DNA from: Thermoplasmata archaeon M9B2D
GTDB lineage: Archaea; Thermoplasmatota; E2; DHVEG-1
NCBI GenBank assembly: GCA_002900555.1
Contig: MUGD01000010.1
Coordinates: forward strand, 1-33,378
Length of the DNA: 33,378 bases
Reading direction: 5' to 3'
Notes under the pieces: model-generated
What the model saw: the letters and a program-made list of their open reading frames with translations, nothing else
What the model was told of the DNA's origin: nothing
Database searches by the model: none
Position numbers and translations under genes: made by a program
Shown here: piece after piece, positions 1 through 33,378 of the stretch
How the letters are laid out: the number at the start of each line of letters is the position of its first letter
Numbering within the stretch: position 1 is the first letter of the stretch

Positions 1-277
1 TCTTTGGTTCAACCTTTCCATAGTTCACCGTCACCTGAAACGATGCGATACCACTTCGCGTGACCGTATAACCAAGCGCATGGCAAATCGTTTGAAACAA
101 GATGCCGATAAAATTGGTGAACCGGCAGAACGCTTCATGGCGGCGACGTAATTTTGACAATAAACGTTTTTGTGTCTCAATGAAGAGAAGCTGCAGAAAC
201 CAAAAAATACCAACGCCGATAATAGGCCCAAGCGCTGCTCCTATGAATGCATCAATCGTCAACGGTACGCTCGCCAT
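1..277 (-). CDS. Membrane protein of unknown function (C-terminus beyond window)
   Basis: An open frame starts with ATG at 277 and runs off the left edge, giving at least 92 residues. A GGAGTGAG Shine-Dalgarno stretch lies directly upstream. The N-terminus holds one hydrophobic segment (about residues 9-30, rich in Ala, Gly, Ile, Leu and Phe), followed by a strongly basic stretch (KRLLSKLRRRHEAF). This predicts a membrane anchor with the Arg/Lys cluster on the cytoplasmic side. The gene is the last visible member of the minus-strand run that begins with DUF99 at 3501. I do not recognise a family. The visible part is too short to assign a function, and the reading frame is supported mainly by the SD site and position. 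Confidence 0.6.
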   Translation of the reverse strand, partial: MASVPLTIDAFIGAALGPIIGVGIFWFLQLLFIETQKRLLSKLRRRHEAFCRFTNFIGILFQTICHALGYTVTRSGIASFQVTVNYGKVEPK

Positions 278-320
278 CTCACTCCAGAAGGGTAGTCATC
301 TAAGGATATAAAAATCTTTT

Positions 321-737
321 TTACACGATTTCCAATAAGACTTCTTCTCCTCGGTAGTCGTACGCCTTCCATGACACTCTGCCAGCTGGCGATACCCCAA
401 TGATGAGATGAATTCTCCCAAAGTGACGAAACAAATCCAGGTCAGCATCAGAGGGAATTGTTATGGCGGAAGGATGGGAATGCACAGTTCCAACGACACT
501 GTAATCCACCGGCAACATATGTAAATGGAAAATCGCATGAGAATCGCCGGAGATGGTACCCGGCAGCAACACCACCTCAACGATCGTATTTTTATTTATT
601 CTGTCAACTCGAAGAAGCGCGCCGAACTCCTGAGGAAAATTTGACTTTGCGCTTTCAAAAATCAGGTCAAGGCATCTCTTGGTGATTCTCCATTGAATAG
701 GTATACGCTCCCTTGTTTTATGTCGAAAAAATCCCAT
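321..737 (-). CDS. JAMM/MPN-domain (JAB1/Mov34) metalloprotease-like protein
   Basis: The 138-residue protein consists of essentially one MPN domain. The complete JAMM zinc signature is visible: Glu37, His86-x-His88-Pro, and Ser96-x-x-Asp99. Catalytic JAB-domain proteins are zinc isopeptidases or peptidases. Archaeal members can remove ubiquitin-like SAMP proteins or process sulfur-carrier proteins, so a role in protein deconjugation is possible but is inferred only from the family. The intact zinc ligands argue for an active enzyme rather than a scaffold MPN protein. It starts 3 nt after the NAD kinase stop, so the two are probably co-transcribed. No ubiquitin-like or E1-like gene lies next to it. 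Confidence 0.88.
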   Translation of the reverse strand: MGFFRHKTRERIPIQWRITKRCLDLIFESAKSNFPQEFGALLRVDRINKNTIVEVVLLPGTISGDSHAIFHLHMLPVDYSVVGTVHSHPSAITIPSDADLDLFRHFGRIHLIIGVSPAGRVSWKAYDYRGEEVLLEIV

Positions 738-740
738 AGT

Positions 741-1559
741 CTATCTCATTAGCTTTAAACGCACCATCTGATAAAAGCTTTCACCAAATCTGATGAACCG
801 TGCTTTCTTCTCAGACCCTGTGATAGAAATACTGCTTTCTTGGGTCACCGGTGTTTGAAACCGTCCGTCAATCACTAGGTTTGTCTCCTTGCATTTCGGT
901 AGAAGATGAACACTGACGTTACGGTCGAATGGGACGATCCACGGTCGTGCAGAAAGCTTAAATGCGGCAAGAGGCGCGATGATCATCGCATCAACCGTCG
1001 GGTCCATAATTGGACCCCCAACACTTAAGCTGTAACTTGTCGAACCAGTTGGTGTAGCGATGATGACACCATCAGCACCCATTGATTCAATCAGTTCCTC
1101 ATCGACAAATATCTTAAGGTAGAGGATCTTTGCTATGCGTGCTGTTTGAATCGTCACCTCATTGGTCGCATCCGGCAATCGTTTCCCGTCTAGCATGATT
1201 TTTAGTTTTGCTCGTTCTTCAACATTGTATTTCCCAGCGATAATCTGTTTTAATCCCTCAAATGCGTATTTCGATTCAACCTCTGAAAGAAATCCAATCC
1301 CACCTGAGTTTATCGCAAATACTGGTTTGTCTATCTCGCTCATCGCCATCAGAATCGTGCCGTCGCCACCAATCGTCACCACGATATCCGCATTTTTGTT
1401 TATCTCCTTAAACGATGCTGCTTTCTGCTGGATCTCAGAAGCGATGGACTCCTCTACCAGCACGGTACCATGCTGCTGTAAAAAATCAGCAACATCCTTG
1501 GCTAATGAAACCGTCCGCTTCACACCAGGGTTACACACCAATCCCCAGTTCATGGTCAC
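741..1559 (-). CDS. nadK: NAD kinase
   Basis: ATP-NAD kinase of 272 residues, the usual length for archaeal and bacterial NadK/PpnK, making NADP+ from NAD+ in the cytoplasm. It shows the family GGDGT motif (residues 64-68) with the catalytic Asp, the NE pair (Asn133-Glu134), and the glycine-rich substrate loop TGSTSYSLSVGGPI (171-184). The first codon may be GTG at 1559 or ATG at 1553. A GAGGG stretch at the end of the upstream reductase gene could serve either. It lies 2 nt after the geranylgeranyl reductase gene, whose family often uses NADPH or ferredoxin, so co-expression with lipid saturation is sensible. Confidence 0.95.
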   Translation of the reverse strand: MTMNWGLVCNPGVKRTVSLAKDVADFLQQHGTVLVEESIASEIQQKAASFKEINKNADIVVTIGGDGTILMAMSEIDKPVFAINSGGIGFLSEVESKYAFEGLKQIIAGKYNVEERAKLKIMLDGKRLPDATNEVTIQTARIAKILYLKIFVDEELIESMGADGVIIATPTGSTSYSLSVGGPIMDPTVDAMIIAPLAAFKLSARPWIVPFDRNVSVHLLPKCKETNLVIDGRFQTPVTQESSISITGSEKKARFIRFGESFYQMVRLKLMR

Positions 1560-1561
1560 GT

Positions 1562-2752
1562 TTACGCCCTCGCAAGTTTCATTAATGGAGTCAATTTCAC
1601 CAGCAGCGATGGGTGCTTGGTCACAAGTGCCTTAATAATACTAAGTGTGCTAAACTCTTCAAATCTATACTCTCTTAAGGAGTCCGCCAGCATATCTAAT
1701 GTTTTATCCTCCATGTCAAGTAGGATTTCCTTTACGACATAGTTACGATGCAGTTTTTTACCAAATGCGCTTTTCCATCTGGCTTCATAGTCAAGCAATA
1801 TCTGCGCATCAAAACGCTGCGCCTCGACTGCTTTACCAATGGTTTCACCCGCGTATTTTCCTGCCTCAATCGCGTGCATCAGACCCCCTCCCGTGATCGG
1901 GTCAACCTGACGGGCTGCATCGCCCACTAACAGAAGATTGTCTTTGACGGATTGGATGGGCTCAGCAACAGGATCTGCACCGGTGAGAACACGGAGAGGT
2001 TGACCTTTTTTCAGCTCAGGCCGAGCAGCGATGAACGTATCAAGTAAACGTACCGCTTTTCCCGAATCACTTAAACTAGCAAGAACACCGATGCCGACGT
2101 TTGCCACATCTTTACCTTTTGGAAACACCCAGACGTACCCACCAGGTGCTACCTTACTTCCAAGGAAGAAATCGCAATAGGGGCTATCCCAGTCAATATT
2201 ACTTAACGTGTATTGTACGCATGTTTCCAAGTCATGAGGTTTTAGGGTTGTTTGAATCCCTGCCCATTTTCCAACACGTGATTCGACCCCATCGGCACCA
2301 ACAACAATGTCTGCCTCAATCTCAAAGGTCTCGTCGAAATGTTGTGCGGTGATTCCCTTGATCTTTCCATCTTGTTTCAGCAGGTTCAACGCGCAGGTGT
2401 TTAGCATAAGCTCTGCGCCTTTTTTCACTGCCCCTCGGGCCAATTCCTGATCAAAGATATCGCGATACACGACATACCCTGTTTCGTTTCCCGCGTATTC
2501 CGCTGCCAATGTTACCTTCGTACCATTCGGAGAAAAAATCCGCGCCCCGTTCATTTTCGTTGCAATCCAACGTTTTCCCTCAAGAACCTTAAAATGATCT
2601 ACCTTTTGGCTAATCCCTTCACCGCAGAGGATTGGGACGCCAACTTCAGCGCGACGTTCAATCATCAGCACTTTTGCGCCTGCCTCAGCTGCGAACCGTG
2701 CAGTCACACTTCCAGCAGGACCACTTCCGACAATAACCGCATCGTATTTCAT
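1562..2752 (-). CDS. Geranylgeranyl reductase family protein (archaeal lipid saturation)
   Basis: Flavoprotein of 396 residues. An N-terminal Rossmann FAD motif VGSGPAG (8-14) is followed by the conserved LCGEG with Cys43, a YVWVFP strand (206-211) and the second FAD motif GDAARQVDPITGGG (277-290). These are hallmarks of digeranylgeranylglycerophospholipid reductases, which hydrogenate the isoprenoid chains of archaeal membrane lipids. The ferredoxin gene ends 1 nt before this start. A ferredoxin encoded next to the reductase has been shown to act as electron donor in Methanosarcina, and the arrangement here matches. Archaeal genomes often carry several paralogues, so the exact isoprenoid substrate (lipid, polyprenol or quinone precursor) cannot be fixed from sequence. 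Confidence 0.92.
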   Translation of the reverse strand: MKYDAVIVGSGPAGSVTARFAAEAGAKVLMIERRAEVGVPILCGEGISQKVDHFKVLEGKRWIATKMNGARIFSPNGTKVTLAAEYAGNETGYVVYRDIFDQELARGAVKKGAELMLNTCALNLLKQDGKIKGITAQHFDETFEIEADIVVGADGVESRVGKWAGIQTTLKPHDLETCVQYTLSNIDWDSPYCDFFLGSKVAPGGYVWVFPKGKDVANVGIGVLASLSDSGKAVRLLDTFIAARPELKKGQPLRVLTGADPVAEPIQSVKDNLLLVGDAARQVDPITGGGLMHAIEAGKYAGETIGKAVEAQRFDAQILLDYEARWKSAFGKKLHRNYVVKEILLDMEDKTLDMLADSLREYRFEEFSTLSIIKALVTKHPSLLVKLTPLMKLARA

Positions 2753-2753
2753 C

Positions 2754-2942
2754 TTATGTTACCTCCCAGATTATCGCCCCGATGGGACAGGTTTTTATAC
2801 AAATCGAGCAACTATTGCATTGATCCCTGTTTACGACTGCCTTGCTGGACATCATAAGGAGTGCGTCTTGTGGACAGACAGAGATACAACCGCCACATGC
2901 CAAACATTTCTCTTTTTTCACAAATGCTTTAGGCTTTGCCAT
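2754..2942 (-). CDS. 2[4Fe-4S] ferredoxin, likely partner of the reductase
   Basis: A 62-residue bacterial-type ferredoxin with two complete CxxCxxCxxxCP clusters: Cys13/16/19/23 and Cys42/45/48/52. I place the start at ATG 2942 because a GAGGTGA site sits 5 nt upstream; a GTG three codons earlier (2951) is the alternative. The gene overlaps the 3' end of DUF99 by 14 nt and ends 1 nt before the geranylgeranyl reductase gene. Translational coupling is therefore likely, and a role as its electron donor is the natural inference. The paired clusters predict low-potential one-electron transfer in the cytoplasm. Confidence 0.93.
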   Translation of the reverse strand: MAKPKAFVKKEKCLACGGCISVCPQDALLMMSSKAVVNRDQCNSCSICIKTCPIGAIIWEVT

Positions 2943-3501
2943 ATGATTCACCTCGGGTAATACCAGATGCTATTAGATGTGCGACTCGAATCGGCTCAGG
3001 TATAACACCACGTATGGTAGAGAGATTTATTATTTCTTTTGCCTCTGTCAACGAAAGACCCGTGCATTTGATATAGATAGGGTTATGCCGGGTGGGAACC
3101 ATATGCAGTTTTCCATTCTGTAAAAGAGACAATCTCTTGTTCCAATCCTTGAAATTTTTCTGCAACGCATATTTTATTTTCTTCCAATCGGGTTTGTCTC
3201 TTGTAATGGTGATGACTGGCAGATTCGTTGATTTTGAAAGCATATCGATATCAACGACGTTAAAACCACCAAGGCAGGCGCCGTCCAACATGACTGCTTT
3301 CAGTTGACGTCGATGTCGCGAGTTTTGGATCATCTGCTCACAAATAGCAGTTGCTTCCGTGCCGTCTATAGACACTTGGTTTCGTAAGACGCATTCGAGG
3401 TATTCACCCCCTCGCATCACGACACCGATGACCGCTGAATATTTTTCATCGAAGGTAAATGGCGCGTCATCTATCCCAAGGATACGGATTTGTCGTTTCA
3501 T
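2929..3501 (-). CDS. DUF99 family protein (endonuclease V-like fold)
   Basis: A 190-residue protein matching the archaeal DUF99/UPF0215 pattern. It opens with RILGIDDAPF, followed by the strand VIGVVMRGGEYLE, then MLDGACLGGFNVVDI and VITITRDKP. DUF99 is structurally related to endonuclease V/RNase H-like proteins and has no settled biochemical role. The early Asp residues (IDDAPF, and Asp in MLDGA) sit where nuclease ligands would be expected, which is inference. It heads the minus-strand run that includes lipid and NADP genes. A stop codon directly abuts the ATG, so the start cannot be further upstream. No good SD is seen, and a leaderless or short leader is possible. Confidence 0.9.
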   Translation of the reverse strand: MKRQIRILGIDDAPFTFDEKYSAVIGVVMRGGEYLECVLRNQVSIDGTEATAICEQMIQNSRHRRQLKAVMLDGACLGGFNVVDIDMLSKSTNLPVITITRDKPDWKKIKYALQKNFKDWNKRLSLLQNGKLHMVPTRHNPIYIKCTGLSLTEAKEIINLSTIRGVIPEPIRVAHLIASGITRGESYGKA

Positions 3502-3629
3502 TTAGCAGGGAAAAAACCCGACGTAATTAAGAATGTTTCTATCCTCTCCACCAACAACCCGTTGCTTGGAAGATCTACAGGCGAAATTGCTGATTTATAA
3601 TAAGACAACGTCTAGTTCCATCTAATTAT

Positions 3630-3652
3630 ATGTAATATGTATATAATATAGG
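3630..3652 (+). promoter_or_regulatory. TATA-rich promoter for the dCTP deaminase-like gene
   Basis: An AT-rich block containing TATATAATATA lies about 45 nt before the ATG at 3692, in the 190-bp gap between divergent genes. The position would give a short untranslated leader. Assignment is by pattern only; the same block could also serve the DUF99 gene on the other strand. Confidence 0.4.
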
Positions 3653-3691
3653 TTAAGTAGTACATCGTATTTCTACCAATGATGCGACCAT

Positions 3692-4198
3692 ATGATACTA
3701 TCTGATCGTTCCATTCTGCAGCTGTTAGAACAGAAACGCTTGATTATCGAACCGTACCCTATTTTAAAATCCGCGTCTATTCGATTGCATCTATCAAATC
3801 AGTTTGCCAAACCCGGTGGGAAAATTAAGCGAAACAGAACCTATACTCTGAAACCTAAACAACTAATTCTTAGCTCAACTATGGAACATATCGTCATGCC
3901 TCATGATCATGCCGGATTGTATGATGGTTCTACGACATTGGCACGGGTCGGTATCACATCACATATGGGAAGCATGTTTATCTCCCCTGGTTCTGAAGGG
4001 AATCTCACCCTTGAAATTTTTAACGCCTCAGACACGTCGTTTCTTTTAGAATCTACGATGCGAATTGGGCAGCTACTGATCCTAAAACTCGATTCGTCAG
4101 TAGAGCGCCCCCAGCCTACACTCTCAACCTACAAAGGAAAAAACCATAGCGGTCTTGTGCTGCATGACCGCACGCATCTTTACAGAAAAAGAAAATAA
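3692..4198 (+). CDS. dCTP deaminase/dUTPase-family protein with altered active-site loop
   Basis: A 168-residue trimeric dUTPase-fold protein. The start (SDRSILQLLEQKRLIIEPYP) matches dCTP deaminases, and the core reads DGSTTLARVG (78-87) then ISPGSEGNLTLEIFN with Glu108 at the catalytic-Glu position. In Escherichia coli Dcd the loop is DGRSSLARLG, whose Arg-Ser-Ser contacts the nucleotide. Here these are Ser80-Thr81-Thr82, while the later Arg85 is kept. The usual Asp in the following IDPG motif is Ser, and the early GATVDVRLG-like motif is KSASIRLHLS. Deamination of dCTP is therefore possible but not assured, and a changed specificity or a non-enzymatic role is open. It is shorter than typical Dcd (about 190). 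Divergent from DUF99. Confidence 0.75.
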   Translation: MILSDRSILQLLEQKRLIIEPYPILKSASIRLHLSNQFAKPGGKIKRNRTYTLKPKQLILSSTMEHIVMPHDHAGLYDGSTTLARVGITSHMGSMFISPGSEGNLTLEIFNASDTSFLLESTMRIGQLLILKLDSSVERPQPTLSTYKGKNHSGLVLHDRTHLYRKRK

Positions 4199-4276
4199 AA
4201 CAATGTACCATGAACTATCAATTGATCATTATCGCATGAGTCTTTTATTAGATTGAATTGCCTGTTTATTTTTTTC

Positions 4277-4510
4277 TTAGAAACTTAAACCAGTTAATGT
4301 TTTTGTGTCAAGGACGCCGGGGATGGATCGTATTTTATTAACGATGATCATTCCGAGTTCCTCAAAATCATGCGCATTGATTTTTACAATCAAATCATAT
4401 TCACCAAAAAGGGGATGAAGCTCAACGACTTGCGGCATTTTTGATAATGTGTTATAGACGTTATGTTCATGTGCCGGAGCGACATTAATTAAGACAAATC
4501 CTATGGCCAT
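4277..4510 (-). CDS. Stand-alone Lrp/AsnC ligand-binding (RAM) domain
   Basis: A 77-residue protein made of only the effector-binding half of Lrp/AsnC regulators. It begins AIGFVLINVAPAHEHNV and continues VVELHPLFGEYDLIVKINAHDFEEL and the closing IPGVLDTKTL, the standard alpha/beta RAM pattern. No helix-turn-helix is present. Such proteins form ring oligomers that bind amino acids and may modulate full-length Lrp proteins. An AAAGGAG site lies 7 nt before the ATG at 4510. The zinc-ribbon gene lies 78 nt upstream on the same strand, so co-transcription is possible. Confidence 0.9.
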   Translation of the reverse strand: MAIGFVLINVAPAHEHNVYNTLSKMPQVVELHPLFGEYDLIVKINAHDFEELGMIIVNKIRSIPGVLDTKTLTGLSF

Positions 4511-4588
4511 GTCTGTTTCTCCTTTTTCTTATTTCGTTTTTTATACAATATATCTATCGATTTAATGGAAAGGTAATCTCCGTTGAAC

Positions 4589-4711
4589 CTACGGCTCGAG
4601 TTCATCAGTGCTCATCTGCCCGCTTGCTGCAAGTTTGCAACTTTCGCAGATACCTTCCATTTCTTCCTCAGGTTCAAGTTCGTCTCCGCAAACAGAACAA
4701 TACATTGGCAT
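4589..4711 (-). CDS. 40-residue zinc-ribbon protein
   Basis: A short frame of 40 codons starts at ATG 4711 with a GGGATGG SD-like site upstream. It has two Cys knuckles, C5-x2-C8 and C22-x2-C25, separated by an acidic linker (DELEPEEEMEG). The tail is acidic too (STDELEP). Two CxxC pairs 13 residues apart are typical of a small zinc ribbon. The gene precedes the RAM-domain gene on the same strand. Function is unknown. Acidic one-ribbon proteins often act in protein-protein contacts, which is only a guess here. Confidence 0.75.
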   Translation of the reverse strand: MPMYCSVCGDELEPEEEMEGICESCKLAASGQMSTDELEP

Positions 4712-4989
4712 ACTATACCATCCCTTTTATTGTATCCGTGATGAATATCAAATTGCAATAAGTTTATTGTTTATAAAGTCTTTTCTCTCATAGGTCATTG
4801 TTCCTTTGTTAAAAAAAATTTTTTTTGTAAAAACAAAACAATTAAATTTATTTTTCGTACGCCTATGACGTTCTAATTTTTTTTTTGAAAAATTAAGGCA
4901 TGGATGCTTGTCTGTTGTAAAAAAATTTTAATACGTGTTTTTCGATACAGTATCAATAGTGAGTTTTATACAATGAAAAGGAGAACCAC

Positions 4990-5967
4990 ATGGATTTGAT
5001 GGGCCTTCAATCTGACGATGAGCCCCCACCTCTCAACGGTGTTGGAGATACTCTTTTTTCACGAGCCAGGAACCTTGAGCGTCTGCTTGGTTTTGGAAAT
5101 ATTTTTTTAAAATTCGAAGGCGGGAACCCAACTGGAACACAAAAAGATAGAATCTCACAGTATCATGTGAAGAAGGCATTGCTAGAGGGATACGACACAA
5201 TCACTGTAGGAACATGTGGGAACTATGGTGTGTCACTTGCATATTTTGCAAAACTTGCTGGGTTAAACGCAAAGATACTGATTCCAAAGCAATACTATGT
5301 TGCACCGAAACGAAAGGAAGAATTGCAGAACATGAACGCGGAGATTCTGACCATCGATGGGAAGTACGAGGATGCCGTTGAACAAAGCCGGAGACTCGCA
5401 CGCATGGAACATGTGTACGATGCAAATCCTGGAGATGGAAATGATGGATGGCGCGGGTACATGTCTATCGCCTATGAGATTTATCGGCAACTTGGTCGGA
5501 ACCCGACTGCTGTCGCTGCACCAGTGGGAAACGGAACGACCCTCGTTGGTATTTATCACGGATTCAAAAACCTCCTTGAACACAACATCATTGATCGGAT
5601 ACCGTATCTTGTTGGTGCATCGACGCCGGGGGGAAATCCCATCATTAAAAGCTTCAAAACAGGTGCATCAAAAACTGAAGATATCCAACCAGCGGAAATC
5701 AAAGAAAGCAGCATTAACGAACCACTGATCGCATACCATTCATATGATGGCGATGATGCCTTGCATGCGATTTATGAGACCAATGGCTGGGCTGATTATG
5801 CTAGTGATTCCTGCATGCTAAAATTCCATACATTGCTGCGGGATTTAGAAGGGTTAAGTGTGCTCCCTGCGTCTGCAAGCCCTATTGAAGCATTGATTAA
5901 ATTCAAAGAACACCGGGTTCTAAATAGTGATTATGTGATTGTTCTTACGGGGAGAAAATTTAGGTAA
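4990..5967 (+). CDS. Fold-type II PLP enzyme, threonine synthase-like
   Basis: A 325-residue pyridoxal-phosphate enzyme of the threonine synthase/cysteine synthase group. PLP-binding Lys52 lies in NPTGTQKDR, the substrate/phosphate loop is GTCGNYG (74-80), and the PLP-phosphate loop is VGNGTT (179-184). An AAAAGGAG site sits 5 nt before the ATG. True threonine synthases are usually 350-480 residues and often have an N-terminal zinc-ribbon-like segment, which is missing. The substrate could therefore be another amino acid (cysteate synthase and diaminopropionate enzymes are relatives). It leads an apparent three-gene operon with DUF1611 and a PP-loop protein. That points to a dedicated amino-acid or peptide pathway rather than housekeeping threonine synthesis. 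Confidence 0.82.
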   Translation: MDLMGLQSDDEPPPLNGVGDTLFSRARNLERLLGFGNIFLKFEGGNPTGTQKDRISQYHVKKALLEGYDTITVGTCGNYGVSLAYFAKLAGLNAKILIPKQYYVAPKRKEELQNMNAEILTIDGKYEDAVEQSRRLARMEHVYDANPGDGNDGWRGYMSIAYEIYRQLGRNPTAVAAPVGNGTTLVGIYHGFKNLLEHNIIDRIPYLVGASTPGGNPIIKSFKTGASKTEDIQPAEIKESSINEPLIAYHSYDGDDALHAIYETNGWADYASDSCMLKFHTLLRDLEGLSVLPASASPIEALIKFKEHRVLNSDYVIVLTGRKFR

Positions 5968-5993
5968 ACCCTTTATCGTGGATTGGTTCCTTT

Positions 5994-7049
5994 ATGCAAA
6001 AGACTCGCGCGATGGTCTATGCAGATCGATTGTACAATTGTGCAGATGGAAAAACCGCTCATGGGCTTGTACGGTTCAGCAAGAGATTCGATGTTGTCTG
6101 CGTGGTTGACTCAACGCTACCACCGGGTGATGCCGCATGGTTCTTAGATCAAAAAAAGAAAGGAATCCCGCTGTTGAACGACCTTGAGGATGCTTTCACT
6201 AAGACACACCCAGATACATTCATCATCGGTGCAGTTTCAGAGGGTGGTTTGCTGCCAAAAGGATATGATAAAGCAGTAGATTGGGCGTTGTCTAAAGGAT
6301 TGAATGTCGTCTCTGGCCTTCATCAGTTTCTTTCAGATGACCCACGATATATACAACAGGCAAAACAACATCATTGCACGATTACAGACGTGCGTAAAAT
6401 CTTCCGTGACTACAAACGATTCTACACCGGTGATATCACAAAAATCCCCTCTTTAAGAATCGCACTTGTTGGTACAGATTCTGCGATAGGGAAACGAACC
6501 CTAGCAGTATTACTTGTCGAGGAACTGCACAAAAGAGGACGGACCGCTGATATGATTTTCACGGGTCAAACAGGTTGGCTGCAAGGCTGGCCACATGGTG
6601 TGGTCCTTGATGCGATGATCAATGATTTCGTCTCTGGGGGAATCGAAGGTGCGGTCCTCGATTCATGGAAGAATCTGCACCCGGAGTTCATGATTATCGA
6701 AGGACAAGGAAGTCTAGTACATCCGTTCTTCCCTGGCGGCTTTGAGATTTTAACAGCAGGGCAGGTCCATGGGTTCATTCTGGTTGATGCACCAAAGCGA
6801 CCGCATCTTGACGGTTTTTTCTCCTATCCGATGCCAGACCCGCAACGTGTCGTCAACATCGCTACACTTCTCACAGAAAAACAACTCATCGGCATCGGGA
6901 TTAACCATGAACATATGAGCAAAACCGATATCATATCATTTAAGAATACATATCAACAGATGTTCCAGGTACCCGTCTCAGATCCACTCACAGAAGGCGT
7001 CGCTAACCTTGTCGATGCGTTGGAGGCGATGAATCATCCAACGAAATAA
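5994..7049 (+). CDS. DUF1611 family P-loop protein (DgcN-like)
   Basis: A 351-residue protein of the DUF1611 family: an N-terminal Rossmann-like domain (1-130; VVCVVDSTLPPGDAAW, FIIGAVSEGG), then a P-loop NTPase-like domain with ALVGTDSAIGKRT (157-169). Later come TGQTGWLQGW and the acidic strand FMIIEGQGSLVHP. One member, DgcN, is reported to N-acetylate D-glutamate in marine bacteria and haloarchaea together with an enolase-superfamily partner, DgcA. Bacterial DUF1611 genes commonly sit next to dipeptide epimerases. Here the neighbour is instead a PP-loop protein resembling the ATP-dependent epimerase MurL. It starts 26 nt after the PLP enzyme and ends 4 nt before the next gene. The exact substrate is unknown. 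Confidence 0.85.
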   Translation: MQKTRAMVYADRLYNCADGKTAHGLVRFSKRFDVVCVVDSTLPPGDAAWFLDQKKKGIPLLNDLEDAFTKTHPDTFIIGAVSEGGLLPKGYDKAVDWALSKGLNVVSGLHQFLSDDPRYIQQAKQHHCTITDVRKIFRDYKRFYTGDITKIPSLRIALVGTDSAIGKRTLAVLLVEELHKRGRTADMIFTGQTGWLQGWPHGVVLDAMINDFVSGGIEGAVLDSWKNLHPEFMIIEGQGSLVHPFFPGGFEILTAGQVHGFILVDAPKRPHLDGFFSYPMPDPQRVVNIATLLTEKQLIGIGINHEHMSKTDIISFKNTYQQMFQVPVSDPLTEGVANLVDALEAMNHPTK

Positions 7050-7053
7050 ACTT

Positions 7054-8499
7054 GTGTGTCTCTCATCGATTTCTCTTTCCGACCCCACAATTGAAAAAAA
7101 CACAGCCAAAACAGAGGTCATCATACACACACTGAATCAGACAACGCATTGTTTCACACTTCTCAACAAGTATCCAGACCGACTTTCTCAGCAGCATATA
7201 GCACTACTTCGACTCGCGTTTTGCATGCCATTGCTCAACTATGGTCTTTTTTCTAAGAAAATCCAATTGGATTTCCCGGTAAGTAAAGCTGATTTCCAAT
7301 TGCTTACCGATTTTAATCTGATCTTTAGTCGTGAGATTTTCGTTAACAAAATCGCACGAGGTACCAACCCATACATCCTCGAAGAGTTTTTACCAGATCC
7401 GGAAACAATACTACCACATGATGGCGATCCAACTGCAATGATTAAGCCCACACAAATCACCGCGGACACGTCAATCAGCACTAGATTGAATCCCTTGAAA
7501 TCGGGTGTCCTCTCAAGCGGAGGAAAAGACAGTCTGTTAACGTATGGATTGCTCACAGAACTTGGCTCAACGGTGTACCCCTTATATATGAACGAAAGCG
7601 GCGGTCATTGGAAGACCGCACTTACCGCATATAGGTATCATAAAAAAACAGATCCAAATACGCAACGTGTGTGGACGAACGTCGACCGGTTTTATGGCTT
7701 TATGCTTGATCATCTGCGAATCATACGTCCCGATCATCGAAAGAAATGGGACGATACCTACCCGATACGATTGTGCATCTTTCCGTTCTATGTATTTAGC
7801 GTACTGCCGATTTTTATCAACCAGGGAATTTCGCATTTGTTATTAGGCAGCGAGTTTGATGATTTCCGCTCTGCGATTCAATACAAAGGAATACCGCATT
7901 ACTATGGGTTGTATGATCAGCATCAGGATTTTGACCTACGGATGAACCACTGGTACAGGACACGGATTCCTGGATTGTCACAGTGGTCCGCGCTACGCAA
8001 TATCTCTGGTCTTGTTGGTCAGCACATCCTGGTCAGTCGGTATCCTGCCCTTGCTAAGCAACAACGATCCTGTCATTCCTGCCATATTAAAAATAGCATT
8101 GTATATCCCTGTGGTCAATGTTTAAAGTGCTTGGGAATCCTCTTGTACCTGTTAGCAAAAGGAACGGACCCAACACTTATGAAGTACCAACGAAAACATA
8201 TAGATCTGTTTTATAAAAATATAGGAGCCGCGTCTTTAAGTCTTGATCAGGATGAGAAGAACCACTCGTTTTTCTTACTGAAACAAAAAGGTTCTGTGCC
8301 GAAATCATCCTGTGTTGACCACGTTGAGAAAATCCATGTTCATCCATCGACGTGTGATCCTGGGTTGTATCCAGCATCATTTCGTATGGGATTACTACGA
8401 ATTCTTGAACAGTACACCAGCGGGTATTGTACATTACGGAATGGTGTTTGGGTACAAACCGAACAATGGCAGGAACATCCCGTCACCGTAGCTCCTTAA
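7054..8499 (+). CDS. PP-loop ATPase with Cys cluster, MurL-like (putative glutamate-residue epimerase)
   Basis: The 481-residue protein has an adenine-nucleotide alpha-hydrolase signature SSGGKDSLLTYGLL (from residue 154), acidic and aromatic motifs LLLGSEFDDFR, DQHQDFD and WSALRNISGL, and a cysteine group C340-x2-C343, C353-x2-C356-x2-C359 that probably binds metal. This layout matches what I recall of MurL, which uses ATP to epimerise the terminal L-Glu of UDP-MurNAc-L-Ala-L-Glu; that identity is from memory and moderate in strength. An archaeon without murein would use a different substrate. The start is GTG, 4 nt after DUF1611, with only a weak SD; residues 1-20 may be extra. Its 3' end overlaps the convergent GNAT gene by 17 nt. 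Confidence 0.65.
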   Translation: MCLSSISLSDPTIEKNTAKTEVIIHTLNQTTHCFTLLNKYPDRLSQQHIALLRLAFCMPLLNYGLFSKKIQLDFPVSKADFQLLTDFNLIFSREIFVNKIARGTNPYILEEFLPDPETILPHDGDPTAMIKPTQITADTSISTRLNPLKSGVLSSGGKDSLLTYGLLTELGSTVYPLYMNESGGHWKTALTAYRYHKKTDPNTQRVWTNVDRFYGFMLDHLRIIRPDHRKKWDDTYPIRLCIFPFYVFSVLPIFINQGISHLLLGSEFDDFRSAIQYKGIPHYYGLYDQHQDFDLRMNHWYRTRIPGLSQWSALRNISGLVGQHILVSRYPALAKQQRSCHSCHIKNSIVYPCGQCLKCLGILLYLLAKGTDPTLMKYQRKHIDLFYKNIGAASLSLDQDEKNHSFFLLKQKGSVPKSSCVDHVEKIHVHPSTCDPGLYPASFRMGLLRILEQYTSGYCTLRNGVWVQTEQWQEHPVTVAP

Positions 8500-8953
8500 C
8501 CATCCTATACGCATCACGAGATCCCTCATGGTAATAATGATAGTAATGTCTGAGCAGTTCAATTTTTTGAAACCCTGCATGTTCGTAGAGTATTATTGCT
8601 GCCTGGTTGGTGATAGCGACCTCAAGTCTGATTTTTCGGATCCCTTTTTTCCTGAGATGCTCTTCTGCTGAGTTGAGGAGACATTGTCCTATTCCTTTTT
8701 TTTGATGTGCAGGGTCTACGTTGATGGTTTCAATACCGGCGACCGTGGTTCCTTCCCTATAAAGAATAACGAGAAACCCTCGTATAACTTTCTTACTTGT
8801 TTCAACAAAGACGGTGCTGTTTGCTTTGGTAAGCAGGTAGCGAAGCTGTCGTCGACTGTACGCATGTTCTTTTGGGAAACACAGGTTCTCCAGTTCAACG
8901 ATTCTTTCGAGATCATTTGCTGTTGCAGTTCGAATGCGGGTGGGATGTGGCAT
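8483..8953 (-). CDS. GNAT family N-acetyltransferase (RimI-like)
   Basis: A 156-residue GNAT enzyme. The acetyl-CoA motif A is seen as NVDPAHQKKGIGQCLL (78-93), with the Q-x-x-G-x-G pyrophosphate loop at 84-89. Motif B follows as AAIILYEHAGFQKI and a Tyr-rich end (HYYHYYHEGSRDAYRM). The NQAAIILYEHAGF pattern and length resemble RimI/archaeal N-terminal acetyltransferases, so acetylation of protein N-termini is plausible, though other small substrates cannot be excluded. It converges on the PP-loop gene (17-nt overlap of stops) and diverges from copA, with 113 nt between starts. Confidence 0.88.
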   Translation of the reverse strand: MPHPTRIRTATANDLERIVELENLCFPKEHAYSRRQLRYLLTKANSTVFVETSKKVIRGFLVILYREGTTVAGIETINVDPAHQKKGIGQCLLNSAEEHLRKKGIRKIRLEVAITNQAAIILYEHAGFQKIELLRHYYHYYHEGSRDAYRMVKELR

Positions 8954-9009
8954 TTACGAGAGGGTACGGCTGTCTGTTCAAATAATTTTTTTCCTTTAAA
9001 CAACTCACC

Positions 9010-9030
9010 CTCTATTTTTTATATCATAAC
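9010..9030 (-). promoter_or_regulatory. Candidate promoter of the GNAT gene
   Basis: On the minus strand this stretch reads GATATAAAAAATAG, an archaeal TATA-like box 60-75 nt upstream of the ATG at 8953, in the divergent gap shared with copA. Pattern match only. Confidence 0.35.
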
Positions 9031-9066
9031 TTCGGTATCATTCATGAGAGTACAAGGAGTTTTTTC

Positions 9067-11502
9067 ATGGCCCATGGAAAGAAAAAAGCAGAGATGAAGA
9101 TTTCGGGGATGACGTGTGCGACGTGCTCGTCGACCATTGAGAAATCCCTTGCAAGTCTCCCTGGTGTGTCAAAGGCGCAGGTAAATCTAGGTAGTGAACT
9201 TGCCTCTGTAGAATACGATCCAACGAAGATAACACTTCGTGATTTGGATAAAGCCGTCAGCGATGGTGGATATGGGACCGTCAATGAGAAAGTAATTCTT
9301 AAGATTGGTGGGATGACATGTGCGTCCTGTGAAAAAACCGTTACTTCTGCTTTATCGGGGTTAGATGGTGTCGTGCGGGTGTCTGTGAATCTTGCGACAG
9401 AGAAAGCTTCTGTTGTGTATAATCAACGGATGGTTAGCCTTGCTGACATGAAAAAAGCCGTGGAGAAGGCAGGGTATCAGTATCTTGGAGTGCAAGGCGA
9501 GGAGAATCTTGCGCAGAAGGTCTTGGATAAAGACCTTCGAGCTAGACGGATCAGAATTTATATCGGCTTTCTCGTGGGAGTTCCCTTGATGATTCTGATG
9601 TATGTTCATCCCGGTCTTTCGATGGAACAGGTTTCGTACTTGTCATTGGTTCTTTCGACACCAACGTTCATTTATATCAGCTATCCAATATTCTCTGCAG
9701 GGTATCACGCGATTCTGAAGAGGAATCTTACCATGGACGTCATGTATTCCATGGGGATTGGGGTTGCGTTTTTTGCAAGTGTCCTGGGGACGTTTCATCT
9801 CGTATTGACCCATGAGTTTATGTTTTATGAGACCGCGGTGTTTCTTGCGACGTTTTTGACGCTGGGGCGATATCTAGAGGCGAAAGCCAAAGGTAAAACC
9901 TCTGAAGCTATCAAAAAATTAGCTGCACTTCAGGTGAAAACCGCGCTGGTTGTCCGGGGGGAACAAGAAGTTGAGATGTCTATTGAGGAGGTCGGGGTTG
10001 ATGATGTGGTGGTGGTAAAACCAGGGGGGAAGATCCCGGTCGATGGTGTTGTCATACATGGAGAAAGTTACATTGATGAATCGATGGTGACTGGGGAGCC
10101 TTTGCCTGTCTCAAAAACCCCGGGCAGTACAGTGATCGGAGGTACGCTGAATACGAATAGCGTACTGCGGGTGAAGGCCACGAAGATTGGGAAGGACACG
10201 TTGCTTGCACAGATCATTAAGCTGGTGGAGGAGGCGCAAGGATCTCGGCCTGCAGTGCAGCGTATTGCTGATACTGCGGTCAGTTATTTCATTCCTGTGG
10301 TGCTAATAATCGCGGCAGTATCATTTTTCGCTTGGTATTTTTTGCTTGAGGAGACACTGCTTTTTAGTCTGACCGCATTAATCTCTGTGCTGGTAATTGC
10401 ATGTCCATGCGCACTAGGTCTTGCAACCCCTACCGCGGTCACGGTGGGGATTGGTCGTGGCGCTGAACTGGGGGTACTTATCAAAAACGGGGAGGCTTTG
10501 GAGATTTCTGAGCGGATCACGACCATGGTGTTTGATAAGACTGGGACGCTGACAAAAGGGAAACCAGAGGTCACCGATATTGTTGGGGTTGAGACGGAGA
10601 ACAGAGTTGTATTGGAGATGGCGGCAAGTGTGGAGACCAACTCCTTGCATCCGCTTGCCGAGGCGATTGTTCGCAAAGCCAAAGAACAAGATATTTCCCT
10701 TAAGGATTCAAGTGGTTTTGACACATTTGCTGGAAAAGGCGTGCAGGCGATCGTGGATGGTACCGTTGTTGTCATAGGGAATCGTCTTCTTTTCAAAGAA
10801 CAAGGCATCGTCGTACCAACAAAGGTCGAGGAGGTGCTTGGTGGGTTGGAGGTCCAGGGAAAATCCGTGATGTTTGTTGCGTTTGATCAGCGGCTTGTGG
10901 GTCTTGTTGGCATTGCTGATGTGGTCAAGGATACGACACTGGTGTCGATGCAGCAGCTCAAGAAGATGAGGCTGCGGTTGGTGATGATTACTGGAGATAA
11001 CGCAAAGACCGCGCAGGCAGTTGCACAGCAAATCGGTATCGATATAGTGCGTGCTGAGATTCTCCCGCAGGACAAGGCTCAGGAGGTAAAGAAACTACAG
11101 GCAGATGGTGAGGTGGTCGCATTTGTCGGTGACGGAATTAATGATGCACCCGCGCTTGCCCAGGCTGATGTAGGTATCGCGATTGGGAGTGGTACTGATG
11201 TCGCAATTGAGAGCGGGGAAATCGTGCTTGTGAAAAGCGATCTGTTGGACTGCGTTGCTGCGGTGCAGCTGAGCAGAAAAGTAATGGCGCGGATCAAGCA
11301 GAATCTGTTCTGGGCGTTTGCTTATAACACCGCACTCATCCCGGTTGCTGCCGGGGTGCTCTATCCGTTTTTAGGGATAACCTTTCGACCGGAGTTCGCT
11401 GGGCTTGCCATGGCGCTTAGTTCGGTGACGGTCGTGTCCCTATCATTGCTTTTGAAGAGATATGTGCCGCCGGCAAAGGAGGTGAGTATTCATGGCGATT
11501 GA
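9067..11502 (+). CDS. copA: Copper-exporting P1B-type ATPase with two metal-binding domains
   Basis: An 811-residue P1B-ATPase in the cytoplasmic membrane. Two N-terminal heavy-metal-associated domains carry GMTCATC (14-20) and GMTCASC (82-88). The transmembrane metal site is Cys446-Pro447-Cys448, the phosphorylation motif DKTGT begins at Asp490, HPLAEAI follows in the nucleotide domain, and the hinge is GDGINDAPA (688-696). The CPC motif plus paired GMTCxxC domains indicate Cu+ (or Ag+) export. An AAGGAG site lies 7 nt before the ATG. The 3' end overlaps the YHS gene by 11 nt, implying coupled translation. No CsoR- or CopY-like regulator gene is adjacent. Confidence 0.97.
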
Positions 11503-11644
11503 TCCCATTTGTCAAATGACCGTTGATGAGAAAACAGCGAAATTTACCAGTATCTATAAAGGGAAGACCTATTACTTCTGCGCACCAGGATGCAAACGAA
11601 CATTTGATGCGAACCCCGAGAAGTATGTTTCCAACAAACAATAA
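11492..11644 (+). CDS. YHS-domain small metal-binding protein
   Basis: A 50-residue single YHS domain: [13 protein letters not shown], then [24 protein letters not shown]. Cys7, Cys30 and Cys34 are the likely metal ligands. It starts inside copA at 11492 behind a very strong AAAGGAGGTGAG site and overlaps copA by 11 nt, so its translation is coupled to CopA. YHS domains are often fused to, or encoded beside, copper ATPases and are thought to deliver or sense copper. A metallochaperone or soluble copper-binding role is inferred. The usual DPVCGM is here DPICQM, a mild deviation. Confidence 0.9.
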
Positions 11645-11702
11645 ATCTTCTTAAACATTTACGATTCCACGAGAGATGCTAGCGATCTGTTTAATTCTTC
11701 TT

Positions 11703-13214
11703 CTATGAAAGTTTTTTGGATACAATTGTTCGTTTCCGTTTAAGAGCGTTTTGTATCTCCATATCTACGTCTTTTGTATCGATACTGATCCAGTGGACTC
11801 CGTCATGCTCAAAGAGCTCCTGCAAGGGAAACCGCCCATCCCAAGGCTCCCAGGCCTTCTGTAGCGTCATCCCGCTGACCGTCCGAATGTTTGTCACTCC
11901 CACATGCCCCATCGCATCAGCAAACACAAGCAATCGGTCCTGCGGGATTGCAACACCCACAGTCTGCAGAAATGACCCAAGCGGTCTCACCCGCTCGGGA
12001 AGATCCCTAATATCAACTATGGGTTTAACCCGAATGACCCGATAGAGTGGAGACGGCTCACAGCTCTGGTTCCTCTCATCATAGATCACCAGCCATTGAT
12101 GATTCTTCGAAGGGAATAACATCACTGGCTCCCCCATGGTCTGCTTTGTGAAATACTGATAGTACCCATCAAGCACCTGCATCTTACCAGAGTTCGTCCC
12201 CTTCGGAAGCGCATGCGTTGTTTTCTCCATCTCCACCGCAAGCAACCCCGCAAACTCCTTAGGTGATACACCCCCACCGATTTCCACATAGATTTCCTGC
12301 GGCGAGAAACACCCTTGTTGATCCCATGCACACACATCAAGGGAGGCAAGCTCCGCAATCTCAGAGGCTTGTTTGGTTAAAAACTCACGGGCGATCACCA
12401 TAAAACTGAACTTATGCCAATGACCTGCAAGAGGAATCCGATGCTTCTCCGCTAGCTCCGTTAGACTCCTGCGAGCCTGCTCCCCACCGGTCGCACGCAC
12501 CAAGTCTGATTGTGAAAAAAGGAACTCCTGCACAAATGAATTCTCACTGCCAAACGGAAGCACCGCGATGCTATGCGCAAGCTCCGGATCAACCTCCTCG
12601 ATTGATTTCGCATACAAGGCGCCAAACACCGGCTCCTCGGTAGGCACCTTCACCCAGGTCGCAGCATCAACCAACTTGTCCATCACCATCTCAAAAGCGG
12701 CAAGGCCAAGGATGTTGCCAGCGCAGATATGACCAATCACCTCAGGTTCGTAATTCGAATGCGTGACACGCGGTGTTCCATACGCCTTCACCAGCCCATC
12801 ACCGCAGGGGGAAAACGTTTGGTAGTTCTTCGCCTGAAGCTTACCGGCAAGCGGGAGGTTCTCCTTTCTTAGGATATCGAAAAAATACTCAAAACCCCAG
12901 TCCTCGATCATCTCAATAGAAAACCCAGTCACCGTCGGTAAAACGTCCCGGACGGTCTTCCTCCCATGATACGAAGGATCTCGCCATAATCCATTGACCG
13001 TATCGATTACCTCAAGCACCGCCGGGATGTCATGCGTACAGAGATACTCCTTCCGAGCGGTCTTGATCCTGTCGATGATTTTCGCAAGAGTCTCAACAGT
13101 AAACACGGGTTTGCGAAGCAGAATACCATTGCCGATATCTTCCGTAATAAATGAAAGCTTCGTATCAAATTGTATACCAGAATCCCAGAAGAAACAGTCA
13201 ACCGTTTGTCCCAT
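11703..13214 (-). CDS. LuxC-like acyl-CoA reductase family protein
   Basis: A 503-residue protein of the LuxC/acyl-CoA reductase family, aldehyde-dehydrogenase-like in fold. It has the nucleotide-binding HICAGNILGL (162-171), a VLPFG strand (218-222), and DVCAWDQQGCFSPQEIYVE, in which Cys302 corresponds to the acyl-accepting catalytic Cys of LuxC. LuxC reduces an acyl group, passed from LuxE or CoA, to an aldehyde using NADPH. It is the last gene of the five-gene minus-strand operon, 11 nt after an SCP2 gene, with an AAAGGA site before the ATG. No luciferase (luxAB) is present, so the role is metabolic rather than bioluminescence. The carboxylic substrate is unknown. Confidence 0.85.
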   Translation of the reverse strand: MGQTVDCFFWDSGIQFDTKLSFITEDIGNGILLRKPVFTVETLAKIIDRIKTARKEYLCTHDIPAVLEVIDTVNGLWRDPSYHGRKTVRDVLPTVTGFSIEMIEDWGFEYFFDILRKENLPLAGKLQAKNYQTFSPCGDGLVKAYGTPRVTHSNYEPEVIGHICAGNILGLAAFEMVMDKLVDAATWVKVPTEEPVFGALYAKSIEEVDPELAHSIAVLPFGSENSFVQEFLFSQSDLVRATGGEQARRSLTELAEKHRIPLAGHWHKFSFMVIAREFLTKQASEIAELASLDVCAWDQQGCFSPQEIYVEIGGGVSPKEFAGLLAVEMEKTTHALPKGTNSGKMQVLDGYYQYFTKQTMGEPVMLFPSKNHQWLVIYDERNQSCEPSPLYRVIRVKPIVDIRDLPERVRPLGSFLQTVGVAIPQDRLLVFADAMGHVGVTNIRTVSGMTLQKAWEPWDGRFPLQELFEHDGVHWISIDTKDVDMEIQNALKRKRTIVSKKLS

Positions 13215-13225
13215 AGGCTATCCTT

Positions 13226-13630
13226 TTAGAAAACAACAGGGATGGTACTTGCGGTGTTCACCAGCTCTTGGGCGGCTTTCGCTTGGTCCAGGATCACCCG
13301 GGAGTCGCCATCCACAGTGAACAACCCTCTGATCAAGCCACGGATCGGATCTAGCTCCTTGCGGATGACTTTCTTCCAGTTCGAATATGGTCCTTTGAAC
13401 ACGAACTTAGCTTGTTTTGCACCCTTGACCAGATACGCATTCCTGCATCTCCCATGCCACAGATCAATGTAAAACACGACTTCGTCTTTCAACTCCTCAT
13501 CAGGGGTGATTACAAACAGAAAATCACCTTCCCAGTCCTTAGCCACCTCCTGATACGTTTTATTCTTGTTCAGCTCCTCTTTAAAGGTATGGATCCATTC
13601 ATCCGACGGGAAGCGCAGTATGTTCCTCAC
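13226..13630 (-). CDS. SCP2 sterol-carrier-like lipid-binding protein, copy 2
   Basis: A 134-residue protein with an SCP2-type fold pattern: FPSDEWIHTFKEELNKN, DLWHGRCRNAYLV, AKFVFKGPYSNWKKVI and a helical tail. It is related to the SCP2 protein at 15040-15450, with the same start pattern (F-x-S-D/E-E/D-W) and the same central FVxxGxY strand. SCP2 domains bind hydrophobic molecules, here presumably the acyl substrate of the flanking LuxE- and LuxC-like enzymes. The listed start is GTG 13630, but an AAGGAGG site abuts it with almost no spacer. An ATA codon at 13621 has ideal spacing and aligns with the Met of copy 1. Overlaps the LuxE-like gene by about 32 nt. Confidence 0.78.
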   Translation of the reverse strand: MRNILRFPSDEWIHTFKEELNKNKTYQEVAKDWEGDFLFVITPDEELKDEVVFYIDLWHGRCRNAYLVKGAKQAKFVFKGPYSNWKKVIRKELDPIRGLIRGLFTVDGDSRVILDQAKAAQELVNTASTIPVVF

Positions 13631-14981
13631 CCTCCTTTTGCATCAACTCAGCCATAATCGCTGCACAGCCACGTCCCTCAAACCCAGGCATCCGCGTAAC
13701 CTCGACATCCAACACGGGGCCTTCCCGACTGCATTTCGGGCAACGCTCAAGGATCTTTACCTTATCGCCCGTGATGATAAAACCTGGGTAGCTTTCCGGT
13801 AAGGGATCGATAAAGGCAAAACGCCCAACCTGCTCGTACCCCAGCGGGTTGAGGTCATCATCAAGGACCAAGGGGATGATCACTGGAGGAATATGCTTGT
13901 AATGCCCTTCACAGCTCAGAAACACCGAGCTGCACTCAGACATCGCGTACACATCATGATATCGCTCCTGAGGGATTCCAAGGATCTCCTCGACCTTCTC
14001 ACGAAATGCTTCCTCAGGAAGCCGTTTGCTCTCCTCTGCCTTCCATCCACCGCCAGTAAGGATCTGACTGTCAGGCAGACGAACAGTCTTTCCCTCTTTT
14101 TTCATCCGTTCCAAGATACGATCAAGCCAGAATGGCGGACCAGCGATATTCACCCGTTTCCCTGATTGCTCAAACTGCTCAAATAAATGAATGACACGCA
14201 AGTCAGAGGACCGCTGCACAAGAGGGCTGATCTTCGACAACGCTTTTGCCTTTATTTTCTCTGAGATGCCAATAGTCTCATCCCGCTGCATCCGCAGAAA
14301 CTGCGTGGTGATTTTCATATCAAGCGCGACATGGATGTTTGATGGATCGTACAAATCATAAGCAATCCCAAAGAGACTTGCAATCGTCAGATTCGTCTGT
14401 CGCGGGTCAGGGATAAGCAAGATGACCTGGTCATTTGGATTGTAATCCATCAGTTCTATAACGCTTTTCATCGCACTGTATTTCACTCGGTTCCAGGACC
14501 GGGTATCACGGGGGATGAAGCTAAAACGACCACCAGTACCACTCGTAAACATGATACTGGTGCCTTTCTTGTTGAACTCCTCGATGACCTCATCATACGA
14601 GGGGTTGTGACTTCTGAACATCGGTTTAGGAAGAGACCCGGTGAAAATGGTTTTCAACCAGTGTAAAAACCCTCCCCCGTCCGGGTAGTTCTTGAAAAAC
14701 GCATCGGGCAGGAGTGGTATCTTCTTCACATCCTCTGATGATTTGATGTTCTCAGGGGTGACTCCATTCGTCTCGCAGACCCTATGATACAAGAAGTTAT
14801 TCTGATAATGATGCTGAAACGAATGACGGATCGCAGCAAACAGCTGCTGCTGTGTTTTTGAATAATTAATAAAAAACGTCTTTGGTGTATGTAACGCTGT
14901 ATCAACCGGTGTCCAATGTTCCTTTGGTGGTGTTAATTTCTGTAATCGCTCAGCCCATTCTATTTTAGGTAGTGCTACCAT
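13599..14981 (-). CDS. LuxE-like acyl-activating enzyme (acyl-protein synthetase family)
   Basis: A 460-residue ANL-superfamily/LuxE-like adenylating enzyme. It has the phosphate-binding FTSGTGG (145-151), the GGGWK turn (310-314), the adenylate motif YAMSE (345-349) and ITGDKV (403-408), plus a Cys pair C414-x2-C417. LuxE proteins adenylate a fatty acid and pass it, through a Cys, to LuxC for reduction. I chose ATG 14981 because AAAGGAG lies 8 nt upstream; an ATG 25 codons earlier (15056) has no SD and would overlap the SCP2 gene. It sits between two SCP2 genes and before the LuxC-like gene. The natural acid is unknown; ether-lipid archaea lack the usual long-chain fatty acids. Confidence 0.85.
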   Translation of the reverse strand: MVALPKIEWAERLQKLTPPKEHWTPVDTALHTPKTFFINYSKTQQQLFAAIRHSFQHHYQNNFLYHRVCETNGVTPENIKSSEDVKKIPLLPDAFFKNYPDGGGFLHWLKTIFTGSLPKPMFRSHNPSYDEVIEEFNKKGTSIMFTSGTGGRFSFIPRDTRSWNRVKYSAMKSVIELMDYNPNDQVILLIPDPRQTNLTIASLFGIAYDLYDPSNIHVALDMKITTQFLRMQRDETIGISEKIKAKALSKISPLVQRSSDLRVIHLFEQFEQSGKRVNIAGPPFWLDRILERMKKEGKTVRLPDSQILTGGGWKAEESKRLPEEAFREKVEEILGIPQERYHDVYAMSECSSVFLSCEGHYKHIPPVIIPLVLDDDLNPLGYEQVGRFAFIDPLPESYPGFIITGDKVKILERCPKCSREGPVLDVEVTRMPGFEGRGCAAIMAELMQKEGEEHTALPVG

Positions 14982-15039
14982 TTCTTTTTCTCCTTTATCT
15001 GCTATAGTATCTGATTTCAACCAATATGGGTTATTATGT

Positions 15040-15450
15040 TCATTCTTCAAATTCATCTGTAACTTCTCTTAAAGAGGTAATTACTCCATCAAGTGGTTTC
15101 ATTAACCGTAACGCGTTAATCTTATTTCCTTTCAATTTAAGTCTATTTTTTAGAAGGGCGATTGTCATGTTTATTTCACCTTTGAGAATACTTCGGAATG
15201 TTCCATAGCTTCCGGTTATTACAAAGGTAGCCTCTTTTTCATACGAATCACCCGAACTTACTATAAAATCTATTAATTTTCCATGATCGATATTTAAATA
15301 AAAATTCATCGTTGAATCACCAGGAGGGATATGTTCAACAACACCAAGGAGAGATGTCGTTACATTTTTTAAATCTTTTTCAGGATCAAGTTTTTCATGC
15401 ATATACTTTTTACACTGTTCAAGCCAGTCTTCAGAAAGAAATTTTGTCAT
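15040..15450 (-). CDS. SCP2 sterol-carrier-like lipid-binding protein, copy 1
   Basis: A 136-residue single SCP2 domain: FLSEDWLEQC, then NFYLNIDHGKLIDFIV, ATFVITGSYGTFRSILKGE, and the classic end LLKNRLKLKGNKINALRLMKPLDGV (split here as LLKNRLKLKG and NALRLMKPL). SCP2 domains enclose hydrophobic ligands in a tunnel. A GGGGAGGG site in the end of the Fe-S/FAD gene, 3 nt away, drives this start, so the two are coupled. It precedes the LuxE-like gene by 58 nt. Its DNA is AT-rich like the Fe-S/FAD gene and unlike the genes that follow. A substrate-shuttling role in the operon is inferred. Confidence 0.87.
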   Translation of the reverse strand: MTKFLSEDWLEQCKKYMHEKLDPEKDLKNVTTSLLGVVEHIPPGDSTMNFYLNIDHGKLIDFIVSSGDSYEKEATFVITGSYGTFRSILKGEINMTIALLKNRLKLKGNKINALRLMKPLDGVITSLREVTDEFEE

Positions 15451-15452
15451 GG

Positions 15453-17402
15453 TTATCCCTCCCCGATTATATTTGTAAGGAGTTCTCTAAAAAGGTCCAG
15501 ATCATCACTTGAAATTGCTTTCGGAATTGGAAAGAGAATATGTTCTTTTCTATAAAGCCCCTTGAAATAGAAATTTAAGGCAGATAGAATCCCGTCTATT
15601 TCCAATGATTTTTCTTGTGATTCTATAATTGCTTTATCAACACGTTTTTTTGCATCAGTATCGTTATGATCATAATAAAAATCATATTCGAGTACGGCAA
15701 ATCTCCCTTGATCAAATGGACTAATAAAACCAAGTGCATGAATCAATTTATTTTTTTCCCCTACTTCTTCAAACATTGTGATCCAGTCTAAAAGATTTTT
15801 TTCGAAAGCTGTCCAAATAACACCACCCATTGGTAAAAACATACGCTGTCTCATTAATCGGGATGGAAATATTCTGTATTCATGTAACCAGACTATGTTG
15901 GTCATCTCTGGTTTTGAGTATACTTTTTTAAAGAATTCCTGTAAATCTTTATCATATATTTTTGAAATATTTTCAGGTGTTGCATCTAAAGCCTTTTCAA
16001 AATGTTGTTTCATGGGTCCTGCAAAGAGCGCTTTTAGAGGATCGTTTTCTTCTGAAAGAATTTTCATAAATTCACTATCTTTTAGAGTTGCAAGTTTCGG
16101 GCATCCGAGAATCAACGATGTAAGTGTTGATTTCTCAATTGTATAATCCACCATGCTTTCAATTATTTTTTTCTCGTCTTTATTGCAGATAATATCAACT
16201 ACATAATTTAATTTCATATATTTTTTCAAAATAAACTCAAAATCTTCTGCGATTCCTGGTGTTGGACTAATAAACTCAGCTAGATATTTGCGAGAAAGAA
16301 TCACGTTAGAAAATCCTATACCACGTTTTGCAATGTTAAATGACAACGTAAGGGCATCTTTTATATTTTCAAATGGTATAAACACTGCTTCCTCATCATC
16401 GAAAACTGGATTTAATCTAACTGTTGCTTGAGTAACAATAGCCGGGGGAGTTAATGATATATTTGTGAATCCGTACTCTGTTGTATATGGGTTTTGTATC
16501 TCTAAATCACTGTGTCTTCTTATATTTCCTGTATCATCAACTGTTTCGATATCAATAAAGTTATCTGCAGACCAGCCATATTTATTCCCCCATGTAGATA
16601 GTATACCTGTTGATGCGATATTTGAACATATATGCGCTCCTGCTTCTGCAACATTTGCTCGTAATCTATATTTATGTGCTTCTTTTTGAAGGTCAAATGC
16701 TGTGATACCAGCACCTACGGTGGCTGTTTGGGTTTCCGAATCAATTTCAAGTGTTTTCATCCTCAGAAGATCAATGACGATTCCTTGCTCAAGACCAAAA
16801 GCTTTAGAAAGGACTGTCGGAGCAGCCATTGATAGAAGGGTGCCTCCACTTCTTGGTAAAAAGGGAAGGTTGTTCGTATTTGCAAATTTTATTACTTTTG
16901 AAAGTTCTTCAGCGTCTTTCGGCATGACTATATAAAAATTTAAACCCGCTTCTGGAGAGATAATCGAACTGATATAGGAAGATATAATAACGGGATCATT
17001 TGTTGCCCACTCGGGTCCAACAATCTCACGTAAACCTTTTAGATTTTCATCTTCAGGGATATTTTGAAAATCATTCTCATCTAGACCTTCCGTATATTCC
17101 TTTAAAGCTTTAGCTACTTTTTCAGGACGTAATTGTGTGGCAAAATTACATTGTTTATCACAGATGCCGCAAAGAGTACAAGAATTCACTATTTCGATCA
17201 GTTTGCTTGTCGGTTTCACTTTACCTGACATCAACGATTTAAAAATCTGCATCCGTCCCTGCGGCCAATAGGCTAGAAAACCATGTTTCTTACCAGATGG
17301 ACAAACCCCTGTTCCAAGAAAATCAAATCGGCACATACCACAATGGGAGCCTTTTTTCGCAATAGTCATAGCCTCGTCAAATTTTACATTTCCGACTAAC
17401 AT
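15453..17402 (-). CDS. Fe-S/FAD-linked oxidoreductase of the VAO/PCMH type
   Basis: A 649-residue fusion. The N-terminus carries two cysteine groups, C21-x2-C24-x9-C34 and C75-x2-C78-x2-C81-x3-C85, the second a clear [4Fe-4S] motif. Then comes a PCMH-type FAD domain with PRSGGT (183-188) and a GAGITAFDLQ loop, followed by a C-terminal half like vanillyl-alcohol oxidase/4-cresol dehydrogenase. Clusters placed before the FAD domain differ from the GlpC-like C-terminal layout common in bacteria. The enzyme probably oxidises an alcohol, hydroxy acid or phenol and passes electrons through the cluster. I chose ATG 17402, since GAGGGA lies 7 nt upstream; ATG 17417 is the longer option. First clear gene of the LuxC/LuxE/SCP2 operon. 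Confidence 0.85.
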   Translation of the reverse strand: MLVGNVKFDEAMTIAKKGSHCGMCRFDFLGTGVCPSGKKHGFLAYWPQGRMQIFKSLMSGKVKPTSKLIEIVNSCTLCGICDKQCNFATQLRPEKVAKALKEYTEGLDENDFQNIPEDENLKGLREIVGPEWATNDPVIISSYISSIISPEAGLNFYIVMPKDAEELSKVIKFANTNNLPFLPRSGGTLLSMAAPTVLSKAFGLEQGIVIDLLRMKTLEIDSETQTATVGAGITAFDLQKEAHKYRLRANVAEAGAHICSNIASTGILSTWGNKYGWSADNFIDIETVDDTGNIRRHSDLEIQNPYTTEYGFTNISLTPPAIVTQATVRLNPVFDDEEAVFIPFENIKDALTLSFNIAKRGIGFSNVILSRKYLAEFISPTPGIAEDFEFILKKYMKLNYVVDIICNKDEKKIIESMVDYTIEKSTLTSLILGCPKLATLKDSEFMKILSEENDPLKALFAGPMKQHFEKALDATPENISKIYDKDLQEFFKKVYSKPEMTNIVWLHEYRIFPSRLMRQRMFLPMGGVIWTAFEKNLLDWITMFEEVGEKNKLIHALGFISPFDQGRFAVLEYDFYYDHNDTDAKKRVDKAIIESQEKSLEIDGILSALNFYFKGLYRKEHILFPIPKAISSDDLDLFRELLTNIIGEG

Positions 17403-17436
17403 TGTTTTTTCCCTCATTATTTATTTTTTTGATTCC

Positions 17437-17586
17437 CTACTTTTTTCTTCTGAACCCATATGTTCTCTGATTAAGTAAGGTTATATATTGGGGCAATTGT
17501 ATGGATACACCTTGCCGTGTTTTGTTTTCCTGCAATTTCTGAACCATTGAACGACGACAAATTCTACCCCGAACAAATACATTCAT
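17437..17586 (-). pseudogene. 49-residue basic ORF, possible AbrB-domain remnant or leader peptide
   Basis: In the 357-bp gap before the Fe-S/FAD gene, a minus-strand frame of 49 codons begins at ATG 17586 and ends 35 nt before 17402. The stretch VQKLQENKTRQGVSIQLPQY resembles the first strands of SpoVT/AbrB DNA-binding domains. The rest of such a domain is missing, and the end (FRRKK) is simply basic. A GAGGAG site lies about 20 nt upstream, too far for ideal initiation. It may be a decayed regulator of the operon, a short leader peptide, or chance. Confidence 0.3.
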
Positions 17587-17759
17587 TGCATCTTGAAAGA
17601 CAGTCTCCTCTTAAATCTTTTCTATGATTTTTTAGGAAAAATAATCATTTTGTCTGATTTTTTTTAATTTAAAACTGACAGAAGTATTATTCGTTTCTCT
17701 CATTGCAGAGAAAATTTATTTAATAATTTACAATATAACACCATATTGTTGATATCGTT
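17587..17759. other. AT-rich intergenic stretch with a possible operon promoter
   Basis: Together with the small ORF at 17437-17586, this fills the gap between the Fe-S/FAD gene (minus) and the hydrolase pseudogene (plus). It holds a minus-strand TTTTAAATTA box near 17665-17675, suitable for the LuxC/LuxE operon, and long T runs. I see no further gene in it. Confidence 0.35.
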
Positions 17760-19099
17760 ATGAAAATAAAGGAGATGAAACACATTGCATGTTGCATTGT
17801 CGTCATTGTTCATGCAAAATCGGTATTACCTGGTTGTATAGATGAACAACAACCACCTGTGAAAGCCTAGACGATATCGCTGCTGATATTGTCATGCTTC
17901 TTATGGAAAAAATTTTACCGGTGTGTGTAATTTTTTCGATGTCTCAATTACCTCACAAATTACTATTGAAGGGTTTCAAAATATCTGGACGCAGCAGGTT
18001 ATCGTTCCGAATGGTAATATCACAGGAATTGGAAACTCAAGAGTGACAAATGAATCTGGGTATGCTGTTGTATACGTTACCTGTAATTTTAGCAAAACCA
18101 ATGTTCTTGACGTGAAGATTTCATTTAACGATCAACAGAAAGTCGTTGGATTACTGGTCGTACCAACACAGGAGGAATTTTCCTATTCACCTTTGTCTTA
18201 TGCAAATCTAAGTGGTTTCACTGAGACAAATGTTACGAGCGGTACAGGACAATGGGAATTACCAGGGACGTTAACTGTTCCGAAGGGGGCGGGTCCATTT
18301 CCCGCCGTTATTCTGGTACATGGGTATGGACCAAATAATCGAGATGAAACCTATGGTTCCAATAAACCCTTTAAGGATGTCGCTTGGGGTCTTGCATCAA
18401 AAGGTATTGTGGTGTTTCGCTATGAGAAACGGACAAAACAATACCCTGAAGAATCTGCAGCGATTCAAAACTTCACGGTTCAGGATGAGATTATTGATGA
18501 TGTCATAGCTGCGGTACATATGTTAAACAAAACCTTTGTTGTGAATCAGTCACAGATTTTTATTTTGGGCCATAACTTGGGGGGATGATGGCCCCACGCA
18601 TTGGCTTACAGGACGCTTGAATCGCTGGATTGATTCTCTTGGCAGCACCGACCCGCCCTCTTGAGGACCTGATATTAGAGCAGACTCGATATCTTGCGAA
18701 TCTTTCTGGTATCAATCAATCTGAAGAGATTAGGGAGCTTGAGCAACTTGTGATAAAAATTAAGAATTTGGATTTCAATGAAAGTGAGTTTGTTCTTGGT
18801 GCTCCAAAATCGTATTGGGCAGATTTGGCAACATATGATCCCGTACAAGAAGCGCAAGCAGTACACATTCCTTTGTTGATTCTCCAAGGCAGACGGGATT
18901 ATCAGGTTACGATGACAGATTTTTCTCGATGAAATCAAACGTTTTTTGGAAATGCGACTGTCGCATTAAAACCTATGCAGCATTAAATCATCTTTTTGTG
19001 TCTGGGACTGGTACGCCGACGAATACGGAGTATTTGATCGAGGGGCACGTTGATGAAGAAGTTATTTCAGATATTGCATTCTGGATAACAAATCGATAA
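17760..19099 (+). pseudogene. Decayed alpha/beta-hydrolase lipoprotein (DUF3887-like plus hydrolase)
   Basis: The pieces of one protein are spread over several frames. A lipoprotein signal (MKHIACCIVVIV, then LPGC) ends at TAG 17868-17870. A DUF3887-like domain and the hydrolase N-half run in the frame 17923-18588 (VILVHGYGPNNRDE, VFRYEKRTKQYP). The nucleophile elbow reads GHNLGG, where GHSLGG is expected, and a frameshift follows at once. The next frame gives MMAPRIGLQDA, then TGA, then LILLAAPTRPLED and LLILQGRRDY. A TGA (expected Trp) and a further frameshift near 18930-18975 precede ALNHLFVSGTG, which keeps the catalytic His. With several frameshifts, nonsense codons and a Ser-to-Asn change, it cannot make an active hydrolase. 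Confidence 0.87.
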
Positions 19100-19208
19100 A
19101 GGCGTTCGGAAAAACCATCTCTATTTTCTCTTCGATATCACCGATATGCTGATTTAATAACCAACGTGTCTGTTAGTACTTTACTTCTTGTTTCAAATTT
19201 GAAGACCG

Positions 19209-20015
19209 TTATGTAGGTAATCCTTCTGCCTTTAATGCGAATCCAGAGACAAAGAGAAACGATTTCCGATCATTTATTGGCGGGATGTTAATGGTGATTC
19301 CGGTAAACCCACTTAGGTTCACCGCATAGGATTCAGCTCCAACGGTGACTCGTTGGAAACCCTCGGTCCCTAAAGCGGATATTGTTCCATTGTTCAGAGA
19401 TAATAACCCTTTTGGTGAAAGTATTCTAAAAGGAATCAAATTAGTAAATAACATCGTCAGTACAAAAAACGGTAGAAATATCAACAGAATGATAAGTGCC
19501 ACAATTACACTAGACGTGTTTTTTACCATGTTAACGATTCCTTCCAAGATTTCTAACGCCAACCACCATGCCACTAACCCTTCGCCTCTTGCATGGAAAT
19601 AGCAGAAGCTATTTGAGATATTCTCGTCAGCTAAACCAGGGAATTGGTACGGTAGTGTTGTTTGTTCTAACAAGGATAAACAAAGAGGATTGGGAGATAT
19701 TTTTTGGTAGTGTTCACCAAAAATTCCTTTTTCGTTCAGAAACGCTTCATATTTTAAAATCGCCTGATAATCATTTCTTTCCTGTGCATCGTATAACTTA
19801 CAAAGATACTGTCGTATCTCTTCAGCTTCAGGAACTGTTACCATGGTCTTGATTTGTTTTGTTTGCCTCCCAAGATGATGGTTCACCTCGATGGTAACAA
19901 GATCGTTTTTTATTGACAGGAGGTTATGTTGCGGTGAGGCGAGCGCAGGAGTAAAGCCTGTCGCAACAACAAGTACAGCTGCTAAGAGACTTATGAGTAT
20001 GATTTTTTTGTTCAT
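19209..20015 (-). CDS. Secreted/membrane protein of unknown function
   Basis: A 268-residue protein with a clear N-terminal signal peptide (IILISLLAAVLVVATGF, cleavage near ALAS). An outward domain of about 130 residues includes charged helices (VPEAEEIRQYLCKLYDAQERND). A hydrophobic pair follows (about 168-196, SSVIVALIILLIFLPFFVLTML), then a beta-rich Ser/Gly C-terminus. A GAGAGG site lies 6 nt before ATG 20015. I do not recognise a family. It stands alone between a pseudogene and a divergent PKD-domain gene, in a region of exported proteins. Cell-surface location is the only confident inference. Confidence 0.7.
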   Translation of the reverse strand: MNKKIILISLLAAVLVVATGFTPALASPQHNLLSIKNDLVTIEVNHHLGRQTKQIKTMVTVPEAEEIRQYLCKLYDAQERNDYQAILKYEAFLNEKGIFGEHYQKISPNPLCLSLLEQTTLPYQFPGLADENISNSFCYFHARGEGLVAWWLALEILEGIVNMVKNTSSVIVALIILLIFLPFFVLTMLFTNLIPFRILSPKGLLSLNNGTISALGTEGFQRVTVGAESYAVNLSGFTGITINIPPINDRKSFLFVSGFALKAEGLPT

Positions 20016-20146
20016 TTTTTCCTCTCTATTGAATATTAATCGGCATCCTCTATTTAACTCTTTATATGTTTTACTTCGGTTAAATATAAAACGAACTGAT
20101 GCGTTTTATTCGCGAAAACGTATGGAATGCCATAAATTTTTATCCC

Positions 20147-20165
20147 TTTAAAAACATTTAAATGT
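20147..20165 (+). promoter_or_regulatory. Archaeal promoter of the PKD-domain gene
   Basis: The sequence AAAAACATTTAAATG is a good BRE (purine-rich) plus TATA box about 40 nt before the ATG at 20202. It predicts a leader of about 17 nt that includes the SD site. Nearly the same box (AAAACATTTAAATTAG) stands before the next secreted gene at 21884. Confidence 0.6.
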
Positions 20166-20201
20166 CCATCAGTAATATTGTATAGAAAGGAAGGACGTTA
20201 C

Positions 20202-21734
20202 ATGAGTCAGAGCCCGCTTGGAAAAAATCTTGGAAAATATTTTTTTATTTATGTCTTGTGTTTTTTGTTTTTTTGCACCAGTTTGCATACTGCGATGGGT
20301 GAAAGCGCTCAAACGTGTTTTGTAGCATCAAATCGTGGTTCAAATCGTCATCGTAGCGACGGGGGAGACATCCCGACGTGGTCTGTGGGGGATCAATGGG
20401 TGTACAACGTCGATCCTCTTTACTTTTCAATTCCCAATGCCTCATTTTCTGGGTCTATTCAAAATTTCAAACAAAAGGTTATTGAAATGACGGATGGATG
20501 GTATCTGATGGAGATCACCGGTCAGATTAGCGGACAAATCATAATCAACGGTGTCCCAGGGCAACTTACCGGTCAGATTACTGGTGAATCTTCCGCCCGT
20601 GTTTCTGATCTTGCCGAAGGAACTACTGATCTTTATTCCCAGGGGACGATTACTATGCTTTTCGTACCGTTCCCCTATGAAATGAATGTTGTTACCAGCT
20701 CCTCCCCTTCACTTGAGTTGTATGATTTTCCTTTGTTTGTTGGGGAACAATGGCAACTTGCCGGCATGACCTCCGTCTCAGGCTCTTTTAATGTCCAAGG
20801 GGTGTACGAGCAATCATTTAACGAAAGCCAATGGATCGACGAAACCGGCACCTGTATTCAGGAAAAATCGATAACCGTTCCCGCAGGAACCTTTCAGTGT
20901 TATGAGATTGGACGATCACGTTCAGAGAATCAGGCTTGGTATTCGACTGATGCTGGAAATATCGTACAATCTACCATCGATCAAAGCGATGAGAACATGA
21001 CCATTCAATTAGTTCTTAGCCTTCAATCAATTACCACTGCTGTGCAGCCAATCACTATTTCAGAGGACATCATGCCAGCGATGGTCGCCCCTGGTGTATC
21101 TGTTGTTGTTTCTGGTCAGGCGATCTCATCTAGCTCTGGTAGTCCAATTCAAAATGGCGTTATCACTCTGCAGATTCCCGTGACGGGAGACAGCTGGACC
21201 ACGACAACGAACTCTGCTGGGTTTTATTCCATGGTTATCGACGCACCGACCATGAGCGATGATACGCTCTCTGGCAGAGAGACCGGCTCTGGAGGTGTTA
21301 TTGTCCATTGCACAAGCGGGAGTCTTTTTGGGTATCGGGTGCGAACGTTAACGACAGTTCATGACACTGCACCAACCCTTCCTTCCATCCAAGGCCCAGT
21401 GCAAGGAAAAATTCGTGTCTCCTATCCCTATACTTTTATGTCGATGGACTTGGAAAACGATGAAGTGTTTTACTTTGTTGACTGGGGTGATGAGACCAAC
21501 AGCAGCTGGGTTGGTCCTTCTGCTTCAAACGAGGCGATAACTTTAAGTCACACGTATCAAAAAAAGGGAAGTTACCTTATAAAGGTAAAAGCCAGGGACG
21601 TTTTTTATGCGGAGAGCGACTGGGGGACTCTTGAGGTCAGCATGCCAAAACTCTCGTCATCGCTTGTTTCTTTGAAATGTTTGGAAAGATTTCCATTTCT
21701 ATTCAACCTGCTACAGTATCTCCTGCTGCGGTGA
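20202..21734 (+). CDS. Secreted PKD-domain surface protein
   Basis: A 510-residue protein from ATG 20202, which has GGAAGGA 7 nt upstream; the frame is open to a TTG 8 codons earlier. A signal peptide (FFIYVLCFLFFCTSL) is followed by a long beta-rich region starting WSVGDQWVYNVDP. Next comes a carboxypeptidase-regulatory-like/Ig-like segment (AMVAPGVSVVVSGQAI, then TTTNSAGFYSMVI), and a PKD domain (FVDWGDETNSSWVGP, LSHTYQKKGSYLIKVKARD). The end is LERFPFLFNLLQYLL, an aromatic/Leu tail that may anchor or sort the protein. Likely a cell-surface or adhesion protein; no catalytic motif seen. Confidence 0.82.
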   Translation: MSQSPLGKNLGKYFFIYVLCFLFFCTSLHTAMGESAQTCFVASNRGSNRHRSDGGDIPTWSVGDQWVYNVDPLYFSIPNASFSGSIQNFKQKVIEMTDGWYLMEITGQISGQIIINGVPGQLTGQITGESSARVSDLAEGTTDLYSQGTITMLFVPFPYEMNVVTSSSPSLELYDFPLFVGEQWQLAGMTSVSGSFNVQGVYEQSFNESQWIDETGTCIQEKSITVPAGTFQCYEIGRSRSENQAWYSTDAGNIVQSTIDQSDENMTIQLVLSLQSITTAVQPITISEDIMPAMVAPGVSVVVSGQAISSSSGSPIQNGVITLQIPVTGDSWTTTTNSAGFYSMVIDAPTMSDDTLSGRETGSGGVIVHCTSGSLFGYRVRTLTTVHDTAPTLPSIQGPVQGKIRVSYPYTFMSMDLENDEVFYFVDWGDETNSSWVGPSASNEAITLSHTYQKKGSYLIKVKARDVFYAESDWGTLEVSMPKLSSSLVSLKCLERFPFLFNLLQYLLLR

Positions 21735-21883
21735 CCTGTCGTTGTTGTATAGAAATTTTCGATTCTTCCGGTACCTCTCAATACCGTCAGAATTTCATTT
21801 TTTCTTCAACACTCATAATTAAAAAATCCGCGTTATCTTAAGTTTTGTTAATAGATTGACGAACAATATTTTTATTTATGACA

Positions 21884-21899
21884 AAACATTTAAATTAGT
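21884..21899 (+). promoter_or_regulatory. Archaeal promoter of the gingipain-like gene
   Basis: AAAACATTTAAATTAG is a BRE/TATA box whose expected start point (about 21916) lies just before a GAGAGG SD site at 21918-21923. This supports initiation near 21933, not at the TTG further downstream. Confidence 0.6.
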
Positions 21900-21932
21900 A
21901 TTCTGCATTGATACACAGAGAGGATTGATTTC

Positions 21933-23171
21933 ATCAGATTAAGAATCGTCGGTATCGTACTCTTCATCTTACTGTTGCTTGGTAACCCAGTCGGTGTCGG
22001 GTATGCAGAAACACAGAAGAGCGTTCTCATATACAAGACCGGATCCCTCTGCCAGATTCAAGGAAATGATCATATCGTAGTGGTTATTGATGCACAACTA
22101 TATCCTTGGATACAAAAGAGATTCACTCGATATCTCAACGAGGTACAGGAGCGTTTCCCCGTGGAATTTTCCATACTGAAAGTCAATGGTCTTCGCAGTC
22201 AGGATACTATCACCCCCGCAGAACTCAGAGGCTCCTTACAGAAAGAATATGCAATGAATGATACAGTAGGGGCATTGCTTGTTGGACAGATTCCCTATGC
22301 ATTATGGAAACAAGGTGTTGGGAACAACAGTGGTGTGTTAAGTGTGTTCTACGAGGATCTGGATGGTGAGTTTAAGGATACAGATGCAGATGGTTTTTAC
22401 GATTATCATAGCTTTGGTCCTCAGGAAGGTCCTGAGATTTGGTTGTGCTGGATGCGACCACCGATAATAGGACAAGCGTTCTTCATGAACAGATTTTTGG
22501 AAAAAACTCATAACTATTATACCGGTGAGATACGCATAGCGAAAAACGCATTTGTCGCATGTCATGAGGATTACGATAACAATTTCTACGGACCTATCGG
22601 CGTCGTCCCTGTCTTACAGGATATTTATGGTACTGCTTATGTCGATACGGATGGAGAGGAAACTGACATAACGATAGATGGTGAAATCTGGCGGCAGCTC
22701 CGTCGTAATCGATATGAGATTTTTGACACATGGCAGCATGCCAATTTCCGATATCAAGCGTGGGACTCTGGTGGGTTTTCTTCATTGAAGATCCTTTGTC
22801 TATCCAACGGCGCTCTTATGACATTTCTATACGGGTGTCATAGCGCGGATTTCTGGGAAGCACCAGGAACCACACCATTGAATGTTAACATCGCGGTTTC
22901 CTATGTGTTTGGACGCTCCATTGGTCAGGCTGCCAGTGGGACCTCGTGGAGTTATGGGACCGAATATAAATATATGGTATATGAAGCGATGCGGGATTAC
23001 AACGCATATCTTGGGAACGCCTGGTTTGCGATGGAATCGTATGTCGAGACCGCTTCGTTTGTCCACGAGCGATATCCTGATCGGGACCCCCATACCGAAT
23101 GCGCAGGAAACAGCCTAATCGGCAACCCGTTTCTTTATGTAAATTACGAAACAATAGAGAGAATTAGTTAA
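21933..23171 (+). CDS. Secreted caspase-fold (gingipain/C25-like) protein with atypical start codon
   Basis: The frame reads RLRIVGIVLFILLLLGNPVGVGYAE, a full signal peptide written here in two parts (RLRIVGIVLFILLLL, then GNPVGVGYAE), before a 390-residue body. No ATG, GTG or TTG precedes the signal peptide in frame. ATC at 21933, 9 nt after GAGAGG, stands where ATG is expected. A TTG at 21975 would cut the signal. The body has a Cys/His pair typical of C25-type peptidases: His in DTWQHANF and Cys in FLYGCHSADF, 33 residues apart, the same spacing as in gingipain R. DxDxDG-like acidic loops (DTDADGFYD) may bind Ca2+. Either translated from ATC or silenced by loss of its start. Confidence 0.68.
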   Translation: MRLRIVGIVLFILLLLGNPVGVGYAETQKSVLIYKTGSLCQIQGNDHIVVVIDAQLYPWIQKRFTRYLNEVQERFPVEFSILKVNGLRSQDTITPAELRGSLQKEYAMNDTVGALLVGQIPYALWKQGVGNNSGVLSVFYEDLDGEFKDTDADGFYDYHSFGPQEGPEIWLCWMRPPIIGQAFFMNRFLEKTHNYYTGEIRIAKNAFVACHEDYDNNFYGPIGVVPVLQDIYGTAYVDTDGEETDITIDGEIWRQLRRNRYEIFDTWQHANFRYQAWDSGGFSSLKILCLSNGALMTFLYGCHSADFWEAPGTTPLNVNIAVSYVFGRSIGQAASGTSWSYGTEYKYMVYEAMRDYNAYLGNAWFAMESYVETASFVHERYPDRDPHTECAGNSLIGNPFLYVNYETIERIS

Positions 23172-23251
23172 ATCTTTATTTTTTTAAGCAAATACTATTT
23201 CTTTGTACAAAAAATAAAAAGATACCTTTTAATTCTCATGTACTCGTAAGA

Positions 23252-23262
23252 GATATATAAGG
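23252..23262 (+). promoter_or_regulatory. TATA box for the SBP-kinase operon
   Basis: GATATATAAGG lies 67-77 nt before the ATG at 23329, giving a predicted leader of about 45 nt. It is the only good box in the 157-bp gap after the gingipain-like gene and would drive the binding protein, kinase and receiver genes. Confidence 0.5.
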
Positions 23263-23328
23263 ATAATGAAATGAACCTATTCAGCATTGAATCTTACGTA
23301 ATGTATATATTCAATAGTTAGGTAGAAC

Positions 23329-24879
23329 ATGAGACAAATACTTGTGATAGTAATAGGCATTCTCCTCCTCTGCGTAGGTTTTTCAGGTTGCATTAATCAA
23401 GCAGAAGAAGGAAATCAAAAACATAGCGAGTTGTTGACGATAGGTATAAGTGAGGGTCCTCATGGGTTTTTCCCATGGATTACTAGCTATGATATCAATA
23501 CATTAGCAATAAATTTTAATATTTTCAATCCTTTGGTGATGTTTGACAACAGTTTCAAGCTCTTTCCTAAACTTGCGAAATCATGGAATAACCCAGATAA
23601 TTGCACATGGCGGTTCTTCCTCAGAGACGATGTTACGTTTCACAATGGATATAATTTCACGGCACATGATGTCAAATTTACAATCGATTTTATAAAAAAT
23701 AATAAGAGTCATGTACTACGGGATTTACTTACTGAGGTTAAAGAAGTCAATGTTGTAAATACGTATACAGTTGATATCGTAACATTTCAACCATTCCCTA
23801 TTCTTTTAAACAAGTTGACAAATATACCCATCGCCTCTCAGAAATATGTAGAAGAAACATCAGAAAAATGGCCTGTTGGGACGGGCCCCTATGCACTTGA
23901 AAACTATACATGCGAAAAAAACATTACCTTAGTACGATTTGATCAGTATTCTATGGGTCATCCTGCTATAGAAAAAGTTATTTACAAAATCATACCAAAT
24001 AGCGAAGATCGGAAAAAAGCACTCATCGCAAAAGAGATTGACATTCTGGAACATGTCCCTCAACCATACATCGATGAGATACTCAATTGTTCAGGGATTA
24101 CGATAAAAAAAATCTCCAATCCAACCGTATGGTACCTTGGGTTTGACTTTAGGGAAAACAATAGCAGTGCCTTTCCAGGGATGAAAAATCCATTCTCGGA
24201 TGTACGCGTGAGAAAGGCAATGTATCATGCGATTGATATCGATAGAATCATTAAACGATTGGACTTGGCCGCAGAGCCTGCCTCACAGTTCCTATCACCA
24301 TTGATTTTTGGGTATAACCCTGAGATAAAACGATTGCCATTTGATTTGAATCTTTCCAGGCAGCTTCTAAAGGACGCAGGGTATGAAAACGGATTTACTA
24401 TAACGTTAGATGCCATTGAAGAAGCCCCAATGCAAATCCAGATTTCTGAAGAAATCGCACAACAACTCTCCCAGGTGATACATGTCACCGTGAATATAAT
24501 TCCTGCAATGCAATACTATCAGAAATTAGATGAAACCAACTTCTCCATATATTTTATTGGCTGGATTCCGGCGACGGGTGACGGTGGGGAAATATTTGAT
24601 TACCTCCTACGATCTGAGCACCACCCCCTTGGCATCGGATCATATAATTTTGGGTTCTATTCAAATCAAACCATTGATGACATAACCTCGGAAATTAGCT
24701 ATACCATGGACCAGAAGATACGCTTGGAGCGTATGAAGCAGGGATTTAAGATTGCCATGGATGACGTTGCATGCATCCCTCTGTACATTAGCGTTTGCAA
24801 TATTGCTTTTCCAGAGTATCTCGAATGGAGTCCGCGATCAGATCTCAATACCCTTGTGGAAGAAATTACTGTTAAATAA
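23329..24879 (+). CDS. Peptide/nickel-type ABC substrate-binding lipoprotein (SBP family 5)
   Basis: A 516-residue extracytoplasmic solute-binding protein of the OppA/DppA/NikA family. A lipoprotein signal ends at Cys21 (LLLCVGFSGC). Family features include LAKSWNNPDNCTWRFFLRDD, VTFHNGYNFTAHDV, GTGPYALENY, VRKAMYHAIDIDRI and LLKDAGYENGF. It binds oligopeptides or similar ligands outside the cell. No permease or ATPase genes follow. Instead a histidine kinase starts 18 nt downstream, so this protein may work as a ligand receptor for signalling rather than uptake. The ligand cannot be read from sequence. Confidence 0.92.
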   Translation: MRQILVIVIGILLLCVGFSGCINQAEEGNQKHSELLTIGISEGPHGFFPWITSYDINTLAINFNIFNPLVMFDNSFKLFPKLAKSWNNPDNCTWRFFLRDDVTFHNGYNFTAHDVKFTIDFIKNNKSHVLRDLLTEVKEVNVVNTYTVDIVTFQPFPILLNKLTNIPIASQKYVEETSEKWPVGTGPYALENYTCEKNITLVRFDQYSMGHPAIEKVIYKIIPNSEDRKKALIAKEIDILEHVPQPYIDEILNCSGITIKKISNPTVWYLGFDFRENNSSAFPGMKNPFSDVRVRKAMYHAIDIDRIIKRLDLAAEPASQFLSPLIFGYNPEIKRLPFDLNLSRQLLKDAGYENGFTITLDAIEEAPMQIQISEEIAQQLSQVIHVTVNIIPAMQYYQKLDETNFSIYFIGWIPATGDGGEIFDYLLRSEHHPLGIGSYNFGFYSNQTIDDITSEISYTMDQKIRLERMKQGFKIAMDDVACIPLYISVCNIAFPEYLEWSPRSDLNTLVEEITVK

Positions 24880-24897
24880 CCGCGGTGAGATACGTTA

Positions 24898-26553
24898 TTG
24901 TTGGTGCAGCAAGGAATGAAGAAGTTCCACAGCCTTAAATTAAAAATCATTTTTCCGCTTCTTATTATTCTTCTCATTGTTTTTCTTACAAGTTCATTGG
25001 TGATCATTGATAGAGAGTCCAAAGCAGCAAAAACATCTCTTATTACTACCGCCACCTCCTTCTCCAGCCTATCAGTGGTCTATGTCATAGACAATTATAA
25101 GATCCTCTACGAATCCGGATTTTATAAATTCACTGAAGTCATCGATGATCTGATGAAGCTAAATACTGACCTTGTAACAATACAAATCGTTGATGTGAAC
25201 GGGAAAATCCTCTTCGACTCCATCGAGATTCAGGAAGGAAAATATGATGAAAGCACACTGGGGGATCGGTTCCTTGAAAATGAAACGCTCATCCAACGAG
25301 CAGGAGAACCATCCTCCTCACTTTTCATTAATGAAGAAACGCGCTATATCGATATCATCGAACCGTATTTCGAGCAATGGGGCAGACATGATTATTCGGT
25401 GAGATATATCTTTACCCTTGCCAGTTTGGACTTAATGACCTATGAGTTGATAGTCACGATATCGTTGTATTCAGGTGTCTTTATCATCGTTTCTTTTCTC
25501 CTGATATTCTTCCTTTTTAATTATTTTATCTCTGCTCCTATCGGAGAGCTTACAAAAGGCGTCCGCAACATGGGGAAAGGCACCCTGGGCTATGAGGTAC
25601 AGATACAATCAAAGGATGAAATCGGTGAACTTGCAACCGCATTTAACACCATGAGCGCTGACCTTAAGGTCTCCCGCGATCATTTAGAGCAATATAGTAA
25701 GAATCTGGAAAAACTTGTGACTGAGAGAACAAAGGAGTTAGAAGAAAAAACCAGACGTCTTGAACAAATCAACAAGGATTTGACGGTTGCACGAGAAGAA
25801 CTTAGTGTTCTTAATAAGAATCTTGAGCAACGCGTACATGAACGAACAAAAGAAGTGGAGACCCTCCTTAAACAAAAAGACGAGTTTATCACCCAGCTTG
25901 GCCATGATCTGAAGAACCCGTTAGGCCCGTTAATTAATTTGATCCCACTGCTGGAGGAACAGGAGAAAGATACCGCAAAAAAAGAGATGCTTGCTGTTCT
26001 GCATCGGAACGCGTCCTATATGAAAAACCTTGTTGTAAAAACACTTGAACTCGCAGTGTTAAACTCCCCAAATACCAGGTTTTCCATGGAAACGCTGAAC
26101 TTGTGTAACGAGGTCAACACCATCATAGAAAATAAAAAGATCCTCTTTGAAGAACATAATACGACCGTCATAAATACCATCGATCCTGCCGTATCGATTA
26201 AAGCTGATCGCTTACGGTTTGAAGAACTCCTGACAAACATCTTTGAAAATTCGACAAAGTATTGTCAGCGACAGTGTAAAATAACCATCGATGCAAAAAA
26301 AGAAGATGATTTTGTCGTCATCTCTATCACAGACAACGGTATTGGCATGAGCAACGAACAAATTGAACGAATCTTTGATGAGTTTTATAAGGCAGACTAT
26401 GCACGTCATGATATCCAGAACACGGGATTAGGCATGTCGATTTGTAAAAGAATCGTCGAGAAACATGGGGGACGTATATGGGTGGAAAGCCCAGGTCTTG
26501 GGAAGGGCATCACCGTGTTTTTCACCATGCCGGCAGAGTCATCAGACATCTGA
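24898..26553 (+). CDS. Sensor histidine kinase with extracytoplasmic sensor and HAMP domain
   Basis: A 551-residue membrane kinase: TM1 (16-37), an outward sensor of Cache-like length (38-180), TM2 (184-208), HAMP (about 209-262, PIGELTKGVRNMGKG), a long coiled coil (257-328), HisKA with phosphorylated His336 in GHDLKNP, and HATPase with Asn447/Asn451, DNGIGM (479-484) and GLGM (510-513). The start is TTG 24898, with GGTGAG 8 nt upstream; an ATG at 24916 is possible but has an SD too close. It follows the peptide-binding lipoprotein by 18 nt, and a receiver protein gene comes next. That suggests a three-part sensing system. Confidence 0.93.
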   Translation: MLVQQGMKKFHSLKLKIIFPLLIILLIVFLTSSLVIIDRESKAAKTSLITTATSFSSLSVVYVIDNYKILYESGFYKFTEVIDDLMKLNTDLVTIQIVDVNGKILFDSIEIQEGKYDESTLGDRFLENETLIQRAGEPSSSLFINEETRYIDIIEPYFEQWGRHDYSVRYIFTLASLDLMTYELIVTISLYSGVFIIVSFLLIFFLFNYFISAPIGELTKGVRNMGKGTLGYEVQIQSKDEIGELATAFNTMSADLKVSRDHLEQYSKNLEKLVTERTKELEEKTRRLEQINKDLTVAREELSVLNKNLEQRVHERTKEVETLLKQKDEFITQLGHDLKNPLGPLINLIPLLEEQEKDTAKKEMLAVLHRNASYMKNLVVKTLELAVLNSPNTRFSMETLNLCNEVNTIIENKKILFEEHNTTVINTIDPAVSIKADRLRFEELLTNIFENSTKYCQRQCKITIDAKKEDDFVVISITDNGIGMSNEQIERIFDEFYKADYARHDIQNTGLGMSICKRIVEKHGGRIWVESPGLGKGITVFFTMPAESSDI

Positions 26554-26665
26554 AAAAAGAAAGATACCCTCCTAGGTGTACGCACATCATGATGCCTTTC
26601 CGGTTCATCTGTAGAAATGCATATTAACGGCTTATTTGATATATCGCTTGAGGAAGAAAAAAACC

Positions 26666-27052
26666 ATGAAAAAAATCATGCTTGTTGATGACGAAAAAGA
26701 CCAGATTTATTTCATTAAAACCTCTTTTGAAAATCTGTTTGGAAAAGAATACACTATTATCCCTGTTGAAAGCGGTGAGAAATGCTTTGAACTATTACAG
26801 AACGAAGAAATTCCCCATCTGATTCTTTTGGACATCATGATGCCGCAGATGAACGGGTGGGAGGTCTTTGATCGGTTACGTGCGCATCCCTCTTGGAAGG
26901 ACATCCCTATCATATTTCTGACCGCCCGGACCGATGAATTCGCTGAGCATGCCGGTGCTCTCATCGCAGAAGATTATATCAAGAAACCTATCGAGATAAA
27001 AGAGTTAAAAACACGCATAGACAACGTGTTGAAAAGAGCCGGGAAAAAATAG
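26666..27052 (+). CDS. Single-domain response regulator (receiver only)
   Basis: A 128-residue CheY-like receiver. The acidic pocket is Asp8-Asp9, the phospho-acceptor is Asp56 (LILLDIMMP), and the switch residues are Thr86 (FLTARTD) and Lys107 (KKP). No output domain is attached, so it signals by protein contact. ATG 26666 is chosen for its GAGGAAG site 9 nt upstream; the frame is open to a TTG at 26636. It lies 112 nt after the kinase gene, most likely its partner. It converges on the Lrp gene with 31 nt between stops. Confidence 0.93.
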   Translation: MKKIMLVDDEKDQIYFIKTSFENLFGKEYTIIPVESGEKCFELLQNEEIPHLILLDIMMPQMNGWEVFDRLRAHPSWKDIPIIFLTARTDEFAEHAGALIAEDYIKKPIEIKELKTRIDNVLKRAGKK

Positions 27053-27083
27053 CGTTAGAGATTGTTTGTTTTGTTCCCAATGA

Positions 27084-28094
27084 TCATATTTTTTCAGGTA
27101 GTATATTGGATTTATATACCTCGGTGACGTACAGATAATCATAATTTGCGATATCCTCAGGGAATTTCTTTCGCAGATCCTCCATGACGCGATAGAAATG
27201 CTCAAAATTCGTCGCATAGAGCGTGATTTCCAGATCATACCCGCCAATCGCTTTATGGATTTCCCAGAGGAAGGGATTGTCACTGAGATAGGTGATAATC
27301 TGGTTTTTTTTGTTGTAATCCCGCAGGGAGAGGTTTACGATAAATTCCCGCAGCCCAAGTTTATTGATGTCCATGGTAATCGAATATCGTTGGATGACCC
27401 CTGATTTAATTAGTTTGGTTATCCTGGAATGTATCGTCACTGTCGACACATTGATTTGGCTTGCGATGTCAACGCTGTTGATTCGTGTGTTTTTCGCAAG
27501 TAAATTAAGGATTTTATAGTCCACCAGGTCTATGTTGACCGTTTGTCCGTTGTATCGGTATTCATAGGCTCGTTCGTGGGATGCTGCAAGCTCGTTGAGC
27601 AGCAATGAATGTTTATAGCCGAATGACTCGTAGAGCTGGGAGAAAAATATTTCTTTGAAGTAATACCGGTAGTGCCGCAAGGTCTCTTCGTAGAATGCAT
27701 AAAAGTGATTTGGGGACTTTACTAAAATGGTTATGATGAGGTCGTATCTGCCCTTTGTTGATGCGACGCTCCAGGTATTGTGGTGGTTGACGAAATGGTT
27801 TATGATTTCCCTTTCTTTATCCGGTGATGCATATTGTAAGACGATGTAGAGCCGATAGACGGAAAACCCAAGTTTGAAGACGTCGACCATTGCATTAAAA
27901 TTTTTTATAATGCCTTTCGTCTGTAGTCGTTTGATGCGGTATTCTACGACGCTCTTCTGAAGACCGACTTTTTTTGCGACGGATGAAAGCGATTGTCTTG
28001 AATTTAAAAAAAGGTGGTAGAGGATTTTATGATCCTTTGAATCTAATTCTCTCACAGCAAAACCATCGTTTATTTCACTAATAAATTTTTCCAA
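27084..28094 (-). CDS. Double-length Lrp/AsnC-type transcription regulator
   Basis: A 336-residue protein made of two full Lrp units in tandem. Unit 1 has a winged HTH (about 17-66, LDSKDHKILYHLF, VEYRIKRLQTKGII) and a RAM-like half. Unit 2 has HTH (about 188-236, DLVDYKILNLLAKNTRI, TIHSRITKLIKSGVIQRY) and a second ligand domain ending near NYDYLYVTEVY. Ordinary Lrp proteins are about 150 residues, so this is a duplication and fusion; the halves are well diverged. The start is probably TTG 28094; a TATA-like box about 25-30 nt upstream would make the transcript near-leaderless. An 11-bp inverted repeat upstream (28146-28177) may be its own operator. Confidence 0.87.
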   Translation of the reverse strand: MEKFISEINDGFAVRELDSKDHKILYHLFLNSRQSLSSVAKKVGLQKSVVEYRIKRLQTKGIIKNFNAMVDVFKLGFSVYRLYIVLQYASPDKEREIINHFVNHHNTWSVASTKGRYDLIITILVKSPNHFYAFYEETLRHYRYYFKEIFFSQLYESFGYKHSLLLNELAASHERAYEYRYNGQTVNIDLVDYKILNLLAKNTRINSVDIASQINVSTVTIHSRITKLIKSGVIQRYSITMDINKLGLREFIVNLSLRDYNKKNQIITYLSDNPFLWEIHKAIGGYDLEITLYATNFEHFYRVMEDLRKKFPEDIANYDYLYVTEVYKSNILPEKI

Positions 28095-28145
28095 TGTTTT
28101 CTAGTGAAGTTTAATTACAATATATGCAACAAATTAGGTATTTAT

Positions 28146-28177
28146 TTTTTAATAATATAAAGGATAATTATTAAAAA
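28146..28177. repeat. 11-bp inverted repeat upstream of the Lrp gene, possible operator
   Basis: TTTTTAATAAT (28146-28156) and ATTATTAAAAA (28167-28177) are perfect inverted copies with a 10-nt spacer. The centres are 21 bp apart, two helical turns, and the repeat lies about 52 bp upstream of the TTG start at 28094. The spacing suits a dimeric HTH protein such as the Lrp itself. AT-rich DNA makes chance repeats likelier, so confidence is modest. Confidence 0.4.
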
Positions 28178-28317
28178 GTATTTTTTGTTCTATATCTATC
28201 ATTATAACTTTTTTGTCTATGTTGGCATTTTTCTTAGCACAATCTGTTTTTTCGTACAAAATATGAAATAGAAGTTTTATAACCGATTAATTATGTCCAA
28301 TATATGGAGAAATTAAT

Positions 28318-28755
28318 ATGAAAGGAAAAATTGGTGGGCTACTTATTTGTATGCTGTTGATCGGAACACTACTCCCAATAGGATCTGCCACTCAACCTAT
28401 TCTAAACGACGTACAACGATTTAGTAATTGTTATATTGTCGCAGAAGGCAGACTTACAGAAAAAGATTTCCCCTCGATCATTGGCACAAGCATGTGGAAA
28501 ATATGCTATTATCGGCCGTTTGATGACGACCGTGCGAATGTTTTCTATTGGTTTATCCGGTTCAACGAGACTTCAACCGTAACGATCTATTCAGAAGAAA
28601 ATGGTGAGATTCTCTGGCAACACCAGGGGGATTTGGTCCCGCAACTACGCATGATACGGTTTAAAGGCATCTACCTCAATGAACTAACCGAAGAAGGGAA
28701 ACTGCATATTGAACTGCGTGGAACCCTCACTCAAATCCAAATCATAGAGAAATAA
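28318..28755 (+). CDS. Small secreted protein of unknown function
   Basis: A 145-residue protein with a clear signal peptide (GGLLICMLLIGTLLPIGSA). The mature part is about 120 residues, predicted beta-rich, with two Cys (one in FSNCYIVAEG, one in MWKICYYRPFDD) that could form a disulfide outside the cell. Patterns such as FYWFIRFNETSTVTIYSEE suggest an Ig-like or beta-sandwich fold. I do not recognise a family. GGAG lies 9 nt before the ATG, and a TTTTATAACC box stands 40 nt upstream. It sits among exported proteins but is probably transcribed alone, since a T-rich terminator follows. Confidence 0.72.
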   Translation: MKGKIGGLLICMLLIGTLLPIGSATQPILNDVQRFSNCYIVAEGRLTEKDFPSIIGTSMWKICYYRPFDDDRANVFYWFIRFNETSTVTIYSEENGEILWQHQGDLVPQLRMIRFKGIYLNELTEEGKLHIELRGTLTQIQIIEK

Positions 28756-28763
28756 CTAGTCAC

Positions 28764-28784
28764 TGTTTTTTCTCTTTTTTTTTA
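28764..28784 (+). terminator. T-rich transcription terminator
   Basis: Two T runs (TTTTTT and TTTTTTTTT, split by CTC) follow the stop codon of the small secreted protein by about 10 nt. Archaeal RNA polymerase stops at such oligo-T tracts without a hairpin. Confidence 0.55.
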
Positions 28785-28918
28785 GCATTTACTCACCCTT
28801 TATGCTAGATGCCATTGCCCTGTCACAAGAAATCATGAACGGAAATAAAACCGGGCGAAAAGAGTTTCTTTTGGCAATACAAAGATTATTAATATCCATC
28901 TCCTTATAAATATACATA

Positions 28919-31225
28919 ATGAAAGCATCTGTGACGGTCATCCTTTGCTTATTCCTCCTCTGTTCGAATCTGCAAGTACAGGGCATAGGGCAAGAACACA
29001 TACACGTCCCCTCATCACCGCTTGTCATTCATCAATCTCTACGACAACCCATCGCGGATGCTGTGGTTGCGGATGAAAGCGATCCGTTCTTCAGTCTTAT
29101 CAGTACCAGTGTCGCCTGTTGGTATGATATGGAAACGAACGAAAGCGGTCTTCTGCCGTTGTTGCTCTCTTCCGCAGGCAATCTAACCGATGCGCAGGCA
29201 CGTTTTCTTGAATCGTATCTTCCCTCTTATGCAACTGTTCTTGCGGTCGGTGCGCACCTCAATACGTCGTATCAGACAATTGAGATCGTAGGGTCTGCCC
29301 CTACAGTTGCCATAGAACTGGCAAGACAGGTTTTTCTCATAGCACCAACTGTCCTTATCGTTCCCTATGACACTGAGGATGCGTACCACCTTGGTCTCCT
29401 CGCCGCACCGCTTGCAAGTTACCTTAACATCCCGATCCTTCTCTATGACCAGAACGAGGAGGAGCTTCAAATCGCCTGTACGCAGCTTCATACGACACAA
29501 GCGTATCTTGTCGGGAATGGCACGCTTACCCTGTCTAATGTCACCATCACATCGCTTCCCAGTGAACAGGTGATCACAGAAACGGTTTTATCTGCCGTTA
29601 CAACACTTTTTGGTTCCATCAACTATCTGACCATGACCAATCCGGTAGACATCATCCCGCCAGAGGTCATCGACACAGCTACGGTAACAATGCATAAGCA
29701 AATCACCAATAAAAAAATCATCCTTCTGGGTAAGGAGCTTGATATCGTTGGCACAGATACCTGCCAGGCTACGATCTCCATCCCTGATGGTATCACCCAT
29801 ATACAGATCATTGGGGGGATCTCAGAAAAACAAGGATCCTTGTTTGGCTGCTTTCCGCCTATCGATCCTCTTCTTTTCATGACCCTTACAGATGGACAGG
29901 GGCAGATTGTTGCATATGCCAATAGCATGGGCTATGAGGTTGGAACCACATATCTTGAGACACTCACCTGTAACGCATCTGGAACTTACACTCTTACGAT
30001 AACGGCGTACCATGGGATAAAAGGTGGTTTTTTTATCCAGCGAGGACTGTCTTTTGTTGATGCGGATATCACTCTTGATGTCACCATTTCAGCACTAAGC
30101 TCCCCGCATCTTCCCCTCATCCCAAAACTCTCCAGCATTGCACCATACCTTACTGCAGCACATGGAGGGCTCCTTATCGCAAATGCCTCTTGGGAGCTTA
30201 CGGATTCTTCCTATGCAGCTGCCGCTCAAGGCCTTGGAGCTGGGCCATGGTATGCTGAATGCCTCCATCCCTTTACCAATGCAAAAGTCAACACAACAGT
30301 CCAGCAGCTAAAAAGGACGTTAGACACACTTGAGACGTACGACCTTCTCAATGGATATCTCAGTGGGCCTGCTTGGCTTGCGATCCTTGCGGACACCACC
30401 ATGATTCCCATGTACTACTACGGGCCGTCTCAAGCAGGGATCCCTGAACGGGGGTTACCGTCTGATAATCCCTATTCCCTTGACCAGAACCTCTCCCTAG
30501 GGCGTCTCATCAGCTGGGATGTTTCTGATGCATCTGTGTTGATTGCGCGGACGTTCTTCTATGAACCCCTCTGTGGAACCCCAGAGGATTCGAGTGATTG
30601 GCATCACCGGTTCAGTTTTGTATTCGGAGAAGGATTTGGTGAAACAGGAGGGATATTCCATCAGATGCCCTACGCCAGGGAAATCAGGAAGTATAATTTT
30701 TCCTCAACAGTGTATGGGATCCTGCGGAACAGTCGACAGTATATCGAGCGGTTCAAGGTTTTCACCGCGGCGAACTACATCGAATACCTTGGTCACGGTG
30801 ACTGGTTTTGGCTCCCTGCATCGTTCTACGGTCTTGATATGTATTCAAAGGCAGTGGATGTCGCCCATGCCAAAGACTGGATCTATGACAAGCCAAGCGT
30901 TTTTTTGACCTCCGCGTGTTTGATGGGACGCACCGATGGTCTTCCATCCCAGATGAACATTGGGCTTACCATGCTTCATGCAGGGTGCAACGCTTTTATA
31001 GGGGCGACACGGGAAACCGGTCAGGAATCCGGGCTTACGGTTCTGGAAAATCATTTGATTGTTGATGACTGGAGCGTCGGCGAGGCGTTACGTGGGGAAA
31101 AGCGTGTAGATGCAGAGCCACCGACTTTTTTTGTTCGCGTGTTGTATGGCGATCCTGCCTTTAATCCGTATGAGCCCTTGCATGGTTTTTCCAGTCAAGG
31201 GCGACCGGTCTTACGAGCGTTGTAA
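28919..31225 (+). CDS. Secreted C25-type (gingipain-like) peptidase with N-terminal wall-binding-like domain
   Basis: A 768-residue exported protein. The signal peptide (VTVILCLFLLCSNLQVQG) is followed by an N-terminal domain (about 115-215) resembling cell-wall-binding repeat 2 (AIELARQVFLIAPTVLIVP, LASYLNIPILLYD, TQAYLVGNGTL). A beta-rich stretch comes next, then a C-terminal caspase-fold C25 domain with likely catalytic His626 (YLGHGDWFW) and Cys667 (TSACLMG), ending GATRETG and LYGDPAFNPY. It probably cleaves proteins outside the cell. No SD is seen; an ATTATTAATA box about 30 nt upstream suggests a leaderless transcript. It lacks a C-terminal membrane anchor. The substrate is unknown. 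Confidence 0.85.
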   Translation: MKASVTVILCLFLLCSNLQVQGIGQEHIHVPSSPLVIHQSLRQPIADAVVADESDPFFSLISTSVACWYDMETNESGLLPLLLSSAGNLTDAQARFLESYLPSYATVLAVGAHLNTSYQTIEIVGSAPTVAIELARQVFLIAPTVLIVPYDTEDAYHLGLLAAPLASYLNIPILLYDQNEEELQIACTQLHTTQAYLVGNGTLTLSNVTITSLPSEQVITETVLSAVTTLFGSINYLTMTNPVDIIPPEVIDTATVTMHKQITNKKIILLGKELDIVGTDTCQATISIPDGITHIQIIGGISEKQGSLFGCFPPIDPLLFMTLTDGQGQIVAYANSMGYEVGTTYLETLTCNASGTYTLTITAYHGIKGGFFIQRGLSFVDADITLDVTISALSSPHLPLIPKLSSIAPYLTAAHGGLLIANASWELTDSSYAAAAQGLGAGPWYAECLHPFTNAKVNTTVQQLKRTLDTLETYDLLNGYLSGPAWLAILADTTMIPMYYYGPSQAGIPERGLPSDNPYSLDQNLSLGRLISWDVSDASVLIARTFFYEPLCGTPEDSSDWHHRFSFVFGEGFGETGGIFHQMPYAREIRKYNFSSTVYGILRNSRQYIERFKVFTAANYIEYLGHGDWFWLPASFYGLDMYSKAVDVAHAKDWIYDKPSVFLTSACLMGRTDGLPSQMNIGLTMLHAGCNAFIGATRETGQESGLTVLENHLIVDDWSVGEALRGEKRVDAEPPTFFVRVLYGDPAFNPYEPLHGFSSQGRPVLRAL

Positions 31226-31252
31226 AGACACAGAATGTGTATTTTATGGAAA

Positions 31253-31344
31253 GGCGGACGTAAAATTGAGAAAGTTATATAGTTGGTGAGAAGAGGAGGA
31301 AAGATGGATGAAAAAAATAACGCTCCCTCATATTTTACGCCCCT
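31253..31344 (-). ncRNA. Candidate small RNA A: hairpin with CTTTCCTCC loop
   Basis: In the gap between the convergent C25 and osmC genes, the minus strand has a BRE/TATA (near 31371-31380), a palindrome, then from about 31344 a sequence that can fold. The arms are 31327-31343 and 31253-31270 (plus-strand GTAAAATTGAG with CTCATATTTTAC, and GC-rich ends), with small bulges. The minus-strand loop contains a T run and CTTTCCTCC, complementary to SD sites. It matches element B (32365-32428) in layout but not in stem sequence. No protein of useful length is encoded. Transcription and size are inferred. Confidence 0.4.
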
Positions 31345-31380
31345 AATTAACAATTGTTAATTCCTGTTTATATCACTTTC
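31345..31380 (-). promoter_or_regulatory. Promoter A with 18-bp palindromic operator
   Basis: AATTAACAATTGTTAATT (31345-31362) is a perfect 18-bp palindrome. On the minus strand it follows CGAAAGTGATATAAAC, a good BRE/TATA box; the 14-bp core lies 6 nt from the box and just before the predicted start near 31344. This is the position of a repressor site. The same core, spacing and direction occur at 32432-32460. Confidence 0.6.
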
Positions 31381-31451
31381 GTTTTTATTGGCCTTTTTCC
31401 AGACAAAACAAACACCAGGGAAAGTACTCCCCAGATACTGTATTGCTCCCT

Positions 31452-31895
31452 TTACATCCCTTCTGCAGGATCCTTCACCGTTTCTTCAACGATCCGATAG
31501 GAGGTAGTGATCTGGACCGATGACGAAAGCATCGCGAACACCGGGCAGTATTTCTGCTGTGACAGTTCGATAGCCCGTTCAAGATGCATCTGATTTAATC
31601 CAGAACCAACGAACACAAACTCAAGATGAATGGTTGTAAACACTTTTGGATGTGTCTCAGACCGCTGTGCGGTAATAACGATCTCGAAATCGCTTAACTG
31701 TACCTTTTTCTTTTGTAAAATCGATACGACATCACAGCCGGTACAGCTGCCTAATGCAAGCAACACAAGCTCCATCGGACGTGTCGCAGCATCAAACCCC
31801 GCATGCTCTTTTGTACTATCGATAGGCACCCAGTGATTGCTGTCTGCCTTACCGATAAACGAACAACCTTGTATTTGTTTTATTACTGCATTCAT
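31452..31895 (-). CDS. OsmC/YhfA family peroxiredoxin-like protein
   Basis: A 147-residue OsmC-fold protein. The family Cys pair is seen as Cys54 in GSCTGCDVV and Cys117 in SQQKYCPVF, with the glycine-rich PMELVLLALGSC helix start. OsmC proteins reduce organic hydroperoxides with dithiol chemistry in the cytoplasm; the extra Cys51 in CTGC is typical of the YhfA subgroup, whose substrates are less clear. The start is ATG 31895, 2 nt from an ATG of the divergent frame that holds the lycopene cyclase domain. The gene is flanked by promoter elements A and B. Confidence 0.92.
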   Translation of the reverse strand: MNAVIKQIQGCSFIGKADSNHWVPIDSTKEHAGFDAATRPMELVLLALGSCTGCDVVSILQKKKVQLSDFEIVITAQRSETHPKVFTTIHLEFVFVGSGLNQMHLERAIELSQQKYCPVFAMLSSSVQITTSYRIVEETVKDPAEGM

Positions 31896-31959
31896 CGATG
31901 TTCACCATTGAACTGAATATCTATTTCTACGGTTTAAATCATCGCCTTTACGGAGATGA

Positions 31960-31969
31960 TTATTTATAC
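31960..31969 (+). promoter_or_regulatory. TATA box for a leaderless lycopene-cyclase transcript
   Basis: TTATTTATAC lies 23-31 nt before the ATG at 31991, the distance expected for a leaderless archaeal mRNA. It lies inside the longer open frame that begins at 31898, which argues against that earlier start. Confidence 0.5.
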
Positions 31970-31990
31970 CATCGGATGTTTCTTTTTCCC

Positions 31991-32302
31991 ATGTACCTGT
32001 ACCTTCAACTCCTTAGTGTTTTTGGTATCATCCCCACTATCATTCTGCTGTATCTGAATAGAAAAAAAATACACCTGAAAACACTGTGTGTCTCACTTTG
32101 TGTCTTATTTTTCATCGCGGTGCTGTGGGATCAACTCTCTGTTCGGATGGAGCTTTGGACCTTCTCACAGGACCAGATGGTGGGAAACATCCTTGGATTG
32201 CCTGTCGAGGAATATCTATTTTTTATTTTCGTCCCGCTGCTTTGCATCAACATATACCTGTTCATTGAAGAAATGTTTAGAAGACAAAAAAATAATCACT
32301 GA
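31991..32302 (+). CDS. Single lycopene cyclase domain (CrtYc/CrtYd-like)
   Basis: A 103-residue integral membrane protein with three hydrophobic helices and the lycopene-cyclase-domain signature WDQLSVRMELWTF, then GLPVEEYLFFIFVP (PVEE at 71-74). CrtYc/CrtYd-type cyclases form the beta-rings of carotenoids. In bacteria two such domains act as a heterodimer, and in many archaea they are fused. Only one domain is here, so it must homodimerise or have a partner elsewhere. The frame is open to ATG 31898 (134 residues), but the domain and TATA spacing favour 31991. Divergent from osmC. Confidence 0.82.
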   Translation: MYLYLQLLSVFGIIPTIILLYLNRKKIHLKTLCVSLCVLFFIAVLWDQLSVRMELWTFSQDQMVGNILGLPVEEYLFFIFVPLLCINIYLFIEEMFRRQKNNH

Positions 32303-32364
32303 GTTTTTCGTAAAATTGAATTGTGTGTTTCTTTAGTTGTTTTATAACGATACGGATAGGAAGT

Positions 32365-32428
32365 TAATTGTTGATGAGGATTTGGGAGGAAAGAAAAAAA
32401 TTGCGCTCATCAACAATTACACCTCTTT
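32365..32428 (-). ncRNA. Candidate small RNA B: perfect 14-bp stem with CTTTCCTCC loop
   Basis: TAATTGTTGATGAG (32365-32378) and CTCATCAACAATTA (32406-32419) are perfect inverted copies with a 27-nt loop. On the minus strand the loop holds seven T followed by CTTTCCTCC, complementary to SD sites. The predicted start is near 32428, so the stem begins about 9 nt into the RNA. A 22-codon frame (32342-32410, minus) has an AGAGGTG site 9 nt upstream, so a peptide-coding role is the alternative. Paired with element A by operator, layout and loop motif. Confidence 0.42.
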
Positions 32429-32431
32429 AAG

Positions 32432-32467
32432 TTAACAATTGTTAATACCCTATATAAATGTTTCGAT
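32432..32467 (-). promoter_or_regulatory. Promoter B with 14-bp palindromic operator
   Basis: TTAACAATTGTTAA (32432-32445) is a perfect palindrome located 5 nt from a TATA box that on the minus strand reads CGAAACATTTATATAG, a strong BRE/TATA. The palindrome falls between TATA and the predicted start. In the plus direction TATATAAAT could also serve the small ORF at 32525, but the purine-rich BRE is missing on that side. Confidence 0.6.
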
Positions 32468-32524
32468 TCTAATAGAAATCCCCAGTGGAACGGAAAGATA
32501 AAACAAGCATAATCAGGAGAAAAC

Positions 32525-32614
32525 GTGATTCTATTATCAAAGACAACGTATAGCAGAATCAGGCGAATTGTCAACGACATCATCAGTACTCCTCCCTGGT
32601 GGGTTCAAATATAG
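32525..32614 (+). CDS. Possible 29-residue small protein
   Basis: A GTG-started frame of 29 codons (begins ILLSKTTYSRIRRIVNDI, ends TPPWWVQI) has an AGGAG site 5 nt upstream and a T run 7 nt after its stop. A TATATAAAT box stands about 65-75 nt before it. The peptide is basic and probably helical with a Trp-Trp end. SD, length and terminator are suggestive only; no family is recognised. Confidence 0.35.
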   Translation: MILLSKTTYSRIRRIVNDIISTPPWWVQI

Positions 32615-32681
32615 TAGCAACGTTTTTTCATCCCATTGCGCATCTAAAAAAAGCATAAAATATTGAAACCTAAGAAAAACA

Positions 32682-32692
32682 AATATTTAAAT
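32682..32692 (+). promoter_or_regulatory. Promoter of the MFS gene (leaderless type)
   Basis: AATATTTAAAT with a purine-rich AAAAAC stretch before it lies 25-35 nt upstream of the ATG at 32717, and no SD is present. This fits a leaderless transcript. Confidence 0.6.
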
Positions 32693-32716
32693 CTTCATAT
32701 TATTATTTATTTAGTA

Positions 32717-33378
32717 ATGGTCACTATCGAAAATAAAAAAGGGTTGAAATATTTCTTATTTGGCAGCCTTTACTTTTCAGAAGGACTGATGATTGCCATA
32801 ACAACCGTAGCGACCTCACTGTATCTCAGAGAAAAAGCAATCTCAATACCACTCACCACCCTCATCATCGGCATTGTCAACATCCCCTGGATGCTCAAAT
32901 TCGTCTGGGGTCCTGTCATTGATTATCTCATCAGATTCGGACGAAAAACCTTCATCATCTTTGGGGGGATGCTCTCCGTTTCCTGTATGTTCCTAGCCTC
33001 CTTTGTCGATCCAAGCATGTCACTACTCCCCTTTACTGCCCTGCTGTTCCTCAGCCATGTCGGCATTGGCTTTATCGATGTCGCAACCGACGCATGGGCC
33101 ATTGATGTCTCAACAGAGAAAGACCGTGGAAAGATCAATGGCTCGATGTTTGCGGGGCAATACGGAGCCTGGGCAATCGGTGCTGCTCTCTTTCCTGTCA
33201 TAGGTTCTCACTATGGATATCACGCGGTCTATCTGCTCAATGCGCTGATGATCCTGCTTATCCTTCTTTTCCCATTCATCGTCACGGAAACATCAAAATA
33301 TAACCTAAAACAAAAGATAGCGTCTTTAGTTCTCACAGAATTTAAGAAAAAAACCGTTCTTTTGGTAGCAGTGTTTTC
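32717..33378 (+). CDS. MFS transporter, N-terminal part (cut by window end)
   Basis: The frame from ATG 32717 is open to the right edge (220 codons). It encodes at least six hydrophobic helices, starting FGSLYFSEGLMIAITT. Between helices 2 and 3 there is WMLKFVWGPVIDYLIRFGRK, the MFS loop motif in the form of AmpG/SLC33-type carriers. Helix 4 carries GFIDVATDAWAID, close to the Q/D-x-x-ATDxxAVD motif of that group. These carriers move peptides, muropeptide-like or CoA-type solutes across the membrane. The substrate is unknown and the C-terminal half is outside the window. Confidence 0.88.
   Translation, partial: MVTIENKKGLKYFLFGSLYFSEGLMIAITTVATSLYLREKAISIPLTTLIIGIVNIPWMLKFVWGPVIDYLIRFGRKTFIIFGGMLSVSCMFLASFVDPSMSLLPFTALLFLSHVGIGFIDVATDAWAIDVSTEKDRGKINGSMFAGQYGAWAIGAALFPVIGSHYGYHAVYLLNALMILLILLFPFIVTETSKYNLKQKIASLVLTEFKKKTVLLVAVF

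Follow-up and report, generated by a model that had tools for sequence, protein, structure and literature searches.

The closest described counterpart of the locus analysed here is the lux fatty acid reductase of luminous bacteria, for which the structure of a LuxC/LuxE pair, presumably from Photobacterium, is available (PDB code 7xc6); known LuxC and LuxE enzymes work in the reductive direction. The operon of Thermoplasmata archaeon M9B2D, which lies within the 33,378-nucleotide stretch of DNA that was analysed as a whole (the window), shares with this system the LuxC fold with its DQQxC nucleophile, the adenylation motifs and C-terminal acyl-acceptor cysteine of LuxE, and the placement of both genes together, but differs by the addition of two SCP2 carriers and a flavoprotein, which to our knowledge are not part of lux systems. 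Its LuxE proteins are also longer, with 452–485 residues in the archaeal operons against 373 in the system of luminous bacteria. The absence of luciferase claimed in the earlier note was borne out in the 20 window ORFs scanned and, at E 1e-5 (PF00296), in 15/15 operon genomes other than the window's own, and bioluminescence is thus ruled out for the 15 genomes searched; nor did Pfam assign a LuxD acyltransferase among the five operon genes. We know of no enzyme assay for this LuxE/LuxC clade, none having been found in a literature search, and the best-ranked matches in the open-licence PMC literature included no publication on LuxC-LuxE-SCP2 in archaea. A precedent for the carriers comes from ubiquinone synthesis, where, according to the available part of the source (PMC6747719), UbiJ and UbiT are small SCP2-fold proteins serving enzymes that act on a hydrophobic compound, and the SCP2 domain of UbiJ binds ubiquinone intermediates; the SCP2 partners in the present operon, however, are LuxE, LuxC and a VAO-fold protein, and not Ubi enzymes.

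The operon consists of five consecutive minus-strand genes, all found where the earlier note had placed them and lying no more than 11 nt apart or overlapping: FeSFAD, a VAO/PCMH-fold FAD protein with an N-terminal Fe-S domain (15453..17417, 654 aa); SCP2a, a small SCP2-fold protein, the carrier associated with FeSFAD (15040..15450); a LuxE-like acyl-protein synthetase (13599..15056); SCP2b, a second small carrier of the SCP2 fold, associated with LuxE and LuxC (13226..13630); and a LuxC-like acyl reductase of the aldehyde-dehydrogenase superfamily (11703..13214). The spacings are +2 nt (FeSFAD/SCP2a), −17 nt (SCP2a/LuxE), −32 nt (LuxE/SCP2b) and +11 nt (SCP2b/LuxC). For FeSFAD, the start used earlier, 17402, lies at an in-frame ATG, five codons further downstream than 17417, and is a plausible alternative. 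Since the first ~25 LuxE residues are absent from most relatives in the alignment, the true LuxE start may be 14981, in which case the 17-nt overlap is not real.

LuxC matches PF05893 with E 8.9e-62 and 209.7 bits against a curated cut-off of 21, a low threshold that control genomes also pass and near which many matches in the phylum lie (18–35 bits). Residues 66–489 align with the solved LuxC through the active-site cysteine, which identifies Cys302 (12309..12311, minus strand) in DQQxC, as had been claimed, as what we take to be the catalytic nucleophile; DQQxCxS is present in 119 of the 120 homologues listed (226 found). The protein scores far below the NCBIfam equivalog for long-chain-fatty-acyl reductase (NF052251; 67.5 bits against a cut-off of 750). 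Its proposed reaction is an NAD(P)H-dependent reduction to the aldehyde.

LuxE matches PF04443 (E 1.5e-26, 93.6 bits, curated cut-off 24.9) and by alignment carries the SGTxG adenylation motif (residues 172–176; 14529..14543), a TGD motif (residues 429–431; 13764..13772) and a C-terminal cysteine, Cys464 (13665..13667, all minus strand), that lines up with the GC of the 7xc6 LuxE and is presumably the acyl acceptor. Ser172, Gly173, Thr174, Gly176, Thr429, Gly430, Asp431, Gly463 and Cys464 are invariant in 10/10 aligned LuxEs, a set from which the incomplete or broken copies L008, L009 and L011 were excluded. Assignment of LuxE to the adenylate-forming (ANL) kind, with ATP motifs and acyl-acceptor cysteine retained, is supported; the fold search returned the ANL fold, with a model whose mean pLDDT of 66 supports the superfamily level only. 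The score against the long-chain-fatty-acid ligase equivalog (NF052244) is again low, 91 bits with a cut-off of 550. Within the reach of sequence and fold comparison, neither refuting condition of the earlier note, homologues that never co-occur or a lack of adenylate- and NADPH-binding sites, was borne out. In the LuxE tree, for which the program warned of long branches, the 13 operon LuxEs form one clade with 100/100 support, and other LuxE-like proteins do not: L065 and one of the L068 proteins branch apart. The G012 LuxE falls outside the operon clade. A separate LuxE-transglutaminase cassette was also encountered.

Both small proteins exceed the curated PF02036 cut-off of 21.3 bits (33.4 and 27.6 bits; E 6.1e-8 and 3.9e-6), which upholds the presence of two SCP2 proteins, and SCP2b ranks with the most conserved of the operon's products. 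FeSFAD is assigned by FAD_binding_4 (E 9.4e-23) and by Fer4_8, the latter at 26.8 bits (E 7.9e-6), just below the 27-bit cut-off. Its Fe-S region (17148..17342, minus strand) contains seven cysteines, 26, 29, 39, 80, 83, 86 and 90, that are invariant in 36/36 aligned sequences, as compared with eight cluster cysteines in D-lactate/glycolate dehydrogenases, a number from which one unusual cluster would be predicted for FeSFAD, and the cysteine motifs recur in 118–119 of the 120 homologues listed (360 found). The VAO/PCMH fold is shared with D-2-hydroxy-acid dehydrogenases of the GlcD/LDHD type, and the VIA-align ranking, which covers the listed families and barely includes residues 1–120, ends in a tie between lactate dehydrogenases and phenol oxidases, with Z favouring no subfamily. 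Set against LctD, LDHD and GlcD with GlcF, FeSFAD lacks HxGDGNxH, presumably the metal site of E. coli GlcD, and the EHGxG string of GlcD, both found in 0/120 of the homologues listed (360 found), and a role as glycolate or lactate dehydrogenase was rejected on the missing HxGDGNxH; a global hhalign comparison with E. coli GlcD and GlcF aligned poorly at the C terminus and was used for motif presence only. Compared with vanillyl-alcohol and eugenol oxidases and alkyl-DHAP synthase of the VAO family, FeSFAD is set apart by its N-terminal Fe-S domain, and the triple-His string that we take to be the active site of alkyl-DHAP synthase occurs, at any position, in 7/120 homologues listed (360 found). 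The proposed VAO-type Fe-S/FAD oxidoreductase stands as to fold and Fe-S domain; the fold tie and the missing dehydrogenase metal motif do not point to one particular reaction. A Cys-rich, probably membrane-bound protein adjoins FeSFAD in all six genomes that carry it (among 243) and is absent from 11/17 FeSFAD genomes; it is a probable partner of FeSFAD.

Gene order is kept in 10 of the 12 loci fetched with LuxE alone, across several flanking contexts, so that LuxC, LuxE and SCP2 do occur together; L010 has the operon order without SCP2a. Window-type LuxC, defined by a PF05893 match and at least 60% identity to the window LuxC by tblastn, is present in 14/243 Thermoplasmatota genomes, all 14 among the 17 with FeSFAD, and any PF05893 match in 84/243, mostly weak matches or other LuxC types. 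The operon genes are restricted to a minor fraction of the genomes sampled from the phylum. Fisher tests, which ignore kinship and for LuxE included G012, are descriptive only. FeSFAD-SCP2a pairs occur without LuxE or LuxC in L079, L084 and L085, and FeSFAD copies without SCP2a in L082, L083, L087 and L092. FeSFAD-SCP2a thus behaves as a unit of its own, which can be duplicated, has diverged and is also found away from LuxE-SCP2b-LuxC; the earlier claim of one complete module is too strong in view of this separate behaviour, and a substrate common to both halves is not required. Two genomes contain FeSFAD and no LuxC match, G199, in which neither SCP2a nor LuxC was found, and G202, which is fragmented. 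Most genomes are MAGs in pieces: the LuxE of G136 is split by an N gap, an N gap directly after LuxE hides the LuxC status of G114, LuxC and FeSFAD of G182 lie on separate short contigs, and the LuxE of L011 and the LuxC of L009 are each spread over two reading frames. The L001 LuxC is truncated by the contig end and was detected by tblastn and missed by the profile search, the L086 FeSFAD-SCP2a pair ends 455 nt from a contig end, and in L089 the contig stops 168 nt past FeSFAD, so that a following SCP2a cannot be judged.

The operon genes are under purifying selection, with dN/dS of 0.03–0.17 in 15 of 21 pairwise comparisons and saturation in the other six; for LuxC, pN/pS (0.17–0.26) is the safer figure, since both unsaturated dN/dS values rest on dS >2. 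Chance or artefact as the origin of the operon is ruled out by the agreement, from genome to genome, of gene order, catalytic residues and purifying selection.

We propose, with evenly balanced confidence, a two-part pathway acting on one hydrophobic compound, for which we infer direction, cofactor, acyl relay, common substrate and substrate identity. LuxE would adenylate a hydrophobic carboxylic acid with ATP, the acyl group would pass to Cys464 and then to Cys302 of LuxC for reduction, and SCP2b would be dedicated to carrying the acid or the aldehyde; FeSFAD, its electrons routed through Fe-S clusters rather than O2, would oxidise or reduce a connected intermediate carried by SCP2a. This proposal draws on the domain calls, the 7xc6 alignments, the ANL fold, the kept motifs and gene order, the distribution, purifying selection, the LuxE clade, the absence of ketoacyl synthase and, as far as the available part of the source goes, the UbiJ precedent. 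Counted against it are the low equivalog scores of LuxC and LuxE, the lack of a known assay in the clade, the FeSFAD-SCP2a pairs without LuxE or LuxC and the FeSFAD copies without SCP2a, G199 and G202, and the fragmented state of most genomes. Ketoacyl synthase (E 1e-10) was detected in 0/17 FeSFAD genomes as compared with 64/243 overall; together with the lack of luciferase in 15 genomes, and given that the genomes are incomplete, this makes a home-made straight-chain fatty acid unlikely, and the acid is probably not of this kind. A first guess is an isoprenoid acid, either lipid-derived or scavenged, against which the immediate operon flanks show nothing suggestive of isoprenoids; G1P dehydrogenase was sought with PF13685, a profile that also matches bacteria and so provides weak evidence.

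Scavenged straight-chain fatty acids, reduced in the manner of luminous bacteria to the fatty aldehyde or alcohol for an unspecified product, are an unlikely alternative that draws on the long-chain acyl specificity of the solved LuxC and LuxE relatives and on acyl-CoA dehydrogenases in 16/17 FeSFAD genomes, which show handling of acyl compounds; the lack of a detected ketoacyl synthase would, however, demand an outside source, and lux systems as we know them have neither the two carriers nor the flavoprotein. We give little credence to a substrate derived from peptide fermentation, either an aromatic or a branched-chain acid: PaaK-type aryl ligases are the best fold match of the LuxE model (mean pLDDT 66), but this likeness is common to the whole LuxE/PaaK group, and two SCP2 carriers favour a water-insoluble compound. 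The host presumably belongs to a protein-degrading group of sediment archaea. In favour of such an acid, protein degradation is described for sediment archaea in the available part of PMC9123169.

Two further alternatives concern the coupling and the direction of the two halves. That FeSFAD-SCP2a and LuxE-SCP2b-LuxC are unrelated activities with the transcript alone in common would explain why both parts duplicate, are lost and diverge separately, but appears distinctly improbable given that 14/14 genomes with window-type LuxC also have FeSFAD and that gene order persists across different flanking contexts. Oxidation of alcohols or hydroxy acids is the usual reaction of VAO-fold enzymes, a function to be read here alongside the fold tie, and ATP-driven reduction of free acids would be costly for anaerobes; together with the Cys-rich neighbour of FeSFAD, this argues for a catabolic, energy-saving flow in reverse, in which FeSFAD would oxidise a hydrophobic alcohol or ether to the aldehyde, with electrons passing to Fe-S or membrane acceptors, LuxC would oxidise the aldehyde to an acyl-enzyme and LuxE would free the acid with ATP made from AMP and PPi. 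We consider reverse flow unlikely, as the reductive direction is the one known for LuxC and LuxE, FeSFAD is not obligatorily tied to them, and the Cys-rich protein is so often absent. A still more speculative and very improbable version assigns the operon to isoprenoid-lipid salvage or breakdown, with FeSFAD oxidising isoprenoid alcohols or glycerol ethers and delivering electrons to the Cys-rich membrane protein, LuxC-LuxE running in reverse to yield acid and ATP from AMP and PPi, and one SCP2 serving each half; if true, it would be, as far as known, the first case of the lux reductase pair serving to save energy and also the first of LuxC-LuxE acting on isoprenoids.

Under the preferred two-part pathway, strong selection maintains a full acid-activating and acyl-reducing pair, with lipid carriers of its own, in archaea that yielded no ketoacyl synthase. 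Knowledge of the substrate would show which acids, isoprenoid, fatty or aromatic, are handled by these sediment archaea, and lux chemistry would gain a role beyond light emission; the compactness of the operon makes the question testable now.

The promoter and terminator scan used a sigma-70 model and is uninformative for an archaeon. Flanking FBPase, Cys-tRNA synthetase, DNA primase, aminotransferase, CopA and EstD were rejected as partners because none of these neighbours is retained from one lineage to the next. Among the clustered loci, L002, L005 and L006 have a DUF116 protein next after LuxC, with the Pfam assignment taken from L006.

The genes for FeSFAD (15453–17417), SCP2a (15040–15450), LuxE (13599–15056), SCP2b (13226–13630) and LuxC (11703–13214) form, in this order, a single unit on the minus strand, with intergenic spacing of +2, −17, −32 and +11 nt. 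The five-gene block of the earlier note stands, but its outer end had been placed at 17402 because a further FeSFAD ATG lies there; the open reading frame reaches 17417. Pfam assignments are clear for LuxC, LuxE, SCP2a, SCP2b and the FAD_binding_4 domain of FeSFAD, the Fe-S domain of which scores slightly under the cut-off. Seven cysteines of this Fe-S domain are retained in all 36 relatives aligned. At the position expected for the first Cys of the cluster motif by comparison with GlcF (within residues 24–39), Thr or Ser occurs in 118/118 HCGxC-bearing homologues among the 120 listed of 360 matches, which leaves FeSFAD with seven cluster Cys.

A LuxE-only query against genome_contigs returned 12 loci (L-numbers), i.e., 11 archaeal-labelled records and L007, a 7-kb contig labelled Peregrinibacteria that is perhaps misbinned. 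The four remaining operon genes adjoin LuxE in identical order and strand at ten of the 12, including L001, where LuxC is truncated by the contig end; this bears out the synteny of archaeal LuxC, LuxE and SCP2 anticipated earlier. L010 lacks SCP2a, and L012 has LuxE alone. L001 belongs to SM1-50, the nearest named relative, which we take to be a member of the sediment group formerly called MBG-D/DHVEG-1. Among the compared loci the flanks vary by lineage. The neighbours are CopA and an esterase in closer relatives of the window; in L045/L046 they are FBPase and Cys-tRNA synthetase, and in L010 they are DNA primase and an aminotransferase. The EstD-type esterase of the window (17923–18932) is split over at least two reading frames, likewise in L001, and is a single 445-aa ORF in L006; the split reflects either a decaying gene or sequence errors.

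LuxC of this type (at least 60% identity by tblastn) occurs in 14 of 243 sampled Thermoplasmatota genomes (13 via a profile, confirmed by tblastn, and G001 via its LuxC fragment), and FeSFAD in 17 that include all 14, these genomes being related by descent and not independent cases. FeSFAD without an operon-type LuxC match is found in G199 and G202; in G114, FeSFAD-SCP2a-LuxE is followed by an assembly gap.

LuxE, SCP2b and LuxC of the window share 74–93% identity with their counterparts in L002–L006, L008 and L011 (just 58% for the N-terminal piece of L008 LuxE), and FeSFAD and SCP2a 41–52%; the copper ATPase CopA adjoins the operon in the window and in each of these loci. In L045 and L046, FeSFAD-SCP2a is doubled upstream of LuxE-SCP2b-LuxC, and in trees the second copy clusters with the window's kind while the first forms its own branch. 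The main splits of the FeSFAD and SCP2a trees are congruent by eye. Lone FeSFAD-SCP2a pairs occur in L079, L084 and L085, and FeSFAD copies without SCP2a downstream in L082, L083, L087 and L092. SCP2a and SCP2b are merely 21–25% identical over their matching stretch. Because FeSFAD-SCP2a diverges, duplicates and occurs apart from LuxE-SCP2b-LuxC, the operon is two joined parts with one carrier each, and not the one complete module proposed previously.

Adjoining a FeSFAD gene, and divergent from it, is a gene for a Cys-rich protein of ~225 aa in all six genomes that carry it (243 searched; profile built from five, with G202 as independent case), e.g., L045 (2444–3133), L046 (18466–19176), L082 (8137–8814), L083 (8199–8867) and L089 (2306–2980). 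It has ten invariant Cys, hydrophobic stretches as judged by eye and no Pfam family, and was not found in 11 of the 17 FeSFAD genomes. The protein is probably membrane-bound, judging from its sequence, and may be an electron partner of FeSFAD.

The components of the operon are known families, and no description of the five-gene combination was found in the literature searched; LuxE-family domains are mentioned for ammonia-oxidising archaea in PMC11442133. LuxC and LuxE of the window differ from the lux enzymes of luminous bacteria, falling outside the corresponding NCBIfam equivalogs, and the reported lack of a luciferase extends to 15 of 15 operon genomes searched. LuxE would activate a hydrophobic acid and hold the acyl group on Cys464, from which it would pass to LuxC Cys302 and there be reduced, with SCP2b as carrier for these steps; FeSFAD and SCP2a would perform an O2-free redox step on a connected compound. 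Beyond the catalytic residues and synteny, we infer these steps, and a pathway flowing in reverse of acid activation and reduction is a serious rival.

As for the substrate of the proposed acid activation, ketoacyl synthase is found in 64/243 Thermoplasmatota genomes and in 0/17 FeSFAD genomes (Fisher p 0.008, kinship ignored), acyl-CoA dehydrogenase in 16/17 of the latter, and PF13685, which covers G1P dehydrogenase plus bacterial enzymes, in 14 of 15 operon genomes (strong in 13). The window itself encodes a geranylgeranyl reductase of isoprenoid lipid saturation (1562–2752), beside NAD kinase (741–1559). These genomes thus appear to make isoprenoids but not fatty acids, and this speaks against a straight-chain acid of their own making, as far as incomplete genomes allow such a judgement. 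Given this profile and the binding of ubiquinone intermediates by the UbiJ SCP2 domain, as described in PMC6747719, an isoprenoid acid would be our first guess.

A second family of LuxE-like proteins is frequent across the phylum: a LuxE match with an E-value of 1e-100 or lower is present in 57/243 genomes, of which 14 have operon-type LuxE (hand count; G114 in, G182 out). In the tree, the 13 operon LuxEs group together in a clade of their own (support 100/100). In 17 loci examined, 18 of 21 non-operon LuxE-like genes are followed by a gene of one protein family (~330 aa), the L061 member of which has a transglutaminase core; one Cys is invariant in 20/20 members, and SGTxG and a C-terminal GC are kept in 21/21 of the LuxE-like proteins. 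This two-gene cassette (L061–L074, L077, L078 and L080; e.g., L062:5767–8095, minus strand) is present in multiple copies in some genomes, frequently those where no LuxC was found. A shared theme is likely, in which one LuxE-like activator supplies various Cys enzymes, LuxC serving reduction and the transglutaminase-like protein perhaps transfer. In another Thermoplasmatota genome (L049:6743–12109), LuxC and an AMP-binding domain form one protein of 818 aa, the gene of which lies downstream of LuxE and adjoins those of a HATPase-domain protein and a MatE transporter; LuxC-cluster ORFs in L050–L052 are about as long as this fusion.
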